Shown here one piece after another: positions 1 through 64,000 of a DNA stretch of 64,000 nucleotides. Location: the NCBI GenBank assembly GCA_023700805.1, contig JAMPYF010000005.1:79432-143431 (forward strand). Reading direction: 5' to 3'. The notes under the pieces were generated by a model that had not been told where the DNA came from, searched no databases, and was given only the letters and a program-made list of their open reading frames with translations. Numbering within the stretch: position 1 is the stretch's first letter; each line of letters opens with the position of its first letter. The DNA is from Sulfuritalea sp. Its GTDB lineage: Bacteria > Pseudomonadota > Gammaproteobacteria > Burkholderiales > Rhodocyclaceae. A program made the translations under genes and the position numbers.

Positions 1-303
1 GGTCAGCCCCTGCCTGGTCCAGATCGTGCCCTGGCGTGCCTTGACCACCACATTGAGGCGATTGGCACCCAGTACGTCGTCGCGATACTTGTTGAAGGTT
101 TCGGTGTACTCGTGCCCGGAGGGCATTTGTTTTTCGAATCCGGCATCCATGCGCAATTGCAGCGCGAAGTAGCCCATGAACACCGTGAATGCCGCGAGCA
201 CCGCGAGGATGGGCAGGCGATAGCGGAAACAGAAGGACTCCAGTTGCTTCAGGCGGCGCGTGAGAAACTGATCGAGGTCGTCGATTTGGAATAGTTTTGG
301 CAC
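1..303 (-). CDS. RND/MMPL superfamily exporter, N-terminal fragment
   Basis: This is the first 101 codons of a minus-strand gene that runs off the left edge. Read from a GTG at 303-301, the protein begins VPKLFQIDDLDQF, then has a single hydrophobic segment (RLPILAVLAAFTVFMGYFAL) and a periplasmic stretch with GFEKQMPSGHEYTETFNKY. That is the usual start of the large RND exporters found beside DUF1302/DUF1329 genes. No ATG is available in frame nearby, so the GTG start is a choice. The neighbouring DUF1302 gene ends in its own terminator, so this gene is probably a separate transcription unit. The family call rests on the N-terminus and the context only. Confidence 0.7.
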   Translation of the reverse strand, partial: MPKLFQIDDLDQFLTRRLKQLESFCFRYRLPILAVLAAFTVFMGYFALQLRMDAGFEKQMPSGHEYTETFNKYRDDVLGANRLNVVVKARQGTIWTRQGLT

Positions 304-596
304 TGGCGGTGGCGGACAGAGGTTTAACGTGCAATAACCCGTTCGAGGCGACTTGTGACAGTCGAGCGCAGCGAGCTGACTAGTAGCCTCTCCGTGAGGG
401 GGCGAGGCGGGAATTCGTGACGCATGCGTCGCGCCGCCACAGCCGGCTGGCTGTGCAAAGCCAGCCGTGGGCCGCAAAGCGGATGGGAGGGGCAGGCCTT
501 CATTTCGCCCTTTGGTTCATCATCGACGAGCGACTTTCACTGCAACGCGGCTTACGAAAACCGGCGGACCGAGGCCCGCCGGCACCGGAGATTGGA
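304..596. other. Intergenic region with one terminator
   Basis: This stretch of just under 300 bases lies between the RND exporter start and the DUF1302 stop. I see no convincing gene on either strand. It holds the terminator at 557-582 and must hold the promoter of the leftward exporter gene, but no clear -35/-10 pair stands out. Confidence 0.5.
557..582 (-). terminator. Rho-independent terminator after DUF1302 gene
   Basis: On the minus strand a 7-bp stem (CCGGCGG/CCGCCGG, 561-567 and 576-582) is followed by TTTT at 560-557. It lies 15 bases past the DUF1302 stop and so closes the amine-dehydrogenase/DUF1329/DUF1302 operon. Confidence 0.75.
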
Positions 597-2465
597 TCAG
601 AAGTTGTACGACACGTAGCCGCCGACAAAGTCCCTGTCCTTCAGCACTTGATGGTACTCGGACTTGCCGCCCCAGAAGGTCGTGTAGTTGACGCCGGCCT
701 GCCACTTCGCAGGGTTCTGCACGAAGTTGACATAGAAGTTGGCCGATTTCGCACCCTCCTGCCAGAACGCCACCAGGTTGGGCGTTTCGCCCTTCAGGGC
801 GCCCATCATGAAGATGCCGGGAATCACCTGCCAGCCGCTGATCAGCGAGCTGTCGTAGACCAGGCTGAAATCGAACATGTAGCCGAACGAGTCCTTGCTG
901 CCGGTGCCCTTGACCGTGGTCTTGTTGCCGTTGGCGGGCCAGGTGTACAGACCCCCGGCGATCACCTGGTCGACCGTGACCGGGCCGCCGCTGCCGTTCA
1001 CCGTTCGCGTATAGATCTTGTTGGGATCGGCTTCCGGGTAGCGCGTCCAGACGAACTCGCCGAGGAAGGTGCCGGTCTGCGCGCCGACGGCATCGAGGAA
1101 CCAGCCGTGATCGCCCGGCGTCAGCGCCAGGATGCCGGTGATGTGGGTCTGGTACTTCTTCATGTCGATCCAGCCATCGCAGTCGTAGGCACCCGGGCCG
1201 ACAGCCCCCGGAATGAAGTTCTGCGCCGGTCCGCCGGTTCCCGTCGGCGTGCAGGCCGAGAGCGACACCGCATCCTTCGGCCGGTAGGACAGCTCGGCGC
1301 CGACCGCCCAGTTGCCGATCGAGGTGTTGACACTGACGCCATACATTTTCCGGTTCTCCAGGAACACGTTCTCGACCGTGCCGAAGGGTGCCAGCCCGGT
1401 GTCCTTCCACCAGCGCCCATTGGGCGTCTTGTCGTGGTAGTTCATGTAGTAGAAGCCGAGATTGAGGTCGGATTCCGGCGGCGTCCAGCGCAGCGACAAG
1501 CCGTACTGCCCCGAATTCTTCGGCGTCAGGTCGGAAGTCTGCGGTACCGCAAAGGCGGTTGCCGATGCGCCGACGCCGGCAAACGCGAAGCCTGCCAGCG
1601 CCGCCTCGGCGGCGGCCAGGCTGACCCCGTTCATCCGTGCATAGGTCGGCGCGTCGATACCGTTGAGCCAGGAAAGGCCGCCGGGGCCGCCGCCGAAATC
1701 GAGATAGAGCTGCTTGTGCGATCCCTTGCCGGCGAAATCGGCAACCGACCAATAGCTGCCGACCGCGGGCAACTTGCTGCGGTTCCAACTGGTCTGGTAA
1801 TAGGCCTCGAAGTTCAGGCCCTGACCCAGCCCCGTGGCAAAGCTGATGATCGGGGCGGGCAGGAACACCTCCTTCAGCTGCATCCCCGGGCTGGACAGGC
1901 GGTTGATGTCCATGGCATTGGTGGAGTTGATGCCGCCGGGCGCAAACAGGCTCTCGCCCCAGCTCACCACCTGGTTGCCGACCCGCACCCGCGCGCGCTG
2001 CTCGCCAATGTTGAATTCCTTGCTGACCCAGAGGTCCATCAGGTTCACATCCGAGGTCATCTGCTGTTTCGCGTCGCCCAGCAGCTCGGTGCGGCGCGTC
2101 TTGTCGGCGGCGAAGTCCTGCATCCAGTTCGCCCGCGCCATGAAGGTGATGTCGGACGGTAGCTTGAGCAGCAGTTCGTGGTTGCCCTTGAGATAGGTGG
2201 TAAAGAAATCGCCCTTGTTGTAGTTCATGTTGCCGTCGTCGCCATTCGACCAGACGGCGAAATCGGCGCTGGCGCCGCAAGGCCCGGTGACATCGCCGAC
2301 CAGGGAGCAGCTCTGGTTCTTCAGGCGCTTGCCGAAGCCGAAGGTGACGGTCGAATCGAATGAACCCTTGACCGAATCACCCTCGAAGGTGAAGGCCTGG
2401 GCGCCCAGCGAGTACAGCCCGGCCACCATCATCGCGGCGACGAGTCGTGTTGTCCGTGTTTTCAT
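597..2465 (-). CDS. DUF1302 family outer-membrane protein
   Basis: This is a 622-residue exported protein with a clear Sec signal peptide (cleavage likely after GAQA, about residue 24). It has the alternating aromatic/polar segments of a beta-barrel and ends in an aromatic residue (final YNF), as outer-membrane barrels do. The family is known from clusters for hydrophobic or steroid-like substrates, paired with DUF1329 and an RND exporter, and its molecular role is unproven. The start is supported by GGGAG 8-9 bases upstream. It is the last gene of the leftward operon, 17 bases after the DUF1329 stop. A role as a porin or channel for a hydrophobic substrate or product is inference. Confidence 0.85.
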   Translation of the reverse strand: MKTRTTRLVAAMMVAGLYSLGAQAFTFEGDSVKGSFDSTVTFGFGKRLKNQSCSLVGDVTGPCGASADFAVWSNGDDGNMNYNKGDFFTTYLKGNHELLLKLPSDITFMARANWMQDFAADKTRRTELLGDAKQQMTSDVNLMDLWVSKEFNIGEQRARVRVGNQVVSWGESLFAPGGINSTNAMDINRLSSPGMQLKEVFLPAPIISFATGLGQGLNFEAYYQTSWNRSKLPAVGSYWSVADFAGKGSHKQLYLDFGGGPGGLSWLNGIDAPTYARMNGVSLAAAEAALAGFAFAGVGASATAFAVPQTSDLTPKNSGQYGLSLRWTPPESDLNLGFYYMNYHDKTPNGRWWKDTGLAPFGTVENVFLENRKMYGVSVNTSIGNWAVGAELSYRPKDAVSLSACTPTGTGGPAQNFIPGAVGPGAYDCDGWIDMKKYQTHITGILALTPGDHGWFLDAVGAQTGTFLGEFVWTRYPEADPNKIYTRTVNGSGGPVTVDQVIAGGLYTWPANGNKTTVKGTGSKDSFGYMFDFSLVYDSSLISGWQVIPGIFMMGALKGETPNLVAFWQEGAKSANFYVNFVQNPAKWQAGVNYTTFWGGKSEYHQVLKDRDFVGGYVSYNF

Positions 2466-2482
2466 GTCTTCTCCCTAAAGAA

Positions 2483-3868
2483 TCAACGCTCGCTGACGGC
2501 GCGCAGGTTTTCGGCCGTATAGAACTCTTTCCTGAATTTCGCGTCTTTCGACTCGACCACCCAGCGCATGTCGCTTCCTGCGCCCAGCGGACTCTGGTCG
2601 AAGACAAAGCGCCCGCCTTCCAGCATGTTGTACTGGACGAAGGCCGGGTTGTCGCAGCTGGCGGTTTCATAAACGGGGATCACGAAGCTCTCGCGCAGTT
2701 TCCACAACTTGCCGTTGGCGTCGAAATCCTCGGCCACGGAGATCGCCCAGCTGTCCTCGTCGAGATAGAAGGTCCGCTTCGGCACCACGTGGCGGACGCC
2801 GGCCTTGACCGTCGCTTCGACCACCCAGACGCGGTGCAGCTCGTAGCGCCGCGCCGCGGGATCGATGCCTTCCGGCTTGACTACGTCGCTGAACTTGGCC
2901 TTGGGATCGTAGATGCCGAAGGAGTTGTAGCCGACATAGATTTCCTTCTTGCCGACCAGCTTCCAGTCGAAACGGTCGATGGTGCCGTTGAACATGCGCG
3001 GCTCGTCCAGCGTGTACTGGTTCTCGAAGCCGATCTGCGGCGCGTCGTAGGAATACGAGGGCATGCGGCGAACGCGGCGCTGTCCCGGGAAATAGTAGAA
3101 GGTATCGCTGCCGACCCGGTCGGTGTAGTAGGCGATCGCCAGGGCCTGGCCCGCCAGCGCCACCGGGCTTTCATAGGCGAAGTAGGTGTAGTACTCGATG
3201 GGCGGCAGGTCGGCCAGCGAGGTCGAACCCTTGGCGCCCCACGGGAAGAAATAGGTTTGCGTGGCTCCGGCCTGAACCCAGTCGCTGCTGCCCTTGCGCG
3301 GCGAGAGCGTGATGAAGTTGCGCGCCCATTCAAAGCCGATCCCGGCGTACTTCATCTTGTAGTTCCACATCGCCTCGGCCCCGGATTTGGGAATCGGGAA
3401 GGGGATGCCCGGCATGAAGCCTTCCTTCAGGCTCCAGCCGTCAGCGCCGAGTTTCGCCGCGGTGGCATTCTTCCTGGTGTTCTGCTCGACGAAGTCCGGG
3501 TTGGCACAGCTGCGATGCGTCGGATAGACGTCCATGCGGTAGCCCGGGGTTTGCTTGATCAGTTGCACCTGCCCCGGAGTCAGCTTGTCGGCATACTTGT
3601 CGAGATTGGCGGCGGTGATCGAGTACAGGGGTTTTTCACCCTTGTCCTTCCATGCGGCAGCGCGATTCTGGCCATGACTCCAGCCGGGGCCCTGCACCTG
3701 GCGGCCCGGCCATGCGGGTATGGAGCCGTCCTTGTTGCCGGCCTTTTCCGCACCGACGGGGGTCAAGTCCTTGCCGAGCCGCTCGGCCTCCTGGGGCGAC
3801 GCCGCAAGACTTGCTCCGCAAAGCATCGCGGTCACCGCCATTGCGATCAGTTTCATGCTCTCGCTCAT
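2483..3868 (-). CDS. DUF1329 family exported protein
   Basis: This is a 461-residue protein with a signal peptide (MSESMKLIAMAVTAMLCGASLA) followed by SPQEAERLGKDLTPVGAEKAGN, the characteristic mature start of DUF1329 proteins. The fold resembles LolA/LolB-like lipid carriers, so a periplasmic shuttle for hydrophobic molecules is plausible. Two ATGs lie in frame. AGGAG sits only two bases from the first (3874) but eight from the second (3868), so the second is chosen. The gene pairs with the DUF1302 gene downstream. It follows the cytochrome c gene by about 70 bases and so may belong to the amine-dehydrogenase operon. Confidence 0.85.
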   Translation of the reverse strand: MSESMKLIAMAVTAMLCGASLAASPQEAERLGKDLTPVGAEKAGNKDGSIPAWPGRQVQGPGWSHGQNRAAAWKDKGEKPLYSITAANLDKYADKLTPGQVQLIKQTPGYRMDVYPTHRSCANPDFVEQNTRKNATAAKLGADGWSLKEGFMPGIPFPIPKSGAEAMWNYKMKYAGIGFEWARNFITLSPRKGSSDWVQAGATQTYFFPWGAKGSTSLADLPPIEYYTYFAYESPVALAGQALAIAYYTDRVGSDTFYYFPGQRRVRRMPSYSYDAPQIGFENQYTLDEPRMFNGTIDRFDWKLVGKKEIYVGYNSFGIYDPKAKFSDVVKPEGIDPAARRYELHRVWVVEATVKAGVRHVVPKRTFYLDEDSWAISVAEDFDANGKLWKLRESFVIPVYETASCDNPAFVQYNMLEGGRFVFDQSPLGAGSDMRWVVESKDAKFRKEFYTAENLRAVSER

Positions 3869-3940
3869 TGCCATTACTCCTCTAGGTATGGTTGTTCGTA
3901 TCAGGTCGCCGCGCCATGCCGCCGCGGTTGCCAGCCACCG

Positions 3941-4405
3941 CTACTGCCCGCCGATTTGCGCCAAGACCTGCTCCCGCAGTTTGCGAACCTCTCCCGGCGG
4001 CAGCGGCTTGCCGCGAAGCGCCGCGAAGCCTTCCGCTTTCAGCGCTACCGGACTGTCGTTGAATGCGGACAGCACATATGACGCGATGGCCGCCAGCTCA
4101 TGGTCCGCAAGCGCCGCCTGGGAAGGCATGACCCCGGCAAATTTGCCGACGCGGGTTTTGATCGTGCCGGCCATTCCCGAAACCAGGACATGGGCGATGT
4201 AGGTGCGCCCCAGGTCTAGCTCCGCAACTTTCTTCAGGGCTCCAACGAGCGGCGGCGCCAGTCCCGGTATCCCCTCGCCGTCGGCCTGGTGACAGGCCAC
4301 GCAGTGCTTGCCGAATAGCTCGGCGCCCGCGGCGCCGTTGGCCTCGGCGCAGATCGGGGTGCTGCACAGGGCCAGCGCCAGCAAGAGCAGCCGCTTCTTC
4401 ATCAT
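3941..4405 (-). CDS. Periplasmic monoheme cytochrome c
   Basis: This is a 154-residue protein with a signal peptide (MMKKRLLLLALALCSTPICA), one CVACH heme site just after the mature N-terminus, and a later GVMPSQ that offers the axial Met, the pattern of a class I cytochrome c. The start overlaps the stop of the amine-dehydrogenase light-chain gene in an ATGATG arrangement, so the two are translationally coupled. That makes it the likely electron acceptor of the TTQ enzyme, in the role played by azurin or amicyanin elsewhere. No copper protein is encoded nearby, which fits a cytochrome acceptor. The partner assignment is inference. Confidence 0.88.
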   Translation of the reverse strand: MMKKRLLLLALALCSTPICAEANGAAGAELFGKHCVACHQADGEGIPGLAPPLVGALKKVAELDLGRTYIAHVLVSGMAGTIKTRVGKFAGVMPSQAALADHELAAIASYVLSAFNDSPVALKAEGFAALRGKPLPPGEVRKLREQVLAQIGGQ

Positions 4406-4932
4406 CGCGCCCGCGGCGACTCGGCAGTTCCGACCACGGCAGCGACCGTGCAGTGGTAGTTGTTGTTGCCGTTGGCCATGCACCAGTTGACGTCGTTGTG
4501 CACACCCATGCGGTAGCCGGGTCTTTCGCCTTCATTGAAGTTGCACAGGCAGCGGCCGCAACTGGTGGCCCCGCAGCAGTCGTTGTAGCTGATCAGGTAG
4601 TCCCTGCCGTCATTCGGGTTGTGACAAGTGCCGACCCAGGTCACTTTCGATACTTCGGTTCCCGGCGGACAGCTCGAAATAGTGCCGCCGCAGCAGGTGC
4701 ACAACCAGCCGTCGAGTGCGCAGTAGCGCCAGTACTCGCAGGCGGTATCGTCATTGCGCTTGTCCTTCGGTGCCCCATGGGCCTCCCGCGCCACGCGATC
4801 GAAGGGCAGTATCGGCAGGACCAGGGCCGTGCCGACCACCGCACGGCCTATCCGCGCCAAAGCGCTGCGCCGCGAGATTCCCTGTGCCGCCATGCGCGTC
4901 TTTTGTTCGAAAAAGCTATCGAACCATTTCAC
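4402..4932 (-). CDS. aauA: TTQ-dependent amine dehydrogenase, light (beta) subunit
   Basis: This 176-residue precursor is the quinone-bearing subunit of a methylamine/aromatic-amine dehydrogenase. A twin-arginine leader (SRRSALARIG, from residue 20, then a hydrophobic run) matches the exported light chains. By alignment from memory to the Paracoccus enzyme, Trp99 (KVTWVGTC) and Trp150 (DVNWCMAN) are the two tryptophans that crosslink to TTQ. Asp118 (YNDCCG) is the active-site Asp, and Asp74 matches the conserved Asp32. The Cys-rich core for the subunit's disulfides is intact. The gene follows the heavy chain, MauE and MauD. Aromatic-amine or methylamine specificity cannot be fixed here, so the symbol is tentative. 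Confidence 0.9.
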   Translation of the reverse strand: MKWFDSFFEQKTRMAAQGISRRSALARIGRAVVGTALVLPILPFDRVAREAHGAPKDKRNDDTACEYWRYCALDGWLCTCCGGTISSCPPGTEVSKVTWVGTCHNPNDGRDYLISYNDCCGATSCGRCLCNFNEGERPGYRMGVHNDVNWCMANGNNNYHCTVAAVVGTAESPRAR

Positions 4933-4968
4933 CTGATCTCTCCTTGGAATTTTGTCGAGCGCCGCCCA

Positions 4969-5562
4969 TCACGCCCTCTGGTCGAGGAATTCCTGGACCG
5001 AGGCGACACCCAGTTCCTTCGCCGTGAACAGGCTCTCCAGTTGTTCGCGGGAATTGACCAGGCCCTTGGCACGTATCCGCCCGTCGTCGCCGATCAGCAC
5101 GGCATAAGGCAGGCGGCCGACCTTCAGCGCCATGCCCAGCTCCGTCGACAGCAGATAGGGGAAGTCGGTCAGCTTGGCCGATCGATAGAAGGCAAGATGC
5201 TCGGCAGGCTCGCCGTCGCTGGCCAGCACCACGTCGAGCCAGCCGCGTTCGCTGTGCCGCACCGAACGCAGAATCGGCAACAGCTTCTTGCAGACCGGAC
5301 AGGTCGGCGAAAGAAAGAACAGCAGCTGGCTGCGTGCATTTCCCGCGCTACCTATCGCGACGCGGCTGCCGGACAGCGAGTCGATGTCCAGTTGCGGCGC
5401 GACCTCGCCGACCTTGGGCCCACTGTCGAGCATCAGCGCTCCCATCGGGGCGACGCGTTCGTAAAGGATGCCGATCTGGCGCGCCAGGGCCAGCACCGTA
5501 ACCATGAGGACCAAGACCACGGCCCACAGCAAGACGTTCGAAATCACAATCGCATCGATCAT
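4969..5562 (-). CDS. aauD: MauD/AauD thioredoxin-like maturation protein
   Basis: This 197-residue protein has an N-terminal membrane anchor (residues 6-27) and a periplasmic thioredoxin-like domain with the redox motif C88-P-V-C91. MauD proteins are needed to form or isomerise the many disulfides of the TTQ light chain, whose gene begins 36 bases downstream. GAGGAA lies about nine bases before the ATG, and the ATG starts one base after the stop of the mauE-like gene, so the two are co-translated. Length and motif are normal for the family. Confidence 0.9.
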   Translation of the reverse strand: MIDAIVISNVLLWAVVLVLMVTVLALARQIGILYERVAPMGALMLDSGPKVGEVAPQLDIDSLSGSRVAIGSAGNARSQLLFFLSPTCPVCKKLLPILRSVRHSERGWLDVVLASDGEPAEHLAFYRSAKLTDFPYLLSTELGMALKVGRLPYAVLIGDDGRIRAKGLVNSREQLESLFTAKELGVASVQEFLDQRA

Positions 5563-5563
5563 T

Positions 5564-6130
5564 TCAGGAGTTCCTCAAAGCGCTCAGGCGTGGTTGTGTG
5601 GCCAGCAACTGACTGACCAGGGCATACAGGCCGAGCAGGGCCAGGGTGGCACAGGCCACGGTCAGGTAATCCATCCAGACCAGGTCGCGCGGGGTGGACT
5701 CGGCGGCGATCCACGGCAGCGCGGCGAGCAGGACCAGGTTGCGCGCGACCAGCCCCCATGAGATCGACTGGTCGCCGATGCCGCCGCCGAATCCGCCGCA
5801 GCCGCATTCGATTTCGGAGTATCCCCGCAACAGGTTTATTGCCACCGCCGAGGTCACCAGAAGCAGAAGCGCGAATGCCAGCAGCGCGGCCGGCAGGCGC
5901 GTGGACTCAAACAGCAGCAGCGATCCGGCAAGCGCCTCGGCCGGCGGCAGCAGCCTGGCCATCCAGCCCACCATGGCGGCGGGCAGCAGGCGATAGTTCT
6001 CCAGGGCCGCGGCGAAGGCCTCCTGCTCCCTCAGCTTCTGCCAGGCTCCCGACAGCAAGACAACGGCAAGCGCAGCTCCCATGGCGTGGGACAGAACCGG
6101 GTCGACCGGCAGCGGCAACGGCGTCATCAT
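5564..6130 (-). CDS. aauE: MauE/AauE integral membrane protein for amine dehydrogenase maturation
   Basis: This roughly 188-residue membrane protein of the DoxX/MauE type has four to five hydrophobic segments and a CGCGGFGGG motif in the loop near residue 100. MauE is required together with MauD for stable light chain, probably by passing electrons or oxidising equivalents to MauD. Starts at GTG 6142, ATG 6130 or ATG 6127 are possible. I prefer the ATG pair, because a GC-rich dispersed repeat (about 6130-6176) lies directly upstream. The order heavy chain, E, D, light chain matches the aau and mau operons. Confidence 0.88.
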   Translation of the reverse strand: MMTPLPLPVDPVLSHAMGAALAVVLLSGAWQKLREQEAFAAALENYRLLPAAMVGWMARLLPPAEALAGSLLLFESTRLPAALLAFALLLLVTSAVAINLLRGYSEIECGCGGFGGGIGDQSISWGLVARNLVLLAALPWIAAESTPRDLVWMDYLTVACATLALLGLYALVSQLLATQPRLSALRNS

Positions 6131-6176
6131 TGGACTACCCACCCCCCTGCCCCCGCCCCAAGGGCGGGGGTGACTT
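6130..6176. repeat. GC-rich hairpin repeat before mauE
   Basis: A C-run/G-run palindrome (CCCCGCCC...GGGCGGGG type) lies just upstream of the mauE-like start. A closely similar sequence in the opposite orientation sits just before livM (24477-24519), and a looser relative is at 35717-35750. This looks like a dispersed intergenic repeat. Confidence 0.6.
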
Positions 6177-6245
6177 CGGTTCGCGAGCTGCGCTCGCTCC
6201 GTGTCGATGGCTGCGCCGCCCTTGGGGCGACCCGGCGGGCGGCGC

Positions 6246-7412
6246 TCACTGCGTATCCATGAGTGTCGGGGTTTCGCCGAAAGGACCGCCGCTGGCCAGG
6301 AACTTCATGCGTCCCTGATGCGGTGTCGCGCTGAATGCGTTCAGCATCGCCTTGGTGCCGTCGAAAGCCAGCAGGCGCGGCGCGGCGCCCTGGGTCACGG
6401 CCAGCGTCGTGGTGCCCGCCGCCGGACTGCGGGCAATGCGCTTGCCCGATGCCAGGTCGTAGGCCCAGATTTCGTCGGCGGGATTCTTGTGGCTGCCTTC
6501 CGCGCCGTTCCTGTGCATCCCGACATAGAGGGTTCCGCTCTGTTCATGCACGGCCAGCAGCTGATAGCCGCCCGGCCGCCAGCGGCCCTTGGCATCCGCA
6601 GCCGGAACCAGCGACCAGCGCGGAGCCGGCAGTGCCACATCGCCGCCGATATCGACCGGCTGCAAATGGCCCTTGAAGGAGGCGAAGTAGTAGCGGTCGC
6701 CGATTCTTTCGCCCGACACGAACAAGGCATCGTCATCGGGATCGAAGAAGGCGGCGCTCTTCTTGCGCCCCACGACATTGCCTTTGTCATCGAGCACGAC
6801 CGTGAGCATGGTGCCGTCGCCGCACAGCGACGAGAACCGGTCGGAAACGCTGGCCGGCGTATAGATCGCCCAGCAGCCCGGGGTCGCGACCTCGGTGACG
6901 AACTTGCCGGCGCTGCGATCGACGATGCTCACCGAACTGGCCGGAGTTGCGTTCTGCACGAAGATGAAGCGCCCGTTCGCGGAGCTGCGGATCAGGCCCT
7001 TGTAGGCCAGCGCCAGGGCGCGCTTGTTCGGCACGGCGATCTCCGCCTTGAGCTTGAGCGTGAGCGCGTCGTAGATGTCGATCTGGTCGAAACGCTCGCC
7101 GCGGTTCAAGCGCGCGTAATAGGTGGTCGCGACATAGATTTCCGAGCGATCCGGCGAGAGCGCCGTGTGGCCGACATAAGCGGTGCCCACCATGCCTTCC
7201 AGCTTCAGGCTGGCACCATCGATAACCATCAGCTTGCCGTCGATGATGTGCGGAAACGCCGCATCGTTGAGGTAGAGCCGATACGGGGTGGCCGCCGGCA
7301 GGTTCCTCACGGTGATGCGATCCACCGGCAACTCGGCCGCGGCGCTGGCGGCAAGGGCTGCCCACGAACACAGCATGCCAAACCCAAACGCAAGCAATGA
7401 CCTCGCTAGCAT
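6246..7412 (-). CDS. aauB: TTQ-dependent amine dehydrogenase, heavy (alpha) subunit
   Basis: This 388-residue secreted protein (signal peptide ending near AALAASAAA) folds as the seven-bladed beta-propeller that forms the alpha subunit of TTQ amine dehydrogenases. Recognisable stretches are GTAYVGHTALSPDRSEIYVATTYYARLNRG and WRPGGYQLLAVHEQSGTLYVGMH, which I recall as conserved in AauB/MauB. The enzyme oxidises a primary amine to aldehyde and ammonia in the periplasm. This is the first gene of its operon, with GAGGAG seven bases before the ATG. The divergent aldehyde dehydrogenase gene across 433 bases would take the aldehyde on. Sequence flavour suggests the aromatic-amine branch, but that is not certain. 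Confidence 0.88.
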   Translation of the reverse strand: MLARSLLAFGFGMLCSWAALAASAAAELPVDRITVRNLPAATPYRLYLNDAAFPHIIDGKLMVIDGASLKLEGMVGTAYVGHTALSPDRSEIYVATTYYARLNRGERFDQIDIYDALTLKLKAEIAVPNKRALALAYKGLIRSSANGRFIFVQNATPASSVSIVDRSAGKFVTEVATPGCWAIYTPASVSDRFSSLCGDGTMLTVVLDDKGNVVGRKKSAAFFDPDDDALFVSGERIGDRYYFASFKGHLQPVDIGGDVALPAPRWSLVPAADAKGRWRPGGYQLLAVHEQSGTLYVGMHRNGAEGSHKNPADEIWAYDLASGKRIARSPAAGTTTLAVTQGAAPRLLAFDGTKAMLNAFSATPHQGRMKFLASGGPFGETPTLMDTQ

Positions 7413-7845
7413 CGTCCTACTCCTCGAATGCCGTCCGGAGACCCGGACGGTGCTTTGTTCTTATCTCGAGGTTGATACTAGGTTGTGGATACTGGATACG
7501 TTATCCAATTTCGGCAATTTTCAGCCTACCGTGAACCGCCTTTTCATGTCGCACCGCAACAAGCGATTGCCCGACCCGAGCCGGGACTCGACGAGCTCGA
7601 ACGATCATTTCCCGGCGGGGAAATAGACCATTTCAATTACATGGATTTAAGGGGCTGGCGCCGACGTCCGGCTCATCGGCTCGATGCGGAGCTGATTGCC
7701 GAATTGTGATAACGCCGGCGCACCAGTGTTGTTAAGGTCGCCGCACCTGTGTCCCCCGGCCGCGCGCCCACGAGGCCTGGCGGGGGCGGCGATACGGCCA
7801 AAGCACCGAAGTCCATCCAATAACACCAACATCTGGAGATCAGCC
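7413..7845. promoter_or_regulatory. Divergent promoter region between amine dehydrogenase and ALDH-nod operons
   Basis: This 433-base non-coding spacer must drive both operons. A possible plus-strand promoter is TTGATA (7472-7477), 17 bases, GATACG (7495-7500), with a weak -10. GGATA-CGT-TATCC at 7494-7506 is a short inverted repeat overlapping that -10 and could be an operator. I found no good FNR/DNR-type box (TTGAT-N4-ATCAA). The boxes are suggestions only. Confidence 0.35.
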
Positions 7846-9276
7846 ATGAAGACTTACCTGAATTTCGTCAACGGTCAGCCCGTCGCTTCGGAGAAGACCT
7901 TCGAATCCTTCAATCCCGCGACCGGCGAAGTTCTTGGCCTGGCCCCGATTTCCACGGCAGCGCAAGTAAAGTCGGCGATTGCCGCCGCCCGCGCGGCGCA
8001 ACCCGCCTGGGCCGCGCGTCCCGATGGCGAGCGCAAGGCCCTGATGATGAAGCTTGCCGAGGCGATCAAGCAAAACGCGCCCTACCTTGCCGAATGGGTC
8101 ACGCGCGAACAGGGCAAGCCGCTCGGCGGCGTCGGCCCCGATCAGGTGCCGGGCGCCCGCTTCGAGCTCTGGGGCTGCGAGGTGTGGACCCAGGTGCCAG
8201 CGAGCCTCGACCTGCCGGTGGACGTGGTGTTCGAGGACGATACGCGTCGTGACGAAATGCACCGCCAGCCCTTTGGCGTGGTGGCCGCCATCGCACCGTG
8301 GAACTGGCCGCTGCTGATCGCCATCTGGCAGATGATTCCCTCGATCCGCGCCGGCAATACCGTGGTCATCAAGCCCTCCGAATACACCACCATCGGCACC
8401 CTGGAACTGGTGCGCGTGATCGGCGAGCTGTTGCCGCCGGGCGTGGTCAATACCGTCAGCGGTCCGGGCGAGGTGGGAGCCTGGCTGGCCGGCGATCCGG
8501 GCATCGACAAGATCATGTTCACCGGTTCGACCAGCACCGGCAAGAAGATCGCCGAAGCCGCGGCGCGCAACATGGTGCCGACCACCATGGAACTCGGCGG
8601 CAACGATGCCGCGATCGTCCTGCCCGGCGCCGATCCTCAGGCCATGGCGATGGGCCTGTTCTGGGGCGCCTTCATCAACATGGGACAGACCTGCGCCGCC
8701 GCCAAGCGCCTGTACGTGCACGAATCCCTGTTCGACCAGACGGTCGCCGCGCTGAAGGAACTCGCCCAGGCGATGCCGATGGGCAACGGCATGGACGAGG
8801 GCATGGTCATGGGGCCGATTCAGAACCGCATGCAATTTGACAAGGTGGTCGACCTGGTCGACAGCGCGAAGCAGGCCGGCGCCACCATCGTCTGCGGCGG
8901 CAAGCCCAAGGATGGACCGGGCAATTTCTATCCGCTGACCCTGGTCACGGGCCTCGCAGACGGGGCAAGGCTGGTCGACGAGGAACAGTTCGGCCCGGTG
9001 CTGCCGATCATCAAGTACAGCAATGTGGACGACGCCATTGCCAGCGCCAACCGGCTGCGCGCAGGCCTCGGCGCCTCGGTCTGGTCCACTGACATCGAGG
9101 CGGCGCGGGCCGTCGCCAGCCGCATCCAGGCCGGCACGGTGTGGATCAACCAGCACGGCATGATCCACCCCATGGTGCCCTTCGGCGGCATCAAGGGCTC
9201 CGGCTACGGCGTCGAGTTCGGTGTCGACGGGCTGAAGGCGGTGACCCAGCCGCAGGTCATCAGCCTGAAGAAGTGA
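7846..9276 (+). CDS. NAD(P)-dependent aldehyde dehydrogenase
   Basis: This is a 476-residue aldehyde dehydrogenase of normal length. The catalytic Cys283 lies in GQTCAAAKR, the general base Glu249 in TMELGGND, and the oxyanion Asn153 in PWNWP, all intact. There is no signal peptide, so it is cytoplasmic. The ATG at 7846 has GGAG eight bases upstream; a longer frame to 7696 lacks support. It heads an operon with cytochrome, diheme and nod genes and faces the amine dehydrogenase operon. The natural role is to oxidise the aldehyde made from the amine (for example phenylacetaldehyde or a similar product) to the acid. The substrate is inference. Confidence 0.92.
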   Translation: MKTYLNFVNGQPVASEKTFESFNPATGEVLGLAPISTAAQVKSAIAAARAAQPAWAARPDGERKALMMKLAEAIKQNAPYLAEWVTREQGKPLGGVGPDQVPGARFELWGCEVWTQVPASLDLPVDVVFEDDTRRDEMHRQPFGVVAAIAPWNWPLLIAIWQMIPSIRAGNTVVIKPSEYTTIGTLELVRVIGELLPPGVVNTVSGPGEVGAWLAGDPGIDKIMFTGSTSTGKKIAEAAARNMVPTTMELGGNDAAIVLPGADPQAMAMGLFWGAFINMGQTCAAAKRLYVHESLFDQTVAALKELAQAMPMGNGMDEGMVMGPIQNRMQFDKVVDLVDSAKQAGATIVCGGKPKDGPGNFYPLTLVTGLADGARLVDEEQFGPVLPIIKYSNVDDAIASANRLRAGLGASVWSTDIEAARAVASRIQAGTVWINQHGMIHPMVPFGGIKGSGYGVEFGVDGLKAVTQPQVISLKK

Positions 9277-9347
9277 GCGCAACGCCGGTAGCCGCCGTGC
9301 GGCAGCTACCGGCTGCTGCGCCGGACCTGGCGAATCGGAGATCCAGC

Positions 9348-9698
9348 ATGCCGCACTTGTCGAAGGTCCGCCGGATGTTGGCCGCGGCGCTGCTGCTGGC
9401 AGCTCCCGGCGTATGCGCCGAGACTGCCGAACAAGCGGCGGCGACGCTGTATGCGCTCAATTGCATGGGTTGCCATTTCCCGCCCGAAGCGATTCGTCGC
9501 CAGGCGCCCTTCCTGGTCGGGCAGTTTGCGCATACCGAAGGCGGCCGCATGTTTTTCATTCGCGTCCCGGACAACGGCGGCAAGCCCCTAGGCAAGGAAC
9601 AGAATGCCCTGCTCCTGAGCGAGATCCTGAGCTGGAAAAAGAGTTGCCCGGTGGTGATCCAGAATGCCGCTTTCCTGCAGTACACGGGCCCGCGATGA
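9348..9698 (+). CDS. Small periplasmic monoheme cytochrome c
   Basis: This 116-residue exported protein has a signal peptide ending near GVCA, one CMGCH heme site about residue 42, and a short C-terminal domain (FIRVPDNGGKPLGKEQNALLLSEILSW). CGGAG precedes the ATG by about eight bases. It ends in ATGA, overlapping the start of the first diheme gene, so the two are translationally coupled. I do not recognise a named family. It may carry electrons to or from the diheme proteins or the amine dehydrogenase. Confidence 0.85.
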   Translation: MPHLSKVRRMLAAALLLAAPGVCAETAEQAAATLYALNCMGCHFPPEAIRRQAPFLVGQFAHTEGGRMFFIRVPDNGGKPLGKEQNALLLSEILSWKKSCPVVIQNAAFLQYTGPR

Positions 9699-10783
9699 GC
9701 TGGCCGGGAAAAACTTTCCGTGTGCTGCCGGTGCTGTGCCTGCTTGCCGCCGGCGGGCCGGCAGCCAGGGCCGAGGCGCCGCAACTGCAGCCTTTGCCGG
9801 CGCCGGCGAAAGTCGATCCGGCACTGGCCGACCTGGGGCGACATCTGTTCTTCGAGCCGCGCCTGTCGGGGGACGGCAGCCGCAGCTGCGCCAGTTGCCA
9901 TATTCCGGCACGGGGCTTTGGCGACGGCGAGCCGCTGTCGCGGGGCTACAACGGCACCGAGTATTTTCGCAACGCGCCCGGCCTGCTCTCGGTGCGGCTC
10001 AAGCCGCTGCTGATGTGGGACGGCCGCGGCAGCGACTTGGCCGCCGTGGTGCGCGAAATGGTGCTCGATGCGCAGTTCATGAACGGCAATGCCGGCATCA
10101 TCGCCGAACGGATCCGCCAGATGCCGCCGCTGTTCGCGCTATGGCGGCGCGCCTTCGGCGAACGCAGCGAACCGCGCGGCGAGCAGGCCTTCCTGGCGCT
10201 CAGCGAGTACCTGAAGACCCTGGATTTCGGCCGCAGCGCGGTCGACGCCGCCTTGCGCGGCGAGGCCGGCCTGCCGCCCCTGGCCGACCAGGGCATGCGC
10301 CTGTTCACCGGCAAGGCCGGCTGCGTGGCCTGCCACCACGGACCCTTGCTCTCCGACGGCAGGCCGCATCGGCTCGGCGTGCCCGAGCACCCGGCATTGA
10401 TGCGCGAGCCCCTGCGCACCGTGAGCCTGTTGCGCCATGTCGCCCTGCATCAACTGCCCAACCCGATGGCGACGCGCGGCGATCCCGGCGTCTATGCCAT
10501 CAGCAAGGACCCGGCCGAGCGCGGCAGCTTCATCACGCCCGGCCTGCGCGGCCTGGGCCACACCGCGCCCTACCTGCACAACGGCCGTCTTGCCAGCCTC
10601 GACGAGGTGGTGGACTTCCATGATCGCGGCGGCGGCCCCGGCAGCGAGTTGCGCCCGCTGGGCCTCAATCCGCAGGAGCGGCGGGCGCTGGTGGCCTTCC
10701 TGCAAGCCCTTTCCGCGCCGCTGGAGAAGGTCGCGGAACCGCCGGCCCACGACTACGACGCAGTGGACGGGAGCCGCTGGTGA
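9695..10783 (+). CDS. MauG/CcpA-type diheme cytochrome c peroxidase (first of two)
   Basis: This 362-residue periplasmic protein has a signal peptide (to about ARA26) and two c-heme sites, C65-A-S-C-H69 and C210-V-A-C-H214, spaced as in bacterial cytochrome c peroxidases and MauG. Trp108 in LLMWDGRG matches the inter-heme Trp93 of MauG. At the C-terminal position that I align with the MauG Tyr294 ligand (Met in peroxidases), the sequence reads VVDFH309DRGG, so His309 may be the distal ligand. MauG completes TTQ on the amine-dehydrogenase light chain. The neighbourhood favours that role, but a plain H2O2 peroxidase is possible. The start overlaps the previous stop, and the end overlaps the next start (GTGA). 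Confidence 0.85.
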   Translation: MSWPGKTFRVLPVLCLLAAGGPAARAEAPQLQPLPAPAKVDPALADLGRHLFFEPRLSGDGSRSCASCHIPARGFGDGEPLSRGYNGTEYFRNAPGLLSVRLKPLLMWDGRGSDLAAVVREMVLDAQFMNGNAGIIAERIRQMPPLFALWRRAFGERSEPRGEQAFLALSEYLKTLDFGRSAVDAALRGEAGLPPLADQGMRLFTGKAGCVACHHGPLLSDGRPHRLGVPEHPALMREPLRTVSLLRHVALHQLPNPMATRGDPGVYAISKDPAERGSFITPGLRGLGHTAPYLHNGRLASLDEVVDFHDRGGGPGSELRPLGLNPQERRALVAFLQALSAPLEKVAEPPAHDYDAVDGSRW

Positions 10784-11952
10784 GGCGGATGGCCTTCATC
10801 GCTATGGCTTTTGCGGCGCTTGCCGCAGCCGCCTGGGCACCGTCGCCGTCGCCTTTGGGGCCCGCATCCCTGGCCTCGCTGCCGGCGGTGCCGGTGCCCG
10901 CGCACAACCCGATGAGCGCGGAAAAGATCGCCCTGGGGCGTCTGCTGTTCTTCGATGCGCGCCTGTCGGGCGACGCGTCCACCTCCTGCGCCTCCTGCCA
11001 CCTGCCGCAGCATGGCTGGAGCCACAGCGAAGCCCTGGCGCCCGGCTATCCCGGGCATCGCCTGTGGCGCAACAATCCGACCGTGTTGAATGCCGCCCAC
11101 TTCAGGCAGCTGATGTGGGACGGCACGCTCGACAGCCTGGAAATCCAGGCGCGCTCCGCGATGCAGGCGCCGGTCGAAGGCAACGGCAAGGCCTTGATGG
11201 TCCAAATGCGCCTGCGCCTGATCCCGGACTATGTCGAGCGCTTCCGTCGCGTGTTCGGCAGCGAGTGGCCGCAACTGGACGATGCCTGGCGTGCGATCGC
11301 CGCGTTCGAACGCACGCTGGTGTCCGATCCGCGCCAGGTGCCCTTCGACCGCCACCTCGCGGGCGACCGAACTGCGCTTTCCGCGGCCGCCCGTCGCGGG
11401 CTGGCCTTGTTCGAGGGCAAGGCCGGCTGCGTCCGGTGCCATCACGGCGCGCTTGCCAGCGATGAAGGCTTCCATGCGCTGGGGGTGCCGCGCCAGCAGT
11501 TGTTCGACTCCAATCCGCGGGTGCAGATCGCCGTGCGCTGGCAAAACCGGCAGCGCGACGTGCCGCGCGCCGTGTATCGCAACCGGGACGAGGATCTCGG
11601 CCGCTACTACCGCACGCGCGATCCGGCCGACATCGGCAAGTTCCGCACGCCCAGCCTGCGCGAGCTGAAGTACACCGCGCCCTACATGCACAACGGCGTC
11701 TTCGCGACGCTGCGCGAGGTCGTGGAATTCTTCGACGCCGGCGGCGGCGAAATACCCAACAAGTCGCCGCTGCTGAAGCCGCTCGGCCTGAGCGGCGAAG
11801 AAAAGAGCGACCTGGTGGCGTTTCTCGAAGCCTTGAGCATGGAACGCCCGCTGCTCGTCGCCGTCCCCGAGCTGCCGCCCATGCTGCCCCTGGACGGTGT
11901 CGTCGGCGCGGACTGCGCGGCGCCCGCCCCTGCCGCCAGAGGAAACTTATGA
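10780..11952 (+). CDS. MauG/CcpA-type diheme cytochrome c peroxidase (second of two)
   Basis: This 390-residue paralogue of the preceding gene starts at a GTG that overlaps the upstream stop (GTGA); an ATG nine bases on is the alternative. It has an N-terminal signal anchor (AFIAMAFAALAAAAW), hemes at C70-A-S-C-H74 and C217-V-R-C-H221, and the inter-heme Trp113 (LMWDG). At the position I align with MauG Tyr294 it has Phe318 (VVEFF318DAGG), which cannot ligate iron, so the two proteins differ at the site that tunes this family. They may act as a pair. The stop overlaps the nod start (ATGA), so expression is tied to nod. Confidence 0.85.
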   Translation: MRRMAFIAMAFAALAAAAWAPSPSPLGPASLASLPAVPVPAHNPMSAEKIALGRLLFFDARLSGDASTSCASCHLPQHGWSHSEALAPGYPGHRLWRNNPTVLNAAHFRQLMWDGTLDSLEIQARSAMQAPVEGNGKALMVQMRLRLIPDYVERFRRVFGSEWPQLDDAWRAIAAFERTLVSDPRQVPFDRHLAGDRTALSAAARRGLALFEGKAGCVRCHHGALASDEGFHALGVPRQQLFDSNPRVQIAVRWQNRQRDVPRAVYRNRDEDLGRYYRTRDPADIGKFRTPSLRELKYTAPYMHNGVFATLREVVEFFDAGGGEIPNKSPLLKPLGLSGEEKSDLVAFLEALSMERPLLVAVPELPPMLPLDGVVGADCAAPAPAARGNL

Positions 11953-14276
11953 GTCGGCGCCTGCTCGGCAACTTCTGGAACCGCCTGGTGATGGACAGGC
12001 GCAACTGGTGGCTGCCTTTGACCGCGGTGCTGATCATCGGTCTGGGCAGCATGATCTACGTCGGCATGCGCACTTACCAGGACGCGCCGCCGATTCCGGA
12101 TTTCGTTTCCGAGTCCGGCGAGACGCTGCTGCCGGCTGCCGCGATCACGCGCGGCCAGATCGTGTTCCTCAAGTATGGCCTGATGAACTACGGCTCGATG
12201 TTCGGCGACGGCGCCGGCCGCGGTCCCGACTTCACCGCCGACGCCCTGCACGCCATGGCGCGCGCGATGCGCGACCATCACGCCTCGCGCGACGGCGTCG
12301 ATCCCGCCACCGCCCAGGCCCGCACCCAGGCGGAAATCCGGCACAACCGCTACGCTGCCGCCGACAACCGGGTGACGCTGGGCGAGGCGCAGGCCTATGC
12401 CGCGCGCGAGCTGGAACGCCGCTATGCCGCGATGTTCCGCGGCGAGGGCGAGGAACCCTTCCATCCCGCCGGCTACATCAGCGATGCGGCCGAACTGCGC
12501 GATCTCGCCGCCTTCTTTTTCTGGGGCGGCTGGGTCTGCGGCGCCGCGCGTCCCGGCCAGGACTACAGCTACACGCACAACTGGCCCTATGACGAACTGG
12601 CCGGCAACCGTCCCAGCGCTCCGATCATGATGTGGAGCGTCGCCGCGGCGCTGGGCCTGATCATCGCCCTCGGCATCGTGCTGTTCCTCCATGGCCGCTA
12701 CGGCAGCCTGGCCGGCTGGCGCCAGGCCGGCGCCGCGACCGGGCTGGCGACCCGTTCGCGCGTCGACGGCTTCGAGCCGACAGCCCTGCAGCGCGCCACC
12801 TACAAATTCTTTGCCGCCGCGACACTGCTCTTCCTGCTGCAGATCGTCGCCGGCGTGCTGACCCTCGACGACTTCCTGCGCATCAGCCGCAGCCTGGGAA
12901 TCGACCTGGCCGCGGCGCTGCCCATCACCATCGTGCGCGCCTGGCACCTGCAACTGGCCCTGATGTGGATTTCCGCCTGCTGGGTGGGGGCTTCGGTGTT
13001 CGTCCTGTCCGCCGCGCAGCGCGAGACGCCGCAAGGCTTGCAGCGCGAGTTGAACCTCCTGTTCGGCGTCTTCGTCGTCTGGGTGGCCGGCACGCTGATC
13101 GGCATTGCCCTTGGCTCCAGGGGACTGCTCGGCGAGCACTGGAACCTGCTGGGCAACCAGGGCTGGGAATTCGTCGAAATGGGCAAGCTGTGGCAGGGCG
13201 TGCTGTTCGTGGTCTTCGCCCTGTGGCTGCGCATCGTCGCGCGCCTGGCGCGGGCGGTGTGGCACGAGGGCGATGCCTGGACCCTGCCGAAGTGGCTGCT
13301 GTATGCGGTGGCCAGCGTACTGCTGCTGTTCGTTTCCGGCTTCGTCGCACGGCCGGAGACCAATTTCGTCGTCGCCGACTTCTGGCGCTGGGCGGTGATC
13401 CACATGTGGGTCGAAGCCTTCTTCGAGGTGTTCACCACGGCGCTGCTGGCCTGGTTCATGGTGCTCATGGGCTTCGTCAGCCATGCCGCCGCCTCGCGCA
13501 TCGTCTACCTGGCGACCCTGCTGTTTCTCGGCTCCGGCCTGCTCGGGATTTCCCACAACTTCTATTGGAACGCCAAGCCGGTGGCGACCCTGGCACTGGG
13601 CAGCATCTTCTCCACGCTGCAGGTGGTGCCGCTGATCCTGCTCACCCTGGAGGCCTGGCAGTTCCGCAACGCGCCGCGGCAAGCCATGGGCGGGCGCGGC
13701 GCAGGACAGCCGGCCTTCGGTCAGGCCGAGGCCTTCCTGTTCCTGATCGGCGTGAACTTCTGGAACTTCTTCGGCGCCGGGGTATTCGGCTTCATCATCA
13801 ACCTGCCGATCGTGAATTACTACGAGCACAGCACCTATCTCACGGTGAACCACGGCCACGCCGCACTGATGGGGGTCTACGGCAATCTGGCGATTGCCGC
13901 CATCATTTTTTGCAGCCGCTACCTGATTGCCGCCGAACGCTGGGATGCCCGCCTGCTGCGCCGCGTCTTCTGGGCGCTCAACCTGGGCCTGCTGCTGATG
14001 GTGGTGATCGACCTGTTTCCGGCCGGCATCGCCCAACTCAACGAGGTGCTCGCGCACGGCCTCTGGCAGGCGCGCTCGCAGGCATTCATCGAGGGCGAAG
14101 TTTTCCGCACGCTGACCTGGGCGCGCATCCTCGGCGGCGCCGTGTTCGCTTTCGGCGGCGTACTGCCGCTGGTCTGGTTCGTCGTGACGCGCCTGGCATC
14201 CCTCAAACCCGCCCCGGCGCCGGCGCCAGCCGACGCTGCCCAGGACTTGGCCGCCGCCGCGGCACCCGCGAGATAG
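11949..14276 (+). CDS. nod: Putative nitric oxide dismutase (NorZ/qNor-family)
   Basis: This 775-residue protein has the NorZ layout: an N-terminal helix, a periplasmic domain (about 45-225), then some 13 membrane helices. The heme ligands are kept (His333 in AWHLQLA; His635/His637 in VNHGHAALMG), as are the Fe-B ligands His485 and Glu489 (HMWVEAFFEVF) and His536. The second His of the usual GxxHH motif is Asn537 (GISHN537FYW). The quinol-site pattern H-x3-E-x3-F is replaced by Asp307, Arg311 and Ser315. As I recall, these changes define the Nod proteins of Methylomirabilis oxyfera and gammaproteobacterium HdN1, proposed to turn 2 NO into N2 and O2. Its start overlaps the diheme gene stop. 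An atypical NO reductase remains possible. Confidence 0.82.
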   Translation: MSRRLLGNFWNRLVMDRRNWWLPLTAVLIIGLGSMIYVGMRTYQDAPPIPDFVSESGETLLPAAAITRGQIVFLKYGLMNYGSMFGDGAGRGPDFTADALHAMARAMRDHHASRDGVDPATAQARTQAEIRHNRYAAADNRVTLGEAQAYAARELERRYAAMFRGEGEEPFHPAGYISDAAELRDLAAFFFWGGWVCGAARPGQDYSYTHNWPYDELAGNRPSAPIMMWSVAAALGLIIALGIVLFLHGRYGSLAGWRQAGAATGLATRSRVDGFEPTALQRATYKFFAAATLLFLLQIVAGVLTLDDFLRISRSLGIDLAAALPITIVRAWHLQLALMWISACWVGASVFVLSAAQRETPQGLQRELNLLFGVFVVWVAGTLIGIALGSRGLLGEHWNLLGNQGWEFVEMGKLWQGVLFVVFALWLRIVARLARAVWHEGDAWTLPKWLLYAVASVLLLFVSGFVARPETNFVVADFWRWAVIHMWVEAFFEVFTTALLAWFMVLMGFVSHAAASRIVYLATLLFLGSGLLGISHNFYWNAKPVATLALGSIFSTLQVVPLILLTLEAWQFRNAPRQAMGGRGAGQPAFGQAEAFLFLIGVNFWNFFGAGVFGFIINLPIVNYYEHSTYLTVNHGHAALMGVYGNLAIAAIIFCSRYLIAAERWDARLLRRVFWALNLGLLLMVVIDLFPAGIAQLNEVLAHGLWQARSQAFIEGEVFRTLTWARILGGAVFAFGGVLPLVWFVVTRLASLKPAPAPAPADAAQDLAAAAAPAR

Positions 14277-14563
14277 CCGCGGCGTTGCCGGAGGCAATCC
14301 GGCGTTTCCCGCATGCCTTCCACTGTCGCCATGCGGCGACAGCCGAAATCGCCTCGAATCAATGACCTGCCTTAAATCAGGGAATTCCTGTCGCCTTTTG
14401 GCGACGCAAGGCCTCGGCGCGGACAGGCCATCAGACAGCTCATCCCATTGAAAACATTTGTCTTTTAGCCCTGGCACGGTCGCTGCGTAACGGGGCTTAC
14501 GCACCGATTGGCGCGGGTATGGCGACAAGGACCAAACCATGAAGTGCGCGCCTGGAGAATGGA
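14277..14563. other. Region downstream of nod with several inverted repeats
   Basis: No gene is seen here. Three perfect hairpins occur: CTGTCGCC-ATGC-GGCGACAG at 14323-14342, GTCGCC-TTTT-GGCGAC at 14390-14405, and GCGTAA-N6-TTACGC at 14485-14502. The first two share the same arm sequence and may end the nod transcript, though neither has a clear T-run. The third could be an operator for the small gene at 14564. Confidence 0.5.
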
Positions 14564-14932
14564 ATGAAAAAACTATTCCTTGGATTCGCAGTGAGTGCGC
14601 TGCTTCTGGTTGGGCTGGCCCTGCCGACGGTGGCGCTCGCCGATCCGCCGCCCTGGGCGGCGGCCCATGGCTATCGGGCCAAGCACTATCGATACATCTA
14701 CTACCCGCGCCATGAGGTCTATTACGCGCCGGCTACGCAGCTCTGGTTCTGGCTCGATGGCGGCGGATGGCGGGTCGGCACCAGCCTGCCGACCGGCGTC
14801 GTGGTCGCGGGCGCGCCCGGGGTGTCGGTCGTGCTCGGCACCGAGCGGCCCTACGAGGCGAATGCCTACGTGGTGCAGCGCTTCGGCGGCCGGCACCACA
14901 AGCACCACCGGCACCACGATCACGATGATTGA
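14564..14932 (+). CDS. Small secreted protein with His-rich tail, unknown function
   Basis: This 122-residue protein has a Sec signal peptide (cut near ALA26), a Tyr-rich stretch (KHYRYIYYPRHEVYYAP), then WFWLDGGGWRVGTSLP, similar to small periplasmic proteins of unknown role. The last residues are almost all His, Lys, Arg and Asp (HHKHHRHHDHDD), a likely metal-binding tail. The start follows a GAGAATGG stretch. It is the first gene after nod, but the 287-base gap holds hairpins, so it is probably a separate unit. I do not recognise a named family. Confidence 0.75.
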   Translation: MKKLFLGFAVSALLLVGLALPTVALADPPPWAAAHGYRAKHYRYIYYPRHEVYYAPATQLWFWLDGGGWRVGTSLPTGVVVAGAPGVSVVLGTERPYEANAYVVQRFGGRHHKHHRHHDHDD

Positions 14933-14975
14933 TTGTTCCGCATCTTTTCCACCTCATCACAACAGGAGTTCGGCC

Positions 14976-15188
14976 ATGAACAGCAAATACCAGATACTGC
15001 TGCGCGGATGCGACAGGCGCGGCTCGACGCTGCAGCAGACCTACGCGGCGCAAGAGTGCCTCGATGTGCGCGACCTGACGACGCGCGCCACGCTGCACGT
15101 TCGCGCCCATGAGCTGTCGCCTTACCGGCATACGCTGATGCTGAACGGCATGGAGTACCAGATACTCAATGTGATCGGGCAACGCTGA
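14976..15188 (+). CDS. Small hypothetical protein (70 aa)
   Basis: This short gene has a strong AGGAG eight bases before its ATG and reads MNSKYQILLRGCDRRGSTLQ. It is a soluble, positively charged protein with no signal peptide and no motif I know. It starts 43 bases after the His-rich secreted protein, in the same direction, so the two may share a transcript. The ribosome-binding site and base composition make it likely to be real. Confidence 0.6.
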   Translation: MNSKYQILLRGCDRRGSTLQQTYAAQECLDVRDLTTRATLHVRAHELSPYRHTLMLNGMEYQILNVIGQR

Positions 15189-15256
15189 CAAAGCGGGGCT
15201 CTCCGCCCCAAGCAGCATGCACGGGCGCAGCGGCCGCGGGTCGCCCGACGCGGAAA

Positions 15257-16147
15257 CTACCCGGGGATGAACTCCCGCAGGTGATTCACCACCTCGATCG
15301 GCGCTTCCTCGGGCAGGAAGTGGCCGCAGTCGATTGCCGCGCCCCTGACGTCGGCGGCTTTCTCGCGCCATAGCGCGAGCACGTCGTAGTTGCGGCCGAC
15401 GAAGCCGCGGCCTCCCCACAACACCAGCAGCGGCATGCCGAGGCGACGCCCGGCGTCGGCCCGGTCGTGCGCCAGATCGATGCCGGCTGCGGCGCGGTAA
15501 TCGTCGCAGCTCGCGCGTATGGTGTCGGCAGCGGCGAAGCAGCGCAGGTATTCGGCCACCGCCGCCGGGGAGAACGCCTGCTCGTTGCCCATGCTCCAGC
15601 GCGTGAGGCAGCCCCTGAGCCAGGATTCCGGGTCGGCGCCGATCATGCGTTCCGGCAGCGGCGGCGCCTGGATCAGGAAGAACCAGTGGAAATAGGCGGT
15701 GGCCAGCGCCTGGTCGGTCAGCTCGAAAGTCGTCAGGGTCGGCGCGATGTCCATGATGCAGGCGCTGGCGACGCGCGCTTCGTGGTCGAGGCAGAGGCGA
15801 TGCGCGACGCGGGCGCCGCGGTCGTGCCCGGCGACGTGGAAGCGCCGATGCCCGAGCGCCGTCATCAGCTCCGCCATGTCCTGCGCCATCGCCCGCTTCG
15901 ACTGGTTCGCGGCGTCCGCCAGCGAGGGCGGCTTTGCCGAGTCGCCGTAGCCGCGCAAGTCGGGCATGACGAGCGCGAAATCCGCCGCCAGCAGCGGCGC
16001 CACGCGGTGCCACATGGCATGGGTCTCGGGATAGCCGTGCAGCAGCAGCAGCACCGGCTTGCCCGGCCGTTCGGCGAGCAATACCTGGATCTGCGTGCCA
16101 TTCACCGCGATCCGGCGCGATTCATACGACGAGTCGAACAAGTTCAT
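15257..16147 (-). CDS. Alpha/beta hydrolase of the haloacetate (fluoroacetate) dehalogenase family
   Basis: This 296-residue enzyme has [15 protein letters not shown] and PDLRGYGDS early on and the nucleophile motif GHD109RGARV. The residue set matches that of fluoroacetate dehalogenase almost number for number: Asp109, Arg110, Arg113, Asp133, His154-Trp155 (halide pocket), Tyr217 and His276. That enzyme hydrolyses the C-F or C-Cl bond of haloacetates to glycolate, so a dehalogenase is more likely than an esterase, whose nucleophile would be Ser. The ATG at 16147 ([10 protein letters not shown]) is preferred over a longer frame to 16282 of low-complexity residues. It stands alone, convergent with the small gene at 14976. 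Confidence 0.8.
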
Positions 16148-16326
16148 TGCTGCTCCCTGGCAAAGCGGTGCCCGCATCGCTACGGCCCCGGCAAACGCGA
16201 TTGTGGACCATGGCGGCGCCCAGGTGGCTAGGCGCGCGCGCCGTGTCGCCAGCGCCAACTCTTGAGCCCGGCGCGGCGACAAGACGGCGGCGACTATAAT
16301 CGGCGCTTCCGCACAGCGTACCGACC

Positions 16327-16545
16327 ATGCAAGACTTTCAACTCCAGGGCGAGTTTATCGAGCTGAACGTGCTGCTCAAACTGCTGGCACTGGCGCCCTC
16401 CGGCGGCGGCGCCAAGGCGCTGATCGCCGCAGGCGGGGTAAGCGTCGACGGCCAGGTCGAAACCCGCATCCGCCGCAAGCTGCGCCCCGGCCAGACGGTG
16501 TCCGTGGCCGACGATGAGATCCGCATCGTGAAAGCCGTCCCATGA
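16327..16545 (+). CDS. S4-domain RNA-binding protein (YbcJ-like)
   Basis: This 72-residue protein is a single S4 fold ([47 protein letters not shown]), which binds structured RNA, mostly rRNA. Members of this length are near-universal accessory proteins of translation or ribosome assembly. Its stop overlaps the start of the YlqF-type GTPase (ATGA), a fitting partner. No strong Shine-Dalgarno is seen. Confidence 0.85.
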
Positions 16546-17459
16546 CCATACAGTGGTTCCCCGGCCACATGACCTCGGCCCGCAAGAAGGCGGCCGAGAC
16601 CATGGCCCTGACCGACGTGGTGATCGAGGTCTGCGACGCGCGCCTGCCCGAAGCCAGCAGCAACCCGATGATCCGCGAGCTGCGCCTGCACCGCCAGCGC
16701 CCCTGCCTCAAGCTGCTGAACAAGGCCGACCTGGCCGACCCGGCGGCGACCCAGGCCTGGCTCGACTATTACAATAGCCAGCCTGGGGTCAAGGCGGTGG
16801 CCATCTCCAGCAAGAAGCCCGGCGAGGCGGCGCGCGTGCCGGGCCTGTGCAAGACCCTGGCGCCCCACCGCAACGACGGCGTCAAGCCCTTGCGCATGCT
16901 GATCATGGGCATACCCAACGTCGGCAAGTCGACCCTGATGAATGCGCTGCTCAAGCGCCGCGTGGCGGCCGTCGGCGACGAGCCGGCGGTGACCAAGTCG
17001 CAGATGTGCATCGACCTGGGGCCCACCATGAGCATCACCGACACGCCGGGCCTGATGTGGCCCAAGATCACGCACGACAGTGACGGCTTCATGCTCGCCG
17101 CCAGCCACGCCATCGGCCGCAATGCGGTGATCGACTCGGAAGTCGCCATATTTCTCGCCGCGCTGCTGCTGCAGCGCTACCCGGCGGCTCTGACCGAGCG
17201 CTATGGCTTCGCCACCGCAGGCATGGACGGCGTCGGCGTGGTCGAGGCGGTGGCGAAAAAGCGCGGCTGCATCGTCAAGGGCCGCCGCGGCGGCGAGCTC
17301 GACCTGGAAAAGGCGGCGATGATCCTGCTCACCGATTACCGCGCCGGCAAGCTCGGCCGCGTCAGCCTGGAAACCCCCGCCAGCCGCGCCGCGATGCTCG
17401 CGGCGGCAAGCGGCGAAGCGGGGGCCGCCGGCACGCCCCAGGCACCAGACCCCGACTGA
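16542..17459 (+). CDS. ylqF: YlqF/RbgA-family circularly permuted ribosome-biogenesis GTPase
   Basis: This 305-residue GTPase has permuted motif order: G4 (LLNKADL, about residue 64) comes before G1 (GIPNVGKSTLMN, about 123) and G3 (DTPG, about 169). It starts with the typical IQWFPGHMTSARKKA. The family helps mature the large ribosomal subunit. It is coupled to the S4 protein gene by a four-base overlap. The last 90 or so bases of the gene plus about 65 bases of 3' flank are repeated at 19413-19568 (see the repeat entries), so this gene is the source, or the site, of a duplication. Confidence 0.9.
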   Translation: MTIQWFPGHMTSARKKAAETMALTDVVIEVCDARLPEASSNPMIRELRLHRQRPCLKLLNKADLADPAATQAWLDYYNSQPGVKAVAISSKKPGEAARVPGLCKTLAPHRNDGVKPLRMLIMGIPNVGKSTLMNALLKRRVAAVGDEPAVTKSQMCIDLGPTMSITDTPGLMWPKITHDSDGFMLAASHAIGRNAVIDSEVAIFLAALLLQRYPAALTERYGFATAGMDGVGVVEAVAKKRGCIVKGRRGGELDLEKAAMILLTDYRAGKLGRVSLETPASRAAMLAAASGEAGAAGTPQAPDPD

Positions 17460-17525
17460 ATCCAGCTGTTTCCGGTCGCCAGGCAAGCTGCCGACCAGAA
17501 ACCTTGATGTAAATGGGCTTCCCCG
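17371..17525 (+). repeat. Direct repeat copy 1 (3' end of ylqF and flank)
   Basis: These 155 bases span the last codons of ylqF and its immediate 3' flank. They recur, about 90% identical by eye, at 19413-19568. Between the copies lies a 1.9-kb segment holding the 3-hydroxyacyl-CoA dehydrogenase homologue. Confidence 0.9.
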
Positions 17526-17592
17526 CAAGCAGAAAACACGCAGAGACTGGTCTCTATTGCCTATTGCCTTCTTTCGGTGGTCCCGCCCATTA

Positions 17593-17609
17593 GTTTCGCA
17601 TAGCGGAAC
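17593..17609. promoter_or_regulatory. Operator-like site A (GTTTCGC-ATA-GCGGAAC)
   Basis: A near-perfect inverted repeat with 7-base arms, a 3-base spacer and one mismatch. It matches sites B (17870) and C (22054). No promoter box is obvious next to it, so it may be a distal operator or a remnant. Confidence 0.5.
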
Positions 17610-17819
17610 ATATGTGCTGCGCACAATTTGACTACAGCCAGTCTTTAGCCGTAATTGAGTGGCAGGATTGCAGCCATGGATCACCTGCTGCCGCAGTGTT
17701 TCGTGCCACATTTGGCGCGTGGCGACATGGCATAGATGGATAATAAATGTCAATTATTCAACATGATAAGCGTCATGCCTGGGCTTGCTTGAAGCTCCCC
17801 CGGAGTGCTCCCATGCCTA

Positions 17820-17848
17820 TTTACAGAAAAAGCGAGATTAAGTATCAT
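17820..17848 (+). promoter_or_regulatory. Sigma-70 promoter for the hydroxyacyl-CoA dehydrogenase homologue
   Basis: TTTACA (17820-17825), exactly 17 bases, TATCAT (17843-17848). The same two hexamers with the same spacing occur before the ABC-transporter operon at 22003-22031, and site B follows at the same distance. Confidence 0.75.
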
Positions 17849-17866
17849 TGCGGCTAGTTACAGCAT

Positions 17867-17889
17867 ATAGTTCCGCTTGGCGGAACTAT
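17867..17889. promoter_or_regulatory. Operator site B (10-bp perfect palindrome)
   Basis: ATAGTTCCGC-TTG-GCGGAACTAT, perfect arms of ten bases. It starts just downstream of the predicted transcription start, where a bound repressor would block RNA polymerase. The form resembles operators of IclR-type regulators. No regulator gene lies nearby. Confidence 0.7.
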
Positions 17890-18006
17890 TACATCGGACT
17901 CGGTGCGGCCTGAACCAAGGTCATTATGCAGGGAGGCTTCCATGTGGCAGGAGTTGATTGTTCCGATAGCGCCCGATAATGGGTTGGCGCGGGTGCGAGG
18001 CGACTG

Positions 18007-19329
18007 ATGGGGTCCGCATCCGTGTGGCAAATCGACCCCACAGTAACTCCGGCCGCCGCCAAAGCGGCCGCCGACTATCTGCGCCAGGCTGTACTCGATG
18101 CCGGCAGTGGGCCGGAGTGGCCGTCGCAGGCTTTTCCGCTACGCCTGGAATCGGTGGGGGTTGTCGGTGCCGGGGTGATGGGTTCGGGGATTGCAATCAG
18201 TTTCCTCAATGCAGGGATTCCCGTGGTTTTGCTGGACCGCTCGCCCGAAGCCCTGGCGGGCGGCGTTGCGCGAGTCCACGAGGCACTGCAATCTTCGCGC
18301 CGCAAGGGGCGGTTGACGGCGCCCGATGTCGAGCAAATGATGGCTCTTCTGCATCCGACGATGGAGTGGGGCGATCTGGCGGCGGCCGATTGGGTGGTCG
18401 AGGCGGTATTCGAGAATCTCGATCTCAAGCGCAATGTCATGGCGGCCATGGGCAAGACGTGCAAGCCGCAAGCGGTGTTGGCGAGCAACACTTCTTCGCT
18501 GGATATCGATGATCTGGCGCGTGCCAGCGGCCGACCGCAGGATGTGGTCGGCATGCTGTTTCTGGTGCCGGCGAATGTCCAGCCATTGATCGAGGTGGTG
18601 CGCGGGGCGGCCAGCAGTGATTATGCGTTGTTCATGGCTCGACAAGTGGCGATCCGAGTGCGGCACATTCCTGTGCAAAGCAGGGTCGGATTCGGTTTCA
18701 TCGGTACGCGCATGGTCGCTGCGATGCTGCGCGAAGCCGATTTCCTGCTGCTCGATGGCGCGACGCCGCAACAGATCGATCGCGCCATGGAGAGTTTTGG
18801 CTTTGCCATGGGGCCATGTCGCAGCCTGGACCTGATCGGTCTCGATACCGCGTGTCAGGTCCTCGCCGAGCGCGAGAAAGCACTGGCGCCAAACGATCAT
18901 CCTGCCTACCGTCAGCCGACCAAGGTGCTGCACGCCATGGGGCGCCTGGGACAGAAGAGCGGGCAGGGCTATTACACCTATGAAGGTCGTCAGCCGCTGC
19001 CGGATGCGACGGTGATGCGGGTGGTGGCGGACATTGCGTCCTCCCATGGCATCCGGCGCCGTCGCAGCATTGCCGACAGTGAGATCGTCGGGCGCTGCGT
19101 GTTGTCACTGGTGAATGAGGCTTGGCGGCTGTTGCAGGAAGGCATCGCCCATCGCCAGAGCGACATCGATCTGATCTGGGCCTATGGCTATGGCTTTCCG
19201 CGCAGCCGCGGCGGCCCGTTGTATTACGCCGCTAGTCAGGGCACTGCCGCTGTGCGCCGCGAAATGGCGGCCATCGCCCGGCGTAGCGGCGATGATCGCT
19301 ACGGCTACTGGACCGCGAACGCCGCCTGA
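18007..19329 (+). CDS. 3-hydroxyacyl-CoA dehydrogenase homologue lacking the catalytic histidine
   Basis: This 440-residue protein matches the dehydrogenase half of FadB/FadJ-type fusions, with no hydratase domain. The NAD fold is intact (GVVGAGVMGSGIA, residues 51-63), as are Ser160-Asn161 and the C-terminal domain. The catalytic His that should begin the HFFxP motif is Leu184 (GML184FLVPANVQPLIEVVRG), while its partner Glu196 is kept. The homologue at 27287 has a normal His at the same place. It is therefore a pseudoenzyme, or it does a different reaction. Its codons look less GC-rich than its neighbours, and it sits inside a segment flanked by direct repeats, signs of transfer. It shares its promoter and operator with the operon at 22131. 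Confidence 0.8.
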   Translation: MGSASVWQIDPTVTPAAAKAAADYLRQAVLDAGSGPEWPSQAFPLRLESVGVVGAGVMGSGIAISFLNAGIPVVLLDRSPEALAGGVARVHEALQSSRRKGRLTAPDVEQMMALLHPTMEWGDLAAADWVVEAVFENLDLKRNVMAAMGKTCKPQAVLASNTSSLDIDDLARASGRPQDVVGMLFLVPANVQPLIEVVRGAASSDYALFMARQVAIRVRHIPVQSRVGFGFIGTRMVAAMLREADFLLLDGATPQQIDRAMESFGFAMGPCRSLDLIGLDTACQVLAEREKALAPNDHPAYRQPTKVLHAMGRLGQKSGQGYYTYEGRQPLPDATVMRVVADIASSHGIRRRRSIADSEIVGRCVLSLVNEAWRLLQEGIAHRQSDIDLIWAYGYGFPRSRGGPLYYAASQGTAAVRREMAAIARRSGDDRYGYWTANAA

Positions 19330-19681
19330 GCCTGCTGCCCGCTCTTGTGCCGGACTTCGCGGTTCCCATATGCTGCGAAGCCTCAGAGTCTGGCCGCCTT
19401 TCACGAGCCAGCAAACCCCCGCGAGCCGGACCGTGATGCTCGCGGCGGCAAGCGGCGAAGCAGGGCCTGCCGGCACGCCCCAGGCACCAAGCCCCGAATG
19501 AATCCTGCTGTTTCCGGTCGCCAGGCAAGCTGTCGACCAGAAACCTTGATGTAAATAGGGCTTCCCCGTATAGTTCGATCTCAAATTAACCCGATCTTGG
19601 TCTATTTCGCCACGAATTGGCGACCGTCGGGGAAATGCATGGCGTCGAGGAGGGATGTTTCATGAAAGGCGTCAAGGGACG
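19330..19681. other. Non-coding region containing ylqF-tail duplicate
   Basis: This 352-base gap has no gene. Its middle (19413-19568) is the second copy of the ylqF 3' end. The rest shows nothing I can name apart from a loose CTTCGC/GCGAAG inverted pair near 19355-19380. Confidence 0.6.
19413..19568 (+). repeat. Direct repeat copy 2 (ylqF tail duplicate)
   Basis: These 156 bases match 17371-17525, with the stop codon region, the TTTCCGGTCGCCAGGCAAGC stretch and the CCTTGATGTAAAT stretch all kept. The copy is detached from any ylqF reading frame. It marks the right border of the inserted segment. Confidence 0.9.
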
Positions 19682-20833
19682 ATGAGTCTTTGGGACACGC
19701 GGAATCCTTTGCCTGCGGGACGTAGCTGTGCGCCCGGAATTCGGCAATGGCTGGTGCTGGCCCCGCTCCTGATCGGACTCTGCGCCTGCGCACCGGTTGC
19801 CACCAAGCAGACCAAGGCCGCCGCCCCGCAAAACCTGCTGTGGCCCCCGCCTCCGGATCTGCCGCGCTTCGAATTCGAGACCGTCCTGCAGTCCGCCACC
19901 GACATCACGGTGGAAAGCGACGCCGAGCGCTGGCAACGCTCGATCCAGGGTGGGCGGCCGCTCAGCGATGCAGTGGTGCTCGACAAGCCCTCGGCGATCG
20001 CCAGCCGGGCCGGCCGCGTCTATGTCGCGGAACCCTCGGCCAGCGCCATCACGGTCTTCGATGCTTCGCGCAAGCGGCTGTTTCGCTTCGGCCTGCGCGA
20101 ACCCAATGTCCTGAAACGTCCCCAGGCCCTTGCCCTCGACGACGAGGGCAAGGTCTATGTGCTCGATCCGCAGTTGCGCAAGGTGATGGTTTTCGACGCC
20201 ATCGGGCTGTTCGTCCATTCGATCGCCCTCGGCCGCAAATTCACCAATCCCGTGGGCCTCGCCGTGCAGGGCGACGGCAAGACCGTCTATGTGGTGGATC
20301 GCGGCAATGTCGAGCAGGACGATCACAAGGTAGTGGCACTCGCGCCCGACGGCAGCGAGCGCTTCCGCCTCGGTCCGCGCGGCAAGGCACCCGGGCAGTT
20401 CAATATTCCGCTGGCGGCCACGGTCGCCGCCGACGGGACGCTCTACGTCGTCGATTCGGGAAATTTCCGGATCCAGGCATTCGGCGCCAAGGGCGAATTC
20501 AAGTTCCAGTTCGGCGGGGCGGGAACCGGGATCGGCCTGTTTTCGCGCCCGCGCGCCATCTCCCTGGACCGCGACGGCAATATCTATGTCGGCGACGGCG
20601 GCTTCAACAATGTGCAGATTTTCAGCCCCGCCGGTCAGTTGCTGATGCCGCTGGGCCAACTGAGCCGCGACCCCGGCCCCGGCAACTACGCCCTGCTTGC
20701 CGGTGTCGCGATCGATGAGACCGGGCGCCTGTATGTGCTGGACCAGTACTTCAAGAAGATCGAAGTGTTTCGCTGGCTGAACGACGACGAAGCGCGCCAG
20801 AAAATGGCGGCCCGCAAGCAGCGCCAGAGCTAG
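19682..20833 (+). CDS. NHL-repeat lipoprotein (six-bladed beta-propeller)
   Basis: This 383-residue protein has a lipoprotein signal (LAPLLIGLCAC, Cys about residue 36) followed by repeated NHL blades, for example RPQALALDDEGKVYVLDP, NPVGLAVQGDGKTVYVVDRG, VAADGTLYVVDSGNFRIQAFG and RPRAISLDRDGNIYVGDGGFNNVQIF. Such propellers bind partners rather than catalyse. It is 26 bases upstream of a pentaheme cytochrome gene, and the pair is probably exported and works together at the cell envelope. The ATG at 19682 is preferred to one at 19655, because the latter adds a charged lead before the signal peptide. Function unknown. Confidence 0.8.
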   Translation: MSLWDTRNPLPAGRSCAPGIRQWLVLAPLLIGLCACAPVATKQTKAAAPQNLLWPPPPDLPRFEFETVLQSATDITVESDAERWQRSIQGGRPLSDAVVLDKPSAIASRAGRVYVAEPSASAITVFDASRKRLFRFGLREPNVLKRPQALALDDEGKVYVLDPQLRKVMVFDAIGLFVHSIALGRKFTNPVGLAVQGDGKTVYVVDRGNVEQDDHKVVALAPDGSERFRLGPRGKAPGQFNIPLAATVAADGTLYVVDSGNFRIQAFGAKGEFKFQFGGAGTGIGLFSRPRAISLDRDGNIYVGDGGFNNVQIFSPAGQLLMPLGQLSRDPGPGNYALLAGVAIDETGRLYVLDQYFKKIEVFRWLNDDEARQKMAARKQRQS

Positions 20834-20859
20834 ACCGCTCCACCGAGGAGGAAAAACTC

Positions 20860-21816
20860 ATGATGCGCAACACACTCCCTGTCCCGAATCGATCCGGACT
20901 ACGCAAGGCACCGGGCCGCATTTCTCTGCTCACGGTGTTTCTCCTCGCCGGCCTGGTCCTGCTCGGCCTTGGCGCCGGCGACAGCAGCGCGGACGGCGAC
21001 CTGACCAGCAAGTTCTCCAATCAGGACAGCATCCGCAACACCCGGCACAACCTGACGCAGCGGCAGGCCACGGGCGGCCCGTCGGGCGTCAACATGGACC
21101 CCTATCGCAACGACTATGGCGAGATCTGCGTTTACTGCCATACCCCCCACGCCGCCAACACCAATGTCGGGGCGCCGCTCTGGAACCGGGCCATTCCGAA
21201 CACCACCTACACCGTTTACAGTTCCAACAGCATGAGCCAGACGGCATCCCAGCCGGGTGCCGCCTCGCTGGTCTGCCTGTCCTGCCATGACGGCCAGCAG
21301 GCGGTGGATGCGATCATGAACATGCCCGGCTCGGGACGCTACAGCACCACGCCGAACGCCGGCTCGCCAGTCGGCAATACGTTTCTGAATTCCTGGACCA
21401 ATCCAAGCGGCCCGGACGCGACTGCGCACGCAGCCCTGAAACAGGGCGAATGCCTCGCCTGCCATGCATCGAACGCCGGAATTCTCGGCGCCGGCGCCGC
21501 CGACTTCACGGTCGCGGCGATCGGCACCAACTTGCGCGACGATCATCCGGTCGGCGTCAAGTACCCGGCAACCAATGGCGACGGTACCGACTGGAAGACG
21601 CCGGGCGGCAGCGTCTCGGGTGCGAAATTCTTCGACGACGACGCCGACAACCACATGGACAAGGGCGAAATCCGCCTCTACGGCAACGGCGCCGACGCGT
21701 CGGTCGAATGCGGCTCCTGCCACGATCCCCACGGCGTCAGCAGCGGCTCGCTGTTCAACGCGACTTTCCTGCGCAAGCCACGCGCCACGGTTTGCCTCTC
21801 CTGCCACACCAAGTAG
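20860..21816 (+). CDS. Pentaheme cytochrome c
   Basis: This 318-residue exported protein has five CxxCH sites: C90-H94, C139-H143, C198-H202, C284-H288 and C312-H316. It has features of the doubled-CxxCH family (CHTPHAAN, CHDPHG, DDHPVGV). A single N-terminal hydrophobic segment (ISLLTVFLLAGLVLLGLG) is a signal peptide or anchor. A GAGGAG-type site lies about ten bases before the ATG. Such multiheme proteins move electrons across the periplasm or outer surface. The lipoprotein propeller encoded just upstream is the likely partner. The redox partner and acceptor are unknown. Confidence 0.85.
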   Translation: MMRNTLPVPNRSGLRKAPGRISLLTVFLLAGLVLLGLGAGDSSADGDLTSKFSNQDSIRNTRHNLTQRQATGGPSGVNMDPYRNDYGEICVYCHTPHAANTNVGAPLWNRAIPNTTYTVYSSNSMSQTASQPGAASLVCLSCHDGQQAVDAIMNMPGSGRYSTTPNAGSPVGNTFLNSWTNPSGPDATAHAALKQGECLACHASNAGILGAGAADFTVAAIGTNLRDDHPVGVKYPATNGDGTDWKTPGGSVSGAKFFDDDADNHMDKGEIRLYGNGADASVECGSCHDPHGVSSGSLFNATFLRKPRATVCLSCHTK

Positions 21817-22002
21817 CTTCCGCTATTTCCTGAGCGGCGCCAAGCCGCAAGGATGGCTGCACGTTATTCCGCAGTGCAGCATTTGAATTCCCATTGCCGT
21901 GCCGGACATGCGCCGCGAACAATTCGCGGCCATTCGCCGCAGGGCTGTGGCCCCGCAGCGCTTGGACCGAACCAAAGGGCGCCTGCGGGACTCAAAAAAT
22001 CG
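21817..22002. terminator. Hairpins after the pentaheme cytochrome gene
   Basis: Two stem-loops, GCTGCAC-N11-GTGCAGC (21856-21880, followed by ATTTGAATT) and GCCGCGAA-CAA-TTCGCGGC (21912-21930), lie between the cytochrome stop and the next promoter. They probably end the cytochrome transcript, though the T-run is poor. Confidence 0.4.
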
Positions 22003-22031
22003 TTTACAGCCCATCCCACAATCAGTATCAT
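22003..22031 (+). promoter_or_regulatory. Sigma-70 promoter of the ABC-transporter/beta-oxidation operon
   Basis: TTTACA (22003-22008), 17 bases, TATCAT (22026-22031). It is the same promoter as at 17820-17848, including the downstream TTACAG and the operator site. Confidence 0.8.
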
Positions 22032-22053
22032 CTATCGTGTATTACAGAACTAA

Positions 22054-22070
22054 GTTCCGCTAAGCAGAAC
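22054..22070. promoter_or_regulatory. Operator site C (GTTCCGC-TAA-GCAGAAC)
   Basis: An inverted repeat with one mismatch, 22 bases past the -10, the same placement as site B after its promoter. Repression by one shared regulator is the simplest reading. Confidence 0.65.
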
Positions 22071-22130
22071 ACGCTGATTCAGTCACCGGAGCCAGGACCA
22101 GGACCGGACTACCTACAGGAGGACACATCC

Positions 22131-23369
22131 ATGAAGAGCAGCTTCGTCAAACGCCTCACCCTTGCCGCGAGCCTCATGCTGATCGGCGGCAGCGCCGCCG
22201 CCCAGGTCAAGATCGCCTACATCGACCCGCTGTCCGGACCTTTTGCCAACGTCGGCGACGGCGGCCTCAAGGGCTTCAAGGAAGCCGCCGAGATCCTGGT
22301 CAACCAGAAGGGCGGCATCATGGGCCAGAAGCTCGAATTCGTCGGCTTCGACAACAAGGGCAGCCCCCAGGAAAGCCAGATCCAGCTCAAGGCCGCGATC
22401 GACCAGGGCTTCCGCTTCATCACCCAGGGCAACGGCTCCGGTGCCGCCCATTCGCTGATCGATGCGGTGAACAAGTGGAACGCGCGCAACCCCGACAAGA
22501 CGGTGCTGTTCTTCAATTACGCGGCGGTCGATCCGACGCTGACCAACGAGAAATGCAGCTTCTGGCATTTCCGCTTCGACGCCAACACCGACATGAAGAT
22601 GGAGGCCATCACCAGCTTCATGGAAAATGACAAGAAGATCAAGAAGGTCTTCATCATCGGCCAGGACTACGCCCACGGCCACCAGGTCGCCCGCGCCGCC
22701 AAGGAAATGCTGGCCAGGAAGCGCAAGGACATCAAGATCGTCGGCGAGGACCTGCACCCGATCGGCCGCGTCAAGGACTTCGCTCCCTACGTCGCCAAGA
22801 TCAAGGCCTCCGGCGCCGACACGGTGATCACCGGCAACTGGGGCAACGACCTCTCGCTGCTGGTCAAGGCCGCCAAGGATGCCGGCCTCAAGACCCGCTT
22901 CTTCACCTATTACGCGGGCGGCCTCGGCACACCGCAGGCCATGGGCGCCTCCGGCGAAAACCAGGTGCTGCAGCTCACCGAATGGCACATGAACGTACCG
23001 ACCAAGTCGACCGAGAAGTTCGCGCTGGACTTCAACAAGAAGTATCCGGGCCTCTACTTCTACTACCTGCGCGTCAATACCATGACCGAGATGGTGGCCA
23101 AGGCGATGAACACCGCCAAGTCGACCGATCCCAAGGCCGTGGCCCTGGCGCTGGAAGACATGCGCTTCCCGGCCGAGAACGGCGAAGTCTGGATGCGCAA
23201 GAGCGACCACCAACTGATGCAGCCGCTGTTCATCTCGGTGTTCAGCAAGCAGGACGGCAAGACGGTCAAGCACGACTCCGAAGGCACCGGCTACGGCTGG
23301 AAGACCCTGGCCTCGATCTCGCAGCGCGATTCGCAGCTGCCGACCTCCTGCATCATGGAACGTCCGTAA
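22131..23369 (+). CDS. Branched-chain-type ABC transporter substrate-binding protein
   Basis: This 412-residue periplasmic binding protein has a signal peptide (cut after SAAA) and the LivK-family mature start VKIAYIDPLSGPFANVGDGGLKGF. A perfect AGGAGG lies eight bases before the ATG, and longer upstream frames lack support. It captures the substrate for the LivH/M/G/F-type permease encoded next. Proteins of this class import aromatic, alicyclic and other organic acids as well as amino acids. The acyl-CoA enzymes in the same operon argue for a carboxylic acid. First gene of the operon. Confidence 0.9.
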   Translation: MKSSFVKRLTLAASLMLIGGSAAAQVKIAYIDPLSGPFANVGDGGLKGFKEAAEILVNQKGGIMGQKLEFVGFDNKGSPQESQIQLKAAIDQGFRFITQGNGSGAAHSLIDAVNKWNARNPDKTVLFFNYAAVDPTLTNEKCSFWHFRFDANTDMKMEAITSFMENDKKIKKVFIIGQDYAHGHQVARAAKEMLARKRKDIKIVGEDLHPIGRVKDFAPYVAKIKASGADTVITGNWGNDLSLLVKAAKDAGLKTRFFTYYAGGLGTPQAMGASGENQVLQLTEWHMNVPTKSTEKFALDFNKKYPGLYFYYLRVNTMTEMVAKAMNTAKSTDPKAVALALEDMRFPAENGEVWMRKSDHQLMQPLFISVFSKQDGKTVKHDSEGTGYGWKTLASISQRDSQLPTSCIMERP

Positions 23370-23465
23370 GCAGGCTTTCCGCTTGAGCCAGCCCGGAGGC
23401 AGAGCCTGCCTCCGGGTTTCGATTCGCCCCACCGTCGCATCCAAACCGCATAGCCAGGAGGTCCA

Positions 23466-24404
23466 GTGGAGTTCGTCGTCATTTCGCTGCTGAACGGCAT
23501 CACCTACGGCCTGCTGCTGTTCATGCTGTCGTCCGGGTTGACGCTGATTTTCAGCATGATGGGCATCCTCAATTTCGCCCATGCCAGCTTCTACATGCTC
23601 GGCGCCTACTTCGCCTACCAGATCAGCACCTGGGTCGGCTTCTGGCCCGGCCTGCTGGTCGCGCCACTGCTGGTCGGCGCCGTCGGCGCGGCGGTGGAGC
23701 GCTACGGCCTGCGCCGCGCGCACCGCTTCGGCCACGTCGCCGAACTCTTGTTCACCTTCGGCCTGGCCTTCCTGGTCGAGGAAATCGTGCACCTGATCTG
23801 GGGCAAGGTCGCGGTCGATTACCGGATTCCGCTCGAACTCGACGGCACCCTGTTCACGCTGTTCGACACCTCCTTTCCTATCTACAAGGGTTTCATGATG
23901 CTGGTCTCGGTCGGCATGCTGGTGGCCCTCTACATGCTGCTGACGCGCACCCGCATCGGCCTCATCATCCAGGCCGCGCTGACCAAGCCCGACATGGTCG
24001 AGGCGCTGGGTCACAACGTGCCGAGGATCTTCATGCTGGTCTTCGGCGGCGGCACCGCGCTGGCAGGCCTGGCCGGCGTCATCGGCGGCAATGCCTTCGT
24101 CACCGAACCGGGCATGGCGGCGGCGGTCGGCAGCATCGTCTTCGTCGTCGTCGTGGTCGGCGGCCTCGGTTCGCTCACCGGCGCCTTCGTCGCCTCGCTG
24201 CTGATCGGCTGCATCCAGACCTTCTCGGTGGCGATGACGCTGTCCATCACCGACGTCTTCGCCCTGATCGGCGTCGCGCTGCCCGAAGGTTCGCAGGTGG
24301 CCCGCCTGACCATCACCCAGCTGGCGCCGGTGCTGCCCTACGTGCTGATGGTGGCGATCCTGATCTTCCGCCCGCGCGGCCTTATGGGAGCGAGGGAATC
24401 ATGA
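23466..24404 (+). CDS. ABC transporter permease, LivH type
   Basis: This 312-residue inner-membrane permease of about eight helices begins at a GTG (EFVVISLLNGITYGLLLFMLSSGLTLIFSMMGILNFAHA, the family's usual opening). AGGAGG is four bases or so upstream, in the CCAGGAGGTCCAGTG context. It has the conserved VVVGGLGSLTGAF loop that contacts the ATPases. It pairs with the LivM-type permease downstream to form the transport path. Confidence 0.92.
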   Translation: MEFVVISLLNGITYGLLLFMLSSGLTLIFSMMGILNFAHASFYMLGAYFAYQISTWVGFWPGLLVAPLLVGAVGAAVERYGLRRAHRFGHVAELLFTFGLAFLVEEIVHLIWGKVAVDYRIPLELDGTLFTLFDTSFPIYKGFMMLVSVGMLVALYMLLTRTRIGLIIQAALTKPDMVEALGHNVPRIFMLVFGGGTALAGLAGVIGGNAFVTEPGMAAAVGSIVFVVVVVGGLGSLTGAFVASLLIGCIQTFSVAMTLSITDVFALIGVALPEGSQVARLTITQLAPVLPYVLMVAILIFRPRGLMGARES

Positions 24405-24476
24405 ACAGCGCCGTGTGCAGGGCCGCCCCAAACCGGCGCAAGACAACATCATGGAGGCTGCGCCAGCAGCCGAACC

Positions 24477-24519
24477 TTGGTCACCCCCGCCCTCGGGGCC
24501 GGGGCTGGGGGGTGGGCTC
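24477..24519. repeat. GC-rich repeat before livM
   Basis: A CCCCCGCCC/GGGGCGGGG-type palindromic stretch ending at the livM-type start codon. It is close in sequence, in inverse orientation, to the element in front of the mauE-like gene at 6130-6176. Confidence 0.6.
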
Positions 24520-25791
24520 ATGAGTTCGATATTTTCCCGCGGCCGGCTGCTGCTCTGGGGCGCCTGCCTGGTGGTCGCGATAGCCCTGCCGCTGGTATTC
24601 AAGAGCGGCTTCATGCTCTCGCTGCTATGCCAGATCGGCATCATGGTGGTGTTCGCGCTGTCCTACAACATGCTGCTGGGCCAGACCGGCCTGCTCTCCT
24701 TCGGCCATGCCGTGTATTACGGCCTCGGCGCCTTCATCACCATGCACACGCTGAACCTGATCGGCAAGGACGGCAGCCCGCTGGTGGTGGCGCTGCTGCC
24801 GCTGGTCGGCGGCCTTGCCGGCATGCTGGCCGGCGTCGTGCTCGGCTATGTGACGACCAAGAAGGCCGGCACCACCTTCGCCATGATTTCGCTCGGCATC
24901 GGCGAACTGGTCGCCGCCTGCGCGCTGATGTTCCCCGGCTTCTTCGGCGGCGAAGGCGGCGTCTCGGGCAACCGCGTGATCGCCAAGCAGGCCTTCCTCG
25001 GCTTCACCTGGGGGCCGCAGGTCGAGATGTACGGCCTGATCGTGGCCTGGGCCTTCCTTGCCACCGTCGCCATGTTCGCCCTGACGCAGACGCCGCTGGG
25101 GCGCATGGCCAACGCGGTGCGCGACAACCCCGAGCGCGCCGAGTTCGTCGGCTACGACACGCAGCGCGTGCGCTACCTGATGCTGATTCTCTCGGGTCTC
25201 TTCGCCGGCATCGCGGGCGGCCTCACGGCGCTCAACTACGAAATCGTCACCGCCGAGACGCTGAACGCCCATACCTCGGGCGTGGTGCTCTTGATGACCT
25301 TCGTCGGCGGCATCGGCTTCTTCTACGGGCCGATCATCGGCGCGATCCTGATCAGCGTGATGCAGATCGTGATCGGCGGCATGACGCATGCGTGGCTGCT
25401 CTACTTCGGCCTGTTCTTCCTGTTCATGGTGCTGATGGCACCGGGCGGCATCGCCAGCGTCATCACCGTGCAGCACAAGCTGTGGCAGGCCGGCCTGCTG
25501 GGCCGCATGCTGCCGCATTACCTGGCCACGGCCCTGCCCGTGCTGGTGCTCCTGGCCGGCCTGGTCGGCCTGATCGAAATGGGCTATGCGCTGTTGGCCG
25601 GCGAAGGAGTTGGCGCTGGCGACACGGCGACCAAGGTCATGGGCATGCAATTGCAGTTGAATGCGCCCGAACCCTGGGCGGCGGCACTGGCCACCGCGGC
25701 GCTGGGCCTGCTGCTGACGCGCTGGATCGGCGGCCGCACCCGCGTGGCCTGGAACGCCGCGCTCGCCGCCTTGCATGGAGACAAGGCATGA
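24520..25791 (+). CDS. ABC transporter permease, LivM type
   Basis: This 423-residue permease has the LivM core (VFALSYNMLLGQTGLLSFGHAVYYGLGAF; LSGLFAGIAGGLTALNYEIV) and a longer than usual C-terminal part with two extra hydrophobic segments after about residue 330. The ATG at 24520 is chosen. A frame extending to GTG 24415 would add a Pro/Gly-rich stretch encoded by a dispersed GC-rich repeat. The stop overlaps the next start (ATGA). Confidence 0.88.
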   Translation: MSSIFSRGRLLLWGACLVVAIALPLVFKSGFMLSLLCQIGIMVVFALSYNMLLGQTGLLSFGHAVYYGLGAFITMHTLNLIGKDGSPLVVALLPLVGGLAGMLAGVVLGYVTTKKAGTTFAMISLGIGELVAACALMFPGFFGGEGGVSGNRVIAKQAFLGFTWGPQVEMYGLIVAWAFLATVAMFALTQTPLGRMANAVRDNPERAEFVGYDTQRVRYLMLILSGLFAGIAGGLTALNYEIVTAETLNAHTSGVVLLMTFVGGIGFFYGPIIGAILISVMQIVIGGMTHAWLLYFGLFFLFMVLMAPGGIASVITVQHKLWQAGLLGRMLPHYLATALPVLVLLAGLVGLIEMGYALLAGEGVGAGDTATKVMGMQLQLNAPEPWAAALATAALGLLLTRWIGGRTRVAWNAALAALHGDKA

Positions 25792-26549
25792 ACGCCCCTG
25801 CGATCCGCATCAGCGGCCTCAGGAAGAACTTCGGCGCCAGCGAAATCATTCGCGGCGTCGATCTCGACATCCATCGTGGCGAACGCCACGCCATCATCGG
25901 CCCCAACGGCGCCGGCAAGTCCACGCTGTTCCACCTGATCAGCGCGCGCCTGCCGGTCACCGCCGGAGCGATCGAACTCAAGGGCGAGAACGTGGTCGGC
26001 CTCAAGCCTTTCGAGATCGCGCGCCGCGGCCTCTCGCGCAGCTTCCAGATCACCAACATCTTCCACAACCTCTCGGTGTTCGAGAACCTGCGCTGTGCGG
26101 TGTTGTGGTCGTTAGGCTACCGCTACTCCTTCTGGCAGCGCCTGGCCGGACTCAAGGATGCGCGCCAGCGCGCCGAAGCCGTGATGGAGGACATCGGCCT
26201 GACCCGCCGCCGCGACACGCCGGCCGGCATCCTGTCCTACGCCGAACAGCGCGCGCTGGAGATCGGCATCACGATCGCCAGCGGCGCCGACGTGATCCTG
26301 CTCGACGAGCCCACGGCCGGCATGAGCAACACCGAGACCGAGGAAGCCGTGGCGATGATCCGCCGCGTCACCGAGGGCAAGACCCTGGTCATGGTCGAGC
26401 ACGACATGGGCGTGGTGTTCGGCCTCGCCGACCGCATCTCGGTGCTGGTCTACGGCGAGATCATCGCCACCGACGCGCCCGCCGCGATACGCTGCAACGC
26501 GGCGGTGCAGGAAGCCTATCTTGGAACCAGTGTGAACCACCATGAGTGA
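25788..26549 (+). CDS. ABC transporter ATP-binding protein, LivG type
   Basis: This 253-residue ATPase has Walker A GPNGAGKST, Walker B DVILLDEPTAGM, and a LivG-style signature region LSYAEQRALEIG in place of a strict LSGGQ, which is usual for this subfamily. The ATG overlaps the permease stop, and the end overlaps the next ATPase start, so all are co-translated. It hydrolyses ATP to drive import. Confidence 0.92.
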   Translation: MNAPAIRISGLRKNFGASEIIRGVDLDIHRGERHAIIGPNGAGKSTLFHLISARLPVTAGAIELKGENVVGLKPFEIARRGLSRSFQITNIFHNLSVFENLRCAVLWSLGYRYSFWQRLAGLKDARQRAEAVMEDIGLTRRRDTPAGILSYAEQRALEIGITIASGADVILLDEPTAGMSNTETEEAVAMIRRVTEGKTLVMVEHDMGVVFGLADRISVLVYGEIIATDAPAAIRCNAAVQEAYLGTSVNHHE

Positions 26550-27258
26550 AGCCGTTTCGCCCATGCTGCAAGTCAGCGACCTCCATGCCTACTACGGCAA
26601 GAGCCATGTCCTGCATGGCGTCAATCTGCATGTCAATCCCGGCGAGATCGTCTGCCTCCTGGGCAGGAACGGCGTCGGCCGCTCGACCACGGCCAAGGCC
26701 GTGATGGGTCAGGTCGTGGCCCGCGGCGGCATCCGCTTCAAGGGCGAGGAAATCCTTGGCCTGAAGGCCTACGAAATCGCCCGCCTCGGCGTCGGCTACG
26801 TGCCGGAAGACCGCTCGATCTTTCCCGACCTGACGGTGCGGCAGAACCTGATGCTGGGCGTCAAGGACAGCAAGGCCGTCGGGCGCTGGAACATCGACGA
26901 CATGTATGCGCTGTTCCCGCGCCTCAAGGAGCGCGACGGCACTCCCGGCGGCGTGCTCTCGGGCGGCGAGCAGCAGATGCTGACCCTGTGCCGCACGCTG
27001 ATGGGTGACCCCGACCTGATCATGATCGACGAGCCGACCGAGGGCCTGGCGCCGAAGATCGTCGAGCAGGTCGGCCAGTTTCTCGAGGAGATCAAGAAGC
27101 GCGGCATCTCTATCCTGCTGATCGAACAGAAGCTGGCCATCGCGCTCGACATATCGGAACGCCTCTACCTGATGGGCCACGGCCGCATCGTCTTCGAAGG
27201 CACCCCGGCCGATCTCAAGAACAACGCGGCCATCCGCAAGGAATGGCTGGAAGTGTGA
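26542..27258 (+). CDS. ABC transporter ATP-binding protein, LivF type, with Arg in Walker A
   Basis: This 238-residue ATPase is the second of the heterodimer. The signature LSGGEQQML and Walker B DLIMIDEPTEGLAP are normal, but Walker A reads GRNGVGR47ST, with Arg in place of the invariant Lys. The paired LivG has a standard GKST. I recall GRST variants in some LivF-like proteins, so it may be tolerated, with one ATP site weakened. Overlaps the livG stop by eight bases. Confidence 0.9.
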   Translation: MSEAVSPMLQVSDLHAYYGKSHVLHGVNLHVNPGEIVCLLGRNGVGRSTTAKAVMGQVVARGGIRFKGEEILGLKAYEIARLGVGYVPEDRSIFPDLTVRQNLMLGVKDSKAVGRWNIDDMYALFPRLKERDGTPGGVLSGGEQQMLTLCRTLMGDPDLIMIDEPTEGLAPKIVEQVGQFLEEIKKRGISILLIEQKLAIALDISERLYLMGHGRIVFEGTPADLKNNAAIRKEWLEV

Positions 27259-27286
27259 AACCCGATAATCTCAGCAAGGAGCACCC

Positions 27287-29371
27287 ATGAGCAGCGCCAA
27301 TTATGAAATGCACGGCAGCACCGCCGTCATCAAACTCGACAACCCGCCGGTCAACGGCCTCGGCTACGAGCTGCGCCGCGGCATCGTCGCCGGCATCGAC
27401 CGCGCGAGCGCCGATCCCGCGGTCAAGGCCGTGGTCCTGATCGGCTCCGACCGCGCCTTCTCGGGCGGCGCCGACATCCGCGAATTCGGCTCGCCGAAGT
27501 CCTATGCCGAACCCAACCTGCTGACCGTGATCCGCATCGTCGAGGCCTGCCCCAAACCGGTCGTCGCGGCGATCGGCGGCGTCTGCATGGGCGGCGGACT
27601 GGAATTGACACTGGGCGCCCACTTCCGCGTCGCCATCGCCGGCGCTTCGATCGCCCTTCCCGAAATCAAGCTGGGCTTGCTGCCCGGCGCCGGCGGCACA
27701 CAACGCATGCCACGCATCATCGGCGTCGAAGCCGCGCTGAACCTGATCCTGTCGGGCACCCCGGTGCCCTCCGAGAAGTTCAAGGGCACGCCGCTGTTCG
27801 ACGAATTCATCGAGGGCGACCTGCTCGAGGGCGCGCTGGCCTTCGCCGACAAGGTGGCCGCCGAGAAGCGGCCGCTCAAGCGCATCCGCGACATCAGGAT
27901 CGACCAGCCCAACCACGAGGCCTTCTTCCAGTTCTCGCGCAACATGGTCAAGGGCGTCGCCGGCCCCTTCCCCGCGCCCTTCAAGTGCATCGACGCGGTG
28001 CAGGCCGCCGTGACCAAGCCCTTCGACGAAGGCATGAAGCTCGAGCGCAGCTACTTCATCGAGATGATGGGCACGCCCGAGTCGCGCGCCCTGCGCCATG
28101 CCTTCATCGGCGAGCGCGCCGCCTCGAAGATTCCCGACGTGCCCGACGACACCCCGGCGCGCAAGATCGCCAAGGTGGGCGTGATCGGCGCCGGCACCAT
28201 GGGCGGCGGCATCACCATGAACTTCCTGAATGCCGGCATTCCCGTCACCATGCTCGAAATGAAGCAGGAAGCCCTGGACCGCGGCATCGCCACGATCCGC
28301 AAGAACTACGAAAACTCCATGAAGAAGGGCAAGCTGACCCAGGAGAAGCTGGACCAGCGCATGGGCCTGCTGATCGGCACCCTGTCCTATGACGATTTCA
28401 GGGACGCCGACCTGATCATCGAGGCCGTATTCGAGGAAATCGGCGTCAAGGAAGCCGTGTTCAAGCAGCTCGACGAGATCGCCAAGCCCGGCGCGATCCT
28501 CGCCTCCAACACCTCGACACTGGACGTAAACAAGATCGCCAACTTCACCAAGCGTCCGCAGGACGTCGTCGGCATGCACTTCTTCAGCCCGGCCAACGTG
28601 ATGAAGCTGCTCGAAGTGGTGCGCGGCGCGGCGACGGCCAAGGATGTCATGGCCACGGTGATGCAGGTGGCGAAGAAGATCAGGAAGACGGCTGTGGTCT
28701 CGGGCGTCTGCGACGGCTTCATCGGCAACCGCATGATCGAGCACTACGGCCGCGTCGCCGGCTTCCTGCTCGAAGAAGGCGCGACGCCGGCGCAGGTCGA
28801 CAAGGCCCTGGAAAAATGGGGCATGGCCATGGGCCCCTTCCGCATGGGCGACCTGGCCGGCAACGACATCGGCTGGGCGATCCGCAAGCGCCGCTATGTC
28901 GAGAAGCCCTCGATCCGCTACGCCAAGTTCGCCGACAGGCTTTGCGAGCAGGGCCGCTACGGCCAGAAGACCGGCAAGGGCTGGTACCTCTACAAGGCCG
29001 GCGACCGCAAGGCCATTCCCGATCCCGAGGTCGACCGGATGCTGGAGGACTACCGCAAGGAACTGGGCATCACGCCGCGCAAGATTTCCGACGCCGAGAT
29101 CGTCCAGCGCTGCATCTACGCGCTGGTCAATGAAGGCGCGCGCATCCTCGAAGAGGGCATCGCCGCGCGCGCTTCCGACATCGACATGATCTACCTGACC
29201 GGCTACGGCTTCCCGCTGTTCCGCGGCGGCCCGATGCTGTATGCCGACGAGGTGGGCCTCTACAACGTGGCGCGGACCATGCAGGAATTCGCCGCCAGTT
29301 CCGGCGACGCCTTCTGGGAACCGGCGCCGCTGATAGCCAAGCGCGTCGCCGAAGGCAAATCGCTTACTTGA
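27287..29371 (+). CDS. Bifunctional enoyl-CoA hydratase/3-hydroxyacyl-CoA dehydrogenase (FadJ-like)
   Basis: This 694-residue fusion has an N-terminal crotonase domain (AFSGGADIREF, GGVCMGGGLELTLGAHFRVA, residues about 1-190), then an NAD-binding domain (KVGVIGAGTMGGGI from about 296) and C-terminal HAD domain. The catalytic His431 lies in GMHFFSPAN, with its Glu in LLEVVRG. It performs the hydration and NAD-linked oxidation steps of beta-oxidation. AAGGAG precedes the ATG, 28 bases after livF. It is the intact relative of the His-less homologue at 18007 and most likely handles the acid imported by the transporter. Confidence 0.92.
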   Translation: MSSANYEMHGSTAVIKLDNPPVNGLGYELRRGIVAGIDRASADPAVKAVVLIGSDRAFSGGADIREFGSPKSYAEPNLLTVIRIVEACPKPVVAAIGGVCMGGGLELTLGAHFRVAIAGASIALPEIKLGLLPGAGGTQRMPRIIGVEAALNLILSGTPVPSEKFKGTPLFDEFIEGDLLEGALAFADKVAAEKRPLKRIRDIRIDQPNHEAFFQFSRNMVKGVAGPFPAPFKCIDAVQAAVTKPFDEGMKLERSYFIEMMGTPESRALRHAFIGERAASKIPDVPDDTPARKIAKVGVIGAGTMGGGITMNFLNAGIPVTMLEMKQEALDRGIATIRKNYENSMKKGKLTQEKLDQRMGLLIGTLSYDDFRDADLIIEAVFEEIGVKEAVFKQLDEIAKPGAILASNTSTLDVNKIANFTKRPQDVVGMHFFSPANVMKLLEVVRGAATAKDVMATVMQVAKKIRKTAVVSGVCDGFIGNRMIEHYGRVAGFLLEEGATPAQVDKALEKWGMAMGPFRMGDLAGNDIGWAIRKRRYVEKPSIRYAKFADRLCEQGRYGQKTGKGWYLYKAGDRKAIPDPEVDRMLEDYRKELGITPRKISDAEIVQRCIYALVNEGARILEEGIAARASDIDMIYLTGYGFPLFRGGPMLYADEVGLYNVARTMQEFAASSGDAFWEPAPLIAKRVAEGKSLT

Positions 29372-29382
29372 AAGATCTTTAA

Positions 29383-29482
29383 CCACCAAGACACCAAGTA
29401 CACCAAGAAGCACCAAGAAATTCAAAATCATTCGTAGTCGGTTTTCTTGGTGCACCTTGGTGCCCTTGGTGTCTTGGTGGTG
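29383..29482. repeat. Palindromic CACCAAG repeat element (copy 1)
   Basis: About 100 bases forming a large imperfect inverted repeat. Its left arm is built from CACCAAG units and its right arm from CTTGGTG units, around an unrelated centre. The outer ends CCACCAAGACACCAAG are shared with copies at 30692 and 33092. It fills the gap before the thiolase gene. Confidence 0.9.
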
Positions 29483-29499
29483 AAAAAAGGAGTTTAAAA

Positions 29500-30678
29500 A
29501 TGACTGATGCCGTTATCGTATCCACCGCCCGTACCGGACTCGCCAAGTCCTGGAAGGGCGCTTTCAACATGACGCACGGCGCCACGCTCGGCGCGCATGC
29601 CGTGAAGCATGCCGTGGCCCGTGCCAAACTCGACCCGGCCGAGGTCGAGGACGTGCTGATGGGCTGCGCCACGCCCGAAGGCGCCACCGGCTCCAACATC
29701 GCGCGCCAGATCGCGCTGGCCGCCGGGCTGCCGGTGACGGTACCGGGCGCCACGGTCAACCGCTTCTGTTCCTCGGGCCTGCAGACCATCGCCATGGCCG
29801 CGCAACGCATCATCGCCGGCGAGTGCGACATCCTCGTCGCCGGCGGCGTCGAGAGCATTTCCTGCGTGCAGCAGGAAGCCAACCGCCACATGATCGCCGA
29901 CCCCGCGCTGCTGAAGATCAAGCCCGAGGTGTACTGGACCATGCTGCAGACCGCCGAACAGGTGGCCAAGCGCTACAAGATCGCCAAGGAGCGGCAGGAC
30001 GAGTACGGCGTGAACAGCCAGTTGCGCGCCGCCGCCGGCCAGGCCGCCGGCAAGTTTGCCGACGAGATCGTGCCGATGACCGTGACCATGGGCGTCGCCG
30101 ACAAGGCCACCGGCGCCTTGGGGACCCGCGAAGTCACCATCGCCGCCGACGAAGGCATCCGGCCCGACACCACTTTGGAAGGCGTGTCCAAGATCCGCTC
30201 GGCCCTGCCCGGCGGCGTCATCACCGCCGGCAACGCCAGCCAGTTCTCCGACGGTTCCTCGGCTGCCGTGGTGATGAACGCGAAGCTCGCCGAACAGCGC
30301 GGCCTGACGCCGCTGGGTATTTTCCGCGGCTTCGCGGTGGCCGGCTGCGAGCCCGACGAAATGGGCATCGGCCCCGTGTTCGCCATCCCGAAGCTGCTGA
30401 AGAAGGCCGGCCTGACGGTGAAGGACATCGACCTCTGGGAACTCAACGAAGCCTTCGCCGTGCAGGTGCTGTACTGCGCCGACACGCTGGGCATCCCGAT
30501 GGACCGGCTCAACGTCAATGGCGGCGCGATCGCCGTCGGCCACCCCTACGGCGTTTCCGGCGCGCGCCTGACCGGCCATGCGCTGATCGAAGGCAAGCGG
30601 CGCGGCGCGAAACTCGTCGTCGTCACCATGTGCATCGGCGGCGGACAGGGCGCGGCCGGTTTGTTCGAAGTGGTTTAG
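29500..30678 (+). CDS. Acetyl-CoA C-acyltransferase (thiolase)
   Basis: This 392-residue thiolase has the nucleophile Cys90 in [10 protein letters not shown], the [16 protein letters not shown]is motif and the C-terminal [11 protein letters not shown]ys, so all catalytic residues are present. It cleaves 3-ketoacyl-CoA to acetyl-CoA and a shortened acyl-CoA. AGGAG lies upstream of the ATG, right after the palindromic repeat. It completes the beta-oxidation steps begun by the fusion protein. Confidence 0.93.
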
Positions 30679-30691
30679 GGACAAACCTTTT

Positions 30692-30770
30692 CACCACCAA
30701 GACAGCAAGTTCACCAAGAGGCACCAAGAAAACCTGACTTGTGATTGCAGTTCTTGGTGTCTTGGTGGTG
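30692..30770. repeat. Palindromic CACCAAG repeat element (copy 2)
   Basis: A 79-base shorter copy of the element at 29383, with outer arms CACCACCAAGAC and GTCTTGGTGGTG. It lies between the thiolase and SDR genes. Confidence 0.9.
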
Positions 30771-30808
30771 AAGATTTCTCTTTTGCAGCGTAGTTTGAAA
30801 GGATTCTC

Positions 30809-31582
30809 ATGAGCGTCAAACAATTATTCGATCTGACCGGCAAGGTCGCGATCATCACCGGCGGTTCGCGCGGCCTCGGACTGCAGATGGCCGAGGCACT
30901 CGGTGAGATGGGCGCCAGGCTCGCCATCACGGCGCGCAAGGCCGACGAACTGGCCGAAGCCAAGGCCCATCTCGAAAAGCTCGGCGTCGAGGTGCTCACC
31001 GTGACCAACGACTTGTCCAAGTTCGACCAGATCCCCGGCCTCGTCAGCGCCGTGCTCGACCATTACGGCAGGATCGACATCCTGGTGAACAACGCGGGCG
31101 CCACCTGGGGCGCGCCGGCCGAGGACCACCCGAACGAAGCCTGGCTGAAGGTGATCAACCTCAACGTCAATGGCATGTTCTTCCTGACCCGCGAAGTCGG
31201 CAAGCGCGCCTTCATTCCGCAGCGTTCGGGCAAGGTCATCGTCACCGCCTCGATCGCCGGGCTGCGCGGCAACCCGCCCGACATGCAGACCATCGCCTAC
31301 AACACCAGCAAGGGCGCCGACGTGAATTTCGTGCGCGCCCTGGCCGCCGAATGGGGCAAGTACAACATCAACGTCAATGCCATCTGCCCCGGCTTCTTCC
31401 CCTCCAAGATGGCCAGCGGCATCATGGAAAAGCTCGGCGACCGCATCATCGCCGGCACCGCGCTGGGCCGCGTCGGCGGCGACGAAGACCTCAAGGGCGC
31501 GGTGGTCTTCCTCGCCTCGGAGGCCGGCCGCCATGTCACCGGACATTCGCTCGCCGTAGACGGCGGCAGCCTGTCGTTCTAG
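30809..31582 (+). CDS. Short-chain dehydrogenase/reductase
   Basis: This 257-residue classical SDR has the cofactor motif TGGSRGLG, the NNAG strand, Ser in TASIAG, and the catalytic YNTSK (Tyr-x3-Lys). It ends with the usual VTGHSLAVDGG. It is likely to oxidise or reduce a hydroxyl/keto group on the acyl-CoA. In the Lva pathway an SDR reduces the 4-keto acyl-CoA before the kinase acts, and the presence of a kinase and an acyl-CoA dehydrogenase here makes the same role attractive. AAAGGA precedes the ATG. Confidence 0.9.
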   Translation: MSVKQLFDLTGKVAIITGGSRGLGLQMAEALGEMGARLAITARKADELAEAKAHLEKLGVEVLTVTNDLSKFDQIPGLVSAVLDHYGRIDILVNNAGATWGAPAEDHPNEAWLKVINLNVNGMFFLTREVGKRAFIPQRSGKVIVTASIAGLRGNPPDMQTIAYNTSKGADVNFVRALAAEWGKYNINVNAICPGFFPSKMASGIMEKLGDRIIAGTALGRVGGDEDLKGAVVFLASEAGRHVTGHSLAVDGGSLSF

Positions 31583-31593
31583 GCGCAACAGCC

Positions 31594-32025
31594 ATGAGCG
31601 GCGCGGCCGACTTCTTCGGCCTCAAGGTGCCCTTTCTCGCGCATCTCGGCGTCAAGGCCGAGATGGCCGAGGGCGGGCGCTCGCGCATCTCGCTGGAACT
31701 GCGCCCGGAACTGATGAACAGCTTCGAGGTATCGCACGGCGGCGTCATCATGACCATGCTCGACGTGGCCATGGCGGTCGCCGCGCGCACCACGCACGAA
31801 CACGTCGGCGGCATCATGACGGTGGACATGTCGCTCAGCTTCATCCGCTCGGCGAAGGGCCGCATCGTCGCCGAGGGCCGCCTGCTGCGCGGCGGCAATT
31901 CCTTGCACTTTTGCGAAGGCGAGGCCTTCGACGAATCCGGCGAACTGGTGGCCAAGTCGCTGGGCACCTTCAAGCTGCGCCGCGAGGCCCGCAGCAAGTC
32001 GGAACAGGCGCAAGATTCGCCGTAG
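31594..32025 (+). CDS. PaaI-type hotdog thioesterase
   Basis: This 143-residue single hotdog domain has the motif VSHGGVIMTMLDVAMAVAA and the strand MTVDMSLSFIRSAKGRIVAEGRLL, typical of PaaI-family acyl-CoA thioesterases. It may release stalled acyl-CoAs and recycle CoA. The gene starts 11 bases after the SDR stop. A longer upstream frame is only a shadow of the SDR gene. Confidence 0.85.
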   Translation: MSGAADFFGLKVPFLAHLGVKAEMAEGGRSRISLELRPELMNSFEVSHGGVIMTMLDVAMAVAARTTHEHVGGIMTVDMSLSFIRSAKGRIVAEGRLLRGGNSLHFCEGEAFDESGELVAKSLGTFKLRREARSKSEQAQDSP

Positions 32026-32026
32026 C

Positions 32027-32043
32027 GTCAGCGCCAACTCTTG
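32027..32043 (+). repeat. Dispersed 17-mer GTCAGCGCCAACTCTTG
   Basis: One of at least eight copies in the window of the motif GCCAGCGCCAACTCTTG or a close variant. This copy has T for C at position 2 and lies right after the thioesterase stop. Confidence 0.7.
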
Positions 32044-32074
32044 CAAGCAAACCAATAAAAGGAAGCTCCCCGCC

Positions 32075-33070
32075 ATGGAAAAGAACCAGAAGATCGTCCT
32101 CGCCAACCGCCCCGCCGCCTGGGTCGAGGAAAGCAATTTCCGCCTCGAAGAATCCGACATTCCGGAACCCGGTGCCAACCAGGTGCTGGTCAGAAACCAC
32201 TGGCTTTCGCTCGACCCCTACATGCGCGGCCGCATGTCCGACGCCAAGTCCTATGCCACGCCGGTCCAGATCGGCGAGGTCATGGTGGGCGGCACGGCCG
32301 GCGAAGTCCTCAAGTCGAACCATCCGAAGTTCGCCGTCGGCGACAAGGTGGTCGGCCCGCTGGGCTGGCAGCTCTATGGCGTGGCCGACGGCGGCGCCTT
32401 GCAGAAGGTCGATGACAGCGCGATTCCGCTGTCGGCCTGGCTCGGCCCGGTCGGCATGCCCGGCGTCACGGCCTGGGTCGGCCTGCTCGACATCTGCGCG
32501 CCGAAGCCCGGCGAAACCGTGGTGGTCACCGCCGCCTCGGGCGCGGTGGGCAGCGTGGTCGGGCAACTGGCGAAGATCCACGGCGCACGCGCGGTCGGCA
32601 TCGCCGGCGGCGCCGAGAAGTGCCGCTACGTGGTCGACGAACTCGGCTTCGATGCCTGCATCGACTACAAGGCCGGCAAGCTGCGCGAAGACCTCAAGGC
32701 CGCGACACCGAAGGGCATCGACTGCGTGTTCGAGAACGTCGGCGGCGAGATTTTCGACACCCTGCTGACGCGCATGAATCCCTTCTCGCGCATCGCCGTC
32801 TGCGGCCTGATCGCGCAGTACAACTCTGCCCCCTACCCGATGCAGAACATCGGCTCGGTGCTGATCAACCGCATCAAGATGCAGGGCTTCATCGTCTCCG
32901 ACGACCTGACGCGCTGGCCGCCAGCGCTGAAGGAAATCGCCGGCCACGTCGCCGCCGGCCGCATCAAGTATCGCGAGAGCGTGGCCCACGGCCTAGCCAA
33001 TGCGCCGGCCGCCTTCATCAGCCTGTTGAAGGGCGGCAACTTCGGCAAGCAGTTGGTAAAGCTGACGTAG
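32075..33070 (+). CDS. MDR-family NADP-dependent oxidoreductase (CurA/PTGR-like)
   Basis: This 331-residue zinc-free medium-chain reductase starts MEKNQKIVLANRPAAWV and has SLDPYMRGRMSDA and the nucleotide motif AASGAVGSVVGQLAK. Close families reduce the double bond of 2-alkenals, 2-enones or enoyl compounds with NADPH. AAAAGGAAG is upstream. Within this operon it may saturate an enone or enoyl intermediate. The substrate is unknown. Confidence 0.88.
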   Translation: MEKNQKIVLANRPAAWVEESNFRLEESDIPEPGANQVLVRNHWLSLDPYMRGRMSDAKSYATPVQIGEVMVGGTAGEVLKSNHPKFAVGDKVVGPLGWQLYGVADGGALQKVDDSAIPLSAWLGPVGMPGVTAWVGLLDICAPKPGETVVVTAASGAVGSVVGQLAKIHGARAVGIAGGAEKCRYVVDELGFDACIDYKAGKLREDLKAATPKGIDCVFENVGGEIFDTLLTRMNPFSRIAVCGLIAQYNSAPYPMQNIGSVLINRIKMQGFIVSDDLTRWPPALKEIAGHVAAGRIKYRESVAHGLANAPAAFISLLKGGNFGKQLVKLT

Positions 33071-33091
33071 AGCCAGAAAATGGAAAAACTT

Positions 33092-33194
33092 CACCACCAA
33101 GACACCAAGTACACCAAGGGACACCAAGGAAACCTGAACAGTGAACGCTCTTGCCCTTCTTGGTGCATCTTTGTGCCCTTGGTGTCTTGGTGGT
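33092..33194. repeat. Palindromic CACCAAG repeat element (copy 3)
   Basis: A 103-base copy of the element at 29383 with the same CACCACCAAGACACCAAGTA left end and GGTGTCTTGGTGGT right end, located between the MDR and kinase genes. Confidence 0.9.
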
Positions 33195-33232
33195 TAAAGA
33201 TTTGAACTCTTCTCACGAAATGTAGCGACTAA

Positions 33233-34300
33233 ATGACAGACAAGTTCACTGGCACCCGTCCAATCACCGAACAGGACGCCTTCGACACCGCCAGCCTCGC
33301 GGCCTGGATGCAGACGCACGTCGAAGGTTTCTCCGGCGAATTGCTGGTCGAGAAGTTCAAGGGCGGCCAGTCCAACCCGACCTTCCTGCTGACGGACGCC
33401 AAGCGCAGGTACGTGCTGCGCAGGAAACCCCCCGGCAAGCTCTTGCCCAGCGCCCATGCGGTGGATCGCGAATACCGCGTGATCTCGGCCCTGGCCGTCA
33501 CCGACGTACCCGTGGCGCGCACCTGGGCGCTGTGCGAGGACGACTCGGTGATCGGCACCATGTTCTACATCATGGACTGCGTCGACGGCCGCATCATGTG
33601 GGACCCTGCGCTGCCCGGCATGAGCCCGGCCGAGCGCGGCGCCATTTTCGAGGAAATGAACCGCGTCATCGCCGCCCTGCACCAGGTCGATCAGGACGCC
33701 GTGGGCCTCGCCGATTACGGCAAGCCCGACAAGTACCTGGAGCGCCAGGTGGCGCGCTGGAGCAAGCAGTACCGCGCCTCGGAAACCGAGAAGATCGAGG
33801 CCATGGACAAGCTGATCGACTGGCTGCCGCAGAACATCCCGGCGGGCGAGGAAACCAGCATCGTGCATGGCGATTTCCGCCTCGACAACACGGTGTTCCA
33901 CCCGACCGAACCGCGCATCCTCGCCGTGCTCGACTGGGAACTGTCCACCCTCGGCCATCCGCTGGCCGACTTCGCCTATCACTGCATGACCTGGCGCCTG
34001 TCGCCGGGCCAGTTCCGCGGCCTCGCCGGTTACGACCTCGCCGCGCTGGGCATCCCCGCCGAGGCCGAGTACGTCGCCGCCTACTGCCAGCGCACCGGCC
34101 GCGATCCGATCCCGCCGCGCGACTGGGAGTTCTACATGGCCTTCAACATGTTCCGCCTGGCCGGCATCCTGCAGGGCATCCTGGCCCGCGCGCTGCAAGG
34201 CAATGCGTCGAGCACTGAAGCCATCGAAACCGGCAGGCGCGCCCGGCCCCTGGCCGAGGAAGCCTGGCGCCAGGTCGAGCGCCTGCTGGCAAGCCACTGA
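33233..34300 (+). CDS. Aminoglycoside-phosphotransferase-like kinase (ACAD10/11 or LvaA type)
   Basis: This 355-residue kinase fold starts with LVEKFKGGQSNPTFLL. Its catalytic loop is H212-G-D-F-R-L-D-N, followed by the metal motif LAVLDWELSTLGHPLADFAYH. It is the stand-alone version of the kinase domain that in human ACAD10/11 is fused to an acyl-CoA dehydrogenase; that domain and bacterial LvaA phosphorylate the 4-hydroxyl of 4-hydroxyacyl-CoAs. The next gene is an acyl-CoA dehydrogenase of that same group, which strongly supports the pairing. An antibiotic-resistance role is unlikely. Confidence 0.85.
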   Translation: MTDKFTGTRPITEQDAFDTASLAAWMQTHVEGFSGELLVEKFKGGQSNPTFLLTDAKRRYVLRRKPPGKLLPSAHAVDREYRVISALAVTDVPVARTWALCEDDSVIGTMFYIMDCVDGRIMWDPALPGMSPAERGAIFEEMNRVIAALHQVDQDAVGLADYGKPDKYLERQVARWSKQYRASETEKIEAMDKLIDWLPQNIPAGEETSIVHGDFRLDNTVFHPTEPRILAVLDWELSTLGHPLADFAYHCMTWRLSPGQFRGLAGYDLAALGIPAEAEYVAAYCQRTGRDPIPPRDWEFYMAFNMFRLAGILQGILARALQGNASSTEAIETGRRARPLAEEAWRQVERLLASH

Positions 34301-34310
34301 AACCCGGTTT

Positions 34311-34388
34311 CCGCAGATTACGCAGATTTTCACAGATGAATACACGGCCTTCATTTATCCATCTGCGTAATCTGCGAACTCTGCGGAT
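34311..34388. repeat. Palindromic CGCAGATTACGCAGAT repeat
   Basis: A 78-base imperfect inverted repeat, with CCGCAGATTACGCAGATTTT on the left and ATCTGCGTAATCTGCG...CTGCGGAT on the right. This type of element is scattered in many proteobacterial genomes. It fills the gap between the kinase and dehydrogenase genes. Confidence 0.85.
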
Positions 34389-34434
34389 CAAAGCTTCATT
34401 AACCTGATACGAACCACACCATCAAGGACACACC

Positions 34435-35652
<1,218 letters not shown>

Positions 35653-35716
35653 ACGCTGGCGAGACCGAGCGCCCCGCGCTGAGGGTGAAACACGCGAAGG
35701 GCTATTTGCTTGCCCG

Positions 35717-35750
35717 CCCCCCTTCCCCCCTCGCGGGGGGTTACTGATTG
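35717..35750. repeat. GC-rich palindrome before the acyl-CoA ligase
   Basis: A C-run/G-run palindrome with CGCGGGGGG, followed by GGCGCGC-TT-CGCGCG. It is loosely related to the elements at 6130-6176 and 24477-24519. Confidence 0.45.
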
Positions 35751-35821
35751 GCGCGCTTCGCGCGTTGGTTGGAGACGCTTCGAACACTTACAACGCATAG
35801 CAACGCAGGAGAACCCAAACC

Positions 35822-37489
35822 ATGTCCGACCGTCACTTCGCGCACTGGCCCAAGGGCCTGCCGCGGCACATGAGCGTGCCCGAGACCGACCTGTTCTACA
35901 ACGTCGAGGTCTCGGCGCGCCGCTTCCCCAGCAAGCCCTACCTGGTGTTCTACGACACCCAGATCAGCTACGCCGAGTTCAAGGATGAGGCCGAGCGCAT
36001 CGCCGGCTGGCTGGAAAAGCAGGGCGTGAAGAAGGGCGACCGGGTGCTGCTCTACATGCAGAACAGCCCGCAATTCGTGCTGGCCTACTACGGCATCCTG
36101 CGCGCCAACGCCGTGGTGGTGCCGGTCAATCCGATGAACATGACGACCGAGTTGCGCCACTATGTCAGCGACAGCGGCGCGACGGTGGCCATCGTCGCCC
36201 AGGACATCCATCCGCAGATGCAGCCGCTGCTCGGCGCGGGCGAAGGCCGGGGCCTGCAGCAGATCCTCGTCGCGGCCTACTCGGACTACCTCAAGGCCGA
36301 GACCGACCTCAAGGTGCCGGACTTCGTCAAGGCGCCGCGCCAGGCCCTCACCGGGCCCGGCGTGACGCTGTGGTCGGACGCGCTGGCGCTGAACCTGCGC
36401 CCCGGCCCGGTCACGGTCGGCCCCGACGACCTTTGCGTGATGCCCTACACCTCGGGCACCACCGGCCACCCCAAGGGCTGCATGCACACGCACCGCACGG
36501 TGATGCACACCATGATGGCCGGCTACCAGTGGTTCGGCATCCAGCAGGACGCCGTGTATCTCGCGGTGCTGCCCTTCTTCCACGTCACCGGCATGCAGGG
36601 CAGCATGAGCGGGCCGCTGCAGGCCGGCTCCACGGTAGTGCTGCTGCCGCGCTGGGACCGCGACGCCGCGGCGCAGTGCATCGCGCGCTACGGCGTGACC
36701 TCATGGACAGCGATCCCGACCATGGTGATCGACTTCCTGATGAACCCCAAGCTCGGCGACTACGACCTCTCCTCGATCAGCCGCATGAGCGGCGGCGGCG
36801 CGGCGATGCCCGAGGCCATCGCGCAGAAGCTGCTCGACATGGGCATCACCTACGTCGAAGGCTACGGCCTCTCGGAAACCATCGCGCCATCACACATCAA
36901 CCCGCCCGACCGCGCCAAGAAGCAGTGCCTTGGCATCCCGATCTTCGACGTCGAATCGATGGTGGCCGACCCGAACACCTTCGAGGAACTGCCGGCAGGC
37001 GAAGTCGGCGAAATCCTCACGCGCGGACCGCAGGTGTTCAAGGGCTACTGGAACAACCCCGAGGCGACGCGCAATGCCTTCGTCGAGCTCGACGGCAAGC
37101 AATGGTTTCGCACCGGCGACCTCGGCCGCGTCGACGAGGACGGCTACTTCTTCATGGTCGATCGCCTCAAGCGCATGATCAACGCGTCGGGCTTCAAGGT
37201 CTGGCCGGCCGAGGTCGAGGCCCTGATGTACCAGCACCCGGCGATCCAGGAAGCCTGCGTGATCGGCGCCAAGGATCCGCATCGCGGCGAGACCGTCAAG
37301 GCCATCGTCGTGATCAAGGAAGCCCAGCGCGGCAAGGTCACCGAGCAGGAAGTCATCGCCTGGGCCCACGCCAACATGGCCGCCTACAAGTCGCCGCGCA
37401 TCGTCGAGTTCGTCGAGTCCCTGCCCAAGTCCGCTACCGGCAAAGTCATGTGGCGCGCGCTGCAGGAGAAGGAAGCGGCCGGGGGCTGA
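35822..37489 (+). CDS. Acyl-CoA synthetase (AMP-forming ligase)
   Basis: This 555-residue adenylate-forming enzyme has the P-loop YTSGTTGHPKGCMHTH, GYGLSE, WFRTGDLGRVDEDGYFFMVDR, and the C-terminal catalytic Lys in PKSATGKVMWR. It activates a carboxylic acid to its CoA ester with ATP and so would be the first enzyme to act on the imported substrate. AGGAG precedes the ATG by about ten bases. Last gene of the long operon. The length and sequence fit a medium/long-chain or LvaE-like ligase. Confidence 0.92.
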   Translation: MSDRHFAHWPKGLPRHMSVPETDLFYNVEVSARRFPSKPYLVFYDTQISYAEFKDEAERIAGWLEKQGVKKGDRVLLYMQNSPQFVLAYYGILRANAVVVPVNPMNMTTELRHYVSDSGATVAIVAQDIHPQMQPLLGAGEGRGLQQILVAAYSDYLKAETDLKVPDFVKAPRQALTGPGVTLWSDALALNLRPGPVTVGPDDLCVMPYTSGTTGHPKGCMHTHRTVMHTMMAGYQWFGIQQDAVYLAVLPFFHVTGMQGSMSGPLQAGSTVVLLPRWDRDAAAQCIARYGVTSWTAIPTMVIDFLMNPKLGDYDLSSISRMSGGGAAMPEAIAQKLLDMGITYVEGYGLSETIAPSHINPPDRAKKQCLGIPIFDVESMVADPNTFEELPAGEVGEILTRGPQVFKGYWNNPEATRNAFVELDGKQWFRTGDLGRVDEDGYFFMVDRLKRMINASGFKVWPAEVEALMYQHPAIQEACVIGAKDPHRGETVKAIVVIKEAQRGKVTEQEVIAWAHANMAAYKSPRIVEFVESLPKSATGKVMWRALQEKEAAGG

Positions 37490-37847
37490 GGCCCTGCGGC
37501 GGCGGCGGCCATCGCATTCCGCAAATCGCCGTAGCGCCAGCGCCAACTTTCAGGGCGCCGGCGGCGTTCGCTTGCCAGAATGCCGGACAAATCGTCTGAT
37601 TCATCCCGGATAAATCGGTGCGATACCGGGGCGCGCGGCCGCAGTTCGACCAAGCGCGAAAAGCACTCCATTGCACGCCGGTACCAGTCCCGACTTTCCG
37701 GCGCCACCAATAAGGGGCAAGATGCTGACGAAAGGCCACTTGTTCCGGCACCCGGAATGGAAAGCGGCGCTCCCGATGGATTCCGTCCCATCCTGTAGGC
37801 GGCCGAGTTTACGTCAGGCCGACATCCGAACATACGAGAGGAGCATC
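37490..37847. other. Non-coding gap between ligase and RibD-like gene
   Basis: This 358-base region has no supported gene. It holds one copy of the dispersed motif (GCCAGCGCCAACTTT, 37536-37550). An in-frame upward extension of the next gene to 37671 exists but has no ribosome-binding site, whereas the ATG at 37848 has a good one. Confidence 0.6.
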
Positions 37848-38477
37848 ATGAGCAAAGTATTCGTCAATATCGGACTCAGCCTCGATGGCTACATGGCACC
37901 TGAAGGAATGACCATGGAGAATCCCGGGTACAAGAACTGGGGCGCCAAGTGGGGTGCACTGATGACCTGGATCCTCAATACACAGTACTTCCGCGAAAAC
38001 CTCAAGTTCGGACCAGGGGGCGAAACCGGTCCGGTCAATGACCTGGTGCGTAGCACCACGGAGCGCATCGGTGCCAATATCATGGGCAAGCGCATGTTCG
38101 ACCAGGGCGAGATCGCCTGGCCGGAGGAGGCTCCGTTTCACACGCCGGTTTACGTTCTAACCAATGAGAAACGCCAACCTTGGGTGCGCCCCGGCGGGAC
38201 AACTTTTTACTTCATCAATGATGGGCCGCAGCAGGCTCTGAACCTGGCGCGGGAATCCGCAGGCAGTCGAGATGTTCGTATCGCGGGCGGAGCCGATGTG
38301 ATTCAGCAGTACCTGAACCTGGATGCCGTGGACGAGCTGGAAATCGCCCTGGCACCCGTTTTATTTGGCGGAGGGCGGCGCCTCTTCGAGAACCTCGGCG
38401 AGCCCGGGCCGCAGTTTCGCATTGACAGGGTTCTTGATGGTCCAGCCGCCACCCACTTGCGCTATGTACGTCAGTGA
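37848..38477 (+). CDS. Dihydrofolate reductase-like (RibD C-terminal) family protein
   Basis: This 209-residue protein starts MSKVFVNIGLSLDGYMAP and has IMGKRMFDQGEIAWPEE, DVRIAGGADVIQQYLNLDAVDELEIALAPVLFGGGRRLFE, the fold of RibD C-terminal reductases such as YyaP/YwjB. Members bind NADPH, but most have no assigned substrate. GAGAGGA lies eight bases before the ATG. It stands alone, and its codons are less GC-biased than the operon upstream. Confidence 0.85.
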   Translation: MSKVFVNIGLSLDGYMAPEGMTMENPGYKNWGAKWGALMTWILNTQYFRENLKFGPGGETGPVNDLVRSTTERIGANIMGKRMFDQGEIAWPEEAPFHTPVYVLTNEKRQPWVRPGGTTFYFINDGPQQALNLARESAGSRDVRIAGGADVIQQYLNLDAVDELEIALAPVLFGGGRRLFENLGEPGPQFRIDRVLDGPAATHLRYVRQ

Positions 38478-38787
38478 GGGCCGCTTGACCCGACGATCCG
38501 CCTGAGCTGCGCAAAAAGCCGTGCCGGCAGATTATTTCAACGCTGAACATCTCAACAGCGAGAGCAGAGCTTGTCGCCATTGCAGTGGGGCCTGCGCTCG
38601 CCCTGCAGGGGTGCGCAACGGAAACATTTGGGGACAGATCACGATTTCCTGCGCGGCAAGCGCATCGACGCACAACTCAGTTCGCACAAAGTAGCGTAAG
38701 CGCGCAGGGCCAGCTACCGCACCGAGAGCACATATCCCCGGGGGCTCCGCTTGCCATTGCATTACATTGTAACTACACTCTTTCCTT
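38478..38787. other. Non-coding gap with REP/RAYT-like scrap
   Basis: This 310-base region has no gene. The stretch around 38624-38649 (TTGGGGACAGATCACGATTT) resembles sequences common near REP-associated tyrosine transposases, though no transposase is left. The BrnT promoter must lie at its right end. Confidence 0.4.
38762..38772. promoter_or_regulatory. Palindrome TTACATTGTAA before brnT
   Basis: A perfect 5-bp inverted repeat around one base, 15 bases upstream of the BrnT start. BrnTA operons are autoregulated by the BrnA-containing complex, so this is a candidate operator. Confidence 0.4.
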
Positions 38788-39069
38788 ATGAGCGCACTGC
38801 ACTTCGAGTGGGACGAACGGAAGGCTGCGGCCAATGTCAAGAAGCACGGCGTCAGCTTCGAGGAGGCGAAATCCGCCTTCTACGATGAACGCGCAAAACT
38901 CATTGACGACCCCGACCATTCCGGGGAAGAAGATCGTTTCGTCCTGCTCGGCCTGAGCTCTGTGCTACGGCTCTTGGTCGTCTGCCACTGCTACCGAGGC
39001 GATGGCGGCGTAATTCGAATCATCTCCGCTCGCAAGGCAGAGGCCAAGGAAATCAACTCCTACTCGTAA
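38788..39069 (+). CDS. brnT: BrnT family toxin
   Basis: This 93-residue protein matches the RelE-fold ribonuclease BrnT: it begins with FEWDERKAAANVKKHGVSFEEAKSAF and ends with RIISARKAEAKEINSY. These toxins cut RNA and stop growth until neutralised by BrnA. Length is normal and both conserved blocks are intact, so it is probably active. The antitoxin gene follows after nine bases. Confidence 0.9.
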   Translation: MSALHFEWDERKAAANVKKHGVSFEEAKSAFYDERAKLIDDPDHSGEEDRFVLLGLSSVLRLLVVCHCYRGDGGVIRIISARKAEAKEINSYS

Positions 39070-39078
39070 AGGTGCCCC

Positions 39079-39288
39079 ATGCGCAAGGAATATGACTTCT
39101 CGAACGCCAGGAAGAACCCCTACGCTTCCCAGTTGAAGAAGCAGGTCACGATCCGCCTCGATGAAGATTCAATTGGCTACTTCAAGTCCCTCTCCGAGGA
39201 AGTCGGCATTCCCTACCAAAGCCTCATCAACCTCTATTTGCGCGACTGCGCGGCTTCCCACCGCAAGCTGAATCTCAATTGGAAGTAG
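39079..39288 (+). CDS. brnA: BrnA-type ribbon-helix-helix antitoxin (short)
   Basis: This 69-residue protein starts MRKEYDFSNARKNPYASQLKKQVTIRLDEDSIGYFKSLSEEVGIPYQSLINLYLRD, a ribbon-helix-helix DNA-binding fold as in BrnA, but shorter than many BrnA proteins. It should bind BrnT and repress the operon. It directly follows brnT. Confidence 0.88.
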   Translation: MRKEYDFSNARKNPYASQLKKQVTIRLDEDSIGYFKSLSEEVGIPYQSLINLYLRDCAASHRKLNLNWK

Positions 39289-39498
39289 TGCGTGGGTGAC
39301 CAAGAAAACGCAAAGTGTCTGCGTCGATACTGCTGGCACCCCGATCACTCATGCCACCAACGCCCCGCCCCGAAACGCGGCGTGCGCCCGCATTCGCCGT
39401 CCTGCCAGAACTGACTTCCGTGACGTCCCGGCAGCACCGGTCGTCATCTGCATTTCCTATAACAGTACCGTAGTGCAGCGAGCAAAGGAGGTGCGATC

Positions 39499-39776
39499 AT
39501 GGCAGCGACAGCCACTCAACCCAGCGTAAAGATCATCGACGCCAACGGGCGGATTTCGCTCGGCAAGCAGTTTGCCGGGCGGCAGGTGCTCGTCGAAGAG
39601 AAGGAACCGGGCATCTGGCTGGTGAGGACCGCCACCGTGGTTCCCGACAACGAACGCTGGCTGCACGAAGCCCAGTCGGCGGCGCAGTTCCAGGAGCGCT
39701 CGCCTGGGCGCAAGGCAATCCGCCGACCGACCGCAAAGCCGCTGCCGTGCTGGAGAATCTTCGTGGCAAAGGCTGA
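39499..39776 (+). pseudogene. Frameshifted AbrB-like antitoxin gene
   Basis: The gene starts well, with AAAGGAGG upstream and a protein SVKIIDANGRISLGKQFAGRQVLVEEKEPGIWLVRTATVVPDNERWLHE, as in a family of small antitoxins. From about 39690 the expected C-terminus (ALAWAQGNPPTDRKAAAVLENLRGKG, then a stop at 39774-39776) is found one base out of frame. In its own frame it runs on to 39885 with unrelated residues. A single-base deletion explains this. No intact partner toxin follows. Confidence 0.65.
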
Positions 39777-39894
39777 GATCGAGCCGACGAACCACGACGC
39801 GACTTACGGCAGAAAGCAGGTTCCATCATCGACCGTATCCAGGGACATTGGGGAGCGCGATTTCCTGCGGTGGCGTCGAGAATAGAGAAAGCAC

Positions 39895-40407
39895 ATGAAG
39901 ACCCGGCTAGCCATCCGTAGCGAGACCGATGCCGATGCCGGCGCCATTGCCGACGTCACCATCGCTGCATTCAGCACGCTGCCGATCAGCAATCACACCG
40001 AGCAGTTCATCATTGCCGCGCTGCGCGCCGCCAAGGCCCTGACTGTTTCGCTGGTGGCCGAGATGGACGGGCGCGTGCTTGGACATATCGCATTTTCTCC
40101 GGTGGCGATGTCCGACGGCTCTCCGGGCTGGTACGGGCTGGGGCCCGTATCGGTGCTGCCCGACTACCAGCGGCAGGGGATAGGCGGGGCGCTGATACAA
40201 GAGGGACTGTCGCGGCTGAAACAGCTTGGCGCCCAGGGATGCTGCCTGGTGGGGCATCCGGAGTACTACCGGCGTTTCGGATTCGAGAACCCCCGGGGAC
40301 TCGGCCACGAGGGAGTTCCGCAGGACGTGTTCTTTGTCATGTCGTTCGACGGGCACATGCCGCAGGGAAGCGTCGAGTTCCACGAGGCATTCAAGGCGGC
40401 TGGCTAG
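39895..40407 (+). CDS. GNAT family N-acetyltransferase
   Basis: This 170-residue acetyltransferase has VLGHIAFSPVAM and the acetyl-CoA motif GPVSVLPDYQRQGIGGALIQEGL, then GHPEYYRRFGFENPRGLG as in YhbS-type proteins. The substrate is unknown. Its stop is followed at 40420 by a small palindromic repeat. Monocistronic, as far as visible. Confidence 0.88.
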   Translation: MKTRLAIRSETDADAGAIADVTIAAFSTLPISNHTEQFIIAALRAAKALTVSLVAEMDGRVLGHIAFSPVAMSDGSPGWYGLGPVSVLPDYQRQGIGGALIQEGLSRLKQLGAQGCCLVGHPEYYRRFGFENPRGLGHEGVPQDVFFVMSFDGHMPQGSVEFHEAFKAAG

Positions 40408-40416
40408 CGTGGATGG

Positions 40417-40434
40417 CGGACTGAAGTCCGCCCT
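40417..40434. repeat. Small palindrome GGCGGACTGAAGTCCGCC
   Basis: An 18-base inverted repeat with a second copy (one base different in the centre) at about 42784-42801. Each copy sits within about 60 bases of a copy of the GCCAGCGYCAACTCTTG motif (40460-40476 here). Confidence 0.7.
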
Positions 40435-40487
40435 ACAACGGAACACATGCCGCCGTCCCGCCAGCGTCAACTCTTGACCCGCGCGCG

Positions 40488-41678
40488 TCAGCGCAGCAGC
40501 AACAGGTAACCCTGGGGCAGGTTGGCATCGTCGATCAGCAGGGATATCTGCAGTTCGGCATGGTAGTTGTCCTGGCCCACGGTCCAGTCCAGCGCCTGAC
40601 TGTGGACGCGGCCGTCGCGCAGCGCGCCGGGCAGCAGGATCTCGGTGCAGCCCGGCCAGCCGAGCCGCGTCAGCACTTCGCGCAGATCGCGGCCCGGCGT
40701 GGCGAAGTCCTGCAGCTTGGGCATCGCGGCGACCGTCGGGTTGCAGTAGGCGATGCGGCAGGCCCGGTCGGTGGCGACCACCGCGGTGCCGGTCGCGGAA
40801 CGCAGGATGTTTTCCAGCATCTGTTTCTGGTCGACCACGGTCTGCCGGCTTTCGAGCACTTCCTCCTGGCGCTGCAGCATGTCCTTGAGATAGCTGACGT
40901 AGCGGCCTTCGAGGCCGCTGACGACTTCGTGATGGGTCAGCACGCCGCATATGCTGCCGTTGGCGTCGACCACCGCCAGGCGCCGGATGTGGGCCTGGTC
41001 CATGGCCTTCACGGCGTCGTGCAGCAGGTCGGCCTGCTGCACGGTCTTGACCGGCTTGCTCATGGTCGCGGCCAGCGAGAGGCGCTCGGGGTTCTCATGC
41101 AAATGGCACAGGCGCACGATGTCGCGCTCGGTCAGCACACCGAGCGGACGGCGCGCCGCGTCGATCGCGAACACGCAGCTGTGGCGGCCCTGGTCCATCA
41201 GCGCGACCACCTCGGCGACGCTGGCGGATTCCGGCAGCAGGCCGACCTCGCTGGCCATCGCGCCGCCGACGTCGTGGAAGCGCATGTAGTACTCGACGCC
41301 GAAATCGCGCAGGATGTCGCCTTCGCTGACCACGCCGACCAGCAGGCCCTCGGCGTCGGTCACGGCGATATGGCGGATGCGGCGTCCGCTCATCAGGTGA
41401 TAGACATCCATGCAGTTCTCGGTCTGCTCCACGGTCACCACCGGCGCCTGCATCAGGTCGGCACAGCTCAGGCCCCGCAGCGCGCCCGAGCGGTGCAGGT
41501 TGCGCACCACGTCGCGTTCGGTGACGATGCCCAGGGTCAGCCTTTCCTCGACCACCAGAACCGAGCTGACCGATTTGCGGTGCATCAGCTCCAGCACCTG
41601 GGCCGCGGAGAAATCGGTGCTGACCTCGCATACCGTGCGGATCATCAATTCGGAAATCGGTTTCTGGTTCGTGTCCAT
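40488..41678 (-). CDS. Four-CBS-domain protein with C-terminal PAS-like domain
   Basis: This 396-residue cytoplasmic protein has four CBS repeats (ISELMIRTVCEVSTD from residue 7, CADLMQAPVVTVEQT about 68, GGAMASEVGLLPESASVAEVVALMD about 137, LSLAATMSKPVKTVQQ about 200) and then a helix (YVSYLKDMLQRQEEVLESRQTVVDQKQMLENIL) leading to a PAS-like sensor domain (ATDRACRIAYCNPT). There is no output domain such as GGDEF. It looks like an adenylate-sensing regulatory protein. The ATG at 41678 is chosen, with AAAGGA upstream. Confidence 0.82.
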   Translation of the reverse strand: MDTNQKPISELMIRTVCEVSTDFSAAQVLELMHRKSVSSVLVVEERLTLGIVTERDVVRNLHRSGALRGLSCADLMQAPVVTVEQTENCMDVYHLMSGRRIRHIAVTDAEGLLVGVVSEGDILRDFGVEYYMRFHDVGGAMASEVGLLPESASVAEVVALMDQGRHSCVFAIDAARRPLGVLTERDIVRLCHLHENPERLSLAATMSKPVKTVQQADLLHDAVKAMDQAHIRRLAVVDANGSICGVLTHHEVVSGLEGRYVSYLKDMLQRQEEVLESRQTVVDQKQMLENILRSATGTAVVATDRACRIAYCNPTVAAMPKLQDFATPGRDLREVLTRLGWPGCTEILLPGALRDGRVHSQALDWTVGQDNYHAELQISLLIDDANLPQGYLLLLR

Positions 41679-41778
41679 CGGTGGCTTGGTCCTTTCTGGG
41701 CGGAGCACGGGAATCCGCAGCCCCGGCCGGCGAAGCGGCAGTATCCCCGGCGCCCGAAATCAAGTCAATCGGCGGTGC

Positions 41779-41793
41779 GCCAGCGCCAACTTT
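41779..41793 (+). repeat. Dispersed motif GCCAGCGCCAACTTT
   Basis: A copy of the dispersed motif in the short gap between the CBS protein and miaA. It shares the GCCAGCGCCAACTTT ending with the copies at 37536 and, inverted, 42764. Confidence 0.7.
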
Positions 41794-41830
41794 CATTAGA
41801 CTACGGCGTCCCAGCCCCGAAATCACCGCG

Positions 41831-42763
41831 ATGTCCCTGCCCCCCGCGATACTCCTGACCGGCCCCACCGCCAGCGGCAAGACCGCGCTGGCTTTCGAGC
41901 TGGCGACGCGCTTTCCCTGCGACATCGTCAGCGTCGATTCGGCGCAGGTGTTCCGCGACATGAACGTCGGCACCGCCAAGCCCGATGCCGCGACGCTGGC
42001 GCGCTTTCCGCATCGCCTGATCGACCTGATCACGCCCGAGGAACGCTATTCGGCGGCGGCGTTCCGCAGCGACGCGCTGCGCGAGATCGCGGCGATCACG
42101 GCGGCCGGGCGCATTCCGCTGCTGGTCGGCGGCACCATGCTGTATGTGAAGGCCTTGCGCGAGGGCCTGGCCGACCTGCCGCAGGCCGATGCCGAACTGC
42201 GCGCCGCGATCGATGCCGAGGCGGCCGCGCACGGCTGGCCGGCGCTGCATGCCGAGCTGGCACGGCTCGACCCGGACACCGCGGCGCGCCTGAAGCCGGG
42301 CGATGCCCAGCGCATCCAGCGCGCCGTCGAAGTGCTGCGCCTGACCGGGCGCACCCTGGGCAGCTTCTTCGCCGCGCAGCAGGCGCAGGCCCTGCCCTGC
42401 CGCCTGCTGGCGCTGGCGCTGGCGCCCGGCGACCGTGGCGTGCTGCACCGGCGCATCGAACAGCGCTTCGACGCGATGCTGCATGCCGGCCTGGTCGAGG
42501 AAGTCCTCGGCCTGCGCGCAAAGTACCGGCTCGACGGCGGCCTGCCCTCGATGCGCTGCGTCGGCTATCGCCAGGTCTGGGACATGCTGGAAGGAAATCT
42601 GCCGGCAGCCGAGCTGCGCGATCGCGGCGTCTTCGCCACGCGCCAGTTCGCCAAGCGGCAACTGACCTGGCTCAAGAGCATGGATGACATGCAGATCGTC
42701 GATCCGCTCGCCGCGGACCCGACGGAGGCGGTGCTGGCGGCGGTGCGCCAACACCTCGGCTAG
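41831..42763 (+). CDS. miaA: tRNA dimethylallyltransferase
   Basis: This 310-residue enzyme has the P-loop GPTASGKT (about 11-18), DSAQVFRDMNVGTAKP, LVGGTMLYVKAL and the DAQRIQRAVEVLRLTG block, all diagnostic of MiaA. It adds a dimethylallyl group to A37 of tRNAs that read UNN codons. The ATG at 41831 fits the family N-terminus, and an upstream extension is spurious. It is convergent with purM, separated by a gap holding two small repeats. Confidence 0.96.
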   Translation: MSLPPAILLTGPTASGKTALAFELATRFPCDIVSVDSAQVFRDMNVGTAKPDAATLARFPHRLIDLITPEERYSAAAFRSDALREIAAITAAGRIPLLVGGTMLYVKALREGLADLPQADAELRAAIDAEAAAHGWPALHAELARLDPDTAARLKPGDAQRIQRAVEVLRLTGRTLGSFFAAQQAQALPCRLLALALAPGDRGVLHRRIEQRFDAMLHAGLVEEVLGLRAKYRLDGGLPSMRCVGYRQVWDMLEGNLPAAELRDRGVFATRQFAKRQLTWLKSMDDMQIVDPLAADPTEAVLAAVRQHLG

Positions 42764-42801
42764 AAAGTTGGCGCTGGCAGTACGGCGGACTGCAGTCCGC
42801 C
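42764..42801. repeat. Dispersed motif (inverted) plus palindrome GGCGGACTGCAGTCCGCC
   Basis: Directly after the miaA stop lies an inverted copy of the dispersed motif (AAAGTTGGCGCTGGC, 42764-42778), followed by the palindrome (about 42784-42801) that also occurs at 40417. The pair could act together as a bidirectional terminator between miaA and purM. Confidence 0.7.
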
Positions 42802-42817
42802 CCACGCCGCCCAACGA

Positions 42818-43867
42818 CTAGACGACGATGGTCTGCGCCTGTCCCTCGGCGCGCGCCGCGATGTGGCCGAGCAGATAGACCTGCTCGCCGGCGGCCGCCA
42901 GCAGTTGCATCGCCGACCCGGCATCGGCTTCGGCGACGATGACCACCATGCCAATGCCGCAGTTGAAGACCCGGTGCATTTCGGCGTCGGCCACCTGGCC
43001 TTCGCGCTGCAGCCACTGGAACAGCGGCGGCAACGGCCACTGTCCGCGTTCGATGATCGCGGTCAGATGCTCGCCGAGCACGCGCGGAATGTTCTCGGTG
43101 AGGCCGCCGCCGGTGATATGCGCCATGCCCTTCACCGGCATCGCCTGGATCAGCGCCAGGAGCGGCTTGACGTAGATGCGCGTCGGCGCCATCACCGCGT
43201 CCTGCAGCGGCACGCCGCCGATTTTCAGCGCGGCGTCGGGCTGCGCCCGCTCGATGATGCGGCGGATCAGCGAATAGCCGTTGGAATGGGCGCCGGAGGA
43301 AGCCAGGCCGAGCACCACGTCGCCCGGCCGGATCGATTTGCCGTCGATGATCGCGGACTTTTCCACGGCGCCCACGGCGAAGCCGGCCAGGTCGTATTCG
43401 CCTTCCGGGTACATGCTCGGCATTTCGGCCGTCTCGCCGCCGATCAGCGCGCAGCCGGCCAGTTCGCAGCCCTTGGCGATGCCTTCGATCACCGTCGCCG
43501 CCGTATTCACATCGAGCTTGCCGCAGGCGAAGTAGTCGAGGAAGAACAGCGGCTCGGCGCCCTGCACCAGGATGTCATTGACGCTCATCGCCACCAGGTC
43601 CTGGCCGACGGTGTCGTGGCGGTTCCACTGGAAGGCCAGCTTGAGCTTGGTGCCGACGCCGTCGGTGCCGGAGACCAGCACCGGATCGCGGTACTTCTTC
43701 GAAATCTCGAACAGCGCGCCGAAACCGCCGATGCCGGCCAGCACTTCCGGCCGCATGGTGCGTTTGGCCGCCGGCTTGATGCGTTCGACCAGGGCATCGC
43801 CGGCATCGATATCCACGCCGGCATCGCGGTAGGTGAGCGGGGATGATGAAGAGGTGGAGGCAGTCAA
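42818..43867 (-). CDS. purM: Phosphoribosylformylglycinamidine cyclo-ligase (AIR synthetase)
   Basis: This enzyme catalyses the ATP-dependent ring closure in purine synthesis. It has [58 protein letters not shown] and [13 protein letters not shown], all standard. The start is unusual: the best choice is TTG at 43867, with AAGGA about eight bases upstream, giving 349 residues, the normal length. The longer frame to 43990 adds an unrelated leader. Divergent from the perM-like gene. Confidence 0.94.
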
Positions 43868-43977
43868 GATGAAATCCTTGAAGTAGCGGGCGAAATGAGC
43901 GGGAGGGACGCGGTTTGCCGCCGGATCGGCGATAATTCGCGCTGCCAAATACAGCGAAGCCGCGGATTTTACCGGAA

Positions 43978-45057
43978 ATGACTGCGCCACTCGACGCCAA
44001 GCACAGCGACCGCCTGCAAGCCACCCTGTGGGTCGCGGCCGGCCTCGCGATCCTCGCGCTGCTGTATGCGCTGTCGCCGATCCTGACGCCCTTCCTGCTG
44101 GCCGGCATCCTCGCCTATATCTGCAATCCCGTGACCGACCGCATCGTGCGCGCCGGCGTGCCGCGCCTGCTGGCCGTGGTGCTGGTGATCCTGGCGCTGG
44201 CCGCGCTGGGCGCCGGCCTGATCCTGATCATCCTGCCGCTGCTCTACGAGGAAGCCGCGGTGCTCGCCGCGCGCGCGCCCGAGGCGCTGGCGCTGGCCAA
44301 CGAAAAGCTGGCGCCCTGGCTGCGGCAGAACTTCGGCATCCGGCTGCGCTTCGATTCCGCCTCGCTGCAGAAGCTCGCCGCCGGCAACTGGGACACCGTG
44401 CAGGTGATCCTCGAACGCATCTACGGCTCGCTCAAGATCGGCGGCGTGGCCCTGGTCGGCCTCGCCGTCAACCTGCTGCTGGCGCCGGTGGTGCTGTTCT
44501 ACCTGCTGCTCGACGGCGGCGGCATGACGCAGCGCCTGGCCGGCATCATCCCGCGGCCCTGGCACGCCAAGCTGATCGCGGTGGCCACCGACATCGACGC
44601 CGTGCTCTCGCAATACCTGCGCGGCCAGGTGCTGGTCATGGCGCTGCTCGCCGTGTATTACTGCATCGCCCTGTGGCTGGCCGACATTCCCTCGGCGCTG
44701 TCGATCGGCGTCGTCACCGGCCTGCTGATTTTCATCCCCTATCTCGGCTATGCCACCGGCCTGATCCTGGCGCTCTTGGTCGCCGCGCTGCAGTTCGCCG
44801 GCTGGGGGCCGATCGTCGCCGTGCTGGTCGTGTATGGCATCGGCCAACTGCTGGAAAGCTTCGTGCTCACGCCCTTCCTGGTCGGCGAGCGCATCGGCCT
44901 GCATCCGCTGGCGGCGATCTTCGCGCTGATGGCCTTCGGCCAGTTGTTCGGCTTCTTCGGCGTGCTGGCCGCGCTGCCGGCCTCGGCCGCGCTGCTGGTC
45001 GGCCTGCGCGAAGTGCGCACGCTGTATCTCGCCAGCGGTTTCTACCAGGGTCGCTGA
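43978..45057 (+). CDS. perM: PerM/AI-2E family transporter
   Basis: This 359-residue membrane protein has about eight helices and the family landmarks [62 protein letters not shown] and [42 protein letters not shown]. Family members act as ion/solute exporters of uncertain substrate. In betaproteobacteria it commonly sits between purM and hda, as here. The stop directly abuts the hda start. Confidence 0.92.
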
Positions 45058-45753
45058 ATGGAAACGCCGCAACGCCAGTTGCTGCTCGACCTCAAGCCCG
45101 AGCAGCCGCCGACGCTGAACAACTTCGTCACCGGCAGCAACGGCGAACTGCTGCGGCGCCTGCGCAACCTCTGCGAAACGCACAGCTTCGACGCGCTCTA
45201 CATCTGGGGGCCGCCGGGCAGCGGCAAGAGCCACCTGCTGGCCGCCGCCGCCGCGTGCGCCGGCGCGCAACGCCCCGTAAAGTACCTGCAGGGCGCGCAA
45301 GTCGGGGACGAACTGTCGCCCGCCGCGGGCAGCCTGCTGGTGGTCGACGACGTGCAGCAGCTCGGGCCCGAGGCGCAGATCGCGCTGTTCCGCGCCTTCA
45401 ATGCCGCGCGCTTCCTTGGCCTGGCCCTGCTGCTGGCCGGCGACGAACCGCCGCTGCGCCTGGCGCTGCGCGAAGACCTGCGCACGCGCATCGGCCAGAC
45501 CCTGATCTACGAAATCCAGTCGCTGTCGGACGAGGAAAAGGCCGCCGCACTGTGGCGCCATGCGATCGAGCGCGGCATGCTGATGGATGCCGGCGTGGTG
45601 CACTACCTGCTGCGCCACGGCCGCCGCGACCTGCCCTCGCTGATGGCCATGCTCAACCACCTCGACCGCGCCTCGCTGGAACAGAAGCGCCCGCCCACGC
45701 TGCCCCTGCTGCGCGAGCTGATGCAAACCTCACTGGACCTGGAAAAAGAATGA
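45058..45753 (+). CDS. hda: DnaA regulatory inactivator Hda
   Basis: This 231-residue DnaA-like AAA+ protein has QLLLDLKPEQPPTLNNFVTGSN (which carries the clamp-binding QLxLDL-type motif at the N-terminus), Walker A GPPGSGKSHLL, and Walker B SLLVVDDVQQL. Hda with the beta clamp stimulates ATP hydrolysis by DnaA, to prevent re-initiation. It overlaps the following HAD gene by four bases (ATGA). Confidence 0.93.
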   Translation: METPQRQLLLDLKPEQPPTLNNFVTGSNGELLRRLRNLCETHSFDALYIWGPPGSGKSHLLAAAAACAGAQRPVKYLQGAQVGDELSPAAGSLLVVDDVQQLGPEAQIALFRAFNAARFLGLALLLAGDEPPLRLALREDLRTRIGQTLIYEIQSLSDEEKAAALWRHAIERGMLMDAGVVHYLLRHGRRDLPSLMAMLNHLDRASLEQKRPPTLPLLRELMQTSLDLEKE

Positions 45754-46415
45754 AACTCGCTTTATTCGACCTCGACAACACCCTGCTCTGCGGCGATTCG
45801 GATTTCGAATGGGCGCAATTCCTTATCGGCAAAGGCGTGCTCGACCGCGAGGTGCATGAAGCGCGCAACCTCGAATTCTTCGAGCAATACAAGGCCGGCA
45901 CGCTGGACATCCATGCCTTTCTCGATTTCCAGCTGGCCCCGCTGTCGCGCCATGCGCGCAGCGAGCTCGACGCCTGGCACGAAGAGTTCCTCGCCACGCG
46001 CATCCGGCCGCAGATCAGCGCCGCGGCACGCGCGCTGGTGGCGAAGCATGCCGCAGCCGGCGACCTGCTGGCCATCGTCACCGCCACCAACAGCTTCGTC
46101 ACCGGGCCGATCGCCCGCGAGTTCGGCATCGCGCACCTGATCGCGACCATACCGGCGCAGGAGAACGGCCGCTTCACCGGCCAGCCGCGCGGCACGCCCT
46201 CGTTCCGCGAAGGCAAGATAAGCCGCGTCGAGGCCTGGCTGGAGTCGCTCGGCCTGTGGCTCGGCAGCTTCGAGCAAAGCTGGTTCTACAGCGATTCGCA
46301 CAATGACCTGCCGCTGCTGGAAAAAGTCACGCATCCGGTGGCGGTCGACGCCGACGCCACGCTGGCGCAAGCCGCCGCCCAGCGCGGTTGGCCGCAGATC
46401 AGCCTGCGCGTCTAG
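45750..46415 (+). CDS. HAD-IB family phosphatase (SerB-like)
   Basis: This 221-residue HAD hydrolase has motif I LFDLDNTLLCGDSD, motif II VTATNSF, and motif III YSDSHNDLPLLEKV. The subfamily (HAD-IB) includes phosphoserine phosphatase relatives, and this branch, next to hda in betaproteobacteria, has been linked to histidinol-phosphate dephosphorylation in some species. The substrate is not determined here. Co-translated with hda. Confidence 0.9.
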   Translation: MKLALFDLDNTLLCGDSDFEWAQFLIGKGVLDREVHEARNLEFFEQYKAGTLDIHAFLDFQLAPLSRHARSELDAWHEEFLATRIRPQISAAARALVAKHAAAGDLLAIVTATNSFVTGPIAREFGIAHLIATIPAQENGRFTGQPRGTPSFREGKISRVEAWLESLGLWLGSFEQSWFYSDSHNDLPLLEKVTHPVAVDADATLAQAAAQRGWPQISLRV

Positions 46416-46477
46416 CGCCGCCCGCCGGGCGGCGACCGCCGCGTCGCGGGTTTGCCAACAGCGGCGTCCGATTCGGG

Positions 46478-46483
46478 TATACT
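46478..46483 (+). promoter_or_regulatory. Promoter -10 for tRNA-Ser
   Basis: TATACT, followed at once by the GC-rich discriminator CCGCCCC, the pattern of stringently controlled stable-RNA promoters. TTGCCA at 46452-46457 is the only -35-like box, at a long 20-base spacing. Confidence 0.5.
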
Positions 46484-46494
46484 CCGCCCCCTGC

Positions 46495-46526
46495 AAACGG
46501 CGGTGAACTCATGTTCATCGCCGTTT
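46495..46526 (+). terminator. 14-bp hairpin with T-run directly before tRNA-Ser
   Basis: Arms 46495-46508 and 46513-46526 pair over 14 bases (one G-T) around a TCAT loop, followed by TTTT ending at 46527. The structure is a textbook intrinsic terminator, but it ends two bases before the tRNA. It could close the hda-HAD operon or act as an attenuator or leader for the tRNA. Confidence 0.7.
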
Positions 46527-46528
46527 TC

Positions 46529-46621
46529 GGAGACGTGGCCGAGTGGTCGAAGGCACGCCCCTGCTAAGGGCGCATCTGGGCAAAACCTGGATCCAGGGTT
46601 CGAATCCCTGCGTCTCCGCCA
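46529..46621 (+). tRNA. tRNA-Ser (anticodon GCT)
   Basis: This 93-nt gene has acceptor arms GGAGACG/CGTCTCC, discriminator G and an encoded CCA. The D-loop GGCCGAGTGGTCGAAGGC, the anticodon loop CTGCTAA (GCT, reads AGC/AGU), a long class II variable arm and the T-loop GGTTCGAATCC are all standard for serine tRNA. Confidence 0.97.
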
Positions 46622-46634
46622 GTGAATCAGACAG

Positions 46635-46662
46635 AACGCCCCTTGCGGGGCGTTTTGTTTTT
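46635..46662 (+). terminator. Intrinsic terminator after tRNA-Ser
   Basis: AACGCCCC-TTGC-GGGGCGTT (46635-46654) with a T-rich tail TTGTTTTT, starting 13 bases after the tRNA. Confidence 0.9.
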
Positions 46663-46885
46663 GCAGCCGGCAATGCACCCGCCAACGCCTCGCGCAATTC
46701 GGATTTGCCCTGGCGTTGCTTTACTACTAAACTAATTTGCCGGGCAAGTGCCGCAGGATCGGCTCGGCTCCCGCGAGCAGGCCATGGCCGCCTTGCCGGG
46801 CATGAAACGCCTGGATAGCGCAGCCTTGCGAAGAGCCTACGAGGGCGGCTGATCACGCCCGACGACAACCTGTGGAGGACCTGCC

Positions 46886-47323
46886 ATGGCCCGCGTCAGC
46901 ACCTACCTCAATTTTCCGCGTTCGACCGAAGCGGCTTTCGAGTTCTATCGATCGGTCTTCGGCACCGAATTCACGATGCCCATCGCCCGCTTCAAGGACA
47001 TTCCGGCCGCCCCCGGCCAGCCGCCGCTGGCCGAGGCCGACAAGGAACTCGTGATGCATGTCGAATTGCCGATCCTGGGCGGGCACGTGCTGATGGGCAC
47101 CGACGCGCCGGAATCGATGGGCTTCAAGCTGAAGCCCGGCAACAACATGTACATCAATCTCGAACCCGATACGCGCGCCGAAACCGACCGTCTGTTCACC
47201 GCGCTTTCGACCGGCGGCGTGGTCGAGATGCCGCTGCAGGAAATGTTCTGGGGCGGCTATTTCGCCAGTCTTGTCGATTGTTTCGGCGTGCACTGGATGC
47301 TTAACTGCGTCAGCAAGACTTGA
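46886..47323 (+). CDS. VOC (glyoxalase/PhnB-like) family protein
   Basis: This 145-residue protein has the vicinal-oxygen-chelate fold (STYLNFPRSTEAAFEFYRSVFGTEF; MYINLEPDTRAETDRLFTALSTGG; FWGGYFASLVDCFGVHWMLN), closest to PhnB/YjdN-like members. The reaction is unknown. TGGAGG is upstream of the ATG. The 220-base gap to the tRNA holds a possible short gene remnant (in-frame MAALPGMKRLDSAALRRAY before a stop) that I cannot assign. Confidence 0.85.
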   Translation: MARVSTYLNFPRSTEAAFEFYRSVFGTEFTMPIARFKDIPAAPGQPPLAEADKELVMHVELPILGGHVLMGTDAPESMGFKLKPGNNMYINLEPDTRAETDRLFTALSTGGVVEMPLQEMFWGGYFASLVDCFGVHWMLNCVSKT

Positions 47324-47368
47324 GCTGCCGTTTGGCGGCGCCGTGTCGGCCGCTGTAGATACCGTCTG

Positions 47369-47593
47369 TCAAGCTTCGGTGCGCGCGAGGTCCAACAGCG
47401 CATCGCGCACCACGGGCTTGAGTTGCGCTTCCTCGGCGGTGCCGAGGGACTTCAGTATCTCGACGCGCATGCGCGGATCCCAGGTGCGCCGCAGGTGGGT
47501 GGCGACGTCGGCAACGGCCTGCTGGCGATCCGGCATGGCCTCGAAAAAGGCGCCGATCCGGTTGGCCATTCTGATCAAGTTGTCGCGCTTCAT
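47369..47593 (-). CDS. fdsD: NAD-dependent formate dehydrogenase, delta subunit
   Basis: This 74-residue protein (MKRDNLIRMANRIGAFFEAMPDRQQAVADVATHLRRTWDPRMR) is FdsD, a small subunit or assembly factor of soluble molybdenum formate dehydrogenases. Its start overlaps the fdhD stop by four bases. It is the last gene of the operon. The much longer frame through it is a shadow of fdhD. Confidence 0.9.
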   Translation of the reverse strand: MKRDNLIRMANRIGAFFEAMPDRQQAVADVATHLRRTWDPRMRVEILKSLGTAEEAQLKPVVRDALLDLARTEA

Positions 47594-48375
47594 GCGAGGT
47601 GCTCCGTCATCGTTCCGGTGTAGACCACGCAGGCCTCCTGGCGCAGGAATCCGATCAGGGTCAGGTTGAGTTTTTCCGCCAGGCGCACCGCGGCCGCCGT
47701 CGGCGCCGACACGGCGGCGAGGGTGCCGGCGCCCATTGCCGCGGCCTTCTGCACCATTTCGAAACTGGCGCGGCTGGTGATCACCAGCGCGCGTTCGCCG
47801 GCGACGCCGCCCTTGCGCGCCAGCGCGCCGAGCGTCTTGTCCAGCGCGTTGTGGCGGCCGACGTCCTCGCGAACGTAATCGATGCTGCCGTCGCGGTCGA
47901 CACAACAGGCGGCATGGGTGGCGCCGGTGGCCTGCTGCAGGCGCTGCTGCAGCGGCAGGCTGCGCATGCCGGCGTAGAGCGAGGCCAGCGGAAACGGCGC
48001 GGCCTGCGGCAGCGGCGACAGCACGCGCAGCACCTGGTCGAGGCTCTCGACCCCGCACAGGCCGCAGCCGGTGCGCCCCGTGAGGCTGCGGCGATGCGCC
48101 TTGAGGCGGGCGAAGGCGTCGCCGGCGATCTCGATCTGCAACGTGATGCCGACCGCCGAGTCGCTGACGCCGATGTCGAAGATATCCTGGCGGCGCGCCA
48201 CGATGCCTTCGGTCAGGCTGAAGCCGACGGCGAAATCCTCGAGGTCGGCCGGGGTGGCCAGCATCACCGCGTGGCTGATGCCGTTGTACTCGAAGGCGAT
48301 CGGGATCTCCTCGGCTAGGTCGTCGGGCCTGCTCGCGCCGTCGCGCCACACCGGGCGCCGAACCATGGACTTCAT
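47590..48375 (-). CDS. fdhD: Formate dehydrogenase accessory sulfurtransferase FdhD
   Basis: This roughly 261-residue protein moves sulfur onto the molybdenum cofactor before it enters the dehydrogenase. It carries the conserved TGCGLCGVES Cys pair, EDVGRHNALDKTLG and SRASFEMVQKAA. ATG 48375 follows the fdsA stop (48383) by seven bases and is preferred; an upstream frame to 48405 overlaps fdsA. It lies in the same operon as its client. Confidence 0.9.
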   Translation of the reverse strand: MKSMVRRPVWRDGASRPDDLAEEIPIAFEYNGISHAVMLATPADLEDFAVGFSLTEGIVARRQDIFDIGVSDSAVGITLQIEIAGDAFARLKAHRRSLTGRTGCGLCGVESLDQVLRVLSPLPQAAPFPLASLYAGMRSLPLQQRLQQATGATHAACCVDRDGSIDYVREDVGRHNALDKTLGALARKGGVAGERALVITSRASFEMVQKAAAMGAGTLAAVSAPTAAAVRLAEKLNLTLIGFLRQEACVVYTGTMTEHLA

Positions 48376-48382
48376 GCTGCGG

Positions 48383-51154
48383 TCATGCTCCGGACTGCCG
48401 CGCAACCTGCACCGCGGTGACCTTGTACTCGGGGCAGTTGGTGGCCCAGTCCGAGTTGTCGGTGGTCACCACATTGGCACCCGATTCCGGAAAATGGAAG
48501 GTGGTGTAGACCACGCCCGGCTGCACCCGTTCGGTGATGGTCGCCGGCAGTACGGTCTTGCCGGCGCGCGACTCGACGCCGACGCGGTCGCCCTCGCGGA
48601 TGCCGCGCTCCTCGGCATCGTGGGGATGGATTTCGAGCAGGTCGGCGTCGTAAAAGTTGGTGTTGGGGGTACGCCGCGTCTGCGCGCCGACGTTGTACTG
48701 CGACAGCACGCGGCCGGTGGTCAGCAGCAGCGGGAAGCGGCGCGTGACCTTCTCGTCGGTCGGCACGTACTGGGTGATCAGGAAGCGGCCCTTGCCGCGG
48801 ACAAATTGATCGACATGCATGGTCGGCGTGCCCTCGGGGGCGGCCTCGTTGCAGGGCCATTGCAGGCTGCCGGCGCGCTCGAGTTTGGCGTAGCTGACGC
48901 CGGCGAAGGTCGGCGTCAGGCGCGCGATCTCGTCCATGATTTCGGATGGGTCGTCGTAGTGCATCTCGTAGCCGAGCGCTTTGGCCAAAGCCAGCGTCAC
49001 TTCCCAGTCGGCCATGCCGGAGAGCGGTTGCATAACGCGGCGCACGCGCGAGATGCGGCGTTCGGCGTTGGTGAAGGTGCCGTCCTTTTCGAGGAAGGAG
49101 GCGCCGGGCAGGAAGACATGGGCGTACTTCGCGGTCTCGTTGAGGAACAGGTCCTGCACCACCACGCATTCCATCGCCGAGAGCGCAGCCGTAACGTGCC
49201 GGGTGTCGGGGTCGGACTGCGCGGGATCCTCGCCCTGGCAGTAGAGGCCGAGGAAGGAGCCGTCCTGCGCCGCCTCGAACATGTTGGGTATGCGCAGACC
49301 CGGCTCGGACTGGATGGTCACGCCCCAGTCGCGCTCGAACATTTCGCGCGTGGCGGTGTCGGAGACGTGGCGATAGCCGGGCAATTCGTGCGGAAAGCTG
49401 CCCATGTCGCAGGAGCCCTGGACGTTGTTCTGCCCGCGCAGCGGATTGACGCCGACGCCTTCGCGGCCGAGGTTGCCGGTGGCCATGGCGAGGTTGGCAA
49501 TGGCGATCACCGCCGTCGAGCCCTGCGAATGCTCGGTGACGCCGAGGCCGTAGTAGATCGCCGCGTTGTCGGCCGTCGCATACAGGCGCGCCGCGGCGCG
49601 CACTGCCGCCGTCGGCACGCCGCTGGCGGCCTGCAGCGCCTCGGGCGAATTGGCCGGGCGCGCGACGAACTCGCGCCAGTCGGCGAAGGCCTTGGCTTCG
49701 CAGCGCTCGGCGACGAAGGATTCATCGACCAGACCCTCGCTCACGATCACGTGCGCCATGGCCGAGAGCACGGCGACATTGGTGCCGGGCTTGAGCTTCA
49801 GGTGATGCTCGGCCTTGATGTGCGGCGAATTCACCAGGTCGATCTCGCGCGGATCGATCACGATAAGCTTGGCACCTTCGCGGATGCGGCGCTTGAGGCG
49901 CGAGGCGAACACCGGATGGCCGTCGCTCGGATTGGCGCCGATCACCATGATCACGTCGGCCTGGTCGACCGACTTGAAGCCCTGCGTCCCGGCCGATTCG
50001 CCGAGCGTCTGCTTGAGGCCGTAGCCGGTCGGCGAATGGCAGACGCGGGCGCAGGTATCGACATTGTTGTTGCCGAAAGCCGTGCGTACCAGCTTCTGCA
50101 CCAGATAGTCCTCTTCGTTGGTGCAGCGGCTGGAGACGATGGCGCCGATGGCATTGCGCCCGTGCTCTGCCTGGATGCGGCGGAACTCGGCAGCCGCGTA
50201 AGCGAGCGCTTCCTCCCACGACACCTCGCGCCAGGGATCGCTGATCCTGGCCCGGATCATCGGCTTGGTGATGCGGTCGGGATGGTTCGCGTAACCCCAG
50301 GCGAAGCGGCCCTTGACGCAGGCATGGCCCTCGTTGGCGCGGCCGTCCTTCCAGGGGACCATGCGCACCACTTCGGCACCCTTCATCTCGGCGCGCAGGC
50401 CGCAGCCGACGCCGCAATAGGCGCAGGTGGTGGTCACGCTGCGCTCGGCCTGACCCTTTTCGATGACGGTCTTTTCCATCAGCGTCGCGGTCGGGCAGGC
50501 GGCGACGCAGGCGCCGCAGGAAACGCAGTCCGATTCCATGAAGGACTCGCCCTGCCCCGCGGCCACGCGCGAGCCGAAACCGCGCCCGGCGATGGTCAGC
50601 GCAAACGTGCCCTGCTGCTCCTCGCAGGCGCGCACGCAAAGGTTGCAGACGATGCACTTGCCGGGGTCGTAGCTGAAGTAGGGATTCGACTCGTCCTTGA
50701 CGACCTCGCTGAAGTGGTTCTCGCCGGCGCCATAACGCAGCTCGCGCAGGCCGACCACGCCGGCCATGGTCTGCAGTTCGCAGTTGCCGTTGGCGGAGCA
50801 GGTCAGGCAGTCCAGCGGATGGTCGGAGATATAGAGCTCCATGACGTTGCGCCGCAGCTTCGCCAGTTGCGGCGACTGGGTGCGCACCTTCATGCCGGTT
50901 TCGGCCGGCGTGGTGCAGGAGGACGGGTAGCCTTTGCGGCCCTCGATCTCGACCAGGCAGAGGCGGCAGGAACCGAAGGGCTTGAGGAAATCCGTGGCGC
51001 AGAGCTTGGGGATCATCACGCCGGCCTCGGCGGCGGCGCGCAGCACAGAGGTGCCGGCTGCCACGTCGACGGCGATGCCGTCGATCTCCAGCCTCACCGC
51101 ATCGCCAGCGCCAACTCTTGGCGTACCGAAATCGATAGTCTGCGGAGCGTTCAT
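48383..51154 (-). CDS. fdsA: NAD-dependent formate dehydrogenase, alpha (catalytic) subunit
   Basis: This 923-residue molybdenum bis-MGD enzyme oxidises formate to CO2. It has an N-terminal 2Fe-2S domain (Cys52, 63, 66, 80), 4Fe-4S ferredoxin clusters (CIVCNLCVRAC; CVSCGACVAAC), a CAYCGVGCGL cluster, and the active-site Cys372 with His373 in RVCHSPTGYGL (Cys, not Sec). GGAG lies ten bases before ATG 51154. Codons 11-17 (PRVGAGD) are encoded by a copy of the dispersed motif (51104-51120). The electrons pass to FdsB/G and NAD. Confidence 0.95.
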   Translation of the reverse strand: MNAPQTIDFGTPRVGAGDAVRLEIDGIAVDVAAGTSVLRAAAEAGVMIPKLCATDFLKPFGSCRLCLVEIEGRKGYPSSCTTPAETGMKVRTQSPQLAKLRRNVMELYISDHPLDCLTCSANGNCELQTMAGVVGLRELRYGAGENHFSEVVKDESNPYFSYDPGKCIVCNLCVRACEEQQGTFALTIAGRGFGSRVAAGQGESFMESDCVSCGACVAACPTATLMEKTVIEKGQAERSVTTTCAYCGVGCGLRAEMKGAEVVRMVPWKDGRANEGHACVKGRFAWGYANHPDRITKPMIRARISDPWREVSWEEALAYAAAEFRRIQAEHGRNAIGAIVSSRCTNEEDYLVQKLVRTAFGNNNVDTCARVCHSPTGYGLKQTLGESAGTQGFKSVDQADVIMVIGANPSDGHPVFASRLKRRIREGAKLIVIDPREIDLVNSPHIKAEHHLKLKPGTNVAVLSAMAHVIVSEGLVDESFVAERCEAKAFADWREFVARPANSPEALQAASGVPTAAVRAAARLYATADNAAIYYGLGVTEHSQGSTAVIAIANLAMATGNLGREGVGVNPLRGQNNVQGSCDMGSFPHELPGYRHVSDTATREMFERDWGVTIQSEPGLRIPNMFEAAQDGSFLGLYCQGEDPAQSDPDTRHVTAALSAMECVVVQDLFLNETAKYAHVFLPGASFLEKDGTFTNAERRISRVRRVMQPLSGMADWEVTLALAKALGYEMHYDDPSEIMDEIARLTPTFAGVSYAKLERAGSLQWPCNEAAPEGTPTMHVDQFVRGKGRFLITQYVPTDEKVTRRFPLLLTTGRVLSQYNVGAQTRRTPNTNFYDADLLEIHPHDAEERGIREGDRVGVESRAGKTVLPATITERVQPGVVYTTFHFPESGANVVTTDNSDWATNCPEYKVTAVQVARQSGA
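51104..51120 (+). repeat. Dispersed 17-mer inside fdsA
   Basis: A perfect GCCAGCGCCAACTCTTG within the fdsA coding region, read on the other strand as RVGAG codons just ahead of the 2Fe-2S domain. Confidence 0.75.
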
Positions 51155-52740
51155 GTGCGTTTGTCTCCGAAATCCTCGGGAAAGTGCCGCAGCGCCGAGA
51201 TGACCGGAATCGGCGTCATGCTGCCCATGGCGCACAGCGAGCCCTGCGTCATGGTCTCGCACAGCTCCTGCAGCAGTTCGATCTGCCGAGTGTCACCGGC
51301 GCGGATGCGGTCGATGACTTCGACGCCGCGCGTCGAGCCGATGCGGCAGGGTGTGCATTTGCCGCAGGATTCGATGGCGCAGAATTTCATGGCATAGCGC
51401 GCCTGCTGCGCCAGGTCGACGCTGTCGTCGAAGGCGACGATGCCGCCGTGGCCCAGCCCGGCGCCGATCGTGGCGAAGGCCTCGTAGTCGAGCAGGGTGT
51501 CGAATTGCGCTGCAGGCAGGTAGGCGCCCAGCGGCCCGCCGACCTGCACCGCGCGCAGCGGCCGGCCCGAGCGCGAGCCGCCGCCGAAGTCGTAGAGCAG
51601 TTCGCGCAAACTGAGGCCGAAGGGCACTTCGACCAGGCCGCCGTACTTGATGTTGCCGGCCAGCTGGAAGGGCAGCGTGCCGCGCGAACGGCCGCAACCC
51701 AGATCGCGGTAGGCCGCCGCGCCCTGTGCCAGGATGTCGGGCACGCTGGCGAAGGTGATCACGTTGTTGATTACCGTCGGCCGGCCGAACAGCCCGGAGA
51801 TTGCCGGCAGCGGCGGCTTGGCGCGCACGATGCCGCGCCTGCCTTCGAGGCTTTCCAGCAGCGCGGTTTCCTCGCCGCAGACGTACGATCCGGCGCCCTT
51901 GCGCACTTCAAGCTTGAAATCGCCGAGAAAGTCGCCGGCGTCCTCCAGCGCGGCGTCGAGCGCCGCGACCGCATGCGGATATTCGGAGCGAACATAGATG
52001 TAGCCTTGCGAGGCGCCGACCGCGAGGCCGGCGATGGCCATGCCTTCGAGCAGGCAGTAGGGATCGCCCTCCATCAGCATGCGGTCGGAGAAGGTGCCGG
52101 AATCGCCTTCGTCGGCGTTGCAGACGATGTATTTCTGCGCCGCCGGCGCGGCCAGTACGGTGCGCCATTTGATGCCGGCCGGAAAGGCGGCGCCGCCACG
52201 GCCGCGCAGTCCGGACCCGGTCACGGCATCGACGATCGCGGCCGGCGCCATGGCCCGCGCGCGGCGCAGGCCCTCGCCGCCGCCGCGCGCGACGTAGTCG
52301 GCCAGCGAACGCGGATCGACCACGCCGATGCGTCGGCAGGCCAGGCGCTGCTGGCGCGCGAGCCAGGGAATTTCGTCCGTCGGGCCGAGGCACTTCGGAT
52401 GAGCGCCGCCCGTCATGAAACCCGCGGCGAAGAGTCCGGGCACGTCGGCCGCCGCAACCGGGCCATAGGCGATGCGGCCTTGCGCTGTGGCCACCTCGAC
52501 CAGCGGCTCCAGCCAGACCATGCCGCGTGTACCGTTGCGCACCAGGCGCAGGCTTATGCCCTGCCGCGCCGCCTCGGCGGCAATCGCGGCGACCACGGCA
52601 TCGGCGCCGAGGGCCAGCGCCGCGGCGTCGCCCGGCACGAAGATCGTGGTTCTCGCGATCGACTTTCCTGCCCCGCGCGCCAGCGGCAGGGTCGAGGCCG
52701 ATCCGCCCGCGGACTCCGTGGTCATGGTTTCCACCTTCAC
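51151..52740 (-). CDS. fdsB: NAD-dependent formate dehydrogenase, beta subunit (NuoF-like)
   Basis: This roughly 529-residue flavoprotein passes electrons to NAD+. An N-terminal thioredoxin-like ferredoxin domain (to about 110) is followed by the FMN/NAD domain (GLRGRGGAAFPAGIKW, NADEGDSGTFSDRMLMEGDPY) and a 4Fe-4S site (ESCGKCTPCRIGS). The best start is GTG 52740, which overlaps the fdsG stop (GTGA) and has GGAGG eight bases upstream; ATG 52725 is the alternative. It ends overlapping fdsA (4 bases). Confidence 0.93.
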   Translation of the reverse strand: MKVETMTTESAGGSASTLPLARGAGKSIARTTIFVPGDAAALALGADAVVAAIAAEAARQGISLRLVRNGTRGMVWLEPLVEVATAQGRIAYGPVAAADVPGLFAAGFMTGGAHPKCLGPTDEIPWLARQQRLACRRIGVVDPRSLADYVARGGGEGLRRARAMAPAAIVDAVTGSGLRGRGGAAFPAGIKWRTVLAAPAAQKYIVCNADEGDSGTFSDRMLMEGDPYCLLEGMAIAGLAVGASQGYIYVRSEYPHAVAALDAALEDAGDFLGDFKLEVRKGAGSYVCGEETALLESLEGRRGIVRAKPPLPAISGLFGRPTVINNVITFASVPDILAQGAAAYRDLGCGRSRGTLPFQLAGNIKYGGLVEVPFGLSLRELLYDFGGGSRSGRPLRAVQVGGPLGAYLPAAQFDTLLDYEAFATIGAGLGHGGIVAFDDSVDLAQQARYAMKFCAIESCGKCTPCRIGSTRGVEVIDRIRAGDTRQIELLQELCETMTQGSLCAMGSMTPIPVISALRHFPEDFGDKRT

Positions 52741-53180
52741 GCTGCGGCCTCCAGCGCTGCGATCAGTTCGTCGAATTTCTGCGGCGTGACCTGCGCATGC
52801 AGCGTCGTCTCGTCGATCTGCAGCGAGGGGCCGCAAGCGCAAAGCCCCAGGCAATACACGGGTTCGAGCGTGAACTCGCTGCCGGCAAGCCGCGTCCGCG
52901 CATGCTCGGCCAGCGCCTGAGCGCCCACCGCCTGGCAGGCCTCGGCGCAGCAGACGCGGACCACGTGGCGGCCCGGCGGGGTCAGACGGAAATGGGCGTA
53001 GTAGCTGATCACGCCATGGATCTCGGCGCGCGAAAGATTGAGTTCCCTGGCGATCTGCGGCACGGCTTCGGGCGGGATGAAACCCAGCGCATCCTGGATC
53101 TCGTGCAGGATCGGCAGCAGCGCGCCGGGCTGCAACCGGTGCGCCTCGATGATGGGTGCGACGGTGACGAGGCTTTCCAT
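52737..53180 (-). CDS. fdsG: NAD-dependent formate dehydrogenase, gamma subunit (NuoE-like)
   Basis: This 147-residue 2Fe-2S thioredoxin-like protein has LLPILHEIQDALGFIPPEAVPQIA and the four cluster cysteines in VCCAEACQ and CLGLCACGP. It passes electrons between FdsB and the rest of the complex. It is the first gene of the fds operon, 52 bases after the LysR gene on the same strand. Confidence 0.93.
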   Translation of the reverse strand: MESLVTVAPIIEAHRLQPGALLPILHEIQDALGFIPPEAVPQIARELNLSRAEIHGVISYYAHFRLTPPGRHVVRVCCAEACQAVGAQALAEHARTRLAGSEFTLEPVYCLGLCACGPSLQIDETTLHAQVTPQKFDELIAALEAAA

Positions 53181-53232
53181 GCGACTTTGTACTCCGCCCG
53201 CGGCGGAAGCGAAAGCGGGAAAAACCGAAGGC

Positions 53233-54135
53233 CTATGTGGGTTTTTCGAACGTCTCGGCCAGGGCCCGCGCCTCGGCGATCAGCGAGGCCACCATCGGCG
53301 GCTGCGGTTCGCGCGCCAGGGTAACCAGGCCGGTCGCCCAATCGACCGCCGGCTCGACCAGTTCGATCGCGACCACCCCGGGCGGCGTGCCGACCTGCTC
53401 CAGCACGCTGCGCGGCACGATCGAGGACCAGTGGCCGGAACCGACATGGGCCAGGATGCTGACGATGGAATTGGTCTCCAGCATCGGCGTGACGCCAGCG
53501 CCAACTCTTGCGAACACCGCGTCTATGGTCTTGCGGTTCTGCATGTCGGGCGTCAGCAGGCACAGCGGCACCGTCGCCGCCTCGGCCCAGCGCACCGCCT
53601 CGCGCCCGGCGAAGCGGCCGGCGGCGCCGGTCAGCAGCACGTGGCGCTCGCGCCAGATCGGCACGATGTCGAAACCGGGGACCTGGGCCGATTCGACATA
53701 GACGATGCCGGCGTCGAGTTCGAAGCGGCGCAGGCGGGCCAGGATTTCGTCGGTGGCCAGCGACAGCACCTCGGCCGTAACCCGCGCATGACGCCGCGCG
53801 AACGAGGCGGTCAGCGCGGCAACCACGGTCAGCGCGGTCGGGATCACGCCCAGCCGCAGACGGCCGGTGAGGCCGTCGCGCAAGGTCGCCAGTTCCTGCT
53901 TGAGGCTCTCGGCGCTGGCGGCCATGCGCTGGGCGTACTCGACCACGCTGCGCCCTTCCGGCGTCAGTCCGGCGAACTGCTGGCCGCGCTCGACCACGGC
54001 GACGCCGAGCTCGGTTTCGAGATCGCGGATCGCCGCCGAGAGCGTCGAGGGCGAGACATGGCAGGCCGCCGCCGCGCGGCCGAAATGCTTCTCGCGCGCC
54101 AGGGCGATCAGGTAGAGGTATTTGCGGGAAATCAT
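53233..54135 (-). CDS. LysR-type transcriptional regulator of formate dehydrogenase
   Basis: This 300-residue regulator has a helix-turn-helix (YLIALAREKHFGRAAAACHVSPSTLSAAIRDLE) and a C-terminal ligand-binding domain (GRLRLGVIPTALTV). It is upstream of and co-directional with fdsGBA, in the place of FdsR, so formate-linked control is probable. ATG 54135 is chosen, since the longer frame starts at TTG. A perfect copy of the dispersed 17-mer lies in the gene (53494-53510) and encodes RVGAG, the same peptide as in FdsA. Confidence 0.88.
   Translation of the reverse strand: MISRKYLYLIALAREKHFGRAAAACHVSPSTLSAAIRDLETELGVAVVERGQQFAGLTPEGRSVVEYAQRMAASAESLKQELATLRDGLTGRLRLGVIPTALTVVAALTASFARRHARVTAEVLSLATDEILARLRRFELDAGIVYVESAQVPGFDIVPIWRERHVLLTGAAGRFAGREAVRWAEAATVPLCLLTPDMQNRKTIDAVFARVGAGVTPMLETNSIVSILAHVGSGHWSSIVPRSVLEQVGTPPGVVAIELVEPAVDWATGLVTLAREPQPPMVASLIAEARALAETFEKPT
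53494..53510 (+). repeat. Dispersed 17-mer inside the LysR gene
   Basis: A perfect GCCAGCGCCAACTCTTG within coding DNA, in the same orientation relative to the coding strand as in fdsA. Confidence 0.75.
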
Positions 54136-54253
54136 CGGGCCGCGCCAGTCCTTGAGCAAGCGCCAATCTTCGCATCTTTCGCCCGGCTCCTGCCAGAAGC
54201 CCGCTGCAAAGCCGGTTTCCGGCTACACTTTGGCAAAAACCGGGAGGTGCGGG

Positions 54254-55852
54254 ATGAGCGAAGTCATCGTCATCGGCGGCGGGATTGCGGGGATCTGCGC
54301 CGCGCTGGAACTGCTCGACGCCGGACGCCGCGTGCTGCTGCTGGAGCGCGACACGGCCGACAACTTCGGCGGCCTGGCGAAGGAAAGCTTCGGCGGCATC
54401 TTCCTGATCGGCACCCCGGAACAGCGCCGCGCCGGGATCCGCGACAGCCCGGAACTGGCGCTGGCCGACTGGCACGCCTTCGGCGAACTCGACTCAAACG
54501 ACCGCTGGCCCTGCGCCTGGGCCGAGGCCTACGTGCAGCGCTGCCACGACGAGGTCGGGGTCTGGCTGCGCGAGTGCGGCGTCGGCTTCCTGCCGGCACC
54601 GCACTGGGTCGAGCGCGGCCTCTACACGCCGGGCAATTCCGTGCCGCGCTTCCATATCGTCTGGGGCACGGGACGCGAACTGGCACTGCGCCTGATCGAC
54701 CGGCTGCAGCAGCATCCGCGCCGCACAAATCTGGAGATCCGTTTCGGCCAGCGCGTCGAAGCACTGCTGAGTGCCAACGGCGCGGTGACCGGTTGCCGCG
54801 GCGTCGGCGAGGAAGATGGCAAACCCTTCGAACTGACCGCGGGCAGCGTGATCGTCGCCGCCGGCGGCTTCAACGGCAATATCGAACGCGTGCGCCAGCA
54901 CTGGCACCGCGACTGGGGCGCGCCGCCGCCGGTGATCCTCAATGGCTCGCACCGCTATGCCGACGGCCGGCTGCACGACGCGGTCGGCACGGTCGGCGGC
55001 CAGCTCACGCATCTGGACGCGATGTGGAATTACGCCGCCGGCGTGCATCACCCGCGGCCGCGGAAACCCTGCCACGGCCTCTCGCTAGTGCCGCCGCGCT
55101 CGGCCTTGTGGCTCGACTGGAGTGGCCGGCGCATCGGCCCGATGCCGCTGGTGACGGGATTCGACACGCGCGACCTGGTGGCCCAGGTGTGCAAGCAGGA
55201 GCGGCAGTATTCCTGGCAACTGATGAACCGGCGCATCGCGCTGAAGGAACTCGCGGTATCGGGCGCCGAGTACAACCCCTCGATCCGGGACAAGAAGAAG
55301 TTCGCCTTCCTGCGCGACCTGCTGTTCGGCAATCGATGGCTTTACGACGAGATGACCGGAAACTGCGAGGACTTCGTGGTCGGCCGCGATCTGCCGGAAC
55401 TGGTGGCGAAGATGAACGCGCTGCAAGGCGACGACGGGGTGAGCCTCGCCGCCGTGGATGCGGCCACTGCGGCCTACGACGCGCAGATAGCCCGCGGCCA
55501 GGGCCTGCACAACGACGAGCAGCTGCGCCGCATCGCCTACCTGCGGCGCTGGAAGGGCGACCGCATCCGCACCTGCAAGTTCCAGAAGATCCTCGATCCG
55601 CAGGCCGGACCGCTGATCGCCGTGCGCGAATTCATCATCAGCCGCAAGAGCCTGGGCGGCATCCAGACCGACCTGCACAGCCGCGTGCTGGACCACGCCG
55701 GCCGGCCCATACCCGGGCTGTATGCGGCCGGCGAAGCCGCCGGCTTCGGCGGCGGCGGCATGCACGGCCTGCGCGCGCTGGAAGGCAGCTTCCTCGGCGG
55801 CTGCATCCTCAGCGGCCGCATCGCCGGCCAGGCCGCGGCATCCGTCACCTGA
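54254..55852 (+). CDS. FAD-binding dehydrogenase (KstD/fumarate-reductase flavoprotein fold)
   Basis: This 532-residue flavoprotein starts with the dinucleotide motif VIVIGGGIAGICAALELLDAGRRVLLLERD and has GSVIVAAGGFNGN and the C-terminal GLYAAGEAAGFGGGGMHGLRALEGSFLGGCILSGRIAG. This architecture is shared by fumarate-reductase-like and 3-ketosteroid Delta1-dehydrogenase-like enzymes, but the substrate is not clear. GGGAGG precedes ATG 54254. A ThDP-dependent enzyme gene follows after 23 bases, so the two likely act in one pathway. Confidence 0.82.
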   Translation: MSEVIVIGGGIAGICAALELLDAGRRVLLLERDTADNFGGLAKESFGGIFLIGTPEQRRAGIRDSPELALADWHAFGELDSNDRWPCAWAEAYVQRCHDEVGVWLRECGVGFLPAPHWVERGLYTPGNSVPRFHIVWGTGRELALRLIDRLQQHPRRTNLEIRFGQRVEALLSANGAVTGCRGVGEEDGKPFELTAGSVIVAAGGFNGNIERVRQHWHRDWGAPPPVILNGSHRYADGRLHDAVGTVGGQLTHLDAMWNYAAGVHHPRPRKPCHGLSLVPPRSALWLDWSGRRIGPMPLVTGFDTRDLVAQVCKQERQYSWQLMNRRIALKELAVSGAEYNPSIRDKKKFAFLRDLLFGNRWLYDEMTGNCEDFVVGRDLPELVAKMNALQGDDGVSLAAVDAATAAYDAQIARGQGLHNDEQLRRIAYLRRWKGDRIRTCKFQKILDPQAGPLIAVREFIISRKSLGGIQTDLHSRVLDHAGRPIPGLYAAGEAAGFGGGGMHGLRALEGSFLGGCILSGRIAGQAAASVT

Positions 55853-55875
55853 ACCAATACCTGGGAAACACTTCC

Positions 55876-57609
55876 ATGAAAAAGACCGGCGCCTGGATCG
55901 CGGTGAGAGCCCTCGAAGCCCTCGGCATCAAATACACCTTCGGCATACCCGGGGTGCACAACACCGAGCTTTACGACGAGCTCAACAGTTCGCACCAGAT
56001 CACGCCGGTGCTGGTGACCCACGAAGGCGGCGCTGCCTTCATGGCCGATGGCATGAGCCGCACCTCGGCGCTGACCGGCACGCTGGTCATCGTCCCCGCC
56101 GCCGGCGCCACCCATGCCGCCAGCGGCATCGGCGAGGCCTTCCTCGACGGCGTGCCGATGCTGGTGATCTGCGGCGGCATACGCACCGACCTCGACAAGT
56201 CCTACCAGTTGCACGAGCTCGATCAGCATGCCTTCCTCAAGCCCCTGACCAAGGCCACCTTCCTCGTCACGACGCACGCCGAGATCGTGCCGACCCTGTT
56301 CCAGGCCTGGGAAATCGCCCATTCCGGCGAGCCGGGCCCGGTCTTCGTCGAAATCCCGGTGAACCTGCAGATGTTCCCCGGCGAGGTGGGCGAGATGCCC
56401 AGCCGGCCGGTGATCGCCGCACGGCAGCGGACAACGGCCAGCGACATCCGGCGCGCGGCGGAAATGCTGCTCGCCGCCGCGCATCCGGCCCTGTTCATCG
56501 GCTGGGGCGCGCGCGATGCCTGCGCGCAGACCCGTGCCATCGCCGAATTCCTCCAGGCGCCGGTGGCGACCACGCTGCAGGGCCTCTCGGTGTTCTCCGC
56601 CGCCCATCCGCTGCACACCGGTTTCGGCTTCGGCGCGGCGGCGGTGCCTGCGGCGCGCAATGCCTTTGCCGACTGCGACTGCATGCTCGCGGTGGGCACC
56701 CGCTTCGCCGAAATCGCCACCGGCAGTTTCGGCGTCACGGTGCCGCAGAACCTGATCCACGCCGATATCAATCCGGCGGTATTCAGTGCCAACTACCCGG
56801 CAACCGTGGCCCTCGAAGGCGATGCGGCCGCGGTGCTCGACCTGCTGCTGGAAGAACTGCGGCAACTCGGCGCCGCGCGCCCGGCGAATCTCGAACTGCA
56901 GCAGCGCATCGCCCGCGACAAGCAGGCCTACAACGAGGAATGGCTGCGCCACGACAGCGGCGCCAAGGTCAACCCGGCGCTGTTCTTCAATGCGCTGCGC
57001 GCGGCGGTGCCCGATGATGCGATCGTCGTGGTCGATGACGGCAACCACACCTATCTGACCGCCGAACTGTTCCCGGTGCGGCAGAGCAAGGCGCTGATCG
57101 TGCCGACCGATTTCAACAGCATGGGCTACGCGGTGCCGGCCGCCATCGGCGCCAAGCTGGCGAATCCGCAGCGCGAAGTGTTCGCCATCGTCGGCGACGG
57201 CGCCTTCACCATGACCTGCATGGAAATCGTTTCGGCGACGCGGCTCGGCCTCGGTCTGGTGTACTACGTGTTCCACGACGGCGAGCTGTCGCAGATCGCC
57301 CAGGCGCAGGAGATTCCCTTCAATCGCAAGCCCTGCACGGCGCTCGGCGCGATCGACTTCAGCGGCGTGGCGATCGCCACCGGCGCCGAATACATCCGCG
57401 TCGCCGCCAACTCGGATGTGGCCGCGGCCATCGCCAGCGCCCGCGAATTCGCCGCTGCCGGGCGGCCGGTGATCGTCGACCTGATCATGGACTACTCGAA
57501 GCGCACGGCCTTCACCCAGGGCGCCGTGAAGACCAACTTCAAGCGCCTGCCGCTGGCCCAGCGCCTGCGCATGGTGGCCCGCGCGGTGAAGCGCAAGATC
57601 ACCGGCTGA
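55876..57609 (+). CDS. Thiamine diphosphate-dependent enzyme (acetolactate synthase-like)
   Basis: This 577-residue ThDP enzyme has the N-terminal Pyr domain with the activating Glu (VTHEGGAAFMADGMSR), a central domain, and the C-terminal PP domain with IVGDGAFTMTCMEIVSATRLGLGLVYYVFHDGELSQIA. The usual NN after GDG is HDG here, as in some acetolactate-synthase-like relatives. The reaction is a decarboxylation or carboligation of a 2-keto acid. It pairs with the FAD dehydrogenase upstream. A very long frame running in from 53038 is a shadow. Confidence 0.85.
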   Translation: MKKTGAWIAVRALEALGIKYTFGIPGVHNTELYDELNSSHQITPVLVTHEGGAAFMADGMSRTSALTGTLVIVPAAGATHAASGIGEAFLDGVPMLVICGGIRTDLDKSYQLHELDQHAFLKPLTKATFLVTTHAEIVPTLFQAWEIAHSGEPGPVFVEIPVNLQMFPGEVGEMPSRPVIAARQRTTASDIRRAAEMLLAAAHPALFIGWGARDACAQTRAIAEFLQAPVATTLQGLSVFSAAHPLHTGFGFGAAAVPAARNAFADCDCMLAVGTRFAEIATGSFGVTVPQNLIHADINPAVFSANYPATVALEGDAAAVLDLLLEELRQLGAARPANLELQQRIARDKQAYNEEWLRHDSGAKVNPALFFNALRAAVPDDAIVVVDDGNHTYLTAELFPVRQSKALIVPTDFNSMGYAVPAAIGAKLANPQREVFAIVGDGAFTMTCMEIVSATRLGLGLVYYVFHDGELSQIAQAQEIPFNRKPCTALGAIDFSGVAIATGAEYIRVAANSDVAAAIASAREFAAAGRPVIVDLIMDYSKRTAFTQGAVKTNFKRLPLAQRLRMVARAVKRKITG

Positions 57610-57619
57610 CGCCGGCAAT

Positions 57620-58483
57620 TCAATCCGTAACGGCGGCGGTGTCGGTGCGGCGCGACAGCGCCGTGGCCAGCACGCCGCTGGCGACGATCAGGACCACGCC
57701 CAGCCAGCCGGACCAGGGCAGGGTTTCGTCCCACAGCAGCATGCCGAAGGCGCCGGAAAACACCACCGTGCTGTAGGCCAGGCTGGCCGAGACCAGCGTC
57801 TTGCCGCGCTTGTAGGCGGCGGTCATGCAAAGCTGCGCCAGTACGCCGAAGCCGCCGACCCCGAGCAGCAGCAGCCAGCCGCGCAGGTCGATGGCATGGA
57901 AGGGATTGGCCAGCAGCAGCCAGGGCAGGCCGCCCAGCGCCGACAGGGCCGAAAAATAGAACACCGTGCGCCATTCCGGCTCGCCCAGTTCGCCCAGGCG
58001 CCGCACGTTGAGATAGGCGATGCTGGAAATGATTCCGGAACCGAGGCCGAAGGCCGCGCCCAGCCACTGGTCGCGGGCCAGCGTCGGCTGCAGCAGGAAG
58101 ACGACGCCGACGAAACCCGCCGCCAGCACGGCGTAGAAGCCGCGCCGCACCGGCTCCTTGAGCCACAGCACCAGCAGCAGCGCGAGGAACAGCGGCGAGG
58201 TGTAATTCAGCGTCACCGCCGCGGCCAGCGGAATCAGGCTGATCGCATAGAAGTACATCACCAGCGAGACGAAGCCCGCGAGGCCGCGCACGACGTGGGT
58301 ACGCGCATGCGGCGTGGCCAGCGGCAGCCTGCGCACCAGGATGAAGGAACCGATCAGCAGCGTGGCGATGAAGCCGCGCCAGAACACCAGCTCCGCGGCC
58401 GCGAACTGCGCCGCGCCGAGCTTGACACATACCCCCATGCAGGCGAACAGCAGGCTTGCGGCGACCATCCAGAGTGACTGCAT
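57620..58483 (-). CDS. EamA/DMT-family transporter
   Basis: This 287-residue membrane protein has ten hydrophobic segments in two repeated halves (SLWMVAASLLFACMGVCVKLGAA; GFGVLAQLCMTAAYKRGKTLVSASLAYSTVVFSG), the 10-TMS EamA design of metabolite exporters. Its ATG lies 50 bases after the Rieske oxygenase stop in the same direction, so they may form one transcript, perhaps exporting a related metabolite. A longer frame up to 59458 is a shadow. Confidence 0.88.
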   Translation of the reverse strand: MQSLWMVAASLLFACMGVCVKLGAAQFAAAELVFWRGFIATLLIGSFILVRRLPLATPHARTHVVRGLAGFVSLVMYFYAISLIPLAAAVTLNYTSPLFLALLLVLWLKEPVRRGFYAVLAAGFVGVVFLLQPTLARDQWLGAAFGLGSGIISSIAYLNVRRLGELGEPEWRTVFYFSALSALGGLPWLLLANPFHAIDLRGWLLLLGVGGFGVLAQLCMTAAYKRGKTLVSASLAYSTVVFSGAFGMLLWDETLPWSGWLGVVLIVASGVLATALSRRTDTAAVTD

Positions 58484-58533
58484 AAATGAAACGGGCGCCG
58501 GAGCAGTTCCGGCGCCCGCTGGAGTCTCCCCGA

Positions 58534-59634
58534 TCAGATGTGTTCGGCCATCACGCGCCGATAGAACTCGTGGAAGTGCTGCATGCCGTCTTCCATCGGC
58601 GACTGGTAGGGACCGACCTCGTTGCGCCCCTGCTTCTGCAGGGCGCGGCGGCCGCGGTCCATGCGCTCGCCGATGTCGTCGTCCTCGATCGCCGTCTCCA
58701 TGTAGGCGGCCTGCTCGGCCTTGATGAACTCGGGCTCGAACAGCGCGATGTCCTCGGGATAGTAGAACTCGACCACGTTGAGCGTCTTGTCCACATCCTG
58801 CGGAATCAGGGTCGACACCACCAGCACGTGGGGATACCACTCGACCATGATGTTCGGATAATAAGTGAGCCAGATCGCGCCATGCGGCGGCAATTCGCCG
58901 TTGTAGTACGCGAGCACCGCCTTGTGCCAGCGCTGGTAGGTGGCCGAACCCGGCTTCGCCAGCGAGGTGACGCCGACGCGCTGCACCGAATACCAGTCGC
59001 CGAACTGCCAGGTCAGGTCGTCGCAGGTGACGAAGCCGCCGAGTCCGGGGTGATAGGGCACCACGTGATAGTCCTCGAGATAGACCTCGATGAAGGTCTT
59101 CCAGTTGTAATTGCACTGGTGCAGTTCGACGTGATCGAGCTTGTAGCCGTCGAACTTGAGCTCGCTGCCTACTTTCATGCCGGCCAGGTCGGCGTTGGCC
59201 GAGCGCGGCCCCTTGAACAGCAGTCCCTGCCAGTTTTCCAGCTTCTGCTTGGCCAGGTTGAGGCAGGGATTGGCCGGGAAATGCGGCGCACCGATCAGTT
59301 CGCCGCCGCTGTCGTAGGTCCAGCGATGGATCGGGCAGACGATGTTCTTCGCATTGCCGGCACCTTGCAACATGATGGCCTGGCGATGGCGGCAGACATT
59401 CGACATTTCGTAGCAGGCGTCGGGCTGGCGCACCAGCAGGCGCGCGTGATCGTTCCATTCCTGCGAACGGTAGTCATGCAACTCTGGAATCATCAGTTCA
59501 TGGCCGACATAGCCCGGACCGGCGTCGAAGATCAGCTTTTTCTCCAGCTCGAAAAGCTTTTCATCGAAATACCACGCAACCGGAAACTGCGATGCTCCCG
59601 GCGAGAGGAGCTTTCGCGAGCCAACTTCGGACAT
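58534..59634 (-). CDS. Rieske non-heme iron oxygenase, alpha subunit
   Basis: This 366-residue protein has a Rieske 2Fe-2S site (C81-R-H83 ... C100-P-I-H103) and the mononuclear iron His residues in EDYHVVPYHPG (His190, His195). It is an aromatic/alkylamine ring-hydroxylating dioxygenase-type alpha subunit, close in form to single-chain enzymes of the GbcA/CntA kind. It needs O2 and a reductase, and no reductase gene is adjacent. The ATG 59634 has GGAGG about 12 bases upstream; a frame to 59688 is less likely. The substrate is unknown. Confidence 0.86.
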   Translation of the reverse strand: MSEVGSRKLLSPGASQFPVAWYFDEKLFELEKKLIFDAGPGYVGHELMIPELHDYRSQEWNDHARLLVRQPDACYEMSNVCRHRQAIMLQGAGNAKNIVCPIHRWTYDSGGELIGAPHFPANPCLNLAKQKLENWQGLLFKGPRSANADLAGMKVGSELKFDGYKLDHVELHQCNYNWKTFIEVYLEDYHVVPYHPGLGGFVTCDDLTWQFGDWYSVQRVGVTSLAKPGSATYQRWHKAVLAYYNGELPPHGAIWLTYYPNIMVEWYPHVLVVSTLIPQDVDKTLNVVEFYYPEDIALFEPEFIKAEQAAYMETAIEDDDIGERMDRGRRALQKQGRNEVGPYQSPMEDGMQHFHEFYRRVMAEHI

Positions 59635-59795
59635 GATTCCCAACCTCCAAGAGGGATTACCCGGAAACCGGAAACGGACGGAAAACAAAGTTTCAGATCT
59701 GGCCGATGCCCACGTAGGCGGGCGTTACGCCGAAACTGAACGACCGTCAGGAAAGACAATCTGCGCTGAAAACCAGCCGCACAATTGTAGCCAAT

Positions 59796-59825
59796 TTGAC
59801 CAGAGGGCGCACCTTAGGCTATTTT
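59796..59825 (+). promoter_or_regulatory. Candidate promoter of xseB-ispA-dxs
   Basis: TTGACC (59796-59801), 18 bases, TATTTT (59820-59825), about 50 bases before the xseB start. Confidence 0.5.
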
Positions 59826-59874
59826 TACGGTTTTCCCTTGCCGCTGGTCACCGCTTTCGGCCAAGGCTTCACTC

Positions 59875-60171
59875 ATGGCCACACTCCCGAACACTGCTCC
59901 AGACACCGATTCAGCAAGCGCAAGCCCGTCGTTTGAAAGCGCCCTCAGCGAACTGGAGGGCATCGTCGCCGCGATGGAAGCCGGTCAAATGCCCTTGCAG
60001 GATGCGCTGGACGCCTACAAGCGCGGCGCGGCGCTGTTGCGCCAGTGTCAGGCCACCCTGGCCGCGGCGGAACAGCAGATCCGCATCCTTGACGCCGATG
60101 GCTTGCGCGACTTCGATGCCGCGCAGCTAGCCCCGGGAGATGCCGGCACCGACGGCAAACAGGAAGGCTGA
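59875..60171 (+). CDS. xseB: Exodeoxyribonuclease VII small subunit
   Basis: This 98-residue protein has the XseB motif FESALSELEGIVAAMEAGQMPLQDALDAYKRGAALLRQCQATLAAAEQQI. It binds the large subunit XseA, which is encoded elsewhere, to form a single-strand exonuclease. It is the usual first gene of the xseB-ispA-dxs operon, and ispA follows after seven bases. N- and C-terminal tails are longer than in E. coli. Confidence 0.93.
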   Translation: MATLPNTAPDTDSASASPSFESALSELEGIVAAMEAGQMPLQDALDAYKRGAALLRQCQATLAAAEQQIRILDADGLRDFDAAQLAPGDAGTDGKQEG

Positions 60172-60178
60172 AACGCTC

Positions 60179-61063
60179 ATGGATTTCTTAACCTGGATGG
60201 ACACCATCCAGCAGCGCACCGAGTCGGCCCTGGAAGCCGCGCTGCCCGCACCCGACCTCGCGCCCGCCCGACTGCATGACGCCATGCGCTATGCGGTGCT
60301 GGGGGGCGGCAAGCGCGTGCGCCCCCTGCTATGCCACGCGGCCGGCGCGATCTTCGATGCCGACAGCAAGGTTCTGGACGCACCGGCGATCGCCGTCGAG
60401 CTGATCCACGCCTATTCGCTGGTGCATGACGACCTGCCCTGCATGGACGACGACGACTTGCGCCGCGGCAAGCCCAGCTGCCATGTCCAGTTCGACGAAG
60501 CAACCGCCCTGTTGGTCGGCGACGCCTTGCAGACTCTGGCTTTCCAGACGCTTTCGACCCGCCTCGCCGGCATCGCCGCGACACGCCAACTGGACATGCT
60601 GCATCTGCTCGCGCTCGCCTCCGGATCGCGCGGCATGGCCGGCGGCCAGGCCATTGACCTTGCCGCGGTGGGCCAGCAGCTGACCGTCGGCGAGCTGGAA
60701 TACATGCATATTCACAAGACCGGCGCGCTGATCCGCGCTGCAGTGTTGCTCGGCGCCCATTGCGGCGAAGCTGCGCCGGATGCCCTGGAGCACCTGCGGC
60801 ACTTTGCCAATCGCATCGGACTGCTGTTCCAGGTGGTTGACGATATCCTCGACGCCGAAGCCAGCACCGCCACCCTGGGCAAGACTGCCGGCAAGGACGC
60901 CGCACAGAACAAACCAACCTACGTCAATATCCTCGGCGCAAGAGAGGCGAAAACCATGGCAAGCAAACTGAGACAGGACGCGCACGACGCACTGGCGCCG
61001 TTCGGCGATTCCGCCCGGCGCCTGCATGAACTTGCCGATTTCATCGTCGAGCGGACTTTCTGA
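60179..61063 (+). CDS. ispA: Farnesyl diphosphate synthase (polyprenyl synthetase)
   Basis: This 294-residue prenyltransferase has [10 protein letters not shown], the first Asp-rich motif [20 protein letters not shown] (the FARM), [18 protein letters not shown] and the second motif FQVVDDILD. It condenses dimethylallyl and geranyl diphosphate with isopentenyl diphosphate to farnesyl diphosphate. The ATG at 60179 is used (MDFLTWMDT). The stop and the dxs start share a base (TGATG). Confidence 0.94.
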
Positions 61064-62925
61064 TGAGCTATCCGCTGCTCGACTGCATCCAGTCCCCGGC
61101 CGACCTGCGCGCCCTGGAGCGCGACCAGTTGCCCCTGGTCGCCGCCGAACTACGGGCCTTCCTGCTCGAATCGGTATCCAAAACCGGGGGGCACCTGTCA
61201 TCCAATCTCGGCACGGTCGAGCTGACCGTGGCGCTGCACTATGTATTCGATACGCCCGAGGACAGGCTGGTATGGGATGTCGGTCATCAAACCTATCCGC
61301 ACAAGGCGCTGACCGGCCGGCGTGCCGGCATGGAACGCCTGCGCATGAAGGGCGGCGTATCGGGCTTTCCGCGCCGCAGCGAGAGCGTATACGACACCTT
61401 CGGCGTCGGCCATTCGTCCACCTCGATCTCCGCCGCGCTGGGCATGGCCGTAGCAGCACGCAACCGGGGCGAGGAACGGCGCGTGGTGGCGGTCATCGGC
61501 GACGGCGCGATGTCGGCCGGCCAGGCCTTCGAGGCGCTCAACAACGCCGGCGTGATCGACGCCAACCTGCTGGTCATCCTCAACGACAACGACATGTCGA
61601 TCTCGCCGCCGGTGGGCGCGCTCAACAAGTATCTGGCGCGCCTGCTCTCGGGCGGCACCTTCAACGCCGCGCGCCGCGCCGGCGAGAAGGTGCTGGCGGT
61701 GATGCCCAACGTGCTCGAGTTCGCCAACCGGGTCGAGGAGCACGTCAAGGGCATGATCTCGCCGGGCACCCTGTTCGAGGAATTCGGCTTCAACTACCTG
61801 GGCCCGATCGACGGCCACGACCTCGACGCGCTGATTCCGACGCTGCAGAACCTGCGCAAACTGAAGGGTCCGCAGTTCCTCCACGTCATCACCCGCAAGG
61901 GCCAGGGCTACAAGCTCGCCGAAGCCGACCCTATCCTTTACCACGGTGTCGGCAAGTTCGATGCCGCGAACGGCATCGAACCGGCCAAGGCGTCCGGCCG
62001 GCTGACCTACACCCAGGTGTTCGGCGACTGGCTGTGCGACCAGGCGCAGGCCGACCCGCGCGTGATCGGAATTACGCCGGCGATGCGCGAGGGCTCGGGC
62101 ATGGTCCGCTTCGCCCAGGAGTTTCCCCACCGCTATTTCGATGTCGGCATTGCCGAGCAGCATGCCGTCACTTTTGCCGGCGGGCTCGCCTGCGAGGGCA
62201 TGAAGCCGGTGGTCGCCATCTATTCGACCTTTCTCCAGCGTGCCTATGACCAGCTGATTCACGACATCGCCCTGCAGAACCTGCCGGTGGTGTTTGCCAT
62301 CGACCGCGGCGGGCTGGTCGGCGCCGATGGCGCGACGCATAACGGCGCGTTCGACTTGTCTTACCTCACCTGCATCCCCAATATGGTGGTGATGACGCCA
62401 AGCGATGAAAACGAATGCCGCAAGATGCTCTCCACCGCGCTGACCCTGAACGGACCCAGCGCGGTTCGCTATCCGCGCGGCAGCGGGCCTGGAGCCGCGA
62501 TGGAGCCGGGGCTGACGACCCTGCCGACAGGCAAGGGCGAACTCCGGCGCCAGGGGCAGCGAGTCGCCCTGCTGGCCTTCGGTGCCATGCTCGCACCGGC
62601 GCTCAAGGCCGCCGCGACGCTCGACGCCACGGTAGCCAATATGCGCTTCGTCAAACCAATGGACAGCAAGCTGGTCGAAGAACTTGCCGCAAGTCACGAA
62701 TTGCTGGTTACGATAGAAGAGAATGCCTTGATCGGCGGCGCCGGCGCCGAGGTGGCGCGCGCCCTGGAAGCGTCGGGCCTGCGCACTCCCTTGTTGCGCC
62801 TGGGATTGCCGGACCATTTCATCGACCATGGCGATTCGGCCTTGCTGCTGGCCGAAATCGGCCTCGACGAAGCCGGTATTGTGCGTAGCGTCGAGGCGCG
62901 ATTGGCAGCCGAAATTAATAGTTGA
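61063..62925 (+). CDS. dxs: 1-deoxy-D-xylulose-5-phosphate synthase
   Basis: This 620-residue ThDP enzyme is the first step of the MEP isoprenoid pathway, from pyruvate and glyceraldehyde-3-phosphate. It has [61 protein letters not shown] and the transketolase domain [15 protein letters not shown]. Length is normal. Co-translated with ispA, whose product uses its output. Confidence 0.96.
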
Positions 62926-62951
62926 GTAAATTCGTCGGATAATGATATAGT
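62922..62951 (+). promoter_or_regulatory. Candidate promoter of folE2
   Basis: TTGAGT (62922-62927, overlapping the dxs stop), 18 bases, TATAGT (62946-62951), about 50 bases before the folE2 start. Confidence 0.5.
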
Positions 62952-63005
62952 GGTTAGCCCAACTTCCGACAGCCACCCAAAATCAGAATGAATTGCAGGA
63001 ATCCC

Positions 63006-63812
63006 ATGGCCCCACCCGAAAAATCCGTCATTGCCGACGTTCAAAGCACCCCGGATTCGCGCCAGTTGCCGATCAACAAGGTCGGAATCAAGGACATACG
63101 CCATCCGTTCAAGGTATTGGACAAGAGCGGCGGCGTGCGTCACACCATCGCCAACTTCAACATGTACGTTGGGCTGCCGCATAATTTCAAGGGCACCCAC
63201 ATGTCGCGTTTCGTCGAGATTCTCAACTCGCACGAGGATGAGATATCGGTCGAGAGCTTCGAGACCATGTTGCGCGAAATGGTCACCCGTCTGGAGGCGG
63301 CGACCGGACATCTCGAAATGAGCTTTCCGTATTTCATCAACAAGGTGGCACCGGTATCGGGCGTCAAGAGCCTGATGGATTACGACGTGACTTTCATCGG
63401 CGAAATCATCGAAGGCGGCCGCTACCGGCAGACCATCAAGGTCGTGGTCCCGGTCACGAGCCTGTGCCCCTGCTCGAAGAAGATCTCCGAGCGCGGCGCG
63501 CACAACCAGCGTTCGCACGTCACCATCACAGCAACCACCAACCAACTGGTGTGGATCGAGGACATCGTGCGCATGGCCGAAACCCAGGCTTCGTGCGAGC
63601 TGTTCGGGCTGCTCAAGCGCCCTGACGAGAAATTCGTCACGGAGCGGGCCTACGACAATCCAAAATTCGTCGAGGATCTGGTGCGCGATGTCGCCGGCGC
63701 GCTCAATGCCGATCCGCGCATCGATGCTTACGTGGTCGAAAGCGAAAACTTCGAATCGATCCACAACCATTCGGCCTATGCGCTGATTGAGTGGAACAAG
63801 AAACGCTTCTGA
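63006..63812 (+). CDS. folE2: GTP cyclohydrolase FolE2 (type IB)
   Basis: This 268-residue enzyme makes 7,8-dihydroneopterin triphosphate from GTP for folate synthesis. It has the FolE2 signature [34 protein letters not shown] (metal Cys154/Cys156 region) and the [17 protein letters not shown] ending. It is the zinc-independent alternative to FolE and often serves under metal limitation. ATG 63006 has GCAGGA upstream. It has its own promoter and terminator. Confidence 0.95.
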
Positions 63813-63851
63813 TCCGACCCGACCGAAGCCGCTGCTGATCGTTCCGAACGC

Positions 63852-63889
63852 AACGGGCCGCCCGGAGTATCCTCCGGGTGGCCCGTTTT
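63852..63889. terminator. Intrinsic terminator after folE2
   Basis: A long GC-rich stem (AACGGGCC...GGCCCGTT, 63852 to about 63887) closed by a short TAT loop and followed by TTTT. It may serve both folE2 and a convergent gene on the right. Confidence 0.85.
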
Positions 63890-63926
63890 GCCGCCTGCTG
63901 CCGAATCAGGTCCGGCGCGTGAGTTC

Positions 63927-64000
63927 TCAGGCGGCGGGAGCAACCCTGCGGGTGAGCTTTAGCTCCGGCACAACGCCTGCTGGCGCAGGCGTTGTGCCTA
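63927..64000 (-). CDS. Possible C-terminal end of a minus-strand gene (partial)
   Basis: Read on the minus strand from the right edge, an open frame gives GTTPAPAGVVPELKLTRRVAPAA and a TGA stop (63929-63927), just short of the bidirectional terminator. The window cuts it off, so no family can be named. A perfect 14-bp inverted repeat (63967-63998, TGGC loop) lies within this frame. Confidence 0.35.
   Translation of the reverse strand, partial: GTTPAPAGVVPELKLTRRVAPAA

Follow-up and report, generated by a model that had tools for sequence, protein, structure and literature searches.

Gene order at the nod locus

The analysed window, a 64,000-nucleotide stretch of a Sulfuritalea sp. contig, carries on its forward strand a chain of four genes in which successive members overlap by 4 bases: a small protein of 116 amino acids with one CxxCH motif (9348..9698), MauG-like diheme protein 1 (9695..10783), MauG-like diheme protein 2 (10780..11952), and, as the last gene, nod (11949..14276). 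The nod frame is open from its ATG start and encodes 775 amino acids with a NorB cytochrome c-like domain and a COX1 domain in Pfam; the gene is intact and is assigned to the nitric oxide dismutase (Nod) family from its residues, phylogeny, Pfam domains, and AlphaFold2 fold. The small CxxCH protein has no family match in Pfam.

Both MauG-like proteins have a CCP_MauG domain (Pfam PF03150 for protein 2, Pfam and NCBIfam searches for protein 1) and the two CxxCH haem motifs shared with MauG, MbnH, and the bacterial cytochrome c peroxidase family, but they fall well below the NCBIfam cut-offs for MauG (TTQ_mauG; 220 bits for protein 2 and 153 bits for protein 1, against 444) and for MbnH. Among solved structures, protein 2 scores best to a cytochrome c peroxidase (4aal, 152 bits) and protein 1 to a di-heme enzyme (6e1c, 106 bits). 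At the alignment position that we take to be the distal Tyr of MauG, all 15 copies of MauG-like 2 have Phe, and MauG-like 1 has His in 9 copies and Tyr in 6.

The chain adjoins an aldehyde dehydrogenase gene on the same strand (7846..9276; Pfam PF00171, 464 bits) and an amine dehydrogenase cluster on the reverse strand. The latter consists of an aauB-like heavy chain (6246..7412; PF06433), an aauE/mauE-like gene (5564..6142; PF07291), an aauD/mauD-like thioredoxin-fold protein (4969..5562; redoxin in Pfam, named from its position in the cluster), and an aauA-like light chain (4402..4932; PF02975) of the kind bearing TTQ, a tryptophan-derived quinone. These are followed on the same strand by a c-type cytochrome adjoining aauA (3941..4483; PF00034), a DUF1329 protein (2483..3874; PF07044), and an open frame for an outer-membrane protein (597..2465), presumably of the DUF1302 type as judged by eye, relatives of which adjoin aau in other loci. 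The light chain scores 181 bits to the aromatic amine dehydrogenase 2agl_D and 109 to 152 bits to methylamine dehydrogenases, and this kinship to a solved enzyme, combined with the partner genes B, D, and E, marks the cluster as that of a predicted aromatic amine dehydrogenase, which would likely need oxygen to be built. No FNR-type box was found within the window with at most 1 mismatch allowed.

Active-site residues and placement of the Nod protein

The AlphaFold2 model of the Nod protein (pLDDT 84.6) has as its top fold match the quinol-dependent NO reductase (qNor) 3ayf, with TM scores of 0.88/0.91. The protein shares the predicted fold, domain order, and all but one of the haem and metal His residues with qNor (3ayf, 8bgw, and 8zgp), but it lacks His560, Glu581, His328, Glu332, Phe336, and Asp746. 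In a HMMER alignment GISHN pairs with GIGHH of 3ayf_A, so that N537 (codon 13557..13559) stands in place of the FeB ligand His560, as the initial annotation had read it. The same replacement is seen in an alignment of 201 rows, made up of the window protein, its best 120 database matches, and 80 rows from fetched loci; these rows were chosen as relatives of the window protein, some proteins are present twice, and L040 was excluded for a broken frame. Asn occupies position 560 in 200 of them, the sole exception (L027_1) being a canonical qNor, and its presence here is therefore not a matter of chance. The remaining ligands listed by the initial annotation (His333, His485, Glu489, His536, and His635/637) are retained, and neither they nor N537 vary across the 58 rows of an alignment of Nod-type proteins.

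The quinol site is likewise altered. D307, R311, and S315 (codons within 12867..12893) align with His328, Glu332, and Phe336 of 3ayf, and these residues, like the second His of the HH pair, are truly replaced in the alignment and not displaced to shifted positions. The initial annotation had held that Asn together with the D/R/S triplet separates Nod from true NO reductases. Its Asn stands as a mark of the family; the triplet was rejected as a diagnostic, since His328 is retained in 167 of 201 rows, most Nod-type rows among them, and Asp occurs there in 12. As judged from the alignment, D307 is thus local to the window protein's close relatives and does not characterise Nod. Glu332 is generally lost (Gly in 131 and Arg in 34 of 201 rows, Glu solely in L027_1).

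That annotation had overlooked two additional substitutions of a type reported for Nod: Q558 (codon 13620..13622) replaces Glu581, and G730 (codon 14136..14138) replaces the quinol-binding Asp746. Gln is found at 581 in 199 of 201 rows and is invariant in the 58-row alignment, and position 746 is Gly in 180 and Ala in 16 of the 201 rows. The catalytic-site Glu reported as replaced in Nod (PMC3413370) probably corresponds to Glu581 by our own alignment reading. Set beside the published description of the putative Nod of M. oxyfera (DAMO_2434/2437), HdN1, and Muricauda (PMC3413370), the window protein is likewise a qNor-like protein, with the FeB His changed to Asn, the catalytic-site Glu to Gln, and the quinol residues lost (H328D, E332R, F336S, and D746G).

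In a tree of 62 rows, which includes several long branches and was built from sequences other than those of M. oxyfera and HdN1, a single branch with support of 100/100 splits 49 N560/Q581 rows from 13 HH/E581 rows. The window protein lies in the N560/Q581 clade and not among canonical qNor sequences, in line with the clustering that the initial annotation anticipated. Rows from Algoriphagus, a genus listed as nod-bearing (PMC10264387), fall on the same side of this branch. Sequences intermediate between nod and qNor exist and call for caution, according to the accessible part of PMC10286720; the window protein is not among such intermediates in the 62-row tree, and a deeper group (L090-L092) could consist of them.

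The same genome encodes a separate canonical qNor (L002) whose His-His pair (559/560) and quinol site are intact, features that the window protein lacks, and M. oxyfera too has a canonical qNor in its genome. All 19 qNor-like rows from genomes of the family (L093-L111) have H328, HH, E581, and D746, with Asp at 332 in 5 and Leu at 336 in 3. Residues and tree rule out a canonical qNor at 11949..14276, and these, combined with the separate qNor in the same genome, bear out the initial annotation's candidate Nod as a family assignment. On sequence grounds the protein is a member of the Nod family; NO dismutation, and with it the dark O2 production that the initial annotation drew from it, is a prediction.

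Distribution of the module among relatives

Among 80 fetched genome loci the four-gene module occurs in 12; for loci with a Nod of 66% identity or more, the count is 12 of 14. An in-frame start 4 bases inside the preceding gene was found in 13 of 14 loci for MauG-like 2 and nod, 13 of 14 for the two MauG-like genes, and 11 of 14 for the small CxxCH gene and MauG-like 1. The aau genes lie on the module's contig in 10 of 12 module loci, as well as in the window and in G073, and the light chain was detected in 17 of 22 genomes searched, a list that includes three likely duplicate pairs. One module-bearing genome that is 84% complete (L044/G004) yielded no light chain, and in L010 MauG-like 2 looks frame-broken. 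In the other 68 of the 80 loci, some on short contigs, no MauG-like pair is seen; L069 and L070 each carry a single distant MauG-like gene farther from nod.

Eighteen of 191 genomes of the family without nod carry the amine dehydrogenase, and the enzyme therefore needs no Nod as a rule. Leaving aside five of these 18 clusters that are cut by contig ends (G012, G056, G055, G161, and G164), 12 of the 13 with good coverage lack the MauG-like pair, which rejects the pair as a standard part of every amine dehydrogenase cluster. The exception, G155, has the amine dehydrogenase and the aldehyde dehydrogenase together with the small CxxCH gene and the MauG-like pair, but nod does not follow the pair and was not found elsewhere in its 98% complete genome; the pair can therefore exist without nod. 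Within the sample of family genomes, nod and the light chain co-occur (4 of 8 genomes versus 18 of 191, p 0.006, kinship ignored). A Fisher p of 1.5e-7 for the pair versus nod includes the clusters cut by contig ends, ignores kinship, and is not relied on.

A separate link of nod to oxygen use is provided by a gammaproteobacterial contig (L018) with the gene order boxC-boxB-nod, boxC-boxB being an oxygen-using pathway. The accessible part of a 2026 study (PMC13386854) places almost two-thirds of nod genes in Pseudomonadota, Burkholderiales included, so a betaproteobacterial nod is no surprise now. That part already reports the pairing of nod with an amine dehydrogenase for Burkholderiales, in genomes from eutrophic lakes where nod occurs with two cytochrome c peroxidase-type genes and mauABED, as here, and reports no clear oxygen-consuming system nearby. 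Beyond what it describes, the present comparison adds a light chain nearest to aromatic amine dehydrogenase, the lack of the pair in most nod-less clusters of one family, the nod-less version in G155, and the boxC-boxB-nod contig.

Possible source and fate of oxygen

In the same genome are matches to cd1-type nitrite reductase (521 and 493 bits), a BoxB (72% identical), and, besides Nod and qNor, five more COX1-family genes over cut-off. The cd1 family was rejected as a separator of genomes with and without nod: it is present in 19 of 22, the nod-less G155 and G010 among them, and absent in the nod-bearing G228, G233, and G238.

A qNor-like protein without the quinol site and one FeB His has been argued to receive no outside electrons and perhaps to rearrange 2 NO to N2 and O2, a proposal called speculation at its source (PMC3413370). 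Nod has not been isolated to date, and opposing results exist, according to the accessible text of PMC13386854. On balance we lean towards a reading in which the Nod encoded in this operon-like chain carries out the predicted conversion of 2 NO to N2 and O2 and the O2 goes to nearby oxygen-needing steps. NO would be supplied by the cd1-type nitrite reductase of the cell itself, and Nod would act in the membrane without outside electrons, so that O2 would form beside the periplasm. Our favoured destination for it is the MauG-like enzymes, which may use O2 or the H2O2 formed from it, the likeliest purpose being maturation of TTQ in the adjacent aromatic amine dehydrogenase; an otherwise oxygen-dependent enzyme could thus be built during denitrification. 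Against this reading stand the low MauG scores of the pair and the residues at the presumed distal position, the nod-less G155 locus, the 68 loci that show no pair, the missing FNR-type box, and the amine dehydrogenases of nod-less genomes. Surplus O2 could go to terminal oxidases or to the BoxB epoxidase encoded elsewhere. That the four-gene module is, as a unit, an on-board oxygen supply for the cofactor, with Nod-made O2 spent by the MauG-like pair on TTQ and denitrifiers thereby assembling a quinoprotein amine dehydrogenase without air, is a tentative proposal that we consider unlikely in so specific a form.

Somewhat unlikely, though a serious possibility, is that Nod acts as proposed and the MauG-like pair are peroxidases guarding the periplasm from the H2O2 produced once O2 is present in a reduced cell, with the O2 going on to terminal oxidases or oxygenases such as BoxB. 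The kinship of MauG-like 2 to a cytochrome c peroxidase, the oxygen sinks in the genome, and the adjoining boxCB and nod of L018 are consistent with this; the pair, however, adjoins catabolic dehydrogenase genes, and in G155, where nod is missing, Nod-made O2 cannot explain it. The protein could instead be an NO reductase with a swapped donor, electrons from the amine dehydrogenase reaching it through the small CxxCH protein and the two diheme proteins, with N2O as product. Three predicted haem proteins chained to nod, an adjoining dehydrogenase of periplasmic type, and a predicted fold that is that of qNor would suit such a route. N560 and Q581, however, recur in relatives spanning several phyla, with no comparable neighbours found in their loci, a canonical qNor is already encoded in the genome, and the shared changes have been argued to impair electron and proton uptake (Ettwig et al., PMC3413370), all of which makes this route improbable. 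Still less probable is an NO-detoxifying enzyme with any O2 as a by-product, an idea raised in the accessible part of PMC13386854 and consistent with the NsrR and OxyR regulators that lie close to some nod genes, since a canonical qNor is present for NO removal and nod sits here with catabolic genes.

If the supply of O2 to the MauG-like enzymes and other oxygen-needing steps is real, NO would be an oxygen source for cofactor making and aromatic ring opening, with N2O bypassed, and Nod would have a use other than hydrocarbon oxidation. The host belongs to another lineage than M. oxyfera, HdN1, and Muricauda, and the ten nod neighbours scanned with Pfam include no methane or alkane monooxygenase. 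What non-methanotrophic Nod bacteria do with O2 is posed as a question in the accessible part of PMC13386854, and the overlapping chain with MauG-like enzymes, the nod-less G155 locus, and the boxB-nod pair offer concrete candidates. As for nosZ (NCBIfam TIGR04244), the window's own genome has short fragments only, at 89% completeness, so absence is not proven; 9 of 31 genomes reach at least 380 bits, 2 of them over the curated cut-off.

Active-site residues and placement of the window's Nod-type protein

The frame at 11949-14276 (+ strand) of the window encodes 775 residues and contains both Pfam domains of NorB-type proteins. When aligned to the quinol-dependent NO reductase (qNor) of Geobacillus (3ayf), it carries Asn537 at the position of His560, and Asp307, Arg311, and Ser315 in place of His328, Glu332, and Phe336, just as the initial annotation had read them. 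In the description by Ettwig et al. (PMC3413370), putative NO dismutases (Nod) have Asn in place of a His, Gln in place of a Glu, and substitutions in the quinol site, for which His328 and Asp746 are named as the residues that bind quinol. Because this text leaves the Glu unnumbered, its equation with Glu581, which appears to be the matching residue in our alignment, is our own reading.

Two changes beyond those of the initial annotation, Glu581 to Gln558 and the quinol-binding Asp746 to Gly730, emerged from a wider alignment of 201 rows, made up of the window protein, 120 database hits, and 80 rows from fetched loci, with some proteins present twice and one locus (L040) left out because its frame is broken. 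Asn560 occurs in 200 of the 201 rows and Gln581 in 199; at position 746, 196 rows have Gly or Ala. The Asp at 328 had also been counted in the combination that marks Nod, but His328 is retained in 167 rows, and the Asp of the window protein is therefore a local feature. A His-to-Asp change at Geobacillus position 90 is common to the Nod-type rows (199/201) and is a candidate extra marker.

In a 62-row tree, unrooted and with several long branches, one branch (100/100) splits 49 Asn560/Gln581 rows from 13 His-His/Glu581 rows. The window protein lies inside the Asn560/Gln581 clade, apart from the His-His rows, in a sampling that lacks the reference sequences named in the initial annotation. It groups with rows from Sulfuritalea and further Rhodocyclales; beyond these, the clade takes in Burkholderiaceae, Gammaproteobacteria, Planctomycetota, Bacteroidota (including Algoriphagus), Acidobacteriota, and Melainabacteria. 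An AlphaFold2 model of the protein (pLDDT 84.6) matches 3ayf with TM 0.88/0.91, a predicted fold that cannot separate Nod from qNor. According to PMC13386854, the Nod family is still without a purified, assayed enzyme.

The window's own genome has a second, canonical copy (L002). A search of 199 family genomes gave a match in 45; among the 26 family loci aligned (L086-L111, one copy per genome and only matches of at least 150 bits), 7 are Nod-type and the remaining 19 have H328, HH, E581, and D746. Counting the window, 8 Nod-type genomes occur in the family, 5 of the window's type and 3 of a deeper type (G095, G142, and G172) at roughly 46% identity. The loci of this deeper group (L091, L092, and L090, respectively) have Thr328, Arg332, Asn560, Gln581, and Gly746.

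The MauG-like pair and the amine dehydrogenase

An aldehyde dehydrogenase gene lies upstream of nod on the same strand, followed by a chain of four genes joined by four-base overlaps: one for a small protein with a single CxxCH, two for CCP_MauG proteins (MauG-like 1 and MauG-like 2), and nod itself. Divergent to this chain is an amine dehydrogenase cluster that encodes MauE and a MauD-like protein in addition to the light and heavy chains. Its light chain scores 181 bits against the aromatic amine dehydrogenase 2agl and 109-152 bits against methylamine dehydrogenases, which places it closest to the aromatic enzyme. The window resembles the Burkholderiales nod loci of PMC13386854, where two cytochrome c peroxidases and mauABED adjoining nod are already described; that study identified no clear oxygen-consuming system next to nod.

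The module is present in 12 of 80 fetched loci, as judged with our own crude gene caller in hosts that are mostly metagenome-assembled genomes. Its four-base overlaps recur between MauG2 and nod in 13/14 loci, between MauG1 and MauG2 in 13/14, and between the small CxxCH gene and MauG1 in 11/14; of the 12 loci, 10 have amine dehydrogenase genes on the same contig as the module, and so do the window and genome G073. On a gammaproteobacterial contig (L021:6669-12259), divergent aau genes adjoin nod and the small CxxCH protein has a relative there; the MauG-like pair was not found on this contig.

The light chain occurs in 22 of the 199 family genomes, in 18 of which no nod was found. Thirteen of these 18 clusters could be read far enough to judge the pair, and 12 lack it. 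In one of these 12, the nod-less genome G139, a single distant MauG-like gene adjoins that of the light chain. Genome G155 (L176) combines amine dehydrogenase, aldehyde dehydrogenase, the small CxxCH gene, and the MauG-like pair with no nod, and so offers a natural control strain. A guanylate kinase-like gene (identified by eye) directly follows the pair there, as it follows nod in another locus (L005). Since the pair is missing from 12 of 13 nod-less clusters and present in G155, it travels mostly with nod, yet is not bound to it. MauG is able to use O2. The distribution of the pair is as expected if the pair acts on the amine dehydrogenase and Nod supplies the oxidant for that work under anoxia, though other readings fit too. 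A role of MauG in TTQ formation is described in PMC6405878.

Candidate oxygen users, NO source, and other neighbors of nod

In a gammaproteobacterial metagenome-assembled genome (L018:6264-12307), boxC and boxB immediately precede nod on one strand, with a gap of 437 bases from boxB to nod. Both box genes are NCBIfam equivalogs above cut-off, and BoxB is the oxygen-using benzoyl-CoA epoxidase; boxB was in none of the other nod loci examined, leaving this a single case. The window's own genome encodes a BoxB at 72% identity and a cd1-type nitrite reductase; Nod and qNor aside, it has five COX1-family genes that exceed the cut-off. Full-length nosZ was not found in this genome (89% complete), whereas long nosZ matches, mostly under the model's cut-off, came from several other members of the genus. 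At two further loci (L011:12857-14843 and L061:7733-9723), nod has as neighbors ubiU and ubiV, which belong to the pathway that makes ubiquinone without oxygen.
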